Positions 1 through 64,000 of a stretch of DNA of 64,000 nucleotides are shown one piece after another. A model generated the notes under the pieces. The model was given only the letters and a program-made list of their open reading frames with translations. It had not been told where the DNA came from and did not search any database. Each line of letters starts with the position of its first letter. Position 1 is the first letter of the stretch. The stretch spans positions 1 through 64,000 of the forward strand of contig NZ_MSCJ01000002.1 in assembly GCF_002954615.1 (NCBI RefSeq), read 5' to 3'. The translations under genes and the position numbers were made by a program. The stretch is from Photobacterium angustum (GTDB taxonomy: Bacteria; Pseudomonadota; Gammaproteobacteria; Enterobacterales; Vibrionaceae).

Positions 1-37
1 ATTAAAGAACGTTAGCGCAACACATCGTGTTGGCTGA

Positions 38-73
38 GGCTGCGTATATTACACCGCGCTCAATTTAAGTCAA
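38..73 (-). promoter_or_regulatory. Possible strong promoter reading out of the left edge
   Basis: On the minus strand there is a TTGACT at 73-68 and a TAATAT at 51-46, 16 bases apart, followed by a GC-containing discriminator. This is close to a sigma-70 consensus. It would transcribe a gene left of position 1 that is not visible. A short inverted repeat (CAACA.. / ..TGTTG) lies just downstream at about 18-32. Confidence 0.45.
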
Positions 74-431
74 CAATTATTTTAAAATTAATTTTCAAAA
101 CCCTTGCCACACTTAACTTAAAGCATACTTCCTTATCTTTTTAAGATTGAGACAAGATTTCAGCATTAAGACTACGATTTACCTAACTTAAAAAACACTG
201 TTTAGCTAATTTTTAAATTAGTTTTCTTTATATACCGCTTACCTACACGTTATACACAGGTTGTAAATAACTTACTAACCATCGGTATTCCCTGTCGATG
301 GAGCAGCATTATAGGGATAAGCTTAGAGATAGCAATAACAAACTTGAGAATTCAAACTGAATGACAATAAAAACAACGATAAACCTCAAAAACAACACTT
401 TTCGTACAAAACGATACGTTTTCTTCGGTTT
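74..431. other. Intergenic stretch with no gene seen
   Basis: AT-rich, with stop codons in every frame and no plausible start with a ribosome binding site. A single perfect DnaA-box-like TTATACACA lies at 250-258, but it is isolated and not interpretable. Confidence 0.5.
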
Positions 432-472
432 AAAAACAAAAAAAGGCATATGAGGTAACTCATATGCCTTAT
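432..472 (-). terminator. Terminator of the cys operon
   Basis: A 12-bp perfect stem (AAGGCATATGAG, 443-454, with its complement at 459-470) and a GTAA loop. The A-run at 435-442 reads as a T-tract on the minus strand, directly after the cysQ stop. Confidence 0.85.
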
Positions 473-487
473 CGTTATTTAATAAGA

Positions 488-1228
488 TTAGTCTTTTATT
501 GAAACAATAAAAGATGGATTCAGTAATTGCTCGCGATGATAGTTTAATGGTTGCCCTTCTAAATCGAGTACTATTGCCCCAGCACTCTCAGCAACACACT
601 GGCCAGCAGCTGTATCCCACATCATTGTCGGTCCCAAACGCGGGTAACGTTGTGCTCGACCTTCAGCGACTAAACAGAACTTTAATGATGAACCGACTTC
701 CGTCATCTTGTGCTCACCGATTTGTTCTAAGTAGTGATCTAACTCAGGGGAAGGATGAGAGCGACTACCAACAATCGTTGGTACTGTTGCTGCTCGTACA
801 CGAATAGGCTCACGACCAGCTTTGGTTTCTAACCACGCCTTTTCACCATCACCTAACCATGCTTTTTCCAATGCAGGCGCATACACCACACCTAAAACAG
901 GACGCCCTTCTTTTATTAAAGCAATGTTAACCGTGAACTCGCCATTTTTGCGAATAAACTCTTTAGTGCCATCTAATGGATCCACTAACCAAAATGTGTC
1001 CCAATTTTGTCGTTGTTGCCAATCTGTATGTGCGGACTCTTCTGAAAGAATAGGGATCTCTGGTGTTAGCTGTTGTAGTTTGGTAACGATAAGTTCATTA
1101 GCGGCAAGATCGGCATCTGTGACAGGACTGCTATCTGATTTTTGCGTGATCTGAACTTGACCATGGTAACGAGCCATAATGGCAGCACCCGCTTCTAACG
1201 CGATGCTATATATTTCGTCGAGTAACAT
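488..1228 (-). CDS. cysQ: 3'(2'),5'-bisphosphate nucleotidase CysQ
   Basis: Hydrolyses 3'-phosphoadenosine 5'-phosphate (PAP), the by-product of PAPS reduction, to AMP, which prevents toxic build-up during sulfate assimilation. It belongs to the inositol-monophosphatase family: the metal-binding DPLDGT motif is at about residues 83-88, the upstream SEE acidic motif near 62-64, and WDTAAG near 205-210. About 246 residues is normal for the family. The ATG at 1228 matches the family N-terminus; a TTG two codons upstream has an equally good Shine-Dalgarno (AGGAG) and cannot be excluded. It is the last gene of the six-gene cys operon, 25 bases after cysC, and is followed by a clear terminator. In E. 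coli cysQ lies elsewhere, next to cpdB. Confidence 0.95.
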   Translation of the reverse strand: MLLDEIYSIALEAGAAIMARYHGQVQITQKSDSSPVTDADLAANELIVTKLQQLTPEIPILSEESAHTDWQQRQNWDTFWLVDPLDGTKEFIRKNGEFTVNIALIKEGRPVLGVVYAPALEKAWLGDGEKAWLETKAGREPIRVRAATVPTIVGSRSHPSPELDHYLEQIGEHKMTEVGSSLKFCLVAEGRAQRYPRLGPTMMWDTAAGQCVAESAGAIVLDLEGQPLNYHREQLLNPSFIVSIKD

Positions 1229-1253
1229 TGCCAATCCCTTTCTCCTTCATTTA

Positions 1254-1877
1254 TTAGCTGATGATCTGTTGTGACTTTAAATGTTCAACACATTGTGCCA
1301 CCAGCTTATCTATTGCATTACTACCTGCCGCTAAATGGAGCTCAGGCGATAACGGCGGTTGGTATTCAGAATCAATACCTGTAAATTGTTTGATTTCACC
1401 TGCTCGCGCTTTTTTATACAAGCCTTTCGGATCACGTTTTTCACACTCAGCAAGAGGAGTATCAACAAATACTTCAATAAACTCACCTTCAGGTAGTAAA
1501 TCTCTCACTAACTGACGCTCTTCTCGATGTGGTGAAATAAAAGCACTAAGTACGATTAACCCGGCATCAGCCATTAATGTCGCGACTTCACCAATACGTC
1601 GAATATTTTCACGGCGATCTTCCGCTGAAAAACCAAGATCACGACATAAACCATGTCGAACATTGTCACCATCAAGTAAATAGGTGTGGTACCCCATTTC
1701 AGCCAGCTTATTTTCTAATGCGCCAGCTAATGTTGATTTTCCTGCACCGCTTAGGCCTGTAAACCACAACACACTCGCTTTCTGATTCTTTTGTGTTGCA
1801 CGTAATTCTTTGGTTACGGTATGACGATGCCAAACAATATTCTCGTTATCATCATGCGCTTGTGGCGTGATTGTCAT
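1254..1877 (-). CDS. cysC: Adenylylsulfate kinase CysC
   Basis: Phosphorylates APS to PAPS with ATP, the second activation step of sulfate assimilation in the cytoplasm. The P-loop GLSGAGKST is at residues 41-49, the APS-binding DGDNVRHGL follows at about 69-77, and the conserved FISP motif is near 113-116. The 207 residues match standalone CysC, and there is no fused sulfurylase or nucleotidase domain. It follows the permease gene by 22 bases and precedes cysQ, so it is almost certainly cotranscribed with cysDN, whose APS product it uses. Confidence 0.97.
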
Positions 1878-1899
1878 AACACACTCCGTTGTCTATTTA

Positions 1900-3627
1900 T
1901 TAAAAAGGGAATAACAGTGGGATCAGGGTTAATACAACGATTGAATACACTATCGATATTGGTAATCCAATCCGAACATAATCTCTCAGCTTATAGTTAC
2001 CTACGCTATAGACTAATAAGTTAGTTTGATAACCATAGGGTGAGATAAAGCTCGCACTAGCGCCAAACAGTACAGCCATAATAAAAGGCATAGGATCAAC
2101 GTTATAAGCTAATGCTAGGCTATAACCGATAGGAAAAGACAAAGCCGCAGCAGCATTATTCGTCACTAACTCTGTTAACACGAGTGTCAGTAAGTAAACC
2201 GCAATTAATGCCCCATAAATCCCCCAACCATTAAATGCCTCAATCAGAGCTTCACCCATTCGCTCAGATAACCCTGTTGTGATCATCAATTTAGCCAAGG
2301 TTAAAGCCGAGCCGACAATCACAACGATATCGATAGGAAAACGTCGACGTAATTCTGCAAATGAGATAATGCCTACTGCTACCATAACGAAAAGATAAAT
2401 GGCTAACCCTTTAATGATCGGTAATACATCCAATAAAGCGAGACCAATAACAGTCAGAAATCCCATCAGTACAGCTGCACTTTTGGTGTTATCTAAGCGA
2501 GCACTTGAATCAAGACCATTCACCAAGACAAATTCACGATCTAAGGTGGCTTTCTTTTGTTGGAATTTTTTACCCGGTACGATAACTAATGTATCACCAG
2601 CATGCAGTTCGATATTGCCGAGTCCACCAGCAAGACGTTCATGACCACGACGTATCGCCACAACTACAGCATCAAAATTTTCTCTAAAACGGGTGCTTTT
2701 TAAGGTTTTTCCACGAATTCCTGCCGAGTGGCTGATGATGACTTCCATCATCGATTGGCCATTTAGGTGATGCTGACCAAAAAGGTTTAAACCTGGAATT
2801 TCTTGGAGTGTGGTTACACTTTCGACATCACCACAAAATAATAAGGTATCGCCTGCCTGCAACTTAGTATCAGGACATACAGGTGCAATGGTTTGACCGT
2901 CGCGGATCAATTCAGCTAAAAATAAACGGCGTAGGGCACGCAAACCATTTTCGGCAACGGTTTTTCCTACTAACGGGGATTTAGCTTCTACACGCGCTTC
3001 AAGGAAATAAGGCAATTGATCATCGGCATGATCATCATAACTGGGTAATAGGTGACTAAGTGGGATTAGAATAGCTAAACCAACAACCAATACCGCTAAG
3101 CCAATCATACTTGGTGCGAAAAAGCCTAAACTAGGCAGACCCGCATCTTCAACGAAACTATTTATGATTAAGTTCGTCGATGTTCCTATTAACGTTAACG
3201 TTCCGCCTAAAATAGCGGTATACGACAACGGTAATAATAATTTAGATGGTGCGTGGCGCTGGTTACGCTTAATCGCACCGATTAATGACACGACAACCGC
3301 AGTATTATTCGTAAAAGATGATAATAATGCGGTTGATAAGCCGAGTTTTGTAACCACAGCCGTTTGACCACCCTGTGATATTTGACGCCCAACCCAACTA
3401 ATCAACCGTGTTTTTTCTAACGCAATGGAAACAAGGATCAACAACACTAATGTCAGTAATGACGAATTAGTGAAATTGCCAGCCAATGTTGGTAAATCGA
3501 TCATTCCCGACTGATAACCAATAAATGCCGCACCTGCAAATAAGTAAGGCGGTTTTATTTTGGTTGCCAGTAAGCAGAGAATAATCACCACCAACATAGC
3601 TAAGACAATCGCTTGCTCCCATCCCAT
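1900..3627 (-). CDS. SLC13-family permease with two TrkA-C domains, probable sulfate transporter
   Basis: A polytopic inner-membrane protein of 575 residues. Hydrophobic segments cover about 1-190 and 385-575, typical of the divalent anion:Na+ symporter (SLC13/DASS) fold. Two soluble TrkA-C-like domains lie between, at roughly 200-290 and 295-370. The conserved helix-turn regions ending in TNNTA and TNNAA (SFTNNTAVV, TELVTNNAAAA) match the family ion/substrate clamps. It lies four bases after cysN and 22 bases before cysC, so by context its substrate is probably sulfate. The family also includes carboxylate carriers, so the substrate is inference. Confidence 0.85.
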   Translation of the reverse strand: MGWEQAIVLAMLVVIILCLLATKIKPPYLFAGAAFIGYQSGMIDLPTLAGNFTNSSLLTLVLLILVSIALEKTRLISWVGRQISQGGQTAVVTKLGLSTALLSSFTNNTAVVVSLIGAIKRNQRHAPSKLLLPLSYTAILGGTLTLIGTSTNLIINSFVEDAGLPSLGFFAPSMIGLAVLVVGLAILIPLSHLLPSYDDHADDQLPYFLEARVEAKSPLVGKTVAENGLRALRRLFLAELIRDGQTIAPVCPDTKLQAGDTLLFCGDVESVTTLQEIPGLNLFGQHHLNGQSMMEVIISHSAGIRGKTLKSTRFRENFDAVVVAIRRGHERLAGGLGNIELHAGDTLVIVPGKKFQQKKATLDREFVLVNGLDSSARLDNTKSAAVLMGFLTVIGLALLDVLPIIKGLAIYLFVMVAVGIISFAELRRRFPIDIVVIVGSALTLAKLMITTGLSERMGEALIEAFNGWGIYGALIAVYLLTLVLTELVTNNAAAALSFPIGYSLALAYNVDPMPFIMAVLFGASASFISPYGYQTNLLVYSVGNYKLRDYVRIGLPISIVYSIVVLTLIPLLFPF

Positions 3628-3631
3628 AGAA

Positions 3632-5056
3632 TTACCCTAGCAACTTGCTAAGATCTTTAGCATCCCAGTGTGGGAAGTGCTTGCGGATCAGGGCATTTAA
3701 TTCAACTTCAAATGCTGAGTATTGCGCAGTATTTTGTTTAGCATCTAATGCTTCACGTACCATACCCGCACCAACCGTCACATTCGTTAAGCGATCAATA
3801 ATGATAAAGCCGCCAGTATCTTTACATGCTTGATAGCTATCAACAGCAATCGCTTCATTTAAGCTCACTTCACATAAGCCAATACCATTAAGCGGTAAAA
3901 CATCAGTTTCAAACGTTTCAAGGTTATTAATATCAACTTGGTGACGAATAGCATCAACACTACCGACCGTTTTCTTACCCGCTACTTTAATATCGTACTG
4001 GCGACCTGTTTCTAACGCTGATTCACCCATCCAAACAATATCAGCAAGTAAATTATTACTCAGTGGCACTGTTTCATCAGCAGCAACTAACGTATCACCA
4101 CGGCTAATATCAATTTCATCGGCCAAGGTTACTGTTACTGCTAAGCCTGGTGTTGCAACCTCTAAATCACCATCAAATGTTACGATGCGATCAACGGTCG
4201 AGGTTTTACCCGATGGTAACGCACGTACTTTTTGCCCCACTCGTAATTCACCTGAGGCTAATGTGCCAGCGAAACCACGAAAATCAAGGTTTGGACGATT
4301 CACATATTGCACAGGGAAACGTAGCTCTGTCGACGCCTGACCTTGAGTAAGATCCACTTTTTCAAGCAAGGTCAGTAATGAATCACCGTCATACCAAGGC
4401 GTTTGATCGCTAAGGCCAACAACGTTATCCCCTTCTAATGCTGATAACGGCACTAAGCTAATGTTGATATCACTGTTCAGTTTTTTCGAGAACGCTAAAT
4501 ATTCTTCACGGATTGACTCAAAACGCGCTTGGTCAAACCCCACTAAGTCCATTTTGTTAATCGCAACAATAAAGTGACGAATACCCAATAGACTTGCAAT
4601 GTAAGAGTGACGACGAGTTTGATCCAATACGCCTTTACGCGCATCAATCAAGATCACCGCGACATCACAGGTCGATGCTCCTGTAGCCATGTTACGGGTG
4701 TACTGCTCATGTCCTGGGGTATCAGCAATGATGAACTTACGCGCTTTGGTTGAGAAATAACGGTAAGCAACATCAATCGTGATACCTTGCTCACGCTCAG
4801 CCTGCAATCCATCAACCAATAACGCTAGGTCAGGCTTATCGCCTGTTGTACCGACTTTTTGACTGTCGGTATGAATTGCCGCTAATTGATCTTCATAAAT
4901 TTGGTGAGAATCATGCAGTAGTCGACCAATTAAAGTACTTTTACCGTCATCTACTGAGCCACAGGTTAAAAATCGCAGTAGAGATTTATTATGGTGTTGG
5001 TCAAGATAAGCTTCGATACCGAGCTCAGCGACCTGTTGTTCAATCACGCTATTCAT
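3632..5056 (-). CDS. cysN: Sulfate adenylyltransferase subunit 1 CysN (GTPase)
   Basis: The GTPase subunit of ATP sulfurylase. GTP hydrolysis here drives APS formation by CysD. It is related to EF-Tu: G1 GSVDDGKST at residues 33-41, G3 DTPGHEQY at 112-119, G4 NKMDL at 167-171, then two beta-barrel domains. The 474 residues are as in E. coli CysN (475), and no CysC domain is fused. It starts 10 bases after the cysD stop; the two proteins form a heterodimer. Confidence 0.97.
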
Positions 5057-5066
5057 TATTCTCTCC

Positions 5067-5975
5067 TTAGAAGTAACCTTGGCGTTTTTTCAATTCCATT
5101 GAACCTGACTGATCATGGTCAATCGCTCGACCTTGACGTTCACTCGATGTTGCCACCAGCATTTCTTCAATAATGCCCGGTAGTGTATCGGCTGTAGATT
5201 CAATCGCTCCCGTTAGTGGGTAACAACCTAAGGTTCTAAAGCGCACACTCTTTTGTTCGATTTTCTCACCCGGTTGAAGCTCCATACGCTCATCATCAAC
5301 CATGATCAACATGCCGTCACGATCAACCACAGGGCGTACTTCAGATAGGTACAGTGGAACAATCTCGATACCTTCTAAATAGATGTACTGCCAGATATCA
5401 AGCTCAGTCCAGTTTGAAAGTGGGAAAACACGAATACTCTCGCCCTTGTTGATTTGACCGTTGTAAGTCTTCCATAACTCAGGACGCTGATTTTTCGGAT
5501 CCCAGGTGTGGTTCTTGTCACGGAATGAATAGACACGCTCTTTTGCACGTGATTTTTCTTCATCACGACGTGCGCCACCAAAAGCGGCATCAAAACCATA
5601 CTTGTCCAGTGCCTGCTTTAGACCCTGAGTTTTCATAATATCGGTGTGCTTTGACGAACCGTGCGTGAATGGGCCAACGCCCATTGCGAGACCTTCAGGG
5701 TTCTTATGTACCAATAAATCAAAGCCGTACTTTTCTGCGGTGCGATCACGGAAATCGATCATCTCGCGGAATTTCCAATCGGTATCAACGTGCAGCAATG
5801 GGAACGGGATCTTCCCCGGATAAAATGCTTTACGTGCTAGGTGTAACATTACCGATGAATCTTTACCGATAGAGTACATCATTACCGGATTATCAAACTC
5901 AGCCGCTACTTCACGGATAATGTGGATACTTTCCGCTTCTAACTGCTTGAGGTGGGTTAAACGTTTCGGGTCCAT
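5067..5975 (-). CDS. cysD: Sulfate adenylyltransferase subunit 2 CysD
   Basis: The catalytic subunit that forms adenosine 5'-phosphosulfate and pyrophosphate from ATP and sulfate. It is an ATP-pyrophosphatase family member with the PP-loop YSIGKDSSV at about residues 34-42. I chose the ATG at 5975 because it gives the family N-terminus and is preceded by GGAGAGAGAG. An in-frame ATG four codons upstream would bury that ribosome binding site. The 302 residues equal the E. coli length. The gene lies between cysG and cysN in one operon. Confidence 0.97.
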
Positions 5976-5988
5976 CTCTCTCTCCATA

Positions 5989-7401
5989 CTATGCCAGCTT
6001 AACTACCGCATCTTGCTGCTGTAGCGACTGTTCCTGTTTTGTGAACCAATCTAATTTCGTCGATAGATTAACTACCTCTCCTACTACTATCAGCGATGGA
6101 GAAGCAGCATGTTTTGCTAATTCAGCCAGCTCGCTTAGCTGACCTTTTAAAACTTTTTGGGTTTTCTGGGTACCGCGCTCAATAATGGCGATAGGGGTAT
6201 CAGCACCACGACCGTGCTCTAACAACTGTTGCTGAATATGAGTCGATTTCATCAAGCCCATGTAAATCACTAAGGTTTGTTTTCCACGTGCGAGTGTTGA
6301 CCAATCCAAAGTATCGCCATCAGGCTTTAGATGCCCCGTAACAAACATGGCGGTTTGGGCGTAATCACGGTGAGTTAATGGAATGCCCGCATAGGCTGTA
6401 GCACCAGCTGCTGCTGTAATACCCGGTACTACTTGGAATGGAATATCAGCATCAAATAACACTTCAAGCTCTTCACCACCACGACCAAACACAAATGGGT
6501 CGCCACCTTTTAATCGCACCACTCGCTTGCCTTGCTGGGCGTAGTGAACAATTAATCGATTCGTTTCTTCTTGAGGGACACTATGAAAACCGGCTTTTTT
6601 ACCCACGCATACTAATTCGGCATCACGGCGGACTAAATCCATCACTTCATCAGACACCAAGTAGTCATACAGCACGACATCAGCTTGCTGCATCAGTTGT
6701 AATGCACGAAGAGTCAATAACCCTGCATCACCTGGACCTGCGCCAATTAATGCAACTTGTCCTTGCGGTGGTGCTTGTTGGGTTAATGCCACCAGCTCTT
6801 GCTCAGCCTCTTGCTCTCGCCCCGATGCCACTAAGTCACCAAAACGTCCGTTAAAGGCTTGCTCCCAGAAATAACGACGAGCAGAAAAAGAAGAGACGGT
6901 TTGTGATAAACGCTGACGGAAGTTACCCGCAATCGTTGCCATCCGTCCTAAGTGTTGTGGTAATAAGGCTTCAAGCTTTTCACGTAATAAACGGGCGAGT
7001 ACCGGCGCCTTACCTGACGACGAGATCGCGACAATGATGGGTGAACGATCAACAATAGAGGGAATAATAAAACTGCAGCGCTGAGTATCATCAACGACAT
7101 TGACTAATACTTGGCGTTGATTGGCCGATTGATAGACCAGAGCATTAATCGCTTTACGCTCTGTCGCGGCAATGGCTAAGAAAATACCATCAAGATCTGA
7201 TGGTGAAAAATGTTCTCCGACCAATTTGATCTGTTGAGAAGCTAATGCAGCAGTAAAGTCAGCATTTAAACGTGGTGCAATAACACGAACATCTGCGCCT
7301 GCTTTTAATAGCATACGGGTTTTACGCCACGCGCTATCACCACCACCGACAACCAGACATGGTCGACGTTTTAAATCTGCAAAAATTGGCAAGTAATCCA
7401 T
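5989..7401 (-). CDS. cysG: Siroheme synthase CysG
   Basis: A trifunctional enzyme making siroheme from uroporphyrinogen III: methylation (C-terminal half), then NAD-dependent oxidation and iron chelation (N-terminal half). The N-terminal Rossmann motif [11 protein letters not shown] is at about 18-28. The SAM-dependent methyltransferase half begins with [11 protein letters not shown] near residue 220 and contains the [13 protein letters not shown] region typical of the family. Siroheme is the prosthetic group of CysI, encoded at 15.1-16.8 kb, which explains why this is the first gene of the sulfate operon. Two adjacent ATGs are possible starts (7404 or 7401); the second gives the better spacing to AAGAGGG. 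Confidence 0.96.
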
Positions 7402-7819
7402 CATTAGCCCTCTTTTTTATCCCTAGATGCACTATAGAGGGGGCTTGATATTACTTGAAATTCTAAAATTTCATTTTTTATTCCAAAAAGTTTAGCTACA
7501 ACATGCTGACAACACTTAATTACGAGATATAGCGACTTACACTGTAGATGATGCGTTCTATAGTGATAAATCTCATGATTAAAGCGAACGATAGCGAACA
7601 ACACAGCAACTAAAAGCTTATGTTATGCCTTTTATGTCTAGGTTATGACGAATCACTCTTCTATTTATACGAGAAATAACAGCGTAATTTTCGATCTCGC
7701 TAACAATTGGTCAAAAAAAACGAGACCAAGAGCACAATAGTGCGACATAGATAACAGCCTTTCTCAGTACATTTGATACCTTACGCCTGCTTTCTTTGCC
7801 TACCCGTTTGGAGATATTC
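7402..7819. other. Divergent promoter region between cysG and cpdB
   Basis: About 400 AT-rich bases separate the two divergent genes. An open stretch of 66 codons on the minus strand (7604-7404) runs into the cysG start, but it has no recognisable product and no good ribosome binding site, so I do not call it. The cysG operon promoter should lie here. CysB control is expected from the pathway, but I cannot identify a CysB site by eye. Confidence 0.5.
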
Positions 7820-9787
7820 ATGAAGTTATCAGCTAAGCCTTTATCAATCGCGATATTAGGTGGTTTACTTACGCTTGCAGGTCCTGCAACAGCAGACACC
7901 ATCAAACTACGTATTTTAGAAACCACGGATATCCATACTAATGTAATGGATTACGATTACTACAAAGATGCGCCAACCGAGAAAACAGGCTTAGTCCGTA
8001 CTGCAACATTAGTAGAAAAGGCACGTGGCGAAGTCACCAATAGTGTCTTAGTTGATAACGGTGATTTACTGCAAGGTAGCCCAATGGGTGACTACATGGC
8101 AGCAAAAGGGATCAAGCATGGTGAAGTTCACCCTGTTTATAAAGTCATGAACCAACTTGATTACGATGTTGGTAATATTGGTAACCACGAATTCAACTAT
8201 GGCTTAGATTTCCTTGATACCAGCATTGAAGGTGCTGACTTCCCTTATATCAATGCAAACGTCTACGACTTAAAAACAGGTAAGAACTTATTCTCTCCTT
8301 ATCTGATCAAGGAATACACATTTAAAGATAACAACGGTAATGACCAACAAGTGAAGATTGGTTATATCGGTTTTGTTCCGCCACAAATCATGGTGTGGGA
8401 TAAGAAGAACCTAGAGGGTAAGGTAGAAGCCAAAGATATTAAGCAAACTGCTGAGAAATTCATTCCACAAATGAAAGCAGAAGGCGCTGATATTATTGTC
8501 GCTATCCCACACTCAGGCGTTTCAACCGATCCACATAAAGTGGGTGCTGAAAACTCGGTATACTATTTAACGCAAGTTGAAGGTATTGACGCGATTGCTT
8601 TCGGTCACTCACACTCGGTTTTCCCAAGCAAAGAGTTTGCAAACCTACCAGGTGCTGATATCGAAAAAGGTACTATTAATGGTATTCCTGCAGTAATGCC
8701 GGGACGCTGGGGCGATCATGTTGGCATCATGGATTTAGTATTAGATAAAGAGGGTAACAGCTGGAAAGTCACCTCAGCTCAAACTGAAGCTCGCCCTATT
8801 TTTGATAAAGCAACGCAAAAACCAATTGTTGATGCTGATCCTAAATTAGTAGCGGCGGTTAAAGTTGATCACAACGCTACCCGTGATTTCGTTAATCAGC
8901 CAATTGGTAAAGCAAGTGACGTTATGTACAGCTACTTAGCACTGGTACAAGACGATCCAACCGTACAAATCGTAAACCTTGCACAAAAAGATTATGTTGA
9001 ACGCTTTATTCAAGGTGATCCCGATCTCGATGGTATTCCAGTACTTTCAGCCGCTGCACCATTTAAAGCTGGCGGTCGTGGTAACGATGCAACTAACTTT
9101 ACTGAAGTTGAATCAGGTCAACTGACTTTCCGTAACGCGGCTGACTTATACTTGTACCCAAATACCCTTGTGGCAATGAAAGTAACAGGTAAAGAAGTGA
9201 AAGAGTGGCTGGAATGTTCTGCTGGCCAATTTAATCAAATTGATGTTAACAGCGACAAGCCACAAGGCTTGATCAACTGGGATGGTTTCCGTACTTATAA
9301 CTTTGATGTTATTGATGGCGTCACTTACAACATCGATATTTCACAACCAGCGAAATACGACGGTGAATGTAAAGTTATTAACCCAACGGCAAGTCGTATT
9401 AAAGATCTTAGCTTTAACGGCAAAGCTGTAAAAGACGATCAGAAATTCATCATCGCAACCAATAACTACCGTGCTTACAGTGGTAAATTTGCCGGTACTG
9501 GTGAGAAGTTTGTTGCCTTTGCTGCACCCGATGAAAACCGTACCGTTCTTTCTGACTACATTAGCCATGTAAGTAAAGAAAAAGGGCAAGTTGTACCAAG
9601 TGCGGATAACAACTGGCACTTCACGCCACTGAAAAGTGATAAGAAGTTAGATATTCGCTTTGAAACAGCCAATAGTGAAAAAGCGGCGAAGTTCATTAAA
9701 GACAAAGGTCAGTACCCAATGACCCAAGTTGAAACAACGCCAACTGGCTTTGCGATTTACCAATTGGATTTACAACACGCGAAATAA
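7820..9787 (+). CDS. cpdB: Periplasmic 2',3'-cyclic-nucleotide 2'-phosphodiesterase / 3'-nucleotidase CpdB
   Basis: Hydrolyses 2',3'-cyclic nucleotides and 3'-nucleotides in the periplasm for nucleoside and phosphate scavenging. The sequence shows a signal peptide of about 25 residues ending ATA-D, then a metallophosphatase domain with [25 protein letters not shown], and GHSHSVFP, followed by a C-terminal 5'-nucleotidase-type substrate domain. The 655 residues fit E. coli CpdB (647). The ATG at 7820 is preceded by TTGGAG and begins the signal peptide directly; a TTG eight codons upstream is not needed. A strong terminator follows. Confidence 0.96.
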
Positions 9788-9808
9788 TCGTCGCAATAAA
9801 GTAAGCTA

Positions 9809-9839
9809 GATACCGCAGCTGGTCTGCGGTATTTTTTTA
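9809..9839 (+). terminator. cpdB terminator
   Basis: Perfect 9-bp stem ATACCGCAG (9810-9818) with CTGCGGTAT (9824-9832), then seven T residues. Confidence 0.9.
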
Positions 9840-9859
9840 TGATTAAAAAGAGAGTCGTC

Positions 9860-10444
9860 ATGAAGCCTTCCGCACAACTTTCTCAACTCGCCGAATTTCT
9901 TCAACAATTTGGCGCCGAGCAAACTACGATTGATGAAGCATTAAGCCAAGCACAAGTATTAGCATTACCCACTCGACATATATTGCTTCATCAAGGGCAA
10001 CAAGCAGAGCAGTTCTACTTTTTACTCAATGGACTCTGCCATGCTTGCTATCTCACTGAAAGTGGGAAGCAATTCAGTAAAGAGTTCTATTGGGATCAAG
10101 ATACTTTGATTGGCTTTGAAGCTTTAATCACTCAATCACCTTCACCTTTTCTCTTAGAAACCTTGTCCGCTAGCGAGCTCATTGCCCTACCGATTGAGCT
10201 AATTGAAACATGGCGCTCACAAGGGTTAGCGCTATATCAACACTTATTAGAACGTCAGTTAGTATTTAAAGAAAACAAAGAGCGCTTCATGTTGATGTAT
10301 AGCCCAGAAGAGAGATATCAGCTATTCACTCAAAGCTTTGTAGATCTCAACGTTAAACTCACGGATTATCAAATTGCGTCATACCTTGGGATAACCCCGA
10401 TCAGCCTCAGCCGAATAAAAAAAAGACAAAACGAACCACAATAA
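9860..10444 (+). CDS. Crp/Fnr-family transcriptional regulator
   Basis: A cyclic-nucleotide-binding-domain regulator. The N-terminal beta-roll covers about 15-115 (HQGQQAEQFYFLLNG is the typical turn). A long helix follows, then a C-terminal recognition region DYQIASYLGITPISLSRIK near 168-186. The last part resembles the short HTH of small Crp-like proteins such as those grouped with YeiL-type or FixK-like members; the cAMP contacts of Crp are not obvious, so the ligand is unknown. The ATG at 9860 has AGAGAG upstream; an earlier ATG at 9839 sits inside the cpdB terminator. The next genes (elaA, DMT exporter) follow on the same strand and may be cotranscribed. Confidence 0.8.
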   Translation: MKPSAQLSQLAEFLQQFGAEQTTIDEALSQAQVLALPTRHILLHQGQQAEQFYFLLNGLCHACYLTESGKQFSKEFYWDQDTLIGFEALITQSPSPFLLETLSASELIALPIELIETWRSQGLALYQHLLERQLVFKENKERFMLMYSPEERYQLFTQSFVDLNVKLTDYQIASYLGITPISLSRIKKRQNEPQ

Positions 10445-10535
10445 TGAAACGATATTAACAATGGTTAATGAGGCAGTGAAAAACGCTGGTTACTATGAGG
10501 GTGACTTTAACTATCACAGAAAAAGAGACCACGTG

Positions 10536-10997
10536 ATGATTACTTGGCAATGCCTTTCTTTTGCACAACTGACGACCCACCAGCTTTACGATGCACTAAA
10601 GCTACGCGCTGATATTTTTGTGGTAGAGCAAGACTGCGTTTACCCTGATCTTGACGATAACGATCGTGCTGATGATGTTTACCATTTATTAGGCTATCAA
10701 GATGGCAAACTGATCGCCTACCTTCGCCTGCTCAGTGCAGGGCTCACCTATGATAATGTCAGTATTGGTCGAGTTGTTACGGCACAAGAAACACGAGGAA
10801 GCGGTATAGGTCATCAACTGCTCAAACAAGGACTCGAAAACGCCGCTCGTATTTGGCCCGATGCGACCATCGAGATTGGAGCGCAAGAGCACTTGATCGG
10901 CTTTTACTCGCAATACGGTTTTAAACAAACCTCTGATATGTATCTTGAAGACGGCATTCCACATGTTGATATGGTGCTAACACAAGGCGATAACTAA
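10536..10997 (+). CDS. elaA: ElaA-family GNAT N-acetyltransferase
   Basis: A cytoplasmic acetyl-CoA-dependent acetyltransferase of the ElaA group. The family start MITWQ follows AAAAGAGAC, so I begin at 10536, not at the in-frame ATG 25 codons upstream. The acetyl-CoA binding motif is R-V-V-T-A-Q-E-T-R-G-S-G-I-G at roughly residues 73-86, after the conserved VVEQDC-YPDLD segment near 27-37 that is diagnostic of ElaA. The natural substrate is not known for the family. Its TAA overlaps the ATG of the next gene (TAATG), indicating translational coupling. Confidence 0.9.
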   Translation: MITWQCLSFAQLTTHQLYDALKLRADIFVVEQDCVYPDLDDNDRADDVYHLLGYQDGKLIAYLRLLSAGLTYDNVSIGRVVTAQETRGSGIGHQLLKQGLENAARIWPDATIEIGAQEHLIGFYSQYGFKQTSDMYLEDGIPHVDMVLTQGDN

Positions 10998-11863
10998 TGA
11001 AGCAAACTGCTGTGTCATTGGGGATCCTATTACTGATATTCGGTAATTTATCCGCTTCTCTGTCTGATGTCGCAGTTAAATTACTCAATGGCGAAGTCCA
11101 TCCCTTGCAATACATGTTTCTTCGCCAAGTAATAAGCTTAATTATTATTTTGCCTTTTTGGTTGTCCCAGCCCAAACCGCAACGTGAAGTCGGTAGTTGG
11201 AAGATCAATACTATCCGTGCGTATTTAGTATTAGCAGGGAGCTCAATGTTGTTAGTGGCGCTGACATATTTGCCCCTCGCGACGGCCAATGCCTTATTTT
11301 ATGCCGCCCCCTTATTGATGATCCCACTTTCAATAGTGCTATTAGGTGAATACCCCACAAAAGGGAAAGTTGTTGCGACAGCGATTGGGTTTATCGGAAT
11401 TTTAATTGTTTTACGCCCAACCCAATTTCACTGGGCTGCGATTGCCGCACTGGGTACTGCAACCACATTGGCACTCTACAATGTATTAGTACGTAAACTG
11501 CCACAATCACAAACGGTATCATCAACGCTCTTTTGGACCAGTTTATTGTCACTACCTGTAGCGACCCCTTTGGCATGGTACTTCTGGCAACCAATCTCAC
11601 TTGAAAACCTTGGGCTTATTGCTGCAAGTGCGCTATTTACCTTAGGCTATCAAGGATGTGTGGTATTGGCATATCGCCAAAGTGAAACCCATAAAATTGG
11701 GTTAGCAGAATATTCAGGGCTTATTTTTGTCGCCCTCTTTGGTTGGATTTGGTTTAACGAAAGTTTAGATTCCTTAACGCTTATCGGTATTTTATTGATC
11801 GTTCTACCTATGATGCCAAGACCTAAACGCAAAAAATTCACCACTCAGATCGACATACAGTGA
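10997..11863 (+). CDS. DMT-superfamily (EamA) inner-membrane transporter
   Basis: A protein of 288 residues with ten predicted membrane segments arranged as two EamA repeats of five helices each (about 8-140 and 150-278), ending in a basic tail. These carriers usually export metabolites or amino acids; the substrate is not visible from sequence. It overlaps elaA by one base and is followed by a strong bidirectional terminator, so the regulator-elaA-exporter set probably forms a unit. Confidence 0.85.
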   Translation: MKQTAVSLGILLLIFGNLSASLSDVAVKLLNGEVHPLQYMFLRQVISLIIILPFWLSQPKPQREVGSWKINTIRAYLVLAGSSMLLVALTYLPLATANALFYAAPLLMIPLSIVLLGEYPTKGKVVATAIGFIGILIVLRPTQFHWAAIAALGTATTLALYNVLVRKLPQSQTVSSTLFWTSLLSLPVATPLAWYFWQPISLENLGLIAASALFTLGYQGCVVLAYRQSETHKIGLAEYSGLIFVALFGWIWFNESLDSLTLIGILLIVLPMMPRPKRKKFTTQIDIQ

Positions 11864-11902
11864 TGAAATAGTAACGTCTGCGGTAACTCATAAAAAGAAA
11901 AA

Positions 11903-11939
11903 ACAAAAAAGCCCACTTAGGTTATAAGTGGGCTTTTTC
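11903..11939. terminator. Bidirectional terminator between the DMT transporter and oapA
   Basis: Stem GCCCACTTA (11911-11919) with TAAGTGGGC (11925-11933), flanked by an A-run and a T-run, so it can serve both converging genes. Confidence 0.9.
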
Positions 11940-11958
11940 ATATTTATTTCATCAACGG

Positions 11959-12819
11959 TTATTTACGATAATAACTACCATTACTGCTACGGTAATAAGC
12001 TGCTGAAATACCATTACCTTCAATCTTCAAACCATCTATTTGGCCATTGCTGTTTACACGATATTTTAGCGTTTGACCGGCCTGTACATTACTGATCGGC
12101 TTACCCGCACCTTCAATATTGGCAATTTTGTATAAATCCGATAACGGTAACGAGCGATCTCTAAACACGTTCGCTAAGGTTTCACCGGCCGGAACTTTAT
12201 AACTAACCCATTGCCCTGTATCGCTTGGTGCAACCTTAGTCGTGTTTGCTGTCGTTGTTGTATTAGTTGTATTCGTTGTAATCGCTTTATCAGTCGCTTT
12301 GGTTACCACCGCCGCTTCTTTTGACAGATCAACGGTGTACGCCTTACCGCCATCTAACGGATAAATTTTCTGAATCATCGGTTTCTTTTCAGGTGCCGGA
12401 CCAGTATCTTCCGTTCCCCCAACCGCTTTCATCTTACTGTCTTCACGAATATCTGCCGTATCTAAAACAATATCTGTACGCTTACTAACAACAGTATTTG
12501 ATGATGTCGTTCCAGTTTGTCCTACAGATTGAGTCGTGCTCGTAGAACCGCCAAGGTTAAGAGAGATACTACGACGAACACCACTATCAGCGCTTTGTTC
12601 TTGTTCTAATTGATTCGTTGACGGCAACATTAATACAGCAACAAAAATAGGTACAAGGATCATCAGTGCCCAGCGGTGAAAACGTGGAAAATGTGTCCAT
12701 GTATGACCAATTCCAGCTTTGATCTGACGACATTTGTCAAAGAACCCTGACAAACTAAAATTGACTGATGATCGTTTTGACGCATGTTTTGTTCTCGAAC
12801 GGCGATTGGCCTGTCCCAT
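11959..12819 (-). CDS. OapA/YtfB-family cell-division-associated protein
   Basis: A membrane-anchored protein of 286 residues related to Haemophilus OapA and E. coli YtfB. The N-terminus is basic and cytoplasmic (the OapA N-terminal region), a single membrane helix follows at about 50-66, then a long low-complexity periplasmic linker rich in Thr, Ala and Asn (around 70-205), and a C-terminal LysM-like/OapA domain near 205-280 expected to bind glycan. The ATG at 12819 has CTGGAG eight bases upstream. It is divergent from fklB, the same arrangement as E. coli ytfB-fklB, which supports both calls. Confidence 0.85.
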   Translation of the reverse strand: MGQANRRSRTKHASKRSSVNFSLSGFFDKCRQIKAGIGHTWTHFPRFHRWALMILVPIFVAVLMLPSTNQLEQEQSADSGVRRSISLNLGGSTSTTQSVGQTGTTSSNTVVSKRTDIVLDTADIREDSKMKAVGGTEDTGPAPEKKPMIQKIYPLDGGKAYTVDLSKEAAVVTKATDKAITTNTTNTTTTANTTKVAPSDTGQWVSYKVPAGETLANVFRDRSLPLSDLYKIANIEGAGKPISNVQAGQTLKYRVNSNGQIDGLKIEGNGISAAYYRSSNGSYYRK

Positions 12820-12875
12820 ATACAGCACTCCAGAGCTTCATATGTCACGCAATTTGCGAATAATGATTACAAATA

Positions 12876-12899
12876 TTTACCCATGAGTTTACCCATGAG
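12876..12899. repeat. Perfect tandem 12-bp duplication upstream of fklB
   Basis: TTTACCCATGAG occurs twice, head to tail, in the oapA-fklB promoter region. Confidence 0.8.
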
Positions 12900-12955
12900 G
12901 GGCGAAACTGTTATCCTGCTTGCTTTAATTCATTCTACATTAAGAGATGACGATA

Positions 12956-13576
12956 ATGTCTGACGTTAAACTAGATACAGTTGAGACTAAAGCAAGTTAC
13001 GGTATTGGTCTACAAATGGGCCAACAACTAGCACAAAGCGGTCTTGAAGGCCTAAACGTAGCAGCAATTGCGAAAGGTATCGCAGCTTCTCTTGCTGGCG
13101 AAATGCCAGAAATCGAAGTTGATGAAATCAACAATGCACTACGTGAACTTCACACTGCAGCAGACGCTGCACGTCAAGAGCAAGCTAAACTAGCTGCTGC
13201 TGAAGGCGAAGCATTCCTAGCTGAAAACGCAAAGCGTGCAGAAGTTACAGTAACTGATTCTGGTCTTCAATACGAAGTACTAGTTGAAGGTAACGGCGAA
13301 ATCCCAACTTCTGACAAGCAAGTACGTGTTCATTACCACGGTATGCTAACAGACGGCACTGTTTTTGACAGCTCTGTTTCTCGCGGTCAACCTGCTGAAT
13401 TCCCTGTAACTGGCGTTATCGCTGGTTGGGTTGAAGCACTACAAATGATGCCTGTAGGTTCTAAGTGGAAACTATCTATTCCACAAAACCTAGCATACGG
13501 TGAGCGCGGCGCAGGTGCTGCAATTCCTCCATATGCAGCACTAGTATTTGAAGTTGAGCTACTAGATATCCTATAA
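12956..13576 (+). CDS. fklB: FKBP-type 22 kDa peptidyl-prolyl isomerase FklB
   Basis: A cytoplasmic prolyl isomerase of about 206 residues. An all-helical dimerisation domain (about 1-90, repeated Ala/Glu-rich helices) precedes the FKBP domain (about 110-205) with VRVHYHG, GTVFDSS, and the final YGERGAG...[14 protein letters not shown]. There is no signal peptide, so it is FklB, not the periplasmic FkpA. The ATG at 12956 gives the family start MSDVKL with AAGAG upstream; the ATG at 12947 overlaps that site. Divergent from the oapA gene. Confidence 0.95.
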
Positions 13577-13593
13577 GATATTGCTCTCTTCTT

Positions 13594-13621
13594 AAAAACG
13601 GCGCTCCGGCGCCGTTTTTTT
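13594..13621 (+). terminator. fklB terminator
   Basis: Stem ACGGCGC (13598-13604), TCCG loop, GCGCCGT (13609-13615), then a T-run. Confidence 0.92.
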
Positions 13622-13763
13622 ATGGTCAAAATATACGCTCTATTCTCTCAAACTAATAAATCTTGCTAGTCAAATCATCAGCTATCGTGTTTTATCAATA
13701 AAATGTATTACAAAAATAAATATCTACACTAGGATAGATAATAGTTAAATTAAGGAGAACCCC

Positions 13764-14270
13764 ATGGAAAAGCGTCATATCTTAACTACACTTACCGCCG
13801 TTGCTTTATTATCATCAAGTGCAATGAGCCATGCATTCAGCCTATCTGATGTCGCGAGTGCTTTTGGGGGAGAAAAGAGTGATCAAGTTGCTACACAGAT
13901 TGCAGAAAACCCATTAACCAAAGCACTCGTATCTGATCTTGGTGTAAAGCCAGAGCAAGCAGCAGGCGGTGCAGGTGCATTACTGGCAATGGCAACCAGT
14001 GAGCTAACAGGCCCACAAGGTAAAGAGTTAACTCAATTAATTCCTGGCGCAGAAAAGCTAACTGACTCATTACCACTCGGTTTAGGCCAGCTATTAGGCA
14101 GTAAAGAAAATATCGATAAAGTCTTTTCTTTATTAGGTATGAAACCTGAAATGGTTAACCAATTCGTACCTGTTGTTACGCAATTTTTAGGTGAACAAGG
14201 CGCAAGTAATGAACTTCTTGGCGCACTTTCTAACATTTGGTCACCAGCCGCACCTGTTGCCGCAAAATAA
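13764..14270 (+). CDS. Secreted DUF2780 protein
   Basis: A 168-residue exported protein with a signal peptide of about 24 residues ending SHA-F. The mature part is helical and rich in Gly, Ala and Leu, with repeated segments of the type LGVKPEQAAGGAGALLAMA and LLGMKPEMVNQFVPVV. I recognise it as the DUF2780 (VcgC/VcgE) family, which has no assigned function. It has its own ribosome binding site (AAGGAGA) and a strong terminator downstream, so it is probably monocistronic. Confidence 0.8.
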   Translation: MEKRHILTTLTAVALLSSSAMSHAFSLSDVASAFGGEKSDQVATQIAENPLTKALVSDLGVKPEQAAGGAGALLAMATSELTGPQGKELTQLIPGAEKLTDSLPLGLGQLLGSKENIDKVFSLLGMKPEMVNQFVPVVTQFLGEQGASNELLGALSNIWSPAAPVAAK

Positions 14271-14299
14271 TTTGTTACTGCTCAAAGCATCGACAAAAT

Positions 14300-14331
14300 A
14301 AAAGGGCGAGATCATCGATCTCGCCCTTTTC
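14300..14331. terminator. Bidirectional terminator between the DUF2780 gene and cysH
   Basis: A 10-bp stem GGGCGAGATC (14304-14313) with GATCTCGCCC (14317-14326), with A- and T-runs on the two sides. Confidence 0.92.
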
Positions 14332-14359
14332 TATTATACTAGTTCTGATTTGCTATAGA

Positions 14360-15124
14360 TTAAATTCCTGAACCATCCGCTTCTGTGTCGCTGTCTTCGT
14401 GTAAACCACACTCACGTTTTAGACCAAAGAATCGCGTTTCTTCTTCTTTCATCCCCGGTTGCCACTTAACTGTTGTATGGACATCACCGACAGAAAGATA
14501 GTCTTGCGCTTTTAATGGGTGATAAGGCAAATCATGCTGTTGTAAATACAGATCGATTTGCTCATTACTCCAATCAATTAATGGCAGGAACTTAAAGCGC
14601 CCATTTTGGATCGCTAATACTGGTAATGTTGCACGCGAGCTTGATTGTTCTCGACGGAGCCCAGAAAACCATGTTTTCACTTGTAGTTCATCTAATGCTC
14701 GGCGCATTGGCTCAACTTTATTAAGCAAATTATATTGCTTAATACCATCAACCCCTTGTAACCACAGTTGACCATAACGTGCTTCTTGCCATGCGGCGCT
14801 TTGTTTTGCGCTGTAAACATGAAGATTAAGATCTAATCGTTTGGTTAAGCTATCAATAAACTGATACGTTTCAGGAAATAAATACCCCGTATCGGTTAAC
14901 ACCACAGGAATATCTGGTTTTACTGTTGTGACTAAATGCAACATCACAGCAGATTGAATACCAAAACTTGATGCTAATGCAAACCCACCTTCAAGGTTGT
15001 CGATAGCCCAGCTTACTCGCTGCTCTGCCGTCATATCCTCCAGCTCGGCATTGATTTCAGCCAGCTGAATAATTTGACTCACTTTAGGCAGCTCAAGTAA
15101 CTCAGCCAGTTGAAATTTAGCCAT
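14360..15124 (-). CDS. cysH: Phosphoadenosine phosphosulfate reductase CysH
   Basis: Reduces PAPS to sulfite and PAP using thioredoxin. The PP-loop-like region [12 protein letters not shown] is near residues 53-64, the [16 protein letters not shown] segment near 149-163, and the C-terminal catalytic Cys in KRECGLHE. There are no Cys pairs for an iron-sulfur cluster, which distinguishes it from APS reductases. Length 254, close to the E. coli enzyme (244). It overlaps the cysI end by eight bases and is last in cysJIH. Confidence 0.96.
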
Positions 15125-16808
15125 AAAAATCTCTCTTTGATACTTTTACTTCATCAATAATGCCTGCGCGAATAGTGAAATCACCAAAGTCTTCACTCTC
15201 TTGACGCTCTGTAGACCAACGACCCACTAAGCTATCAATTTCATCCATGATCTGCGCAACAGTAATATTTTCACGGTACATCTTAGGTACACGTGTTCCG
15301 TTACGGTTACCGCCTAAATGTAAGTTATAACGACCCGGCGCTTTACCTACGAGGCCAATTTCCGCCAACATCGCACGACCACAGCCATTTGGACACCCCG
15401 TGACACGAAGAATGATGTTTTCATCATCGTCTAAGCCGTGCTTTTCTAAAATACCTTCAACATCGGTAACAAATTCAGGTAAGAAACGCTCTGCTTCCGC
15501 CATCGCTAATGGACAGGTTGGCAATGAAACACAAGCCATTGAATTTTTACGCTGCTCGCTAACACCATCATCAATCAAACCATGATCGCGCGCGATCTTT
15601 TCGATCTTGTCTTTGTCTTTTGCTAACACACCCGCAACAATTAAGTTTTGGTTAGCCGTCATACGGAAATCACCGCCATGTACCTTAGCAATTTCAGCAA
15701 CACCGGTTTTTAATGGCTTATTCGGATAATCCAATAAACGTCCATTTTCAATAAATAGTGCTAGGTGATGCTTGCCGTCGATACCTTCAACCCAACCAAT
15801 GCGATCACCACGATCGGTAAACTCATAAGGTCGGCTGTCTTCAAATTGAATACCCGCGCGTTTTTCAACTTCCGCTTTAAATACATCACTACCTACACGA
15901 TCTAACGTGTACTTGGTTTTTGCATTCTTACGGTTTGAACGGTTACCCCAATCACGCTGTGTCGTTACAACTGCTGCTGCAACATCTAACGTTTTCTCTA
16001 GTGGAATAAAGCCAAAGTCATCGGCACGACGAGGATAGGTGGAGTGATCGCCGTGAGTCATTGCTAAACCGCCGCCCACTAATACGTTGAAGCCTACTAA
16101 CTTGCCGTTATCTGCAATCGCGATAAAGTTAAGATCATTGGCATGCACATCCACATCATTTTGAGGTGGTATCACAACCGTGGTTTTAAATTTACGCGGT
16201 AGGTAATTGCTACCTAAAATTGGCTCTTCATCAGTCGTTTCTACCTTTTCACCATCTAACCAAATTTCCGCATAGGCACGGGTTTTAGGTAGCAAGTGCT
16301 CACTGATCTTTTTCGCCCACTCATATGCTTCTTGGTGAAGCTCTGATTCTACTGGGTTGGTCGTACATAGAACGTTTCGGTTAACATCACCCGCTGTAGC
16401 AATTGAATCAATACCAATACTATTTAGCGTTTGGTGCATCAACTTGATATTAGGTTTTAGTACACCGTGAAACTGGAACGTCTGACGAGTGGTTAAACGA
16501 ATACTGCCATAAGAAGTATGCTCATCGGCAAACTTATCAATTTCCAGCCACTGTTTAGGGGTAATAATACCGCCAGGCATACGTGCACGTAGCATCACGT
16601 TATGTAGTGGTTCGAGTTTTTGCTTTGCGCGCTCAGCACGGATATCACGATCATCTTGCTGGTACATACCGTGGAAACGGATCAACTGGAAGTTATCTGC
16701 AGTAAAACCACCGGTCATACGATCGCCAAGATCCTGCTCAATAGTTCCGCGAAGAAAATTACTCTCGCGCTTTAGACGTTCGTTATCTGATAATTTTTGA
16801 TCTGTCAT
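15117..16808 (-). CDS. cysI: Sulfite reductase hemoprotein beta subunit CysI
   Basis: Catalyses six-electron reduction of sulfite to sulfide with a coupled siroheme and 4Fe-4S centre. It has two ferredoxin-like/sulfite-reductase repeats; the C-terminal half holds the cluster ligands CVSLPTC and TGCPNGCG. The 563 residues are close to the E. coli length (570). The start overlaps the cysJ stop by one base (TAATG), and its stop overlaps the start of cysH, so the three genes are translationally coupled. Siroheme comes from CysG at 6-7.4 kb. Confidence 0.97.
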
Positions 16809-18646
16809 TAGTACACATCCCTTTGATAGCGCTTATCCTTACGCAGATCGTTAAGATACTGCTCAGCCTGCTCGCGCGTTTTATTCCCTTGTTGCTCAAT
16901 CACTGTGATCAGCGCTTGATGAACATCTTTTGCCATTTGGTTAGCATCACCACACACATAAACATGCGCGCCGTCTTGCAGCCACTGCCATACTTGTGCA
17001 GCTTGTTCTAAGATGCGGTGCTGAACGTAAACTTTCTCAGCTTGGTCGCGGCTAAATGCCACATCAATCTGATTAACAACCCCATCTTTTAAGTATTTTT
17101 GCCACTCAACTTGGTATAAGAAATCTTCTGTGAAGGTACGGTCACCAAAGAATAACCAGTTCTTACCTTGTGCTTCACGGTTATCACGCTCTTGAACAAA
17201 GGCACGGAATGGTGCAATACCAGTACCCGGCCCCACCATGATCACAGGGGTATTATCATCAGCTGGTAACTTAAAGTTATTGTTAGTTTCAACAAAGACT
17301 TTAACTTCAGCGCCTTCTTCTAAACGCTGAGCTAAGAAGCTTGATGCGCCACCTTGACGTTGTTCTTCACCTTGCGCGTATTCAACCACCCCAACGGTTA
17401 AGTGAACTTCTTCACCCACTTCTTCTTGGCTTGAAGCAATAGAATATAAACGTGGTGTTAAACGACGAAGTAGACCGATTAATTGCTCTGCAGTTAATGC
17501 TGTTTTCTTTTCAGCTAAGACATCAATAATTTGTGTTTTCGCAGAATACTCACGTAGCTTTTCACGATCTGCCACCAGCTTTTCAAGCTTTTTACTACCT
17601 GATAACTCAGCGTATTTGGTCACAAACTGTGGATTTGATGCAGTAATTTCATATTTGCTAATCAACGCATCACGTAGACTTAATGCAGCACCATCAACAT
17701 CAACAGAGGTGTCCGCGTCTAAGCTAAGCTTCGCTAAAATGGCATCCACTAACTGTGGGTCATTTTCAAACCACACACCGAGAGCATCACCCGCTTGATA
17801 CGTTAAGCCTGAATCTTCTAAATCGATTTCAATATGGCGAACATCTTTACCTGAATCACGGCCAGTGATTTTTTGACTTACCAATAAACTCGCGGTGTAA
17901 GGGTTCTGTTTATTGTATGCAGAAACAGCCGCAGGCTTTTGACCAACAGGAAGTTGAACAACTTCAGCTTCACCCGTTGATAAAGTTTCTTTGGTTTTAG
18001 CTAATGCTTGTGCACGCCATTCAGCAGCTGGTGCTTCATAATCAACGTCACAATCTAAACGTTCAAGCATTGGCTGCGCGCCAAGTTTAGCTAAGTAGTT
18101 ATCAAAGTCTTTCGCGGTTTGACAGAAGAACTCATAGCTTGAATCACCTAAACCAATCACGGCATAGTTAAGATCTGCCAGTTTAGGGGCTTTCTTAGAT
18201 TGTAAAAATTCATGTAATTCAATAGCATCATCAGGTGCTTCACCTTCGCCATGGGTTGATGCCACGATAATCACGTGGGTTTCCTTAGCGAGGTTTTTAC
18301 CTTTATAGTCGCCAGCAGAAAACACCTGAACAGCAATATCAGCCGCTTGTGCTTCTTCTTTTAACGCTTCAGCAACACCTTTGGCATTACCGGTTTGCGA
18401 GGCATAAATGATGGTGAGTTTACCGGCTGGTTTTGCGGCAGCCAGTACATTATTTTGGACTGCAGGATCTGCAGCTGATTGAGACTGGGTTTGGCTTAAT
18501 CCCCAAAAGTAGCCACTGATCCACGCAAGCTGTTGTGGCGATGATTCTGCCGCTGCTTGCTTCAGTTGATCTATTTGCTGATCATTAAGTGGACTGGCTA
18601 AAGCCGATAATTCCTTCACTAACATGACACGACGATCCCTATTCAT
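16808..18646 (-). CDS. cysJ: Sulfite reductase flavoprotein alpha subunit CysJ
   Basis: Passes electrons from NADPH through FAD and FMN to CysI. Domain order is flavodoxin (about 75-215, starting [14 protein letters not shown]), the FAD-binding connecting domain with RLYSIASS, and a C-terminal NADPH-binding ferredoxin reductase part ([13 protein letters not shown] and the terminal DKRYQRDVY). Length 612 against 599 in E. coli. It is first in cysJIH. About 165 bases of AT-rich promoter DNA lie upstream, where CysB control is expected but not demonstrable by eye. Confidence 0.97.
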
Positions 18647-18813
18647 TGCGTACTGTTAGATTAGCCATTTCATGTAATAACAAGAAAGAATAGATAAGAA
18701 TGTTTTATAACCTTTTTAAAGGTTAAGAAGAAAAGTGAATGCGAAATAATCGTTATTTTGCCGTCAAACAATAAGGATTATCTCGCCTTTATTGGCAGGT
18801 AATATGATCGGTT

Positions 18814-19044
18814 TTAGTATTCATCAGCTATTCTAACTTGATGAAATCCTACTTCAAAAGCTTGTTGAGTTGCGCTATCAATATCACTATAGCAACGTTC
18901 ACTGCCAGCCCCGTCAGTTAAAGGGACTAAGCCGCCTCGACGGTGACGAAATTCAACAATATAACCATCACCAATTGAAGGCTCAACCACAGCCTCAACC
19001 AATTCTTGGCTAACATAAAGGTGTTGTAGCTCAGTCAGTGTCAT
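18814..19044 (-). CDS. Small conserved-looking hypothetical protein
   Basis: A 76-residue acidic protein I do not recognise. It has no signal peptide or membrane helix. The start follows an AGGGAGT ribosome binding site at proper spacing, and the codon use looks like that of neighbouring genes, so it is likely real. It stands alone between cysJ and an outer-membrane protein gene. Confidence 0.65.
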   Translation of the reverse strand: MTLTELQHLYVSQELVEAVVEPSIGDGYIVEFRHRRGGLVPLTDGAGSERCYSDIDSATQQAFEVGFHQVRIADEY

Positions 19045-19140
19045 AACCTTACTCCCTATCCTTTGTCACTTTTATTAGCTCAGCATAAAAGATGGAATGT
19101 ATACACTTAAAAATGGTACAAAAACCTACAAACAGCCAAT

Positions 19141-19169
19141 AAAAAAACCACGACATTGTCGTGGTTTTT
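19141..19169 (-). terminator. Terminator of the TIGR04219-type gene
   Basis: Stem CCACGAC (19148-19154), loop ATT, GTCGTGG (19158-19164). The A-run at 19141-19147 is the minus-strand T-tract; a T-run on the other side could also allow termination of plus-strand readthrough. Confidence 0.88.
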
Positions 19170-19193
19170 ATTAATTCGTTAGCTTAAGAAGAC

Positions 19194-19823
19194 TTAGAAG
19201 TCGACTTCAACACCTGCGAACCAACCATTTAGATCAACATCGCCAGCATTCTTCGCTTTATCGAAATCGTAATCCATCATGCGATAACCACCACGGATAT
19301 TTAGATCTGCCGCCACTAAACCGATTGTGTATTTCACACCAGCTTGACCGTCAAATAAACGAGTACCATCATATTTACCCGCGTTTGCTTGAGCAAATAC
19401 TGTTAATGGTGTTGCTGGAATACCGATTTCCGCATTACCGTAAATAGTTGGCTGCCAATCGCTGAAGCTATCATCGTTTTGAATTTTAACGCCACCGAAC
19501 TTAGTCATTGTTAAACCAAGATCTAAAGACACTAAATCGTTATCTAGAATTTCGTAGTACGCTGTAAAATCACTTTGTTCAAATGCAACATTATCTGCAT
19601 CGATATTGTTGTAACGAACCATAAAGTTAGGAACTAAAGGAATAAAGTGTTCAAAAGATGCGTAGTAAGATGCTGATGTATCATCACTTTTATGGCCATC
19701 AACTTTCGCATTTGCAAACCATGCATCTGCGCCTACTTTAACACCTAAAAGGGTATCTGCCTGTGCTGGAATAGCAGCAGTCATTGCCACTGCCGCTGCT
19801 ACTGAAAGCATTACTTTTTTCAT
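19194..19823 (-). CDS. Outer-membrane beta-barrel protein, TIGR04219 family
   Basis: A 209-residue exported protein. The signal peptide ends AQA-D after about 22 residues, and the rest is alternating beta-strand sequence ending in a C-terminal aromatic (EVDF), typical of outer-membrane barrels. The pattern LLGVKVGADAWFANAKVDG and the closing GWFAGVEVDF match the TIGR04219 family as I remember it; function unknown. The ATG at 19823 directly follows CGGAGA; an earlier in-frame start would add a non-signal extension. Confidence 0.8.
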   Translation of the reverse strand: MKKVMLSVAAAVAMTAAIPAQADTLLGVKVGADAWFANAKVDGHKSDDTSASYYASFEHFIPLVPNFMVRYNNIDADNVAFEQSDFTAYYEILDNDLVSLDLGLTMTKFGGVKIQNDDSFSDWQPTIYGNAEIGIPATPLTVFAQANAGKYDGTRLFDGQAGVKYTIGLVAADLNIRGGYRMMDYDFDKAKNAGDVDLNGWFAGVEVDF

Positions 19824-19995
19824 GTCGAGTCTCCGCTCTTCATCATTAATAATTTTAAACGGCAAAACTATACCAGAAACCCTAAAAAAACACTGCTCTT
19901 ATCTATTTTGATGGTGTTTTTTCACTAAATTTGCCAGAAATAACCTACTATTATTTTTATCGATAATGTTTCATTTAAATATATTCTTCAGTGGA

Positions 19996-20238
19996 TTAAT
20001 AACGACGTGTTCGAGATAGACGATCTTTATATTCTTGTACTTTTTTATTATCTCTCACCAACCAAATCGCAATAGCAATTAACACGATCCATGGTAATAA
20101 CTTAATCACTAAACCCAACATGCCAACCACAGCCATGATCGCAAAACCAGCCGCAACGGCTATCATCATGCCAATAATACTCACACCCGTAAAAACTAAC
20201 ACGAATGCAAACGTCAGCAAAAATAGAAACTCAAACAT
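19996..20238 (-). CDS. pspG: Phage shock protein G
   Basis: A small inner-membrane protein of about 80 residues with two to three hydrophobic segments (about 1-22, 24-44 and 48-62) and a basic tail. It matches PspG by the GVSIIGMMIA and MLGLVIKLLPW segments. PspG is an effector of the envelope-stress (phage shock) response, normally driven by PspF and sigma-54. The ATG at 20238 follows AAGGAGAGGG. It lies next to dusA, as in E. coli. I see no clear -24/-12 sigma-54 element in the 100 bases upstream. Confidence 0.88.
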   Translation of the reverse strand: MFEFLFLLTFAFVLVFTGVSIIGMMIAVAAGFAIMAVVGMLGLVIKLLPWIVLIAIAIWLVRDNKKVQEYKDRLSRTRRY

Positions 20239-20410
20239 AACCCTCTCCTTAACCAAGTATTACCTTTCAACGATAAGCTTTTCTGTCAAGTTCACAACAT
20301 AAACCGACAAAGCATGTTGAAAGCGATCCTATTCAATATCGTTATTAGATGTAATTGCACAAATCACGCCAAGTGATATAAAAACTAATCACTTAATTTT
20401 CAATTAGATA

Positions 20411-20445
20411 CAAAAAAGGCTAATCCATACGGATTAGCCTTTTCT
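20411..20445 (-). terminator. dusA terminator
   Basis: Stem GGCTAATCC (20418-20426), loop ATAC, GGATTAGCC (20431-20439), A-run at 20412-20417 giving the minus-strand T-tract. It separates dusA from pspG. Confidence 0.9.
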
Positions 20446-20503
20446 CTCTGTATTAGCCAAATTCACTTATTTATCGTGAATCTCGCCAACAACAATTTAG
20501 TAA

Positions 20504-21544
20504 TTAAACATCTAAATGCGCAGGAATTTTATCTAACGCCTGCTGAACGACTTCAATACCAGCACCCGGTTTATGAGCATTCTCACTGATATGTCGACGC
20601 CACTGACGTGCACCCGGCATACTTTGGAATAAACCCAGCATATGGCGTGTAATATGTCCCAAGTAAGAACCGTTAGCGAGTTGCTTTTCAATGTATGGAT
20701 ACATAGCTTCAACCACTTCACGACGCTTCATCACAGGGCGTTCACTACCAAATAAACGTTGATCCACTTCCGCCATTAAGTATGGGCTTTGGTACGCTTC
20801 GCGACCGACCATCACACCATCCATATGTTTCAGGTGTTCTTCCATTTCTTCAAACGTTTTAATACCACCATTGATTGCCATGGTTAAGTGCGCAAAATCT
20901 TGCTTTAGTTGGTAAACACGCGGGTAGTCTAGTGGCGGAATTTCACGGTTCTCTTTCGGACTTAAACCACTTAGCCATGCTTTACGAGCATGGATAGTAA
21001 AGTTATCACAACCGCCTTTCTCAGATACCACGTGGATAAAATCTTTTAAAAACTCGTAAGAATCTTGATCATCAATACCAATACGGGTTTTTACCGTCAC
21101 AGGAATATCAACGACATCGCGCATCGCAGTGACACACTGCGCTACCAACTCGGCTTCACCCATTAGACAAGCACCAAACATACCGTTTTGTACGCGATCA
21201 GATGGGCAACCCACGTTTAGGTTAATTTCATCGTAGCCACGCTCTTGCGCTAACTTAGCACAACGCGCCAAATCAATTGGGTTTGAACCACCCAGTTGAA
21301 GCGCCAGTGGATGCTCTTCTTCGTTATACGCTAAGAAATCACCTTTACCGTGAATAATCGCGCCTGTTGTAACCATTTCGGTATACAACAATGCTTCTTT
21401 ACTCATTAAACGGTGAAAGTAACGACAATGACGATCAGTCCAATCCAGCATCGGTGCGACAGAAAAACGCTGCATTGGAAAATCGCCTGTAACACTTTGA
21501 GTTGACAAGTTATTTTTCATTGTCTCGTCTACAACATTTGTCAT
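20504..21544 (-). CDS. dusA: tRNA-dihydrouridine(20/20a) synthase DusA
   Basis: An FMN-dependent enzyme reducing uridines 20 and 20a in the tRNA D-loop. It is a TIM-barrel protein with the family start [18 protein letters not shown] near residue 26. The catalytic cysteine lies in [12 protein letters not shown] (about 108-119), and the RNA/FMN-binding [21 protein letters not shown] follows. Length 346, like E. coli DusA. A likely alternative start is the ATG nine codons in, which would drop only a non-conserved leader. Confidence 0.95.
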
Positions 21545-21880
21545 ATAAATACCCTATTTGGATTGCTTTACATTTAAATTCAGAATCTTACTCCCCTCAT
21601 TACGTAGTATCTAAAAGATACGATCGCTAAATGCTTAACTGATGTAGCTTGAGGGATATTCTGAAGAAAACGGATTCTACATTAAAACGTAGTTAAGCCA
21701 AAGCAGAAGCAATAAAGTGAAAGCGAGAACTTACTTACACCATTGTCATATACCTTTATTTCAAAGCATTCTAAAAAGAGAAGCTCAGTGCTTTTTAATA
21801 AATATTATGTAAAACCCTTCTTTTTCTTGTCCACACAGCACTATCAATAATCTATTTTAACTATATCGACAAAAAAGACT
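21545..21880. other. Intergenic stretch upstream of dusA with no gene seen
   Basis: AT-rich, with stops in all frames. It probably contains the dusA promoter (minus) and the upstream part of the cold-shock promoter (plus). Confidence 0.5.
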
Positions 21881-22093
21881 GTACAAAAAGTAAACACCTG
21901 TTATTATCCATCTCGCTCTGTTGTTTAGAGAGTTATTAAATGCGGCACCAAGTCACAGTTAAACCTTCAGCTACATCAACGTTTTCGTTTTGTACTTCAG
22001 TGTTTCCCTTGTTTTGGCAGTATCATTAATAATTTAACCACTTAGCACATCGCATTTTAGCGGTTAATTAATCACATTTATAAGGGGCATCAC
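21881..22093 (+). promoter_or_regulatory. Cold-shock gene promoter and long 5' leader
   Basis: A -35-like TGTACA at 21881-21886 and a -10 TATTAT at 21903-21908 (16-base spacer) would start transcription near 21915. That gives a leader of about 180 bases before the csp ATG. Long structured leaders acting as thermosensors are established for cspA-type genes; that this one folds in that way is inference. Confidence 0.55.
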
Positions 22094-22306
22094 ATGTCTA
22101 ACAAAACTACTGGTTTAGTAAAATGGTTTAACGAAGAGAAAGGTTTTGGTTTCATTACTCAAGACAACGGCGGTGCTGACGTATTCGTTCACTTCCGTGC
22201 TATCGCTTCTGAAGGTTTCAAAACTCTTGCTGAAGGCCAAAAAGTGTCTTTTGAAGTAGAGCAAGGCCAAAAAGGTCTTCAAGCTGCAAACGTTGTAGCT
22301 ATCTAA
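22094..22306 (+). CDS. Cold-shock protein, CspA family
   Basis: A 70-residue single cold-shock domain with both RNA-binding motifs: KGFGFIT (RNP1) near residues 16-22 and VFVHF (RNP2) near 31-35. It binds single-stranded RNA and DNA as an RNA chaperone. The ribosome binding site AAGGGG precedes the ATG. It looks closest to the cold-inducible Vibrio Csp proteins, and the long leader supports that. It differs clearly in sequence from the second csp gene at 32.3 kb. Confidence 0.95.
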
Positions 22307-22358
22307 TTTATCCTTACGGATAAATAAAAAAATGCTGGCTAAGGCCGGCATTTTTTAT
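22307..22358 (+). terminator. csp 3' hairpin and terminator
   Basis: A small hairpin TTTATCC-TTAC-GGATAAA (22307-22324) starts right at the stop codon. It is followed by a classical terminator with stem ATGCTGGC (22332-22339) / GCCGGCAT (22344-22351, one G-T pair) and a T-run. Confidence 0.85.
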
Positions 22359-22374
22359 ACCTGTAATTTACCCT

Positions 22375-22515
22375 CTCTCATTATCGCCCCCCCTGCCACA
22401 CCCTAACTTCTGCTGTATCTCTGAATAACTACGCCCAAGTTTTACTATCTTGATGCAGAGATTCATTCACATGGCGCCCACGGTACTTACCTTTCGCTTT
22501 TCCTTTCCCTTCTTT
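22375..22515 (-). pseudogene. Relic 1 of a serine recombinase (C-terminal part)
   Basis: Read on the minus strand, about 22510-22435 gives EGKGKAKGKYRGRHVNESLHQ. After a one-base frame change, about 22460-22375 gives IVKLGRSYSEIQQKLGCGRG then AIMREG. These are the region after the catalytic domain and the helix-turn-helix of a resolvase/invertase-type serine recombinase. No catalytic domain remains. The same terminal helix-turn-helix occurs in two other relics at 24.75 and 28.7 kb. Confidence 0.75.
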
Positions 22516-22547
22516 TCTTACCTTTATCTTGCACCCGTTACCATTAC

Positions 22548-22628
22548 TACCAAATGGTAATAATCTTTTGTGCTTTTATTGTATTGTTGTTTTTTGTGTA
22601 ATTATTAATAATACATCCATCGAAACGC
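22548..22628 (+). promoter_or_regulatory. Promoter and putative operator of the arm 1 peptide gene
   Basis: An inverted repeat TACCA-AA-TGGTA lies at 22548-22559. A -10-like TAATAC is at 22609-22614, followed at once by CCATCGAAACGC (22617-22628). The inverted repeat and the post -10 element are conserved in arm 2, and the second element also at the small gene at 30.2 kb. An activator site centred about 60 bases upstream of the start is plausible. Confidence 0.5.
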
Positions 22629-22670
22629 ACAACGCGTTCACAAACATAAAGACACAAGGTTTTATTACTC

Positions 22671-22913
22671 ATGAAAACAGTTATTAAAGCAACTATCGCA
22701 GCCGCTATCATCGCTATGTCTTACAACGCTTCAGCTAAAGATGGTGCGTTCACAGGTAATGTTCAATTTCAAAAAGCAGCGGCAAGCACTATGAATGCAG
22801 GCCACTACCAAAAACAAGGTACTGCAGAGCGTTCACACTCAGGTGTGGTATTCACACAATCAGCATCACAACTTACTTTTGCTGAAAAGCTACTGTCTGC
22901 TGCTGATAAATAA
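22671..22913 (+). CDS. Small secreted peptide, copy 1
   Basis: An 80-residue protein with a signal peptide of about 22 residues cut after ASA (ASA-KDGAF). The mature part of about 58 residues is polar with no cysteine. I do not recognise the family. A copy with five substitutions is encoded in inverted orientation at 30511-30753. The start is shared by both copies and is preceded by a conserved leader with ACAAGG. Near-identity over the coding part and conservation of promoter elements argue that it is expressed. Periplasmic or extracellular location is inferred from the signal peptide. Confidence 0.75.
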   Translation: MKTVIKATIAAAIIAMSYNASAKDGAFTGNVQFQKAAASTMNAGHYQKQGTAERSHSGVVFTQSASQLTFAEKLLSAADK

Positions 22914-22948
22914 GCCGCAGATATCGGCAAGTAACATCCCATTTTAAT

Positions 22949-22966
22949 TATTACGTTTACGTAATA
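22949..22966. promoter_or_regulatory. 18-bp perfect palindrome upstream of the alcohol dehydrogenase
   Basis: TATTACGT-TT-ACGTAATA. Shape and size fit a dimeric regulator site about 190 bases upstream of the adh start; the regulator is not known. Confidence 0.45.
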
Positions 22967-23153
22967 GTGGTTAACTTTTCATTTTATTGTTTATTTCCGG
23001 TAAGTGAGCTGTTGTTAGCATCAACACCAACAACAACCATAAAGATTTGGCGCCGATAACACTCACTTTGCTATTCACACTCTGTAAAAAATTCCGGCTT
23101 ATGGCACATGCGGTAAGCCAACATAAATTACTTAATATTATCGGAGCTTTATT

Positions 23154-24305
23154 ATGAGCAATGTCTTCTACATGCCACCTGTAACACTAATGGGTCCTAA
23201 TGCTATTCAATCTTTAGGTGCTGAACTTGCGTCAAAAGAGCTGAAAAAAGCCCTTATCGTGACAGACAGTGTATTAGTTGAAGTGGGTTTAGTGAGCAAA
23301 CTAACTGACGAGCTTACTGCGCACGGCCTTGATTACACTATTTACGATGGTGTGCAACCTAACCCAACTGAGAAAAATATTGAAGATGGCCTAGCGCTAC
23401 TTGCAAGCAGCCATTCTGATTTTGTGATTTCATTCGGTGGTGGTTCATCACACGATACTGCTAAAGGTATTGCACTTGTGGCTGCGAACGGTGGTCACAT
23501 TCGTGATTACTCAAAAGGTGTACACCTTTCTAAAAAGCCACAACTTCCATTGGTAACCGTGAACACAACAGCAGGTACTGCTTCAGAAATGACAGTGTTT
23601 GCAATCATCACTAACCAGGAAGATGAAACCAAATATCCTGTGGTTGATAAGCACTTCACGCCAATTATTGCAGTAAACGATTCAGAGCTAATGGTCGCAA
23701 TGCCTAAGTTCCTAACTGCTGCAACCGGTATGGATGCATTAACACACGCTGTTGAAGCGTATGTTTCAACAGCTGCAACACCCATCACTGATGCATCTGC
23801 CATTAAAGCGATTGAGCTGATTGTAAACAACCTAGAAACCGCAGTGAATGACGGCCAAAACCGCGAAGCACGTGATGCAATGCAATACGGCGAGTACCTT
23901 GCTGGGATGGCATTCTCAAATGCTTCTCTAGGTTACGTTCACTCAATGGCACACCAATTAGGTGGTGTTTACGATCTGGCTCACGGCCTATGTAACGCTA
24001 TTCTATTGGCAGAAGTTTCACGCTTTAACGCCAAACAAGTACCAGAGCGTTTTGTTGATATTGCCAAAGCAATGGGTATCGACACAACAGCAATGACCCA
24101 AGAGCAAGCAGTAAATGCAGCCCTTGAAGCGATTGATGCACTCTCTGAAAAAGTAGGTACTAAACAACGCCTAGCTGATTTGGGTGTAACTGAAGATAAG
24201 CTAGCATTCATGGCGCAAAACGCCCTAAACGATGCATGTTCTTTAACTAACCCACGCAAAGCGAGCCTAGAAGAAATCGTAGCGATCTTCAAAGCACGCA
24301 TGTAA
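23154..24305 (+). CDS. Iron-containing (group III) alcohol dehydrogenase
   Basis: An NAD-dependent alcohol/aldehyde oxidoreductase of 383 residues, the size of E. coli YiaY, FucO and Zymomonas AdhB, and most like the YiaY/AdhB branch. The nucleotide-binding GGGSSHD is at 95-101. Likely Fe2+ ligands are Asp194, His198, His263 and His277 in the GMDALTHAVEAYVS and HSMAHQLG...LAHG motifs. It probably interconverts ethanol or similar small alcohols and aldehydes; the substrate is inference. It has its own ribosome binding site (CGGAGC) and terminator. Its codon use is like the core genes, so although it lies between the inverted arms it may be resident. Confidence 0.93.
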   Translation: MSNVFYMPPVTLMGPNAIQSLGAELASKELKKALIVTDSVLVEVGLVSKLTDELTAHGLDYTIYDGVQPNPTEKNIEDGLALLASSHSDFVISFGGGSSHDTAKGIALVAANGGHIRDYSKGVHLSKKPQLPLVTVNTTAGTASEMTVFAIITNQEDETKYPVVDKHFTPIIAVNDSELMVAMPKFLTAATGMDALTHAVEAYVSTAATPITDASAIKAIELIVNNLETAVNDGQNREARDAMQYGEYLAGMAFSNASLGYVHSMAHQLGGVYDLAHGLCNAILLAEVSRFNAKQVPERFVDIAKAMGIDTTAMTQEQAVNAALEAIDALSEKVGTKQRLADLGVTEDKLAFMAQNALNDACSLTNPRKASLEEIVAIFKARM

Positions 24306-24319
24306 TTAGCAACAGCTAT

Positions 24320-24348
24320 AAAAAGGCTGGGAGATCCCAGCCTTTTTT
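24320..24348 (+). terminator. adh terminator
   Basis: Stem GGCTGGG (24325-24331), AGAT loop, CCCAGCC (24336-24342), T-run. Confidence 0.92.
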
Positions 24349-24432
24349 ATAACGAATAACGACATTAACGAAAAAGCTAACCGCTGAATAACGCTGGCTT
24401 TTTGTTAACTCATCTATTTCGAGGGTAAAGAA

Positions 24433-24696
24433 ATGACAGAAAATATTATCGTTGAGATCAGTAATCACAGAAGTTCGCCAAAGAAAGTCTCTGTAAAAGC
24501 GTATTGCAATGACAATCAGAAATTACCGAGTGCGGTGATCATTTCATTAGAACAATATGAATCTGCCGGATTAACTCAATCTTTGACGCAGCTTCTTAAT
24601 AAGAGCAAAAGCCAAAATATTATGGATAAGTGCAAAGCCTTACTTAGCTACATTGCCGATGGTGCAACCATTCGAATGAATTGCTATAGCAGATAA
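24433..24696 (+). CDS. Orphan 87-residue hypothetical protein
   Basis: No family recognised. It is a soluble, mixed polar protein with no signal peptide or membrane segment. It has a plausible ribosome binding site (CGAGGG) and its own terminator eleven bases after the stop, which support a real gene. It sits directly before a block of decayed mobile-element sequence. Confidence 0.6.
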   Translation: MTENIIVEISNHRSSPKKVSVKAYCNDNQKLPSAVIISLEQYESAGLTQSLTQLLNKSKSQNIMDKCKALLSYIADGATIRMNCYSR

Positions 24697-24724
24697 AAAG
24701 ACCGCCTTGATGAGCGGTCTTTCC
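24693..24724 (+). terminator. Terminator after the 87-residue gene
   Basis: Stem AGACCGC (24699-24705) with GCGGTCT (24714-24720), flanked by an A-run and a short T-run. Confidence 0.75.
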
Positions 24725-24750
24725 GTGTATTCCCGAACAACACACCAACC

Positions 24751-24875
24751 CTAACCCTCTTTCACTACCCTCGCTATTGTCGCCCTACTACACCCTAACT
24801 TCTCTTATTCTCTAAGTAACGACATCAAAATCCAGCGCGAACTCAATTAAATCCAAAGTAACAGATATTTCAGTA
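24751..24875 (-). pseudogene. Relic 2 of the serine recombinase
   Basis: On the minus strand, about 24873-24815 reads ISVTLDLIEFALDFDVVT, matching the core helix NSITLALTEFMLDLGAAMA of relic 3. The middle is deleted with a stop. Then 24795-24751 reads KLGCSRATIARVVKEG followed by a TAG that looks like the original gene end. The retained pieces and the missing middle resemble relic 3. Confidence 0.75.
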
Positions 24876-24878
24876 GTA

Positions 24879-25019
24879 ATGATTATTGCTTGTATTGGGG
24901 TTAGCCATATCACAGGAAGCGGCAGTTTTAGCCCATTCTTTTTCGATTGGGGTGGCTATTACGATGAAGGATTAATTGATGCTGCCGAGTGGAAAGCCAA
25001 CCGCTTTAAACTGATTTAA
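24879..25019 (+). pseudogene. Unrecognised gene fragment (46 codons)
   Basis: An open frame ending FDWGGYYDEGLIDAAEWKAN then RFKLI and TAA. The composition looks protein-like, but there is no ribosome binding site and the first codons overlap relic 2 on the other strand, so this is probably the 3' end of a lost gene fused to the relic. Confidence 0.4.
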
Positions 25020-25140
25020 GTTACTTAACTTATGCATTTTACATAACTTACGTAAAAAGTATTTAAGATAATGAAAAGTAACGGTTTACCTTACTTTAAT
25101 TAAGCATTCATATCGCAATGGCAGTACCAAGCTTTAACAG

Positions 25141-25334
25141 CCTTTTTACCAGCAACGCCACAGCAGCTACGCAACAATTCGCATCGATGAACAAGATGGT
25201 AAACCTGATTTTAACAACTGCTTAGCGACAATAGGTTTACGTTCGAGAAAGAAAGCGGCAAAGCCCTAACGATGAAAATGAGTTGGATGGGTCGACTCTA
25301 TGAATGTGGTGTTGATGGTGAATGGTATGGCTGA
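25141..25334 (+). pseudogene. Frameshifted fragment of an unknown gene
   Basis: One frame reads SSYATIRIDEQDGKPDFNNC up to about 25222. The next frame continues as NRFTFEKESGKALTMKMSWM then GRLYECGVDGEWYG and TGA at 25332-25334. The two halves join smoothly as one protein if a frame change lies near 25225-25235. No start codon is visible. I do not recognise the family. Confidence 0.45.
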
Positions 25335-25450
25335 GGTGTGTAGTTAAAGTAAAACTAGAAGATTAAGCACCACAAAAAACCGTAACCTATTGATAGCCTG
25401 GAAAATTGATCATAATGTTCTGTTCTCATTTCTGCGACAGGACTGTACCA

Positions 25451-26890
25451 ATGTATCAATTCAATCAATTCGATCACACGGACATAGACAATTTAGATAC
25501 AGTGCTCAAACAGCTCCAAGTACATGGATGTAACATTGCATTAATTAAAGCGTTGCCAAAAAATGCTAATGATAAAAATCAAATTTATATACATTCTGAT
25601 GCAAGTTTACTGAACTCTATTTTTGCTTTGAACTTTAGAGATAGAGAAGCTAGTACCAGTCAAACTAAAAGAGCCTCTACCCCCGGTAAGAATATTCCTG
25701 AAGCTGTATTTGAATCCTTTTCGTGGTTAGATAACAAAGGGCAAACAGCGAAGACTAAAGCTTGTAAAGCGATTGTATATTCACAATATCCCGAAGCCAG
25801 ATTGTCAGGTTTTTTAACTGTTGACGGGAAAATGCCGCGTTCACTATCAATTGATTACACAAAAAGTAATGAATTACTGCCCCGTTATTTAATAGTCGGA
25901 GCTACGAAGACAGGTGAAGCCATTGCAATGATTGCTGTTTCCCCTAAAAAAGCCTTCGTAGAACAATTTAAAAATCTTGATAATTACCATGGTTCTTCTG
26001 TATGTAAAGCGATCATTATTGAACAAGAAACGGGGACAGAAAAACTAAAACTTATTCTTAAAAACAAAATATCAAACAAAGTATTACTTGGTTGTCGCTT
26101 TAATAAAGAAGGGAATACTATTCCTTTTACTGGTACACAAGTACATGGTTACACACTCGAACATGCTTGCGGAATAAAGCCTAATGCCGATAAACATGGT
26201 GATATTTTTGGTATTGAGTTGAAATCTTTTACACGAAAGAAACTTACCCTATTCACGCCAGAACCTGATGGTGGTCTTTACAAAGATGACTTCAATCTTT
26301 TTATGACAACTTATGGTTATGAAAAAGACGGGGCATACCGATTAACAGGCTTACACCGTGCATACAAAGAAAATACAAAAACACAATTAACACTAAAAAT
26401 CATTTGCAAACATGCCATTAAAACCAAAGATCCGATTACAGGTAAGAAGAAAATAGAATATCAGGCCGACGACTATAATCCTGAAATAGCAATAACTAAG
26501 CAAATGATGGATATGGCCGTAGTACTCGTCGATAGACAAGATAAAATAGCAGCAAGTTGGTCTTTAGAACGTTTACTTAACTGCTGGGGCGCCAAACATA
26601 ATGAAGTTGTTTATGTACCTGCAGAGAAGATTTCTAATGACGACCAAGCAACACTAGATGATGGTTACAAATGGAAAGTGAAGTTTTCCAATAAGGTCTT
26701 ATGGTGTAATAAGACTAATGCAGAGAATCTGTTCCAGGCCATTCATAAAGGGATTATTTACTTAGATCCGGCACCTAAGTATTGCCCCGATAACCCGAAA
26801 GAAAACAAACGACGCTCACAATGGCGAATCAATGACATTTACAAAGCAGCTTGCGATTTATATGAGGAAACTGCAATAGTTCAATTATAA
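25451..26890 (+). CDS. Type II restriction endonuclease, MvaI/BcnI family
   Basis: A probable DNA endonuclease of about 479 residues. The C-terminal half holds the MvaI/BcnI signature: GYTLEHACGI (about 233-242), then GDIFGIELKS with the D-x4-E-x-K pattern (Asp251, Glu256, Lys258) expected of this PD-(D/E)xK-like nuclease, and LFTPEPDGG just after. The N-terminal roughly 200 residues are of unclear role, perhaps target binding. I chose the ATG at 25451, which has CAGGA eight bases upstream; an ATG at 25415 and a TTG at 25406 lie in frame. The methyltransferase gene follows by 61 bases. MvaI cuts CCWGG and BcnI CCSGG, and the Dcm-like partner favours CCWGG here (inference). Confidence 0.8.
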   Translation: MYQFNQFDHTDIDNLDTVLKQLQVHGCNIALIKALPKNANDKNQIYIHSDASLLNSIFALNFRDREASTSQTKRASTPGKNIPEAVFESFSWLDNKGQTAKTKACKAIVYSQYPEARLSGFLTVDGKMPRSLSIDYTKSNELLPRYLIVGATKTGEAIAMIAVSPKKAFVEQFKNLDNYHGSSVCKAIIIEQETGTEKLKLILKNKISNKVLLGCRFNKEGNTIPFTGTQVHGYTLEHACGIKPNADKHGDIFGIELKSFTRKKLTLFTPEPDGGLYKDDFNLFMTTYGYEKDGAYRLTGLHRAYKENTKTQLTLKIICKHAIKTKDPITGKKKIEYQADDYNPEIAITKQMMDMAVVLVDRQDKIAASWSLERLLNCWGAKHNEVVYVPAEKISNDDQATLDDGYKWKVKFSNKVLWCNKTNAENLFQAIHKGIIYLDPAPKYCPDNPKENKRRSQWRINDIYKAACDLYEETAIVQL

Positions 26891-26951
26891 AAACAAAAAA
26901 GGGAGTTTTGTGTGATAGAATCAAGCACAAAACACCCATCAAGAAGAAGTC

Positions 26952-28622
26952 ATGCGATACAACGAAATACTTAAAGGTGATCTAGAAGATGAGAAGCGCC
27001 TACATAGAAATTTAGAAGAAACAAATAAGCTATTAAAACTTCTTATTGAAATTTACGACCAAAAAAACCTAGCTATTAAATTTCAACAACTTGGTGGCAA
27101 TTATAGTGATATATCACGTGAAAAATTAAGTAAATGGAAAGCTAACCCTAACGCTGGTTTTATTATTTTTCATGAAAAAGCGCTAGAAGATTTAAAAGAA
27201 AAACTCTTACCCCAAAAGCCCCCCCATTGGGATACGCCAAGTTTTACGTACATCGATCTCTTTGCTGGCATTGGCGGCTTACGCAAAGGCTTTGAAGATG
27301 TCGGTGGAAAATGCGTATTTACCTGTGAATGGGATATGGCCGCACGTAGAACTTATCTAGCTAATCACTATGTTGATGAGCACGAGCTGCCGTATTTTCT
27401 AGATGATATAAATGATAATCCAGAGAAGAATACTTCTTATATGGATGTCACTCAAATTACGCAGAGTGGAAATACAGAAGCGACAGAAGAAGACAGACAA
27501 GCAAGCATCTTAAAGCATATACCGCATCACGATTTACTTCTTGCAGGCTTTCCTTGCCAGCCATTTTCGCTCGCAGGCGTATCTAAAAAAAATTCATTAG
27601 GCCGAGCGCATGGGTTTGAGTGTGACACACAAGGCACCTTGTTCTTCGATGTAGAACAAATTCTAATAACAAGGCAGCCTAAATACTTTGTACTTGAAAA
27701 TGTTAAGAATTTAAAAAGCCATGATAAAGGGAATACCTTTGCAACAATTATCAGGGCGCTTGATAATGCAGGATATTGGGTTGCTGATATATCGAATGTT
27801 GATTCAGATATTGAAGAAGCGATAAAACAAGTACGTAAACGTAAGCCTGAACCAACAATCATTGATGGCGCTCATTTTACACCGCAACACCGTGAACGTA
27901 TTGTATTAGTTGGTATACGTAAAGATTTAACTCAAGTAAGACCTGAGCTAAAGCAGCTTTCTCTTAACAATATAGAGAAGCCAAAAAATCGTTACACTGT
28001 GGATAATATACTTTGCAAACTCAACAAAGCAGAGAAAGAGAAATACACTCTGACACCAAACCTTTGGAACTATTTATACCACTACGCACTAAAGCATCAA
28101 ACCAAAGGTAATGGTTTTGGATTTGGGTTGGTTGATCCACAAAACCCAAAAGCAATAACACGTACACTTTCAGCACGTTATTACAAAGATGGATCTGAAA
28201 TATTAATTAACCAAGATGGACTCGAGCCTGAATACTTGATTGATAACAGACCCAACGGTATTAGAAAGAACCTTGAACGAGAGGAAGTAGCAAAAAGCTT
28301 CGCTGAGCGCTTCAAAAGTAATAATCCAAACACATCAGAAAAAGAATACAAACTTGCACTTAAAGAGGGTGAAAAGAAATATGATGAGCTGCACGGGCGT
28401 TATGCACCTGAGTTTGATTCATTATATAAGACACCACGACGACTTACTCCGCGAGAATGTGCAAGATTAATGGGATTTGAAAAGCCAGAGTTTGATCGAA
28501 ATGAAACAGATACTGATTTTAGGATTGTTTGCGCAGATACAGCTGCGTACAAACAATTTGGTAACTCAGTTGTTGTACCTGTCTTTCGTTCAGTCGCAGC
28601 CTTATTAAAAAGTAAAATGTAA
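26952..28622 (+). CDS. Dcm-like DNA (cytosine-5) methyltransferase
   Basis: A modification enzyme of 556 residues. All main C5-methyltransferase motifs are visible: motif I DLFAGIGGL at 102-110, motif IV GFPCQPFS at 199-206 with catalytic Cys202, ENV (motif VI), QHRERI (VIII) and FGNSVVVPVF (X). The region between VIII and X (TLSARYYKDGSEILI, RRLTPRECARLMGF) strongly resembles E. coli Dcm and EcoRII methylases, including a roughly 90-residue N-terminal extension as in Dcm. It should methylate the second C of CCWGG and protect the host from the adjacent nuclease. It is more AT-rich than flanking core genes, suggesting transfer. Confidence 0.92.
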   Translation: MRYNEILKGDLEDEKRLHRNLEETNKLLKLLIEIYDQKNLAIKFQQLGGNYSDISREKLSKWKANPNAGFIIFHEKALEDLKEKLLPQKPPHWDTPSFTYIDLFAGIGGLRKGFEDVGGKCVFTCEWDMAARRTYLANHYVDEHELPYFLDDINDNPEKNTSYMDVTQITQSGNTEATEEDRQASILKHIPHHDLLLAGFPCQPFSLAGVSKKNSLGRAHGFECDTQGTLFFDVEQILITRQPKYFVLENVKNLKSHDKGNTFATIIRALDNAGYWVADISNVDSDIEEAIKQVRKRKPEPTIIDGAHFTPQHRERIVLVGIRKDLTQVRPELKQLSLNNIEKPKNRYTVDNILCKLNKAEKEKYTLTPNLWNYLYHYALKHQTKGNGFGFGLVDPQNPKAITRTLSARYYKDGSEILINQDGLEPEYLIDNRPNGIRKNLEREEVAKSFAERFKSNNPNTSEKEYKLALKEGEKKYDELHGRYAPEFDSLYKTPRRLTPRECARLMGFEKPEFDRNETDTDFRIVCADTAAYKQFGNSVVVPVFRSVAALLKSKM

Positions 28623-28640
28623 TCCAATTACCTGAGTTTA

Positions 28641-28673
28641 TATAAAAAGGCCGCGAACAAAGCGGCCTTTAAC
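28641..28673 (+). terminator. Terminator of the restriction-modification genes
   Basis: Stem AAAGGCCGC (28646-28654) with GCGGCCTTT (28662-28670). Confidence 0.88.
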
Positions 28674-28706
28674 ATAAACCATTAAAGTTAATCTTTTGAT
28701 TTTAAA

Positions 28707-28976
28707 TCATATAATTGACTTAGCCACCCTCGCGATTGTCGCCCTGCTACACCCTAACTTTCGCTTTCGCAATGCCTTGTGCTTGGCGTTTATGTCGAGT
28801 TTCATAATCATCACAGGCCATGGCTGCACCTAAGTCCAACATAAATTCGGTTAAGGCTAAGGTAATGCTGTTTTGCTCCCCTGAACTGAACACCGCATGC
28901 GTCATAGGCTGATCTGCCACCACAATCACCAACCCTTTTTCCATGATTCGGGCTTTTAAGGTTTTCTTTATTAGTT
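28707..28976 (-). pseudogene. Relic 3 of the serine recombinase (longest)
   Basis: From about 28976 to 28747 the minus strand reads TLKARIMEKGLVIVVADQPM, then NSITLALTEFMLDLGAAMA and DDYETRHKRQAQGIAKAK. These are the second half of the catalytic domain and the long E helix of a resolvase/invertase. The frame then changes and KLGCSRATIARVAK (the terminal helix-turn-helix) follows directly, so about 30 to 35 codons between them are deleted, probably at a short repeated GCGAAAG. The N-terminal part with the catalytic Ser is missing. Confidence 0.85.
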
Positions 28977-29021
28977 AGAGTATGGTATTTGTTTGTTTTC
29001 TCGTAAATTTGATTAAATATT

Positions 29022-29927
29022 ATGCTGATTTTTGCTTTTTTCGTTATATCACTCTACGTCGGTTCGATTGTTTTTATTCGTATCCGAAATAAAGATCGTT
29101 TGGGTTTTAAACGCCAGATGTCTGACTTTTCGACCTTTATGGTACCAATGAATATTCCTATCTACTTGCTATCCAAAGTTCCATTGACCCCTTTTTTCGA
29201 AAGAAAACATTTTCCTGAACTTGATATTTTGCAAGACAATTGGGAAGTGATCAAAGAGGAAGCATTGGCTCTGTATGAAAGTGGCCATATAGCAATTAAA
29301 AATGATCTACCCGCCAGTAGTTTTTACAAAGATAATCGATGGACCAGTTTCTATTTGAAAGTATACGATTGTGACATTCCATCCGCTCGAAAACTCGCAC
29401 CAAAAACGATGGAGCTTATTGAGCAAGTGCCAGGTATGAACCTCGCGTTATTTGCTTGTTTGAATCCAGGTAAGCGTATAGGTAAACACCACGACCCATT
29501 TGCTTTGAGTTTGCGTTATTCTCTTGGATTAAGTACACCTAACTCAGAAGATTGCGCCATTTCAGTTGATGGGCAATGGCACACTTGGAGGGACGGTGAG
29601 TCGATTATTTTCGACGAAACTTATGCTCATCATACTCATAACGATAGCGATAAACCTCGAATCATACTGATGTCTGATATTGATCGTCCTTTAAGAAGTA
29701 AGTTGATCCAAAAAATGTATTACTACTTTGCTAAAACGTTTAACAGCTTGTTTTTTGTCGACAATATAGATTCAACCAAGACAGGGCTTGGTAACAAAAT
29801 AACCCCTATTCATAAAAGTTATCGCACAAACATGAAAAAATTTAAAAATTGGAACAAGCCACTTTACGTAACATTCAAGTTTTGTGCTTTGGGGGGAGTT
29901 TTATTTATTTTCTATCATACTTTCTAG
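29022..29927 (+). CDS. LpxO-like aspartyl/asparaginyl beta-hydroxylase (lipid A hydroxylase)
   Basis: A 301-residue inner-membrane-anchored 2-oxoglutarate/Fe(II) dioxygenase. A membrane helix covers about 1-20. The catalytic domain has GKHHDPF near 154-160 (iron ligand His) and DETYAHHTHN near 198-207 (second His), with an arginine that binds oxoglutarate in KPRIILMSD. A C-terminal hydrophobic segment ends the protein. It matches LpxO, which makes 2-hydroxymyristate on lipid A; membership of another branch of the family is possible. No obvious Shine-Dalgarno precedes the ATG. The relic 3 end lies just upstream. Confidence 0.82.
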   Translation: MLIFAFFVISLYVGSIVFIRIRNKDRLGFKRQMSDFSTFMVPMNIPIYLLSKVPLTPFFERKHFPELDILQDNWEVIKEEALALYESGHIAIKNDLPASSFYKDNRWTSFYLKVYDCDIPSARKLAPKTMELIEQVPGMNLALFACLNPGKRIGKHHDPFALSLRYSLGLSTPNSEDCAISVDGQWHTWRDGESIIFDETYAHHTHNDSDKPRIILMSDIDRPLRSKLIQKMYYYFAKTFNSLFFVDNIDSTKTGLGNKITPIHKSYRTNMKKFKNWNKPLYVTFKFCALGGVLFIFYHTF

Positions 29928-30069
29928 ACGATAAAAGTGTGGTGATAGAATAAGCTTACAGATGAAATCTTTTGTATTCACAAACTCGGTGATTATGTTC
30001 ATTTTTCTGTTTTCAATTACAAGAAAATAAGCACCAAAAGTATATTTAAGTTATCTCTTTACCAAATAG

Positions 30070-30109
30070 CAAAAGGGCGTTGAAGTTACCTTCAACGCCC
30101 TTTTTTTAA
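30070..30109. terminator. Terminator between lpxO and the 25-residue gene
   Basis: An 11-bp perfect stem GGGCGTTGAAG (30075-30085) with CTTCAACGCCC (30090-30100), with A-run and T-run on the two sides, suitable for both converging genes. It is unusually strong. Confidence 0.92.
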
Positions 30110-30121
30110 TTCTTTAAACAC

Positions 30122-30199
30122 TTATTTGATTTGCGCTTTGTACATAGAAGCGAAAACTGGAGTGTATAGGCTAACAATTTTGTTAATGATACGTGACAT
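30122..30199 (-). CDS. 25-residue small protein
   Basis: The frame begins MSRIINKIVSLYTPVFAS and ends YKAQIK-stop. The ATG has AAGGAATTC upstream at good spacing, a near-consensus -10 (TATAAT) lies about 95 bases upstream, and an 11-bp terminator stem begins just after the stop. The product is basic and amphipathic, with no signal sequence; it could sit on a membrane. It is shorter than usual gene-finding limits. No family recognised. Confidence 0.65.
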   Translation of the reverse strand: MSRIINKIVSLYTPVFASMYKAQIK

Positions 30200-30274
30200 T
30201 ATGAATTCCTTAATAAAGCAAGTTTTATATAATCTACAACCTTGCCTAAACACAGTATTTATAAGGCATTGGTC

Positions 30275-30297
30275 GCGTTTCGATGGGGGGCATTATA
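30275..30297 (-). promoter_or_regulatory. Promoter of the 25-residue gene
   Basis: TATAAT at 30297-30292, then a C-run and CCATCGAAACGC (30286-30275), the same 12 bases that follow the -10 of both inverted-arm peptide genes. A -35 element is weak. Confidence 0.55.
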
Positions 30298-30299
30298 GG

Positions 30300-30493
30300 A
30301 GTTTAATCGGCTTTTAAAAGTGAGAAATAATATTATTTTTGATTAGTTTTTCTAATGCAAAAGTTACATAAAAAAACCAGTAATAACCATTCATTAAAAC
30401 CGAATAAATCCTCATTAATTGTTCTTGTTTATGGGTGGTTGAGTAACGTCGGCAGAGAACAGAATAATGTCGCCAACTTTAGCAACGCATTTG
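30300..30493. other. AT-rich intergenic stretch
   Basis: No gene seen between the small-gene promoter and the end of inverted arm 2. Confidence 0.5.
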
Positions 30494-30510
30494 TTGCCGA
30501 TATCTACGGC

Positions 30511-30753
30511 TTATTTATCAGCAGCAGACAGTAGCTTTCCAGCAAAGGTAAGTTGTGATGATGATTGTGTAAATACCACACCTGAGTGTGAGCGCTCTGC
30601 GGTACCTTGTTTTTGGTAATGCGCGGCATTTATATTGCTAGCGGCTGCTTTTTGAAATTGAACATTACCTGTAAACGCACCATCTTTAGCTGAAGCGTTA
30701 TAAGACATAGCGATGATAGCGGCTGCGATAGTTGCTTTAATAACTGTTTTCAT
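30511..30753 (-). CDS. Small secreted peptide, copy 2
   Basis: 80 residues, identical to copy 1 (22671-22913) apart from five substitutions, all in the mature part (three near residues 40-44 and two near 64-71). The signal peptide is unchanged. Preservation of the reading frame while many bases differ in the flanks suggests selection. Function unknown. Confidence 0.75.
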   Translation of the reverse strand: MKTVIKATIAAAIIAMSYNASAKDGAFTGNVQFQKAAASNINAAHYQKQGTAERSHSGVVFTQSSSQLTFAGKLLSAADK

Positions 30754-30794
30754 GAGTAATAAAACCTTGTGTCTTTATGTTTATAAACGCCTGT

Positions 30795-30875
30795 GCGTTT
30801 CGATGGGTGTATTATCAATAGTTACACCAAAAACAACAATACAATAAAACCACAAAAGATTATTACCAAGTGGTA
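30795..30875 (-). promoter_or_regulatory. Promoter and putative operator of the arm 2 peptide gene
   Basis: Reading on the minus strand: inverted repeat TACCA-CT-TGGTA (30875-30864), a -10-like GATAAT (30816-30811), then CCATCGAAACGC (30806-30795). The spacing equals that in arm 1. Confidence 0.5.
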
Positions 30876-31149
30876 ACTATATAAGAGAGAATCTAATCAG
30901 CCCTCCACCTTTCGGCTTAACCCCCCACTATTCCTTGAAGCGTATAAACGATGATTAAAACCTAAAAGGAATGTTTCGAGTCACCGCAAGCATCAATGAA
31001 AAAATCAGTACTAACTTATTCTTATTGCTATTATTACGTGATCCTCTACACGAAACACTACAGCTTATTACAGCTTAATTGCTAAGTTACGATATGTTTC
31101 AAATAGGCTGTGATAAAATAAAACGGTTATTGTAGTTTTTTGAGGTTTT
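30876..31149. other. zur upstream region
   Basis: AT-rich, with no gene seen. It should contain the zur promoter. Confidence 0.5.
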
Positions 31150-31605
31150 ATGGCGGATCAAGCCCAATTATTAACAAAGGCGCAGCGACTCTGTGAAGAG
31201 CGAGGCGTTCGACTTACGCCACAGCGCTTAAAAGTGTTGGCGTTGATTATTGAGCACCATAGCTCAATCAGCGCTTATGAGTTATTGGATCAACTCAAAA
31301 TTTCAGAACCGCAAGCAAAGCCGCCAACGATTTACCGAGCTTTAGATTTTCTCCTAGCACAAGGTTTTGTTCACAAAGTGGAGTCCACAAATAGCTATAT
31401 TGCTTGCTGTGTACTAGGACATGCCGATCATTGTTCGCAGTTATTAATTTGTGATGAATGTGGCTGTGTTGAAGAATGCCATGATGATGAGTTAGCCAAA
31501 CTACTTCGTCAAAAATCAGAAAAACTTGGTTTTAAGATTAATCATCATGTTGTTGAAAGCCATGGTATTTGTGAAAAATGCCAAGGCAATAAACCTATTA
31601 TTTAA
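31150..31605 (+). CDS. zur: Zinc uptake regulator Zur (Fur family)
   Basis: A zinc-responsive repressor of high-affinity zinc uptake genes, 151 residues. The N-terminal winged helix (about 10-80) contains RLTPQRLKVL and PPTIYRALDFLL. The dimerisation domain has the structural zinc cysteines C101-x2-C104 and C141-x2-C144, plus the C86-C87 and H91 region for regulatory zinc. The PPTIYRALDFL segment and the Cys pattern point to Zur, not Fur. GAGG precedes the ATG. cheX follows by 24 bases on the same strand. Confidence 0.93.
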   Translation: MADQAQLLTKAQRLCEERGVRLTPQRLKVLALIIEHHSSISAYELLDQLKISEPQAKPPTIYRALDFLLAQGFVHKVESTNSYIACCVLGHADHCSQLLICDECGCVEECHDDELAKLLRQKSEKLGFKINHHVVESHGICEKCQGNKPII

Positions 31606-31629
31606 CCTACAACGAAAAGTCTTACAATT

Positions 31630-32091
31630 ATGCGCGCAGAATTTATAAACCCTTTTCTTGCATCTCTGATTAATGTGCTCAACACCATGGCATCCATGCC
31701 AATGACACCACAAAAGCCAAGACTAAAGAAAGATGAAATTGCGCGTGGTGATGTATCTGGCTTAATAGGTATGATTGGCCCAAAAACCAAAGGGTCGATG
31801 TCAATCACGTTTGAGCAAGATTTGGCTCTTGAAATCATGCAACGAATGCTCGGTGAACGTCCAGCAGGCATTAATGAAGATGTTACTGATATGGTAGGTG
31901 AAATTACTAATATGGTAACAGGTGGTGCAAAACGTGCGTTGGCTGAAAATGGCTATGACTTTGATATGGCAACACCTGCGGTTGTTTCAGGTAAAGGCCA
32001 TACCATTACCCATAAATGTGATAATGCAATCATCTTAATGCCATTTGATTCTGACTATGGCAAAGCCTATATCGAAATTTGTTTCGATTGA
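31630..32091 (+). CDS. cheX: Chemotaxis protein CheX (CheC-like phosphatase)
   Basis: A CheC/CheX/FliY-family protein of 153 residues, likely dephosphorylating CheY-P or another receiver domain. The active-site pattern E-x2-N is visible in GEITNMVTGGAK near residues 91-102, and the MSITFEQDLALEIMQRML region before it is the conserved helix pair. Only one such motif is present, as in CheX. It is 24 bases after zur and may be cotranscribed with it, but no other chemotaxis gene is near. Confidence 0.87.
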   Translation: MRAEFINPFLASLINVLNTMASMPMTPQKPRLKKDEIARGDVSGLIGMIGPKTKGSMSITFEQDLALEIMQRMLGERPAGINEDVTDMVGEITNMVTGGAKRALAENGYDFDMATPAVVSGKGHTITHKCDNAIILMPFDSDYGKAYIEICFD

Positions 32092-32315
32092 TATCGTCTT
32101 TTTCAATGAAACTATAGCGTTAATTACACGATAAATTCTTTGCTTAACTTAACGCTATCTAGTTATTTATTAAGTCTTTTATTAATAAACCCATTCTTAA
32201 ATAAAAGACTACTCTCCGCTCTTTTTTCGATCTAGACTAGTTTGTGTCATACGCATCATGTTACTTATAACTGCGAGATGACTGTATATTATTTGTCTAA
32301 AAGGGAAAGACGTAC

Positions 32316-32522
32316 ATGAGTAAACTGACTGGAACCGTAAAATGGTTCAACGATGACAAAGGCTTTGGTTTCATTTCTGGAACGGATGGCAAAGATGTGT
32401 TTGTACACTTCAGTGCTATTCAAGCTCAAGGGCGCCGCACCTTACGTGAAGGCCAAAGTGTTGAGTTTATCGTGACGGATGGTCAGAAAGGCCCACAAGC
32501 TAGCGAAGTTATTGCACTGTAA
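32316..32522 (+). CDS. Cold-shock-domain protein
   Basis: A 68-residue single cold-shock domain with KGFGFIS (RNP1) and VFVHF (RNP2), a predicted RNA chaperone. It lacks the insertion QDNGGA seen in the 22.1 kb paralogue and has a shorter untranslated region (about 220 bases to cheX), so it may be differently regulated. Ribosome binding site AAAGGGAAAG. A strong terminator follows. Confidence 0.93.
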
Positions 32523-32540
32523 TAACCATCACTGAAAAGA

Positions 32541-32575
32541 TAAAAAAACGCCGCTATTTAGCGGCGTTTTTATTA
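32541..32575. terminator. Bidirectional terminator between csp and pgi
   Basis: Stem ACGCCGCT (32548-32555), ATTT loop, AGCGGCGT (32560-32567), with A- and T-runs. Confidence 0.92.
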
Positions 32576-32608
32576 TACAAACATATAACTTAGTACATTA
32601 GCCTAAGA

Positions 32609-34270
<1,662 letters not shown>

Positions 34271-34516
34271 CTAATTTTGTTATGTTTATCTTTCGCACCC
34301 ATACACTGTTTGCGAAAGATCCCCGATTTTGCTCATTAGCCTATGATGGCAGGCTTATTTATAATTTTGATCACTTGTGATGATGCCGCGAAAAGAAAAA
34401 GATCGTCATTGCGGTAAATCACGAAAACTTGGAATGCATCATACCTGTATTTCGCATCAATGTAATAATGCGAATAACTAATCAAACTAAAAGGTTAAAC
34501 CTATAGGTAAATAGCC

Positions 34517-34936
34517 ATGTGGTATCAAAAAACAATTAATCTTACTCCTCAAAAGCGCGGTTTTCACCTTATCACTGAGGAAATAGAGCAACATTTACAT
34601 GAGATCCGACCTTTAAGCGTTGGATTAGTCCATTGTTTTCTCCAACACACCTCGGCAAGCTTAACCATTAATGAAAATGCCGATCCTACGGTACGTCATG
34701 ATATGGAGAAACATTTTAATCATTTTGTACCAGAACGTGCGCCATATTATCGACATACCTATGAAGGAGATGATGATATGCCAGCACATATTAAAAGTTC
34801 ATTGTTAGGTAATAGTATCTCGATCCCTATTTCACAAGGACGTTTAGCATTGGGTATATGGCAAGGTATTTATTTAGGTGAGCACCGTGATCATGGCGGC
34901 TCTCGCCAAGTCGTGATCACTATTCAAGGCGAATAG
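34517..34936 (+). CDS. yjbQ: YjbQ (UPF0047) family protein
   Basis: A 139-residue cytoplasmic protein with the family signatures [18 protein letters not shown] (about 43-60) and [18 protein letters not shown] (about 108-125). Family members have weak thiamine-phosphate synthase activity in vitro, but the physiological role is unsettled. Standalone gene with a terminator. Confidence 0.9.
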
Positions 34937-34949
34937 CATATTGAAGATA

Positions 34950-34994
34950 CAAAAAAGCACTTACCTCTAACAATGACGGTTAAGTGCTTTATAT
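34950..34994. terminator. Terminator between yjbQ and the surface-antigen gene
   Basis: Stem AAAGCACTTA (34954-34963) with TAAGTGCTTT (34981-34990), loop of 17 bases that can pair further (ACC/GGT). Confidence 0.75.
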
Positions 34995-35000
34995 TTAATA

Positions 35001-36269
35001 CTAGAACGGCTGGTTAACCATCACTCTAAAGGTGCTTTCCTCACTGCCCCACGCCATTTCGGTTCGGACAACAACACCTTCGACTTGAAAACGTACTGCG
35101 CCACCAGCGCTCCATTTCATGTCTGAATGCAACTCAGAGAGATTGTAACTATCCGCAACACGACCAACATCAGCAAATGCTACCCACTGCCACCAAGGCA
35201 CGTTGTACCAATTAAAGACAGGCCATTCACTCAGAGGTTGCCATTCTGGCATCACGCGATATTCTGCACTGTAGCTGATTGCTGATCGCCCAACATATCG
35301 CCCCGTTTGAAAACTCCGTAAGCGATATAAGCCCCCCAGTTTGACTCCTGCATATTCAGGTGGACGATGATAACCATCTTTTGAGTCCGTTGTATTCCAA
35401 CTTGGGGTATCAGCGGTATACACATTAAACGCCAAGACTTGCTGATCAAATAAGTTATCCAGCTTACCTAAATTCAAATACCAACTTTGGTTTATTTCCC
35501 ATTTCCACCAGCTTGTTTGCTCTGAGGTATCAGGCGCATATGTCAGTTTAAATTGACTTTTACTGCCTTGGGTTGGATTCGCAGTATTGTTTTGGTTGTT
35601 CCATTCAAACCGAGTTTCTAGCCCCCACACACTGTCATTATGTGAAAAATCTGAAGAAGGGATCGGTGTGTTTTTAGCAAACTGACGAGATTGATAGAAC
35701 GGGCGAAAATCTATTGATGATACGCCGCTTTCCCATGGCGTATGACCTGTTAATTGACGGTTAGGATAAAGTGCAGATTGAATAGGATCATGCTTACCTT
35801 GTCCAATCGGCAAAATATAACGCGCACTTAATTGATGCCTTGACTCTTGCGCATCAGCAATGATCCTATCATCGAGGTGGGAATCATTTTGGGTCGCCTT
35901 TCCTACATAGTAATTAAAATCTTTATAATCACCACTGTAAAGCTCTGCTCCAAATAGCCAACGGCTGTCGGCAGATAACGCGTAATTATAAGCCCCCAGA
36001 TACGTCATCCATGTGCCTTTATCTGTCACCAGCCCAGCGACTAATAGTGAAGCTTGTGGTTGCCCTGCTTTTTTGACAACACCTGCGGCACCAATAGACA
36101 ATCCCATGCTATCGGTAGAAAACATAAAAGGTACTGCAGCAATATCTGAATCGGTATTTTGTACCGCTTCAGAACCATCAATATCAAGTAATTCATTTTC
36201 AGCATGAATATCGGCTGAAACCAACAAAGCCGCAGCATACGCCACGGCTTTTAATTTTCTTTCTTCCAT
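35001..36269 (-). CDS. BamA/TamA-type surface-antigen outer-membrane protein without POTRA domains
   Basis: A 422-residue exported protein with a signal peptide of about 22 residues (ADIHA-EN). No POTRA repeats are seen; the mature protein begins with a short acidic linker and goes straight into beta-strands. The C-terminal part has the surface-antigen (D15) domain features: GLYRLRSFQTGRY, AFADVGRV, SAGGAVRFQVEGVVVRTEMA, and a C-terminal Phe. It is probably an outer-membrane barrel of unknown role. The gene is 28 bases after alr and could be cotranscribed with dnaB-alr. Confidence 0.75.
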   Translation of the reverse strand: MEERKLKAVAYAAALLVSADIHAENELLDIDGSEAVQNTDSDIAAVPFMFSTDSMGLSIGAAGVVKKAGQPQASLLVAGLVTDKGTWMTYLGAYNYALSADSRWLFGAELYSGDYKDFNYYVGKATQNDSHLDDRIIADAQESRHQLSARYILPIGQGKHDPIQSALYPNRQLTGHTPWESGVSSIDFRPFYQSRQFAKNTPIPSSDFSHNDSVWGLETRFEWNNQNNTANPTQGSKSQFKLTYAPDTSEQTSWWKWEINQSWYLNLGKLDNLFDQQVLAFNVYTADTPSWNTTDSKDGYHRPPEYAGVKLGGLYRLRSFQTGRYVGRSAISYSAEYRVMPEWQPLSEWPVFNWYNVPWWQWVAFADVGRVADSYNLSELHSDMKWSAGGAVRFQVEGVVVRTEMAWGSEESTFRVMVNQPF

Positions 36270-36297
36270 TAAAGCTTATCGTCCAATGTTTAATGCA

Positions 36298-37377
36298 TCA
36301 CGTATATGCCATCGCAACCCGTGGTGTTAATTTAGTGACCAATTCATACGCAATCGTGCCAATGTGCTCAGCCACAATCTCAGAAGGTAATCCTTCGCCC
36401 CATAATGTTGCAGTATCGCCGACTTTATCCTGTGCATCTGGCCCTAAATCCACCGTTAGCATGTCCATCGAAACACGCCCTGCCATCGGCACAATACGAC
36501 CATTAACAAGCACTGGTGTGCCGTTGGGGGCAGTACGTGGATAACCATCGCCATATCCAATCGCAATCACACCGACTTTGGTATCTCGCTCACTCGTCCA
36601 AATACCACCGTAACCGACTTGCTCACCTTTTTTGACATCACGTACAGCAATCAGGCTAGAGGTTAATGTCATCACAGGCTTTAAATCATAAGCAGAAGCA
36701 AAACGTTCAGACTCATTAAATGGTGAAACACCATACATAATGATCCCCGGGCGAATCCATTCTAGCTGGCTATCAGGCCACGCTAAAATACCCGCAGAGG
36801 CGGCTAATGAACGCTCACCTTGATAATCTTGAGTTAAATCCAAAAAGGTATCTAGCTGCTTTAACGTAATATCAGAGCTTAAATCATCAGCATTACCAAA
36901 GTGACTAATAAAACGTAATGGCTTTGCGACATTCTCACAGGCATTTAAACGTGCCATAAAATCCGTCAGATCTTCTGGACGTACACCTAAGCGGTGCATA
37001 CCGGTATCAATTTTCACCCAAACTTGCACAGGGTTATCAAGCTCAGTCTGTTCTAATGCTTCCAATTGCTCAATCGAGTGAACCACAGTATGAATATTAT
37101 TGGTCACTAATACTGGAAGATCGCTCGGTGCATAAAACCCTTCTAATAATAAAATAGGTTTTACGATCCCACCTGCACGTAAAATTAATGCTTCTTCAAT
37201 ACGAGCAACACCATACGCGTCAACATTCGTAAGCGTTTGAGCAACACGAAGTAAGCCATGCCCATAAGCGTTGGCTTTTACGACCGCCAAAACTTTACTA
37301 TTTGGTGCGTGTTGACGGATCAACCCCAAATTGTGGGCTAATGCTTCAGTATCTATATGTGCGGTTGCAGCTTTCAT
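36298..37377 (-). CDS. alr: Alanine racemase
   Basis: A PLP-dependent racemase supplying D-alanine for peptidoglycan. The Schiff-base lysine is Lys34 in [10 protein letters not shown] (32-41). The catalytic tyrosine lies in the C-terminal half (GYGGIW / GYGDGYPR region). 359 residues, as in E. coli Alr. It is 27 bases after dnaB, the common gammaproteobacterial dnaB-alr order. Confidence 0.97.
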
Positions 37378-37404
37378 CCAAAATCCTAAATAATATTCTT
37401 ACGC

Positions 37405-38802
37405 TTACTCTTCATCGTAGGCAGGACCTGCATAATTATCAAAGCGAGAGAACTGGCCTTGGAAGGTTAAACGGACGGTACCGATAGGACCATTACGTTG
37501 CTTACCTAAGATGATTTCAGCGATCCCTTTAAGGGCACTATCTTCGTGATAAACCTCATCACGATAAATAAACATAATTAAATCGGCATCCTGCTCGATC
37601 GCACCGGATTCACGTAAATCTGAGTTAACAGGGCGTTTATCGGCACGTTGCTCCAACGATCGGTTAAGCTGCGACAAGGCAACAACCGGGACGTTTAATT
37701 CTTTTGCCAGCGCTTTTAACGAGCGGGAAATCTCAGCGATCTCTAATGTACGGTTATCTTGCAGACCCGGCACTCGCATTAATTGCAAGTAGTCAATCAT
37801 GATCATGCTAATACCGCCGTTATCGCGGGCGATACGACGGGCACGTGAACGGACTTCCGTTGGTGTTAAGCCAGAACTATCATCAATGAACATATTCTTC
37901 TTTTCCATCAGAATACCCATTGTTGATGAAATACGTGCCCAGTCTTCATCATCGAGTTGACCGGTACGAATTTTAGTTTGGTCAACACGCGAAAGTGACG
38001 CCAACATACGCATCATGATCTGTTCGGCTGGCATCTCTAACGAGAAAATAAGTACAGGTTTTTCCTGCTCCATTGCTGCGTTTTCACATAAGTTCATCGC
38101 AAAGGTAGTTTTACCCATCGATGGACGTGCCGCAACAATGATTAAGTCAGATCCTTGAAGGCCAGCGGTTTTTTTATTGAGATCGGTAAAGCCTGTCGAT
38201 ACACCGGTCACACCATCTTGTGGTGATTGGTATAGAATCTCGATACGTTCTAAGGTCTTTTCTAAGATCGTATCAACGCTTTGTGGACCTTCTTTATCGT
38301 TGGTACGTTGCTCTGCAATCGCAAAGACTTTACTTTCAGCCATATCCAGTAAGTCTTCACTGGTACGGCCCTGTGGATCATAACCGGCATCGGCAATTTC
38401 ATTTGCCACACCAATCATGTCACGAATAAGTGCACGCTCGCGGACAATATCAGCATACGCTAAGATATTTGCCGCTGACGGTGTATTTTTTGCCAGTTCA
38501 GCTAAGTAAGCAAAACCGCCTACATCATCAAGTGTGCTTGATTGCTCAAGGTTTTCAGACAGGGTGATCAAATCTAGCGGCTGACCCGCTTCTAATAGTG
38601 CCGCTGTCGCCTGAAAAATAATCCGGTGTGGACGACTGTAGAAATCATTGGCAACGACTTTTTCAGCCACCATGTCCCACTTTTCGTTATCCAGCATCAA
38701 ACCACCAAGAACAGATTGCTCAGCCTCTAAAGAGTGAGGCGGCATCTTAATGGCGTCCATTTGATTATCTTTTGGTTTTTTCGGTTTACTATTATCTGCC
38801 AT
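37405..38802 (-). CDS. dnaB: Replicative DNA helicase DnaB
   Basis: The hexameric 5'-3' helicase of the replication fork. The N-terminal domain covers about 20-125 (LEAEQSVLGGLMLD), followed by a linker, then a RecA-like ATPase with Walker A ARPSMGKTT at 225-233, the LIFSLEMP H1a motif, and the DYLQLM Walker B. No intein is present. Length 465 against 471 in E. coli. Confidence 0.98.
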   Translation of the reverse strand: MADNSKPKKPKDNQMDAIKMPPHSLEAEQSVLGGLMLDNEKWDMVAEKVVANDFYSRPHRIIFQATAALLEAGQPLDLITLSENLEQSSTLDDVGGFAYLAELAKNTPSAANILAYADIVRERALIRDMIGVANEIADAGYDPQGRTSEDLLDMAESKVFAIAEQRTNDKEGPQSVDTILEKTLERIEILYQSPQDGVTGVSTGFTDLNKKTAGLQGSDLIIVAARPSMGKTTFAMNLCENAAMEQEKPVLIFSLEMPAEQIMMRMLASLSRVDQTKIRTGQLDDEDWARISSTMGILMEKKNMFIDDSSGLTPTEVRSRARRIARDNGGISMIMIDYLQLMRVPGLQDNRTLEIAEISRSLKALAKELNVPVVALSQLNRSLEQRADKRPVNSDLRESGAIEQDADLIMFIYRDEVYHEDSALKGIAEIILGKQRNGPIGTVRLTFQGQFSRFDNYAGPAYDEE

Positions 38803-39051
38803 AGAAATTGCGTATTAGCCAAGAACAAGAATGAAGCATAGTAGTATACCCCATACATTCGGTTCTGAGCAGTCATAAACTTACGACTCGCATCAAACCT
38901 GATAGTTATTTAATTATGCGCCTTTTTAAATTATCTGACAGTCAAGGTTAAGGATTCCTAACCAAAAGCTGACAAATTTGAGTTAGAATGCGGACGCATA
39001 ATACTTATCATCAATAACACTCAATTTACGACACCTGCCGTGGGAGGACCT

Positions 39052-39810
39052 TTGGCAAGATACCTACTGACATTATTGCTGCTTGCCAATACTGCAGCCC
39101 ATGCTGCTGACGTTCAAGATATCGAAGAAGATGTCTCGCCATCTCACTTTACCAGTGAGGTGGGACTTGGGTTTACAGCACTTGCTGGTAATTCAGATTC
39201 ACAGACGCTAAACGCTAATTATGATCTGCAATATATCAAAGGTCGTTATAAAACTAACGCAGATACGAGCCTACTAATGGCGAAGAAAAATGGCGAAGAA
39301 GATAAACGTAAGATGTCAGCCAATTTGAAAACACAAATGCTGATCCGTGATGGCTATTACTTATATGGTAGCGGCAGCTATATTGATGATCGCTATGGTC
39401 CATATTATGTTGATTCACTCGCTTCTGCTGGTATCGGTTATCGTCTCTTTAGCTATGAAACGTTTCAAGCCTTGGTCGATATTGGTCCTGGTTTTCGTCA
39501 CCAAGATCCAAACCTAGATGAAATTGATGGTGATATAGTCAAACCAGAAGTAGTGAATGAAGCTGTTTTACAAAGCTCATTAACCATGACATGGAAACCG
39601 CTTAAAACACTTTCTGTGGAAAATAAAACCAATATTGTGGCTGGTAATAGTAACACTACGATCCAAAATGATTTATCACTGACCAACTCGATCACCGATA
39701 ATATCGCATTGAGTATTGGCTTTAACTATACCTATTACACCTGGGTGCCTAACAATATGAAAAACTTCGATTCTAGTACTATTGTTAGCCTGATTTACAG
39801 TATGAAGTAA
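39052..39810 (+). CDS. DUF481 outer-membrane protein (YdiY-like)
   Basis: A barrel-type outer-membrane protein of about 252 residues with a signal peptide ending AHA-A. The DUF481 region starts EVGLGFTALAGNSDSQTLN, and the family-typical DRYGPYYVDSLASAGIGYR segment follows. Role unknown; the family includes proteins annotated as salt-induced. The start is unusual: a TTG at 39052 lies three bases after GGGAGGA and opens the signal peptide directly, whereas the GTG at 39040 has no ribosome binding site. No ATG is available upstream. Confidence 0.85.
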   Translation: MARYLLTLLLLANTAAHAADVQDIEEDVSPSHFTSEVGLGFTALAGNSDSQTLNANYDLQYIKGRYKTNADTSLLMAKKNGEEDKRKMSANLKTQMLIRDGYYLYGSGSYIDDRYGPYYVDSLASAGIGYRLFSYETFQALVDIGPGFRHQDPNLDEIDGDIVKPEVVNEAVLQSSLTMTWKPLKTLSVENKTNIVAGNSNTTIQNDLSLTNSITDNIALSIGFNYTYYTWVPNNMKNFDSSTIVSLIYSMK

Positions 39811-39855
39811 AGCTAAGGATTGACGCTAACGGTTTTCCTTCTCAAATTTCAGACA

Positions 39856-39887
39856 TAAAAAAACCAGCCCGAAGGCTGGTTTTTTCT
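39856..39887. terminator. Bidirectional terminator between the DUF481 gene and rplI
   Basis: Stem AACCAGCC (39862-39869), CGAA loop, GGCTGGTT (39874-39881), with A- and T-runs. Confidence 0.92.
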
Positions 39888-39904
39888 ATTAAAGCTAAAA
39901 GCGA

Positions 39905-40357
39905 TTACTCTGCAGCAACAACGTTTAGTTTAACAGTTGCGAATACATCTGAATTTAGCTGAACGCTAACTTCGAATTCGCCAGTAGTACGTAGTGCACC
40001 TTCAGGTAGACGTACTTCGCTCTTAACAAGTGCAACGCCAGCAGCAGTTACTGCATCAGCGATGTCACGAGTACCGATAGAACCGAATAGTTTACCTTCG
40101 TCACCAGCTTTAGAAGCAATTACTACTGCTTCTAGTGCGTTTAATGCTTCAGCACGAGCTTGAGCAGCAGCTTGTTGCTCAGCAACTTTAGCTTCTAGCT
40201 CTGCACGACGTGCTTCGAACATTTCAACGTTAGCTTTAGTTGCCATTACTGCCTTAGCTTGTGGGATAAGGAAGTTACGAGCGTAGCCAGCTTTAACGTT
40301 AACTTGGTCGCCAAGGCTACCTAGGTTAGCGATTTTATCAAGTAGAATAACTTGCAT
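39905..40357 (-). CDS. rplI: 50S ribosomal protein L9
   Basis: Binds 23S rRNA in the large subunit. 150 residues with the N-terminal signature [19 protein letters not shown] and the long central Ala/Glu helix. Last gene of the rpsF-priB-rpsR-rplI operon. Confidence 0.98.
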
Positions 40358-40395
40358 TATCTTGTCCTCTATAAAAGTCTAAAAACTACTACCGA

Positions 40396-40626
<231 letters not shown>

Positions 40627-40638
40627 CTATCTCCTGAT

Positions 40639-40941
40639 CTAAATTATGTCAATGTGATCGGCGTGCAATACTAATTTACCAATGCCGTTACGGCCGGTTT
40701 GATAAGAGATAAACCCTCCTACCTTAACATTGCTTCCGATAACTAAATCTTGAGTGAGTACTTGTTGACCTTTGCCACTGACTACCACGTTAATATAACA
40801 ATATACTTGGCGTGGTAGGCCTGCTTCCTGTTGAATCGAACGATGCTCAAGCACAAAGTGACAATGAGGTATGCCCGCAGGAGACTGGCTTCGTTTGGGT
40901 TGTTTAGCAATAGTGCCAACTAACTCCAGACGATTGGTCAT
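40639..40941 (-). CDS. priB: Primosomal replication protein PriB
   Basis: A dimeric single-strand-binding OB-fold protein of 100 residues for PriA-dependent replication restart. Recognised from the start MTNRLELVGTIAK, the HCHFVLEHRS segment, and its place between rpsF and rpsR. Confidence 0.96.
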   Translation of the reverse strand: MTNRLELVGTIAKQPKRSQSPAGIPHCHFVLEHRSIQQEAGLPRQVYCYINVVVSGKGQQVLTQDLVIGSNVKVGGFISYQTGRNGIGKLVLHADHIDII

Positions 40942-40950
40942 TTATACAAA

Positions 40951-41340
40951 TTACTCAGCAGCTGCTTCGCCTTCAGATTGTGCAGTTTCTGCACGATCTT
41001 CACGCTTAGTGAAACGCTCTTCTTTAGCCTTCATCATTGGAGATGGCTCAGTAACAGCGTTCTTAGTACGCATGATCATGTTACGGATCACTGCGTCGTT
41101 GAAGCGGAAGTTTGACTCAAGCTCGTCAACTACAGACTGCTCAGCTTCAACGTTCATTAGAACGTAGTGTGCTTTGTGCAGTTTGTTGATTGGGTAAGCC
41201 ATTTGACGACGACCCCAATCTTCTAGACGGTGAATCTGACCACCAGAATCTTTGATAGCAGCAGTGTAACGCTCGATCATGCCAGCAACTTGCTCGCTTT
41301 GATCAGGGTGCACCATGAATACGATTTCGTAATGACGCAT
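40951..41340 (-). CDS. rpsF: 30S ribosomal protein S6
   Basis: 129 residues starting [18 protein letters not shown], with an acidic C-terminal tail (SEGEAAAE) that in enterobacteria is glutamylated by RimK. First gene of its operon, preceded by a structured leader and AAGGAG. Confidence 0.98.
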
Positions 41341-41464
41341 AGGTTGCTCCTTACGGATTATTCAGCTTCCCTTGTCGGCTCGGTTATCCTGGGGAAGCAA
41401 GGAACTAAAAAAAGAACCGAGAATTTGGACGATGGATAGTACAGAGAATGATCAATTGAAGCAA
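41341..41464 (-). promoter_or_regulatory. rpsF operon promoter and S6:S18-type autoregulatory leader
   Basis: TTGCTT (41464-41459) and TACTAT (41441-41436) with a 17-base spacer would start RNA near 41429, giving an 88-base leader. The leader has paired segments CTTGCTTCCC and GGGAAGC flanking an ACCGAGCCG element, followed by the AAGGAG ribosome binding site. This resembles the known S6:S18 binding leader, whose CCG bulge is bound by the S6:S18 complex to repress translation. Confidence 0.65.
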
Positions 41465-41534
41465 GAAAATTCTGTGCTCTACGCCAAGGTTTTTCCTGCC
41501 CACTGGCAAGTTATCTTGACTCTTTGTCTATCCC

Positions 41535-41576
41535 AATAAAAACACCCTTATCCAGTTAAACCGAATAAGGGTGTGG
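41535..41576 (-). terminator. rnr-rlmB operon terminator
   Basis: Stem ACACCCTTAT (41542-41551) with ATAAGGGTGT (41565-41574); the A-run on the low-coordinate side is the minus-strand T-tract. Confidence 0.85.
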
Positions 41577-41630
41577 GATTACTGACACCAGGCTAAATGT
41601 GCAACATTCTTTACTGTTGTCAGTAACATA

Positions 41631-42365
41631 TTAGCTACGTTGACGTACCGCTTCAAACAAACAGATACCTGTTGCTACTGATACGTTTAAGCTTGATACC
41701 GAACCTGCCATTGGAATTTTGATCAAATCATCACAGGTTTCACGGGTTAAACGACGCATACCTTCGCCTTCTGCACCCATCACAATCGCTAATGGACCAG
41801 TCAGCTTACTTTGGTAAATATCATGCGTTGCTTCACCAGCCGTACCTACAATCCATACACCTTTATCTTGCAGTGCACGCATAGTACGCGCCAAGTTAGT
41901 CACACGTACTAATGGCATGATTTCAGCCGCGCCACAGGCAACTTTACTTGCCGTTGCATTCAGTTGTGCAGAACGATCTTTCGGAACGATAACAGCAACC
42001 GCACCCGCAGCATCCGCATTACGTAGACATGCGCCTAAGTTATGCGGATCTGTCACACCATCTAAAATTAATAATAATGGATTTTCTTTACCCACCAATA
42101 AATCATCGAGATCGTTCTCATTGTATTGCTTACCCGGACGAACACGCGCAACGATACCTTGGTGAGAAGCACCTTTTACTTTGTCATCAAGTGCTTTACG
42201 CCCTGCTTCTTGGATCGTGATACCCAGTGACTGCAGCTCTGTTACTAGCGGCAGTAAGCGATCATCTTCTCGTCCTTTCAGTACAAAGACTTCAATAAAA
42301 CGAACTGGATCAGATGCCAGCACTGCTTTCACGGCATGGATGCCAAAAATCATATCATTACTCAT
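41631..42365 (-). CDS. rlmB: 23S rRNA (guanosine-2'-O-)-methyltransferase RlmB
   Basis: Methylates Gm2251 of 23S rRNA. SPOUT-class enzyme: N-terminal substrate-binding domain (about 1-75), then the knotted SAM domain with [29 protein letters not shown] and the closing [20 protein letters not shown] motifs. 244 residues, standard. It follows rnr by three bases, the usual partner. Confidence 0.96.
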
Positions 42366-42368
42366 GGT

Positions 42369-44927
42369 TTAACTCTTCTTTGCTGCGCGTTCGGCTTTTC
42401 CCGCACGTTGCTTTTTCTTTTTGCGAGATTTCGGTTTCTTTTTAATCTCAGCTTTCGGTTTTTCATCCGTTGGCTTACGGCGTTTCTTTGGCTTCGGTTT
42501 ATTCTTCTCGTCCGCCAGTGGAATTGCGCCTTCTTTTAGCTTTTTACGTACCGAAGAACGTTCGCGTTTTGATTCACTACGCTCTTCTTGTTTTGCCACG
42601 CCATCTTCTGATTTGTACACTTTCAGGCTTTGACGACGTAGACCATCGGCTTTACGTAAACGCTGTTTTTTCTCATGACTCTTAGCCGTTTTACCTGCGC
42701 CACGTTGCTTGCGCTCAGAGCCAACAATATCAAAGTCAATCTGACGATCGTTTAAGTTAATCGATGCTACTTTCACTTTCACGGTATCGCCTAAACGGTA
42801 TACCACACCAGAGCTATCACCTACCAAACGTTGACCTACTGGATCAAATTGGTAGTAGTCATTAGCTAGGTTTGAAATATGAACTAAGCCATCAATGTTC
42901 AATTCGTTTAAGCGAACAAAGAAGCCAAAACCTGTCACATTGGCAATCACACCGTCGAACTCATCGCCTAAGTGATCTTGCATGTATTCACATTTAAGCC
43001 AATCAGAGACATCACGCGTTGCGTCATCAGCACGGCGTTCAGTCATTGAACATTGCTCACCTAATGCATCAATTTCATCAAATGAGTAATGGAAACCACC
43101 CGTTGGTGTTGTATTACCACTGTTACCAGCTTGCTTTGCAACTAAATATTTAATCGCGCGGTGCAGCGTTAAATCAGGGTAACGACGAATTGGCGAGGTA
43201 AAGTGCGCATATTCAGTTAATGCCAAGCCGAAGTGACCAATATTGTCACCTTGGTATACCGCCTGCTTCATTGAGCGTAGCAGCATGGTTTGGATTAACT
43301 CGCGATCTTTTCGAGTTTGAATCGCATTGGCCAGCTCTGCATAATCTTTTGGCGTTGGCTCTAACCCACCGCCAAGATGTAAGCTTAGCTCACCTAAGAA
43401 ATCACGGAAGCCCTGAAGGCGCTCTTCACCTGGGGTATCGTGAACTCGGTATAGTGCTGGCTCTTTCGCACTTTCAACAAAACGTGCAGAAGCAATGTTA
43501 GCTAAAATCATACATTCTTCGATGATCTTATGCGCTTCATTACGCACAGCCGGCACAATACGGTCAATCTTACGATCCACATTGAAAATAAATTGGGTTT
43601 CAACCGTTTCAAATTCAATCGCACCACGTTCTTCACGTGCTGCTTTCAGCACTTTGAACATGCTGTAAAGCTCTTCTAAATGCGGAACAAGTGGTTCATA
43701 ACGCTGACGAAGTTCTTCATCGCCTTCAAGCATTTTACTGACTTTGGTGTAAGTCAAACGAGCGTGAGAATTCATTACCGCTTCGTAATGCTTGTAACCT
43801 GTTAACTCACCCGTATCAGAAATGGTCATTTCACACACCATACACAAGCGATCTACTTGCGGGTTTAGTGAACATAAACCATTCGAGAGTACTTCCGGCA
43901 ACATTGGGATCACTTGTGCAGGGAAGTAAACCGAGTTACCACGCTTAACAGCTTCGTTATCGAGTGCTGATTTATGACGAACGTAATAACTCACATCGGC
44001 AATCGCAACCCATAAACGCCAGCCACCTGATGTGGTACGCTCACAGTGAACCGCATCATCAAAGTCACGAGCATCTTCGCCATCAATGGTTACCAGCGGT
44101 AATTGACGTAAATCAACGCGGCCTTTTTTCGCTTCTTCCGGCACTTCTTCTGTCAAATGTTGAATTTCTTTATCAACTTCTGACGGCCATACATGCGGAA
44201 TATCATGGGTGCGTAACGCAATATCAATTTCCATACCCGGCGCCATATTTTCGCCCAGTACTTCTACAATACGGCCAACAGCATTGTGTTGACGCGTCGC
44301 TCGTTGGTTAATTTCGACAACAACTACATTCCCCATACGTGCGCCTTGGCGAACGTCTTGTGGGATAATGATATCTTGAGCAATGCGAGAATCGTCTGGC
44401 ACCACATAGCCCATGCCATCTTCAAGGAAAAAGCGACCAACAATCTGAGCTGTGCTTTCTTTTAACACACGAACAACACGTGCTTCTTTACGACCACGCT
44501 TATCTTCACCGCCCGCTTGCGCCAAAATGTAATCACCGTGGATCACACCACGCATTTGGTGATGCGGTAATAACAAATCATTGTCTTTACCCAACGAACC
44601 TTCAGGGCGTAAGAAACCAAAGCCGTCACGGTGACCCATAACGTAACCTTTGATCAAATCTAAACGCTCAGGCAATGCATAACATTGACGACGGGTGAAA
44701 ATTAACTGGCCATCACGCTCCATCGCACGTAAACGACGGCGTAAGCCTTCATAGTGATCATCGCCTTCTAGCTTTAGCTCAGCAAATAACTGGTCACGAC
44801 TCACCGGGGTACTAAAACCACGAATCACTTCAAGTAAGTGTTCACGGCTTGGGATCGGGTTTTCATAATTAGATGCTTCGCGATCGCGAAAAGGGTCGAC
44901 CGGTAAATCGGTAGTACCTTTAGACAT
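42369..44927 (-). CDS. rnr: Ribonuclease R
   Basis: A processive 3'-5' exoribonuclease that degrades structured RNA and takes part in tmRNA quality control and cold adaptation. Order of parts: N-terminal winged helix (about 25-85), cold-shock OB domains, RNB catalytic domain with [15 protein letters not shown] near 275-290, an S1 domain near 635-720, and a lysine-rich tail of over 100 residues. The ATG at 44927 follows CAGGAAAAA; an upstream in-frame start would include that site. 852 residues against 813 in E. coli, the excess being the basic tail. Confidence 0.96.
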
Positions 44928-45066
44928 TATATTTTTCCTGTAGGCCAACCTATACCTGAGGTATATCTGGCTTTTAGGTGATCAGACGGGAGCAGCGCTA
45001 TAAAGACTGCTGCTCCACTAAATTTTGGGAGGAATATGCTAATTAAACGTATAACCAAATGATGTT

Positions 45067-45501
45067 TTATAACTTGTTAGGGTTGCTTAATAAATTTAGC
45101 AACGGCGCATTATCTTCAACTAAGGTTAACAAGGTATATTTATCTAGCTCAGCCAAAAATGCTTCTCTTGCATCAGCAAGCACACCTTTTAATCGGCAAG
45201 CTGGCGTTATATGGCAAAAATCAAGGCTACAATTAACAATCTGTAACGGTTCTATTGCACGTACGACATCGCCAACAATAATAGATTCAGCTGACTTACC
45301 TAAACGAATGCCACCATTTTTTCCGCGCACCGTTTCGATATAGCCTAATTGACCTAATTTATTGATTATTTTAACCATATGGTTACGTGACACATTGTAT
45401 ATTTCTGTCACTTTCGTAATACTTGTTAGCTCACCTTCTGGTAGCGACGCAAGATATATCAGAGCTCGTAAGCCGTAATCGGTAAAACTAGTTAACTGCA
45501 C
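45067..45501 (-). CDS. nsrR: Nitric-oxide-sensing repressor NsrR (Rrf2 family)
   Basis: An iron-sulfur repressor inactivated by NO. 144 residues with an N-terminal winged helix ([18 protein letters not shown], then [14 protein letters not shown]) and three cluster cysteines C91, C96 and C102, the C-x4-C-x5-C layout of NsrR. It is divergent from hmp, whose promoter region holds an NsrR-like operator. In Vibrionaceae nsrR sits next to rnr, as here. Confidence 0.93.
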
Positions 45502-45535
45502 AATGGCTCCTCCTGTTGTTATTTTAATCTTCTTA

Positions 45536-45591
45536 TTGACTAAAAGATACAGATCAGATACAACTTATAACATACATTATAAATACATGTT
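45536..45591 (+). promoter_or_regulatory. hmp promoter and NsrR-like operator
   Basis: An interrupted palindrome AACATACATT-ATA-AATACATGTT (45569-45591) fits the NsrR pattern of two ATGCATTT-like halves in opposite directions. A -35 TTGACT (45536-45541) and a weak -10 TACAAC (45559-45564) place the start around 45571, so the operator covers the start site and nearly abuts the ribosome binding site. Confidence 0.7.
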
Positions 45592-45604
45592 TTAGGAAGT
45601 GCTC

Positions 45605-46807
45605 ATGCTTAGTCAAAAAACGATCGATATTGTTAAAACAACAGCTCCTGTCATTGCAGAAGCAGGCCCTATGGTTACCCAACATTTCTATCAGCGTATG
45701 TTTAGCCACAACCCTGAGTTAAAAGATGTTTTTAACATGAGCCACCAAAAAAATGGGGCAAACAACGGACCTTCTAGCCAACAAGAAGCGTTATTTAATG
45801 CCATTTGTGCTTATGCCAATAATATCGAAAATCTTGCTGTGCTTTTACCAGCAGTAGAAAAGATTGCTCACAAACATACCAGTTTTATGATCACCGCAGA
45901 GCAATACAATATTGTTGGCTCTCACCTTATCGCAACCATTGATGAATTATTAGCGCCAGGACAAGATGTATTAGACGCTTGGGCTGAAGCTTATGGATTG
46001 CTGGCGAATATTTTCATCAATCGTGAAGAAGAAATCTATCAAGAAAATGCAAATAAAGTTGGTGGATGGCGTGGCACTCGTGAGTTTGTCGTAACCAACA
46101 AACAACAAGATAGCGAATTTATCACGAGCTTTACCTTTAAGCCTACTGATGGCGGTAAGGTCGCAAGCTATAAACCTGGGCAATATCTGGGGATCTACCT
46201 TAATGCTGACGAATTAGAGAACCAAGAAATCCGTCAATATAGCTTATCTTCAGCGCCACAAGATGATCAGTACCGTATTTCAGTAAAACGTGAATCTCAC
46301 GGTAAAGTTTCAAACTACTTACATAACAATATCAATATTGGCGATAAAGTAATGCTTGCAGCTCCTGCTGGTGACTTCTTCTTAGATGTTGAAGCAAACA
46401 CACCTGTAACATTACTTTCCGCAGGTGTGGGTTTAACGCCAACGCTTTCAATGCTTGAATCACTGACTGAACACCAAGCACCTGTTAACTGGCTACATGC
46501 CACAGAAAATGGCGCACATCATGCCTACAAAAAACAGGTAAAAGCACTCGCGCAGCAACACAATCACATTCAAGATATCACTTGGTATAACGCTCCGCTT
46601 GATAGCGATCTTCCTGCCGAAGATTATGACTACCAAGGCTTAATGGATCTCAGCACAATAGCAGCACAGCTAACAGATGAAAACATGCACTTTTACTTCT
46701 GTGGCCCTGTTGCCTTCATGCAATATATCGCTAAACAGCTATTAGCATTAGGTGTATCTGAAGATCGTATTCACTACGAATGTTTCGGCCCACACAAAGT
46801 CCTATAA
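45605..46807 (+). CDS. hmp: Flavohemoprotein Hmp, nitric oxide dioxygenase
   Basis: Converts NO and O2 to nitrate using NAD(P)H. A globin domain covers about 1-140 ([17 protein letters not shown], proximal heme His in IAHKHTSF near 79-86). Then follows an FAD-binding reductase domain ([11 protein letters not shown]) and an NAD-binding part ending [20 protein letters not shown]. 400 residues. The ATG at 45605 follows TAGGA; the GTG two codons upstream is less well placed. Divergent nsrR and the operator indicate NO-induced expression. Confidence 0.96.
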
Positions 46808-46825
46808 CTTAACGTAGCTAATACA

Positions 46826-46857
46826 ACAAAGCACAGCGAAATGCTGTGCTTTTTTAA
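46826..46857. terminator. hmp terminator
   Basis: Stem AGCACAGC (46830-46837), loop GAAAT, GCTGTGCT (46843-46850), T-run. Confidence 0.9.
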
Positions 46858-46884
46858 TCTGTTTACTGGGTTATTTGGGACAAG

Positions 46885-47517
46885 TTACCATAAACTTGAA
46901 CGTTGTTTTGCCCGAGCAATAATATTTTCTGGCATACGTAATTCTAATTTTCGACGTAACGTACTCAGTTGGTTATATAGCGATTTATTCGCCGTCGTAG
47001 TTTGATACAGCCAGCGATAAGCATCTTCGTAATCAAGTGGACTACCGTGATCTGACACTAATAGTTCAGCTAACTGAAGACGCGCTTTAATATTACCTAG
47101 CGCCGCAGCTTCTCGTAAATACGGGATCGCACGCTCTTTATCTTGTTGCAATAACACTCCGTTCGCATAATAACGCCCTAATTGTTCCAGCGCTACCGGT
47201 GATCCTTGCTGCGCAGCCGCTCGCATATAATACAAACCTTGCTCGACATCTTTGTCTACACACACGCCCCAAGCCAACATATCACCATATAAAAACTGAT
47301 AAGAAGGTGACTCTACTCGTTCAGCACGGGCTTTAATATCTTGTACAAGCTGGCAATCGTCAGCTTTTATTTTTTTTAGATGCTGATTCGTTTCAAAAAG
47401 CTGTATCAGTTCATCATCGCTATAAATGGGAACAGCATCTCCCACATTATCCAATGCGTAAGCGGAAGATATAAATAACTGGCTCATCAATAATAAGATC
47501 GGAAGCTTCATCATCAT
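46885..47517 (-). CDS. motX: Sodium-driven polar flagellar motor protein MotX
   Basis: A periplasmic T-ring component needed for the Na+-driven PomAB stator. 210 residues with a signal peptide ending AYA-L, then Sel1-like repeats (YQFLYGDMLAWGVCVDKDV, GLYYMRAAAQQGSP, EQLGRYYANG). The two cysteines in CQLV and WGVCV fit the known MotX pair. The C-terminus RMPENIIARAKQR is typical. Two further ATGs follow the first at once, so the exact start is uncertain by two codons. Located between hmp and purA, as in other Vibrionaceae. Confidence 0.93.
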   Translation of the reverse strand: MMMKLPILLLMSQLFISSAYALDNVGDAVPIYSDDELIQLFETNQHLKKIKADDCQLVQDIKARAERVESPSYQFLYGDMLAWGVCVDKDVEQGLYYMRAAAQQGSPVALEQLGRYYANGVLLQQDKERAIPYLREAAALGNIKARLQLAELLVSDHGSPLDYEDAYRWLYQTTTANKSLYNQLSTLRRKLELRMPENIIARAKQRSSLW

Positions 47518-47652
47518 TGGATCTCAAACTAGGGATAGTCTTTTATCGACATTAACTCTAAAGACTTTAGCGAACTTTCTCTGACTGAGTGATGATTTGC
47601 TTTTAGATGTGTTTATAGATCGAGAATATGGCTGGATTCACTTTATCAAAAT

Positions 47653-47683
47653 ATAAAAAAACCAGCCCGAAAGCTGGTTTTTA
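47653..47683 (-). terminator. purA terminator
   Basis: Stem AACCAGC (47660-47666), loop CCGAAA, GCTGGTT (47673-47679), A-run on the low side. Confidence 0.88.
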
Positions 47684-47705
47684 AATCAATTCGCATCAGC
47701 GATAA

Positions 47706-49028
<1,323 letters not shown>

Positions 49029-49144
49029 TCATCTATCAGTAGTTAAAAAGGGATTCTAGCACCTTAACATTCAGCTTGCAGTCATTTTTTAGCCGTGTAG
49101 ACCATTTCTGCAAGCTAATTGTCACGATTGTGTGCTTATGTATT

Positions 49145-49339
49145 TTACATCTGTCTATACATCATATACGCAATAACCGCACCGGCAACAACCAAACAGC
49201 CACCAATACGACGCAAATTATTATCATTTTGTTGGCTTAACTGGTTAACCATCTCTCGCCATCCGCGAGGCGCAAGTAATGGCCCTAAGCCTTCAACCAC
49301 TAATACTAAGCCTAGTGCCATCCAAATTGAATGTGACAT
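49145..49339 (-). CDS. DUF2065 small membrane protein (YjeT-like)
   Basis: 64 residues, two membrane helices (about 5-22 and 45-60), with EGLGPLLAPRGW between them. Function unknown. The ATG at 49339 follows GGGGAAAAG; an ATG nine codons upstream would lie inside the hflC terminator. It sits between hflC and purA as E. coli yjeT does. Confidence 0.88.
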   Translation of the reverse strand: MSHSIWMALGLVLVVEGLGPLLAPRGWREMVNQLSQQNDNNLRRIGGCLVVAGAVIAYMMYRQM

Positions 49340-49353
49340 TTTTCTTTTCCCCA

Positions 49354-49385
49354 TAAAAAAAGACAAGGCCGAGGCCTTGTCTTTA
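49354..49385. terminator. hflKC terminator
   Basis: A 10-bp stem AAGACAAGGC with GCCTTGTCTT around a CGAG loop, and an A-run at 49354-49360 (T-tract on minus). Downstream of hflC. Confidence 0.88.
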
Positions 49386-49412
49386 CGATAACAGATGTCT
49401 GTTGTGATTGGT

Positions 49413-50414
49413 TTAGTTTGCTTTAAGTTCTGAATGATTCATGTACTTAAAGAATTCATTGTTAGGATCAACAACCAATACATCATTTTTAGAGTTGAAG
49501 CTCTTCTCGTAAGCTTTAAGCGAACGCCAGAAGCTGTAGAACTCTGGGTTTTGGCTATAAGCTTTTGAGTAAATCTCTGCCGCTTTTGCATCCGCGTCAC
49601 CACGAATAACCTGTGCTTTACGTTTTGCTTCAGACAGAACAGTAGCTACTTCAAGCTCAGAACGTGCACGTAACTCTTCAGCACGTTGACGACCTTGAGA
49701 ACGGTAACTACGCGCCACTGATTCTCGCTCTGCACGCATACGACGGTAGATAGACTCACTGATTTCATCTGGTAGGTTAATTTTCTTAATTCGGAAATCA
49801 ACCACTTCAATACCCAAATCTTTCGCACTTTCACGCGTTTCTTCAAGTACATCAGCCATGATTTGATCACGTTGACCTTCAACTTGCTTCACCGGAACCA
49901 CACCTTCAATTACCGCTAAAGCTGCTTTTGCTGCTTTAGTCTGTGCAATATCAGACGCTGTGGCTGGTGTTGAAATGCTATCTTCTCCAGAGACGATCTG
50001 CTTAATTTCTTTCGAACCGATTTCAGCACGTAGGCTATCGACTACTTTACGCTTTAATAGCGCTTCTGCAGTTGATGTATTACCACCACCTGTTGCTAAG
50101 TAGTACTTACCAAAATCTTTGATACGCCATTTCACATAGGTATCAATGATTACGTCTTTCTTCTCAGCCGTTAAGAAACGATCAGCCTGATCATCCATAG
50201 TTTGAATACGTGCATCTAAATCATGAACACGGTCAAACACTGGTACTTTAAAATGTAGGCCGGGCTCATAAATACGGGCAATTTCAGTATTGTTATCTTT
50301 TAAGATACGACCGAAACGCACCACGATACCACGCTCACCTTCTTTTACGACAAACACTGACATCAATAATAGAGCAATAAAAATCACTACTACTGGGATC
50401 ATTAACTTACGCAT
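49413..50414 (-). CDS. hflC: FtsH protease modulator HflC
   Basis: An SPFH-domain inner-membrane protein. One N-terminal membrane helix (about 5-22), the SPFH domain (about 20-190) starting EGERGIVVRFGRI, then a long coiled coil. It forms the HflKC cage around FtsH and modulates membrane proteolysis. 333 residues; three bases separate it from hflK. Confidence 0.97.
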   Translation of the reverse strand: MRKLMIPVVVIFIALLLMSVFVVKEGERGIVVRFGRILKDNNTEIARIYEPGLHFKVPVFDRVHDLDARIQTMDDQADRFLTAEKKDVIIDTYVKWRIKDFGKYYLATGGGNTSTAEALLKRKVVDSLRAEIGSKEIKQIVSGEDSISTPATASDIAQTKAAKAALAVIEGVVPVKQVEGQRDQIMADVLEETRESAKDLGIEVVDFRIKKINLPDEISESIYRRMRAERESVARSYRSQGRQRAEELRARSELEVATVLSEAKRKAQVIRGDADAKAAEIYSKAYSQNPEFYSFWRSLKAYEKSFNSKNDVLVVDPNNEFFKYMNHSELKAN

Positions 50415-50416
50415 AA

Positions 50417-51583
50417 TTAATATCTCCCTTGACGGCCAGTATCAGCACGAGGAGCAGGTGCAACTGGAGTTGGAGTTTCTACTTTTTCTAATTCAATACC
50501 GCTTAAACGATCTGAATTATCGGTTTTCTTATCAGCTTGATTTGACTGAGACATCAGCTTATCAAGTGGTAAGTACATCATATTATTACTGCCACCTGAT
50601 TTAGTATCAATTAACACTTTGCTGGTGTTACTGTACACCTTCTCCATGGTATCTAGATACAAACGCTCACGTGTCACTTCTTTCGCCGCTAGGTATTGTG
50701 GCAACAATTTATCAAACTGTGCTACATCACCCAATGCGCCATTAACAACACGCTCAGAGTAACCTTCTGCTTCATTCTTCAGACGCTCAGCACGACCCGT
50801 TGCTTTCGGCAAAATGTCATTACTGTAAGCTTCTGCTTCACGAACGTAACGCTCTTCATCTTCTCGCGCTGCGATTGCATCATCAAATGCATCTTTCACC
50901 GCTTCAGGTGGACGAGCTGACTGGAAGTTCACATCAACAACACGGATACCCATGTCGTATTTAGCAATAATTTTATCAATTGCCGCTTGAGTATTCGCAC
51001 GAATAGCCTGACGACCTGTCGTTAATGCCTGATCCATGGTTGAATCACCAATTACAGCACGAAGTGCAGAATCAGTTGCCTGACGCAAACTGTCATCAGC
51101 ATTCGTTACGCTAAATAGGTACTTCTCAGCGTTATCAACACGGTACTGAACATCCATTTCAACTTTCAGGACGTTTTCATCTTTCGTTAACATCAAGCCA
51201 GATGCACGGAGAGAACGGATCGCTTGAATGTTGACAGGAATAACTTCATCAATAAACGTTGGTTTCCAGTTCAGACCAGGTTTTACAACTTGATCGAACT
51301 TACCAAAACGTAGCACAACACCTTGCTCTGCTTCGCCAATGGTGTAAAAACCAGAAAAACCCCAAACTGCCGCAGCTAATACGGCAACAGCCCCCAAGCC
51401 AACAGCGCTCCCGCTGCCACTCGGCCCTTTTTTATTTCCAAACACACCGCCAACTTTACGACTTAGTTTTGAAAAAACCTCATCGAGATCTGGTGGTCCT
51501 TGTTCACGTCCACCGCGATTATTATTACCCCAAGGGTCTTTATCATCACGGCCGCCGTTGTTTCCAGGCTCATTCCACGCCAT
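50417..51583 (-). CDS. hflK: FtsH protease modulator HflK
   Basis: Partner of HflC. A Gly/Asn/Arg-rich cytoplasmic N-terminus (about 1-60), a membrane helix (about 62-82), an SPFH domain and a coiled coil, then a Pro/Ala-rich tail. 388 residues. The conserved IGEAEQGVVLRFGK opens the SPFH domain. Confidence 0.97.
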   Translation of the reverse strand: MAWNEPGNNGGRDDKDPWGNNNRGGREQGPPDLDEVFSKLSRKVGGVFGNKKGPSGSGSAVGLGAVAVLAAAVWGFSGFYTIGEAEQGVVLRFGKFDQVVKPGLNWKPTFIDEVIPVNIQAIRSLRASGLMLTKDENVLKVEMDVQYRVDNAEKYLFSVTNADDSLRQATDSALRAVIGDSTMDQALTTGRQAIRANTQAAIDKIIAKYDMGIRVVDVNFQSARPPEAVKDAFDDAIAAREDEERYVREAEAYSNDILPKATGRAERLKNEAEGYSERVVNGALGDVAQFDKLLPQYLAAKEVTRERLYLDTMEKVYSNTSKVLIDTKSGGSNNMMYLPLDKLMSQSNQADKKTDNSDRLSGIELEKVETPTPVAPAPRADTGRQGRY

Positions 51584-51637
51584 TATAGAACTCCATCAAT
51601 ATGATATGACGACAGTTTTTATTACTCTAGTAATCCA

Positions 51638-52927
51638 TTAAGCAACGATAAAGTCATCTAACGAAGTACTTTCTCTTTTTTGTAATCGAGACCATTCCGC
51701 CAAAGGCAAACGAATATCAATCATCAAATAACCGTCTGATTCGTATTCTTCTTGTAAAATACATCCCAGCTGATAAAACTTGCTACGGATACGCCCAATC
51801 ATTTCAGGGGGTACACGTAAGGTATGCGCTACCATCGTACCGGAGAGGCGTTCAGTTAGAGCTTGGAATAACAAGTCAATGCCTTGCCCTTCCATCGCTG
51901 AAACCCAAACGCGACGAGGAACTCCCTCTTCATCTCGTTCAATGCGAGGTTCTGCATGCTCTAAATTATCAATTTTATTCATGATAATTAAAGTAGGCAC
52001 TTCACCCGCATCAATTTCTTCTAGTACTGTTTCAACAGCTTCAACGTTTTCACGGAAGCGATCATCACTTGCATCAACCACATGAAGTAAAAGATCAGCT
52101 TCTTGTGTTTCTTTAAGGGTAGCTTTAAATGCTGCCACTAGATCGTGGGGAAGATGTCGAATAAATCCAACGGTATCAGCTAAAATAGCGGTACCTACAT
52201 CAGCCACTGCAATTTTACGTAGTGTAGGGTCTAGAGTTGCAAACAGTTGATCGGCGGCGTAAACCCCCGCATCGGTGATCCGATTAAAGAGTGTGGATTT
52301 ACCAGCATTGGTATATCCCACTAATGAGATCGTTGGAATTTCTGCACGATTACGCGCGCGTCTTCCTTGATCACGCTGTTTAGCCACTTTATCTAAACGA
52401 CGTAGAATTGTTTTAATTCGATCGCGCAATAAACGTCTATCTGTTTCAAGCTGCGTTTCACCAGGTCCACGCAGACCGATCCCCCCTTTCTGTCGCTCAA
52501 GGTGAGTCCAACCACGAATCAATCGGGTTGAGATATGACGTAACTGTGCAAGCTCGACTTGCAACTTACCTTCATGGGTACGTGCGCGTTGAGCAAATAT
52601 ATCTAAGATCAAACCTGTTCTGTCGAGTACACGACACTGACAAATTTGCTCCAAGTTACGCTCTTGAGCGGGAGACAAGGAGTGGTTAAAGATAACGATA
52701 TCAGCTTCCGCTGTTCTTACCGCGTCGGCAATTTCTTGTGCCTTACCTTCTCCAACGTAATATTTAGGGTGCGGAGTCTTACGGCTGCCTGTGACAACAT
52801 GCAGTGTATTTACGCCCGCTGAGGAGACCAGCATTTCAAATTCGCTAAGATCTTCCCATTCCCCATCTTGCGTGAAGTTAATATGAACAAGAATCGCCTG
52901 TTCACCGGCTTCATAACGGTCAAACAA
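51638..52927 (-). CDS. hflX: Ribosome-associated GTPase HflX
   Basis: A GTPase that splits stalled ribosomes under stress. The N-terminal HflX domain covers about 1-190 (HINFTQDGEWEDLSEFE, with the glycine-rich QKGGIGLRGPGETQLE segment near 146-161). The G domain has GYTNAGKST at 204-212 and DTVGFI. 429 residues. 28 bases after hfq. Confidence 0.96.
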   Translation of the reverse strand: MFDRYEAGEQAILVHINFTQDGEWEDLSEFEMLVSSAGVNTLHVVTGSRKTPHPKYYVGEGKAQEIADAVRTAEADIVIFNHSLSPAQERNLEQICQCRVLDRTGLILDIFAQRARTHEGKLQVELAQLRHISTRLIRGWTHLERQKGGIGLRGPGETQLETDRRLLRDRIKTILRRLDKVAKQRDQGRRARNRAEIPTISLVGYTNAGKSTLFNRITDAGVYAADQLFATLDPTLRKIAVADVGTAILADTVGFIRHLPHDLVAAFKATLKETQEADLLLHVVDASDDRFRENVEAVETVLEEIDAGEVPTLIIMNKIDNLEHAEPRIERDEEGVPRRVWVSAMEGQGIDLLFQALTERLSGTMVAHTLRVPPEMIGRIRSKFYQLGCILQEEYESDGYLMIDIRLPLAEWSRLQKRESTSLDDFIVA

Positions 52928-52955
52928 GCCACTAACTCCTTAATGGAAGAATAAA

Positions 52956-53234
<279 letters not shown>

Positions 53235-53308
53235 TTATTTGTTTGTAGTTGTATTAGCAACGAACAAAAACTAAAAATACGCAAAGCAGTTCAGAGTATA
53301 CACGTTAA

Positions 53309-54247
53309 TCAAACATCACATCTAACTGAGTTTGTGACTGTTTGTAACGCGGAATCCACATCACTACTATCCAACCAGGTCAAATCTTTCCAACCGCGAA
53401 GCCAGGTGATTTGACGCTTTGCCAATTGACGGGTAGCACAGATACCACGGAAAACCGCTTCATCTAAGTCATAATTCCCGTCCAAATATTCCCACATCTG
53501 ACGATAACCAACGCAACGAATAGAAGGAAGCTCAAGGTGAAGATCACCACGCTCGTGCAACGCACGTACTTCCTGCTCAAAACCTGCCTCGATCATTTTA
53601 TTGAACCTAAGCTCAATTCGTTGATGCAGTACAGCCCTATCCATGGGAGTTATTGCAAATTGATGAACCTTGTAAGGTAAAGATTCACCTTGAGTTTTTG
53701 TTAACTCAGTTAAAGTTTTACCCGAAATTCGGAAAACTTCCAATGCACGAGATAATCGCTGTGGATCATTGGGATGAATTCTTGCCCCAGCTACGGGATC
53801 AATCCTTACTAATTCATCATGCAATGCTTGCCACCCATGTTCAGCAGCATCTCGTTCAATCCCTGCGCGAACCTCAAGATCTGCAGCAGGTAAAGGCGAT
53901 AAACCTTCCAATAAAGCCTTGTAGTACAACATAGTACCACCAACTAATAAAGGAATTCGCCCTGCTGCAACTATATCAGCCATTTCTTTCAGTGCATCAG
54001 CACGAAAGTCTGCAGCCGAATAACTTTGCGCTGGATCACGAATATCGATCAAACGATGCGGTGCTAATGCAAGTTCATGCGCATCAGGCTTTGCTGTACC
54101 GATATCCATTCCCTTATAAATAAGGGCAGAATCAACACTAATCAACTCAACAGGCAGTTGCTCTCGTAAACGAATTGCAAGATCGGTTTTACCCGAAGCT
54201 GTTGGTCCCATTAAAAAAATGGCTTGAGGTTGTGGCTTAGTTATCAT
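53309..54247 (-). CDS. miaA: tRNA dimethylallyltransferase MiaA
   Basis: Adds a dimethylallyl group to A37 of tRNAs reading UNN codons. P-loop GPTASGKT at 14-21, then [16 protein letters not shown] and the tRNA-binding region with [11 protein letters not shown]. 312 residues. The start overlaps the mutL stop by one base. Confidence 0.97.
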
Positions 54248-56418
54248 TATTTAAATGCTTCTATTGCTGCTTGCATATCTACCGGACGAAGTAAGTGGCT
54301 TTCATGATCTGCCAAGTTCTCTCCCCATAGCTGCTCTAATTCAGAGACTAGCTGAATGGCTTGCGACAAGCTATAACTTGCCACTGTACCAACACATTGT
54401 TCAGCTAACCAATATAATAATTTATCCCACCCTTGTGCTTCTGGATCATCACAAGCAGTAAGTAGGTAGGTTAACAAATTCGGGATTAACTGTTGTAAGT
54501 TTTGTTGTCTTAATGGCATACATACTGACATGATTATTATGCCATTTCTCCCTTTCGCTTTCAGTTGAATCCCTAATTGTTTAAGTAACATCGCATGTTG
54601 TTCAGCACAGGCAATTAAATCGCTCTCTACAGGTACCGATAGTGGAATCAAAAGCGGTTGAGGTTTTAACCCTTCCGTTTGTGCTAAACGCAATTGTCCA
54701 ACATAGCGCAATAACTCTGCATGATCTAAATTCAGTAAGGCAATATTGGTCTCTTGCTGCATCAATAAGTAACGCTCAGCCACCAAGCATAATGCTTTAC
54801 CAAGCCCCATAGCTTTACCCGCTATCGCATGTTGTTTAACAACTGCCGTTGAAGGCATTGCTTGCCACTCTCTACGCGGCTCTGCAACACGCTCTATGGG
54901 TTGTTCTGCTAAAACATGTTCTGTCGGCGATTCCGTTTGTAACAGCTTTTGGTATGCCTTGATCTCAGCCGCCGTCGGCCCTTCCGGTTTAGGAGAACGT
55001 GAGGCGCCAGATGAAGCATCAGAAGTTCTCGTGGTATTTATTTTTTGATCACTGCCTTGTCGCTCACGAGGACTACGATCATAATGATGCTGATCTCTAT
55101 TATTTGTGCTTGGTGAAGCAGAATAAGAAGATGGTTTACTATGCTCAGACGCTTCACTTACCGCATATTCAGCTGATACTGCTGAGTCACGCATATCAGT
55201 ATCAATGGGTGAATCTGCTAAATATGACGATGTCGACGCAGACTTATTCCATTCCGATGACGGTGATTTATGAGGATACTCTGGTGTCGCATCTATCGCT
55301 TGAGCAACCCTTTGCGTCACAGCGTTTGTTGGTTCAATCACCACACCATCTTCATCGACTTCGATACTGTGAGCACTCGCTCGTATCGGTGATTGATACT
55401 GATGCAGCTCTTCTTCTAATGCCCCTTGCTGCAATGCACTTTGTAAGGCTTGGTAGATAAAATCATGTACCAACCGTGCTTGATGAAAACGTACTTCATG
55501 TTTTGCTGGGTGAACATTCACATCAACTTGGTGAGGATCAACATCAATATACAGTACGTAAGCTGCATACTGATCGGATCGTAAACTCGACTCATAAGCT
55601 TGACGGATCGCATGATTGATCAGCTTATCTTTCATCATCCGTCCATTGACATAACAATACTGAATATCATTTTGTGCACGAGCGCCTTTAGAGCTACATA
55701 CCCAACCAGATAATTTCAAATCCCCGTGCGCTAATTCAACCACCAATGCATGTTGTAAAAAGCCTGAACCACATGCAGTTGCTAGTCGACGCTCTTTTTG
55801 AATCGGCGTTTGTGCCGTTCGGTATTGTCGAATGATCTTACCGTTATGACGCAAAGTAATAGCAACATCAAAGCGGCTTAACGCAATACGTTTGATCAAC
55901 TCATCAATATGATTAAATTCTGTTTTTTCTGTCCGTAAGAACTTACGACGCGCAGGTGTATTAAAGAAAAGATCAAGCACTTCTAGCGTTGTACCTACCG
56001 GATGAGCTGCAGGTTTTAACTGGACGTCCATATCTCGCCCTTCAGCATACGCTGACCACGCTTCTTCTTGCGCTTGGGTGCGGGAGGTTAACGTTAAACG
56101 AGAGACGGAACTAATACTGGCAAGCGCTTCACCACGAAAGCCAAGACTGACTATCGCTTCAAGATCATCCAGAGTAGTAATTTTAGAGGTCGCATGACGG
56201 CTAAGGGCGAGAGCAAGCTCATCTTTAGGGATCCCTTTTCCATTATCACGAATACGAATGAGCCGGCTGCCACCTTTTTCGATATCAATATCGATTCGAG
56301 TAGCACCGGCATCAAGACTATTTTCAACAAGCTCTTTGACTACAGAAGCTGGGCGTTCAACAACTTCACCCGCTGCAATCTGGTTAGCCAGCCGAGCGGG
56401 TAAAATCTGAATCGGCAT
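54247..56418 (-). CDS. mutL: DNA mismatch repair protein MutL
   Basis: A GHKL ATPase linking MutS to MutH and UvrD. N-terminal motifs are ENSLDAGAT (32-40), DNGKGI (58-63) and GFRGEAL (93-99). The C-terminal dimerisation domain starts around 530. The linker (about 340-525) is long, Ser/Pro-rich and polar, making the protein 723 residues against 615 in E. coli. No metal-binding endonuclease motif (DQHAAHERI/DQHA-x2-E-x4-E) is seen, as expected where MutH is used. Confidence 0.96.
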
Positions 56419-56420
56419 AA

Positions 56421-58163
56421 TTAACTTCTTGGTATGATTAGCGTCTGTCCTACAGCTAGTTTATCAGAACGTAGCTTATTCGTAGCACGAATACTTGCAA
56501 CTGACACACCATATTTATCAGCAATCTTACTCAAAAACTCGCCTCGCTTTACTTTATGTTGAACATATTTCGGCGCAGGAACGGCAATTTTTAATTTTTG
56601 CCCAAGCATCACATTGTCTGATTTTAGGTGGTTAAGTTGACGGATGCTGCTCATGGTAACACCATATTTTGCTGCAATCTTACCTAAATATTCACCACGG
56701 ACGACTTTATGTACAATCACCTTGGTTGAGGTAACAGGTTTCACTGTAGCACGGCTCGATGTCGTACTCACCGCTTTCGTTGGCGTCGAAGCTGACGCCG
56801 TCTTAATGTTACCTGGAATGATCAACACTTGACCGATATTCACTGAGTCTGATTTCAGATTATTCGCTGCTTTGATTGATGCCATCGACACGCCATACTT
56901 CTGAGCAATACCGCTTAATGACTGACCCGATGTCACTTTATGCTTACTTCCACGTCCTTTCAAACGAGAGGCAAATAAAGTGCCTTCAGGTGGATTTGCT
57001 TCAAAATACTCCAACACCCCTTTGTAAACCGCATTCGCTAATTGGTTTTGGTGTGATGTCGTATTAAGCAATCTCTCTTCTGTTGGGTTGGTAATAAAAC
57101 CAGTTTCAACCAGTAGCGATGGAATATCAGGTGATTTCAATACAGCTAAACTTGCGTATTGAGGGGCCGTTTTATGCAAACGTGCCACTTTACGTAACTC
57201 ATGCAATACACGAGTGGCAACATCGTAGCCTTCTTTTTGCGAGTAACTAAATTGAAGGTCTAATACCGCTCGACCAAGATATTTATCATTGGTATTACTT
57301 GATAAAACATCACCACCGCCTAATAGCTCAGATTGTTTCTCACTTTGCTCCAACCAACGACCTATTTCAGTATTCGCACGGCGTGTGTTTAACACCCATA
57401 CAGAAGCACCACGCGGTTGCGGTTTTGTAAAGCCATCAGCATGGATAGAAACTAAAAGAAGGGCTTTATTCTTACGCGCAATTTCTGAACGCTTACCCAA
57501 TGGAACAAAGTAGTCACCACGGCGAGTTAATACTGCACGCATACCCGTTGTTGCATTGATCTTAGCTGCCAGTTTTTTCGCAACCGCTAGTGTGACATTT
57601 TTTTCATATTTACGCGTAGGACCAATAGAGCCAGGATCATCACCACCGTGACCTGCATCCACCGCTACCACGATATCAGCGGTACCAGATGGCATTTTCG
57701 CTAAATTATTTGCCGTCGCTTTTTCTTCTGCTTGCTCTTCTTTAGCACCCACTGTTTTAGACGTTCCATTTGGCAAGTCTAGAACTAAACGGTAACCATA
57801 ACTGCCCGTTGGTGATAAAGAGAATATTGTTGGCGTTACACCACGCTTAACTTCAAAAACCAGTCGTGTTGTACCTTTAGCAGGCGCTGTACTGGTGCGA
57901 ACTTTGGTTAAAATATCACTTTTCTGAACCGCAATAGGAAGTTTAGTTTTGATCTTAGTATCTTTAAGATCAACCACTAAACGAGAAGGTCCTGCTAATG
58001 AGAAGTGAGAATAGTCTGCTTTACTTTGCAGATCTAATACTACGCGAGTTTCATCTGGCGCAGGCCAGATTCTCACTCCTTTGAGTTCATTTGCCCAAGA
58101 GGCAGCAGAACTCACCAATCCGGCTCCTACTATCAGGAGCTTTAAATACGTCCGTAACGCCAT
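56421..58163 (-). CDS. amiB: N-acetylmuramoyl-L-alanine amidase AmiB with three LysM domains
   Basis: A periplasmic septal amidase of 580 residues. Signal peptide (about 1-24, ending SWA-N), AMIN domain (about 25-130) for septum targeting, zinc amidase_3 domain (about 165-395, [16 protein letters not shown], later SIHADG and [13 protein letters not shown]), then three LysM repeats near 410-453, 485-527 and 537-579. E. coli AmiB has none to one comparable repeat; multiple LysM copies are usual in Vibrionaceae. Two bases precede mutL. Confidence 0.95.
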
Positions 58164-58168
58164 CCTAA

Positions 58169-58633
58169 TTAACTCAACTCCAAATGATTGATCAATGTTG
58201 CACCATATTCCGTATTGGCGCGGATCAATACTTTTCTCTGCTCACCGTGATAACACATTTCTAATTCAAGATCGGGTTGAGGTAATAACCCATCACCTTT
58301 CTCTGGCCATTCCACTAAGCAAATAGCATCCTGGGTGAAATAATCACGAATACCCATAAATTCTAATTCTTCAGGATCTGCAAGGCGATAGAGATCGAAA
58401 TGATATACTTGCCAAGGAGCAAGATCATAAGGTTCAACTAAGGTATAAGTCGGACTCTTAACATTCCCTTGATGGCCTAGCGCACGAATAAAACCACGAC
58501 TAAACGTTGTTTTTCCGGCTCCCAGATCGCCGTGAAGATAAATCGTTGTTTGTTGCGTGCAGGCTTTAGCTAATTTAAGGCCCAAATCTACTGTTGCCTG
58601 CTCATCAGCAAGGAAGGTTTCAAATGTTTGCAT
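58169..58633 (-). CDS. tsaE: tRNA threonylcarbamoyladenosine biosynthesis ATPase TsaE
   Basis: A 154-residue ATPase that supports TsaBD in making t6A37 on tRNAs. P-loop GDLGAGKT at 35-42, followed by [10 protein letters not shown] and the FDLYRL motif. Five bases before amiB and after nnr, the standard order. Confidence 0.96.
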
Positions 58634-58637
58634 GTTT

Positions 58638-60122
58638 TTATCTTGGATTGACTAATTGACGAATAAACGGAAAGAGATCTGATGCCAGCATACCACGCTC
58701 TCCACTTTGCGCACACAAATCTGCGGCTCGGCTATGGATCCAAACTCCCGCATAGGCCGCTTCAATTAACGCTAAGCCTTGGCCGAGTAAAGCACCAATA
58801 ATACCTGATAATACGTCCCCCATCCCTCCCGTTGCCATTCCAGGATTGCCGCAAGTACAAATCCATAATGTCTTACCATCATAAATTAAACTGCCAGCCC
58901 CTTTTAAAACAACAACACCGCCATAGTTTTGCTGTAAGCGCTGAATCGCGGCAAACCGATCTGCTTCAATCTCATCAATAGAGACATTCAACAATCGCGC
59001 CGCTTCGCCGGGATGTGGTGTAATGATTCGATTATCTCGGTAGTCAGGTGCTTTTGCCAGTAAATTAAGGCCATCAGCATCAATGACACAAGGTTTATCA
59101 ATATGATGACACTGCGCAAAGAGAGATTGCCCCCAATCACTGGTTCCAAGCCCAGGCCCTAATACAACCACATCTGACCAAGCAAGCTTATCAACAAGTA
59201 TGTTTGAAGAGTCCTGCCAACCAATGGCCATTATCTCAGGTCTCATCATCACAATTGACAGTGCATTGTCAGGTCGTGTTATCACCGACGTTAAGCCAGC
59301 ACCTGCACGGGCACAGGCTTCTGACGATAATCGAATGGCTCCCGCCATTCCCAGATCACCACCAATACAAAGCACTCGCCCAAAACACCCTTTATGAGCA
59401 ACACGTGAGCGTGGAAAAAGTAATGACTGTACCTGCGCTTCTGTAATGTGTAACGCTGATGGTTTCATAATTTGCGCAAATTGCAGATCAAATCCTAAGG
59501 CTGAAAAATAACGTTCTCCACAATATTCTGCTGCTTGCCCTGTTGTCAGCCCTTGTTTAAAACCAATAAAAGAGAGCGTTTGTGAGGCCTTAATAACAGC
59601 ACCAAAGGTTGCACCAGTATCTGCACATAGTCCTGAAGGCACATCCACTGCAATCACAGGCGTCTTTTGATCATTTATCCAACGAATGCGTTCAGCTATT
59701 TCTGTGCGAACTTCACCTTTAACCCCAATCCCTAATAACGCATCAATAATTAACTCATAACTTGTGGTTGGCGTATCAATGATCGTTTTACCATTACATT
59801 GCAACCAGTGAGAACGAGCGCATCGGGCATCTATAGGTAAATGTTCAACATTCGGTGATTCCCACACAGTAACATCAATACCCTGATCATGTGCTAAACG
59901 AGCCACTACATAGCCATCACCACCATTATTACCTTTACCGCAGCACACTAACAGTTTTTTGCATTGAGGATACCGCAGATCCATAAGATCAAACGTTGCT
60001 TTTCCAGCACGTTCCATTAAGTGATAAAGCGTGAGACTATTTTGCTGCTCTGTGAGTAATTGTTCACCTTGCCTTATTTGTTCCGAGGTATAGAGAAATA
60101 AGGGGATATCATGAGTGATCAT
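58638..60122 (-). CDS. nnr: Bifunctional NAD(P)H-hydrate repair enzyme Nnr
   Basis: Repairs hydrated NAD(P)H. The N-terminal epimerase half (about 1-215) has [15 protein letters not shown]. The C-terminal ADP-dependent dehydratase half (about 235-490) has [23 protein letters not shown] and [16 protein letters not shown]. 494 residues as in fused YjeF-type proteins. First gene of the nnr-tsaE-amiB-mutL-miaA-hfq-hflX-hflKC run, and divergent from queG. Confidence 0.96.
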
Positions 60123-60322
60123 AGGTAAAGGCCCTCAATAAACGTGCAACAACTATAACTAATCAAAATGCACAGTGTTAATTTTATGCGTTTATAATCG
60201 CAACGTCAGAGGCCATTATCGCAGCCTATTCTTAGCAATCCACATTCTCACCGCTATGATCAAAACAAGAATATGCTAGAATGCGCCCCCTTTCATTTAG
60301 TGCAATATAAAAGAGTTCGGTT

Positions 60323-61456
60323 ATGACTATCGATTATCATCAACTTGCTGAGCAGATCAAAACTTGGGGACAAGAGCTGGGCTTTCAACAAGTGGGTATC
60401 ACTGATATTGATTTGTCACAACACGAAGCTGAATTGCAACGCTGGCTTGATGCTGGCTATCACGGTGATATGGACTGGATGGCACGTCATGGCATGATGC
60501 GTGCGCGCCCTGCTGAACTACTACCTGGCACTATCCGCGTGATCAGCGTAAGAATGAATTACCTTCCGCCTCACGCAGAATTTGCCCAAACACTTAAGCA
60601 ACCTCAAAAAGCATTTATTAGTCGCTATTCACTCGGTCGTGATTATCACAAACTGATCCGTAATCGGCTTAAACAGTTAGGGCAACGTATTGAGCAAGTC
60701 GTCGGGCAGTTTGGCTGCCGACCTTTTGTTGACTCAGCGCCTATCCTAGAGCGTCCTTTGGCACAAAAAGCAGGGCTTGGTTGGACAGGCAAACATTCAC
60801 TTATCTTAAATGAACAAGCAGGCTCTTGGTTCTTTTTAGGTGAACTATTAGTTGATATTCCACTACCAATTGATAAACCAAGCAGTGATCAATGTGGTAA
60901 ATGTGTCGCGTGTATAACGAGCTGTCCAACAGGTGCTATTGTTGAGGAAGGAATCGTGGATGCGCGTCGTTGTATTTCATACTTAACGATTGAATTTGAT
61001 GGTGTGATCCCAGAGCAATACCGCAGTGCTATTGGTAACCGTATCTATGGTTGTGATGACTGCCAATTAGTCTGCCCAATAAACAGACATGGACAATTAA
61101 CAGAAGAACATGATTACCACTGTCGTGACAGCTTATACCAACAAGATTTGCTGACTCTTTATGCTTGGGATGAAACGACATTCTTAAAAAATACGGAAGG
61201 CTCAGCTATTCGCCGGATAGGCCACATTCAATGGCTCAGAAATATCACAATTGCTCTGGGTAATGCTTCTTATCAAATAGAAATTGTTGAAGCACTTCAG
61301 CAACGTCAAGGGATCTCTGAATTACTTGATACACATATCGATTGGGCGCTATCGCAACAACAACAAAGAAAAGATCAACTCGCTCTCGAAATTTTACCCA
61401 CTAAAACAAAACGTTTAGTACGGATTATTGAGAAAGGCTTACCTCGAGATGCATAA
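60323..61456 (+). CDS. queG: Epoxyqueuosine reductase QueG
   Basis: A cobalamin- and iron-sulfur-dependent enzyme performing the last step of queuosine synthesis in tRNA. Cluster ligands are C191, C194, C197, C201 and C244, C247, C251 with C217. The Asp137 in FVDSAPILERP is the conserved catalytic residue. 377 residues, like E. coli (379). Divergent from nnr and directly followed by the DnaA-box region. Confidence 0.97.
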   Translation: MTIDYHQLAEQIKTWGQELGFQQVGITDIDLSQHEAELQRWLDAGYHGDMDWMARHGMMRARPAELLPGTIRVISVRMNYLPPHAEFAQTLKQPQKAFISRYSLGRDYHKLIRNRLKQLGQRIEQVVGQFGCRPFVDSAPILERPLAQKAGLGWTGKHSLILNEQAGSWFFLGELLVDIPLPIDKPSSDQCGKCVACITSCPTGAIVEEGIVDARRCISYLTIEFDGVIPEQYRSAIGNRIYGCDDCQLVCPINRHGQLTEEHDYHCRDSLYQQDLLTLYAWDETTFLKNTEGSAIRRIGHIQWLRNITIALGNASYQIEIVEALQQRQGISELLDTHIDWALSQQQQRKDQLALEILPTKTKRLVRIIEKGLPRDA

Positions 61457-62204
61457 GTCACTCGGGGGATATGTGGAAAACTTTTTAAAGATAGGTTTTT
61501 TCTTGGGGATAGGTAAAGATTAAACACAGGAGGTGGATAACATAATCAAGATAGTTATCCCGAAGAAGAGCATGACAAAAAAACTGTTGAAAAACAGGTG
61601 TAAATTCCAACATTTATATTATAAAACATAAAGTTAAACAAAATAAAAACACCTGTGGATAACGATAATTAAACACCATTCAAATAAAATTTCAAAGTTA
61701 CTCACATAGCATCAGCACATCTAATCAACCAACTTACCCACAGTACATGTAGTGTGGATAACTCTGTTAATTTCATTGTGATCTAACGGTGAAATACTAT
61801 TATAAAAATAATGTGTTAGCGCTATCTGCAATGTTATTCGCTCAGATGGCACAGCTTTATGCACTACTGTTGCAATAGATAAACATTACTAAGAAAAGAG
61901 CGTACGCGTTAGTTATATCGCGCCAATACAGCAGTATTGATGTTACAACATGAATCCCCTGTATTGCTGAGACAGCAAAAACAACCCTTAAAGGTTGCTT
62001 TATACAAAGTGAGTTCTGTTGTCGAAGCCGATCGCTTCTAAGTGGGCTTCGTAGCTAAGCTAGAAACACTTGAAGCAGTACACTGATGATATCGGTAATC
62101 GAATACCTCAGGAATACTACATTAGGACTATTACTTCACAGCAATAGTTCATCGATAAGTTCGATGATAACTCTGTTTATCTACAATGAAATAAACAATC
62201 AAAT
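61457..62204. promoter_or_regulatory. Gene-free region with a DnaA-box cluster; possible datA-like locus
   Basis: No gene is seen across about 750 bases between queG and tRNA-Gly genes. Two perfect TGTGGATAA sites (61654-61662 and 61753-61761) are reverse complements of the consensus DnaA box TTATCCACA. One-mismatch or near sites are TGTGGAAAA (61472-61480), GGTGGATAA (61532-61540), TTACTCACA (61698-61706) and TTACCCACA (61734-61742). An inverted repeat GGATAAC/GTTATCC (61535-61541 / 61554-61560) surrounds AATCAAGATAGTTA, which resembles an IHF site with one extra spacer base. In E. coli datA lies between queG and glyV, so the context matches. Other hairpins near 61980-62050 are unassigned. 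Confidence 0.6.
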
Positions 62205-62280
62205 TGGAGCGACACACGAGGTTCGAACTCGTGACCTCAACCTTGGCAAGGTTGCGCTCTACCAGCTGAGCTAGTGTCGC
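62205..62280 (-). tRNA. tRNA-Gly (anticodon GCC), copy 1
   Basis: 76 bases including the encoded CCA end. GCGACAC/GTGTCGC acceptor stem, TTCGAA T-loop, anticodon loop CTTGCCAAG. The last gene of the array in transcription order. Confidence 0.97.
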
Positions 62281-62332
62281 ATAGCTAGGTCTTTCACCTA
62301 ACGTTCATCACTTTCGCCATGAACTATCAAAT

Positions 62333-62408
62333 TGGAGCGACACACGAGGTTCGAACTCGTGACCTCAACCTTGGCAAGGTTGCGCTCTACCAGCTGAGCT
62401 AGTGTCGC
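62333..62408 (-). tRNA. tRNA-Gly (GCC), copy 2
   Basis: Sequence identical to copy 1; 52-base spacer to the neighbour. Confidence 0.97.
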
Positions 62409-62460
62409 ATAGCTAGGTCTTTCACCTAACATTCACCGCTTTCGCCATGAACTATCAAAT

Positions 62461-62536
62461 TGGAGCGACACACGAGGTTCGAACTCGTGACCTCAACCTT
62501 GGCAAGGTTGCGCTCTACCAGCTGAGCTAGTGTCGC
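62461..62536 (-). tRNA. tRNA-Gly (GCC), copy 3
   Basis: Sequence identical to copy 1; spacer differs by single bases. Confidence 0.97.
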
Positions 62537-62588
62537 ATAGCTAGGTCTTTCACCTAACGTTCACCGCTTTCGCCATGAACTATCAAAT

Positions 62589-62664
62589 TGGAGCGACACA
62601 CGAGGTTCGAACTCGTGACCTCAACCTTGGCAAGGTTGCGCTCTACCAGCTGAGCTAGTGTCGC
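62589..62664 (-). tRNA. tRNA-Gly (GCC), copy 4
   Basis: Sequence identical to copy 1; upstream neighbour is an initiator tRNA gene. Confidence 0.97.
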
Positions 62665-62685
62665 ATCACATCTCTTAAAAGAGAT

Positions 62686-62762
<77 letters not shown>

Positions 62763-62833
62763 TCCGATTTTGCACCTATTTTAAGTTGGGTGACAACTAT
62801 TTTTATTCACCGCCGTAGCCATGAATATCAATT

Positions 62834-62909
62834 TGGAGCGACACACGAGGTTCGAACTCGTGACCTCAACCTTGGCAAGGTTGCGCTCTACCAGCTGAGC
62901 TAGTGTCGC
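62834..62909 (-). tRNA. tRNA-Gly (GCC), copy 5
   Basis: Identical to copy 1; first full Gly-fMet unit of the long type. Confidence 0.97.
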
Positions 62910-62930
62910 ATCACATCTCTTAAAAGAGAT

Positions 62931-63007
<77 letters not shown>

Positions 63008-63078
63008 TCCGATTTTGCACCTATTTTAAGTTGGGTGACAACTATTTTTATTCACCGCCGTAGCCATGAATATCAATT

Positions 63079-63154
63079 TGGAGCGACACACGAGGTTCGA
63101 ACTCGTGACCTCAACCTTGGCAAGGTTGCGCTCTACCAGCTGAGCTAGTGTCGC
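63079..63154 (-). tRNA. tRNA-Gly (GCC), copy 6
   Basis: Identical to copy 1. Confidence 0.97.
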
Positions 63155-63176
63155 ATCACATCTCTTTAAAAGAGAT

Positions 63177-63253
<77 letters not shown>

Positions 63254-63324
63254 TCCGATTTTGCACCTATTTTAAGTTGGGTGACAACTATTTTTATTCA
63301 CCGCCGTAGCCATGAATATCAATT

Positions 63325-63400
63325 TGGAGCGACACACGAGGTTCGAACTCGTGACCTCAACCTTGGCAAGGTTGCGCTCTACCAGCTGAGCTAGTGTCGC
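63325..63400 (-). tRNA. tRNA-Gly (GCC), copy 7
   Basis: Identical to copy 1. Confidence 0.97.
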
Positions 63401-63421
63401 ATCACATCTCTTAAAAGAGAT

Positions 63422-63498
<77 letters not shown>

Positions 63499-63569
63499 TC
63501 CGATTTTGCACCTATTTTAAGTTGGGTGACAACTATTTTTATTCACCGCCGTAGCCATGAATATCAATT

Positions 63570-63645
63570 TGGAGCGACACACGAGGTTCGAACTCGTGAC
63601 CTCAACCTTGGCAAGGTTGCGCTCTACCAGCTGAGCTAGTGTCGC
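63570..63645 (-). tRNA. tRNA-Gly (GCC), copy 8
   Basis: Identical to copy 1. Confidence 0.97.
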
Positions 63646-63667
63646 ATCACATCTCTTTAAAAGAGAT

Positions 63668-63744
<77 letters not shown>

Positions 63745-63815
63745 TCCGATTTTTCACCTGTTTTAAGTTGGGTGACAACTATTTTTATTCACCGCCGTAG
63801 CCATGAATATCAATT

Positions 63816-63891
63816 TGGAGCGACACACGAGGTTCGAACTCGTGACCTCAACCTTGGCAAGGTTGCGCTCTACCAGCTGAGCTAGTGTCGC
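63816..63891 (-). tRNA. tRNA-Gly (GCC), copy 9
   Basis: Identical to copy 1. Confidence 0.97.
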
Positions 63892-63912
63892 ATCACATCT
63901 CTTAAAAGAGAT

Positions 63913-63989
<77 letters not shown>

Positions 63990-64000
63990 TCCGATTTTTC

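Follow-up and report, generated by a model that had tools for sequence, protein, structure and literature searches.

The inactivation of DnaA that depends on the datA locus has been worked out in Escherichia coli. E. coli datA lies at 4.39 Mb, against 3.92 Mb for the origin, and its essential DnaA boxes all point one way (PMC5742627). Its function depends on the spacing of box 2, the IHF site and box 3 (PMC4585315, PMC10380432), and IHF at the locus is controlled by transcription that reads through from the promoter of tRNA-Gly (PMC10950094). DARS elements carry boxes I and II in opposing orientations (PMC8682772).

For the Vibrionaceae, sections of a Vibrio review place DARS-like sequences of V. 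cholerae at the same positions as in E. coli and describe SeqA control as well as DARS-like sites for chromosome 1; in those sections, datA appears only as a likeness for the RctB sites of chromosome 2 (PMC6090056). The RctB titration sites and crtS of V. cholerae are presented as extra-origin initiator-binding sites likened to datA and DARS (PMC3937223). Among the paper titles listed in literature searches, none names a datA in Vibrionaceae; an earlier mention in other papers is possible. Here we describe a fixed array, composed of box A, box B, an IHF-like position and a facing pair of DnaA boxes, which occupies the place of datA and is kept in most of the sampled genomes of this family.

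The interval between queG and the tRNA-Gly genes

The window, a stretch of 64,000 nucleotides from Photobacterium angustum, contains 748 bp (34.9% GC) between the queG stop codon at 61456 and the first tRNA-Gly gene, on the minus strand, at 62205 (Table 1). Among the matches listed, the nearest named relative of the encoded QueG is that of P. phosphoreum (82%). The initial annotation had described the interval as gene-free, and indeed no ORF of at least 60 amino acids lies wholly within it; a single ORF of 62 amino acids extends into the tRNA. It had also named the same neighbours as those of E. coli datA, which was confirmed by the assignment of queG and of the tRNA-Gly(GCC) array and by the K-12 datA gap, itself located between tRNA-Gly and queG.

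Because the gap sits between two gene 3' ends, it is without the promoter of either flanking gene, and a promoter role for these genes was rejected. A known RNA family was likewise rejected as the identity of the interval, with an Rfam search of positions 61000-62204 returning no match at E ≤ 1. The 15 tRNA genes are packed within 1.8 kb (62205-63989) at the end of the 64-kb stretch. Among the matches listed, contigs of several relatives stop near this tRNA array, which perhaps breaks assembly.

Two perfect DnaA boxes (TGTGGATAA) were found at 61654 and 61753, reading TTATCCACA on the minus strand. Four further sites carry one mismatch (61472, TTTTCCACA; 61532, TTATCCACC; 61734, TTACCCACA; 62177, TTATCTACA), so that the initial count of two perfect and about four near sites was accurate. 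The site at 61472 also fits the consensus box TTWTNCACA. An inverted repeat around an IHF-like sequence, reported at the same time, is present as well: GGATAAC (61535-61541) and GTTATCC (61554-61560) enclose AATCAAGATAGTT, which has two mismatches against the IHF consensus WATCAANNNNTTR. No exact match to this consensus exists within 61457..62204. The repeat is not a conserved core, however, as both of its arms occur only here and in two relatives (L001 and L002) among 31 intervals. It was rejected in this capacity, and the conserved IHF-like position lies at 61624-61636 instead.

Table 1. Coordinates of the array and its surroundings, counted from the first nucleotide of the window.
Feature	Position	Strand	Remarks
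queG (epoxyqueuosine reductase)	60323..61456	+	TIGR00276, E 4.1e-148
Gene-free interval holding the array	61457..62204	.	flanking genes convergent
Conserved box A, TTTTCCACA (box 3 equivalent)	61472..61480	-	TGTGGA[AC]AA in 67/67 unique intervals
Conserved box B, TTAAACACA (TTA[AG]NCACA)	61520..61528	+	67/67 unique intervals; no recognised E. coli counterpart
One-mismatch DnaA box, TTATCCACC	61532..61540	-	overlaps left arm of GGATAAC/GTTATCC repeat; not family-wide
Inverted repeat GGATAAC/GTTATCC	61535..61560	.	both arms in only 3 of 31 aligned intervals
IHF-like site at conserved position, AAACATAAAGTTA	61624..61636	+	2 mismatches in this genome
Perfect DnaA box outside family-wide core	61654..61662	-	
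Outer box-like 9-mer, TAATCAACC, 3 bp from left box	61722..61730	+	base frequencies of 69 unique cores
Left box of facing pair, TTACCCACA	61734..61742	+	
Right box of facing pair, TTATCCACA with ACAGAG flank (box 2 equivalent)	61753..61761	-	
Outer 9-mer, AAATTAACA, at place of box-7-like 9-mer, 3 bp from box 2	61765..61773	-	
9 tRNA-Gly(GCC) and 6 tRNA-Met genes	62205..63989	-	array directed towards the element

The boxes in the interval exceed chance expectation. Shuffled versions contained a mean of 0.007 perfect boxes, and none of 3000 reached the two observed; the three consensus boxes compare with a mean of 0.15 and were reached in 2 of 3000 shuffles. Across 31 Vibrionaceae intervals, which are related sequences and not independent events, we counted 55 perfect boxes, whereas 100 rounds of shuffling gave 0.23 on average and never more than 2. 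Since the interval was picked after its boxes had been seen, conservation is a better test than shuffling. Over the whole genome, TTATCCACA is barely enriched (54 copies in 4.886 Mb versus 49 for the reversed pattern), and it is therefore the local clustering that matters.

Conservation in Vibrionaceae

Among the 80 named queG loci listed, all 30 from Vibrionaceae contain one or more perfect boxes in the interval that follows queG. A facing pair of the form TTAYCCACA-spacer-TGTGGATAA is present in 31 of 31 intervals (that of this genome and 30 found by QueG alone) and is followed by the tail STCTGT in 30 of them. Conservation of the tail was counted only on these 31 intervals because the loci obtained with the strict pattern described below were selected for it. 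Alignment of the 31 intervals from queG to the tRNA revealed a common order: box A (TGTGGAAAA, minus strand), box B (GTTAANCACA, plus strand), the IHF-like site and, last, the facing boxes TTAYCCACA / TGTGGATAA.

A strict pattern of pair plus tail matched 173 of 197 Vibrionaceae genomes, in one place each, while its reversed control matched none. In six of the 173 the pattern matches both strands, the place being palindromic. A laxer pattern, allowing the pair another tail, recovered 13 of the 24 strict misses and raised the total to 186 of 197 genomes. Among the 11 genomes missed by both patterns, four (G047, G003, G004 and G005) have mismatched facing pairs with a register of 18-19 beside queG, two (G150 and G011) have only one perfect box of the pair, one (G127) reads N at the pair position, one (G001) has no perfect box, and three (G073, G192 and G193) gave no QueG match. 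Of 247 genomes sampled from the order, 20 matched the pattern: 14 of the 18 Vibrionaceae included, and six members of a single other family. These six (L121-L126) contain a facing pair with a 13-bp spacer, possibly their origin region; they showed no QueG match in their 3 kb and were set aside.

The fetched pair loci adjoin queG in 54 of 56 cases (28/30, 13/13 and 13/13). The remaining two (L166 and L167) belong to small genomes of 2.1 and 2.6 Mb; there, orn is the neighbour of the pair and of boxes A and B, and neither queG nor a tRNA was found within the 8-kb locus. Removal of L098, L103 and duplicates left 67 unique intervals, of which 31 are named or this genome's, and removal of duplicates reduced 72 cores to 69. 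Two mirrored loci (L089 and L149), which lack the searched form of the pair in the queG orientation, were left out of the counts.

Boxes A and B are present in all 67 unique intervals, separated by 39 bp in 64 and by 38 bp in three, and box B lies 186-205 bp from the pair. The expectation of the initial annotation that the boxes be conserved in related genomes was thus borne out both by the pair and by boxes A and B. In the 69 unique cores, the two boxes of the pair are separated by 10 bp in 62 and by 9 bp in the other seven (register 19 or 18), and a box-like 9-mer stands 3 bp before each pair box, TTATCAACC-like on the left and TTATCAACA-like on the right.

In 38 of the 67 intervals, an IHF-like site that departs from the consensus by one base at most stands to the left of the pair at a distance of 90-98 bp (shuffle mean of 1.1, maximum of 5 in 300 rounds), a range that was fixed after the distances had been seen. 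The same site occurs in 23 of the 31 intervals comprising this genome's and the named ones. At least two mismatches are found at this position in the other 29 of the 67. The next highest counts in other 9-bp bins were 5 on the plus strand and 9 on the minus strand, versus 38; counted over the whole segment, IHF matches were not significant (43 of 67 versus a shuffle mean of 30 and maximum of 44).

Comparison with E. coli datA and other initiator sites

In K-12, counting from queG, box 3 is at 14, the IHF site (TATCAATAGGTTA) at 107, box 2 (TGTGGATAACTCTGTTTACA) at 176 and box 1 at 243, with box numbers assigned here from order and papers. Box A, the IHF-like site and the pair's right box follow one another in the same way, and lie on the same strands, as box 3, the IHF site and box 2, respectively. 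Box 2 also carries its ACAGAG flank in both systems: all 39 Enterobacterales loci have ACAGAS-TTATCCACA at box 2, as do 30 of the 31 Vibrionaceae intervals. The Enterobacterales loci all contain ACAGASTTATCCACA (39/39), with the best IHF match 55-58 bp from box 2 in 27. As box R4 of E. coli oriC has the same flank as box 2, the flank alone does not prove descent. In one genus (g10), all 12 cores have the flank on the queG-side box but only six have it on both boxes, so that the orientation of box 2 is not uniform.

A box-like 9-mer lies 3 bp from box 2 in E. coli as well, where it reads TTGTAAACA and, judged by order, would be box 7. TWATNAACA-like 9-mers are common at this 3-bp gap in the family; the one in this genome, AAATTAACA, matches TTWTNCACA poorly. 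The read-through geometry of E. coli datA, with the tRNA-Gly array directed at the element, is also present here, and the stretch 61380-62340 shows no terminator-like site. Like E. coli datA, the array lies a few hundred kb from the origin. Its distance from dnaA on the same contig is 219-361 kb in 20 of 20 genomes, which were chosen for having the motif on a large contig and for 11 of which the contig was assumed to be circular. In this genome, dnaA and the mioC-mnmG origin are on contig C1 near its end, rctB is on C3 and the array is on C2 (246 kb); the array would be ~243 kb from dnaA only if C2 belongs in the gap of C1. Genes for both IHF subunits are present.

The differences from E. coli datA begin with spacing. 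Box 2 and the IHF site are 116 bp apart here versus 56 bp in K-12, and box 3 and the IHF site 143 bp versus 84 bp. Vibrionaceae possess an extra facing box with its own outer 9-mer and a conserved box B, and two of their conserved boxes point the other way, unlike the essential boxes of E. coli. Box 1 of K-12 is without a counterpart in the Vibrionaceae comparison, and the IHF match is weaker in this genome (two mismatches). The proposal that this is the Vibrionaceae counterpart of datA therefore holds for gap, order, strand, box-2 flank and family conservation, but not for the E. coli spacing. Because spacing matters for E. coli datA, we file the locus as a datA-like positional counterpart and variant, not as an E. 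coli-type datA. From its sequence, the array looks like such a counterpart in rearranged form.

Outside these groups, 11 named loci from other gammaproteobacterial groups, among the loci listed, have no consensus box in the gap (0-325 bp). These boxless loci include Rheinheimera and Arsukibacterium (L064, L073 and L075), in which queG is still next to tRNA-Gly. Among 26 genomes, one per other family, queG was found in 17. Two perfect minus-strand boxes of the E. coli type occur in L172 and L176, the latter having no tRNA nearby.

A possible link to replication control in a two-chromosome genome, raised by the initial annotation, was not upheld. The array is on C2 and rctB on C3, and the flanked box ACAGASTTATCCACA, which at first suggested a link between the chromosomes, is single-copy in 19 of 21 genomes of the same genus. 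This genome has only two copies of it, in the array and on the side of the rctB origin. The second (L199, 1501-1515; G000:C3:269001-269015) is flanked by ParA-like and RctB ORFs and adjoins GATCA-rich repeats, in what is probably the chromosome-2 origin. To our knowledge, Enterobacterales, in which the E. coli form of datA occurs, are without such a second chromosome. Like the RctB titration sites and crtS of V. cholerae, the array consists of predicted extra-origin initiator sites in Vibrionaceae; unlike them, it is made of DnaA boxes and is off the rctB contig, whereas those sites bind RctB and act on chromosome 2.

Other clustered or flanked boxes were observed in passing. In genus g10, a flanked DnaA box lies upstream of polA (L200, around 1500); seven of the eight loci listed share the surrounding sequence, with ORFs checked in L200 only. 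Boxes upstream of polA are also present in this genome (L116, 7482-7632). On its contig C1, two perfect boxes and one TTTTCCACA box (L117, 3185-3374) lie just downstream of the rpoH ORF (minus strand, 3550-4410), past its 3' end rather than before its start.

Proposed role and alternative explanations

We consider the array to be probably the Vibrionaceae counterpart of E. coli datA, acting as a non-coding brake on the initiation of chromosome 1 replication. The model follows the datA mechanism, as outlined in PMC5742627, PMC10380432 and PMC10950094. The array would be duplicated soon after the origin fires, IHF would bend the DNA between box A and the facing pair, and ATP-DnaA would assemble head-to-tail on each box together with its outer 9-mer. 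This assembly would speed the hydrolysis of DnaA-bound ATP, and re-initiation would thereby be prevented. We infer DnaA binding and ATP hydrolysis at the array by this analogy. Since a second module faces box 2 (with a 10-bp spacer and 19-bp register in most) and the spacing is longer than in E. coli, the hydrolysing complex would probably form on the two-armed module.

More tentatively, the array may be a distinct two-armed DnaA machine of a kind not seen in E. coli. Two head-to-tail modules facing each other across ~10 bp would build a symmetric ATP-DnaA complex, either hydrolysing ATP or switching to nucleotide release. If this is true, the array, being kept where queG and the tRNAs are gone, would rank among the last replication controls to be lost in shrinking genomes.

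A passive titration site, whose boxes soak up DnaA after duplication with no stimulation of ATP hydrolysis, would fit several boxes of strong sequence close together, the loss of the E. coli datA spacing and the weak IHF match in this genome. Such a site needs no near-constant registers, fixed IHF-like position or conserved flanks, yet all of these are seen here, and we regard titration as unlikely.

We give less credence still to a DARS-type element, which would reactivate ADP-DnaA via two facing boxes. The array does recall DARS boxes I and II, and it resembles E. coli DARS1 and DARS2, which we take to lie upstream of uvrB and mutH, in having a facing pair in non-coding DNA. Membership was rejected by register, which is 19 bp in 62 of 69 cores and 18 bp in seven, whereas the DARS1 and DARS2 regions of E. 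coli have 14 bp. In addition, this genome has a separate, DARS1-like pair of facing perfect boxes, with a register of 14, upstream of uvrB, the place of DARS1 (L118, 3452-3474; G000:C1:659951-659973).

It is very improbable that the array acts as a hairpin or attenuator in RNA read through from the tRNA operon and matches DnaA boxes only by coincidence. The tRNA array is transcribed towards the pair, which in this genome folds as minus-strand RNA (z -2.84), and where the left box varies between T and C (26 of 62 cores with the 10-bp spacer) a U-G pair would be kept. However, no terminator-like site was found in the stretch named above. By inspection, the left box of G047 and G003 (TTATTCACA) breaks the stem at base 5 and is still within TTWTNCACA, while G004 breaks it at two bases with a left box (TGATCCACA) that is off consensus; G011 and G150 keep the right box only. 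Boxes A and B are not palindromic, yet they are in every unique interval, and the E. coli datA sequence has no left arm. Chance boxes in AT-rich intergenic DNA, a reading favoured by the genome-wide count, can be practically dismissed given the shuffles of the interval and the presence of the pair in 186 of 197 genomes against none for the reversed control.

For the reading we prefer, that of a datA counterpart, the regularity and wide retention of the array make it testable whether chromosome 1 of Vibrionaceae uses the same brake as E. coli. The array also lets one ask which spacings are required for datA function and whether a single module can be substituted by two that face each other. Its natural variation across the family provides a ready set of alleles for dissecting the mechanism.
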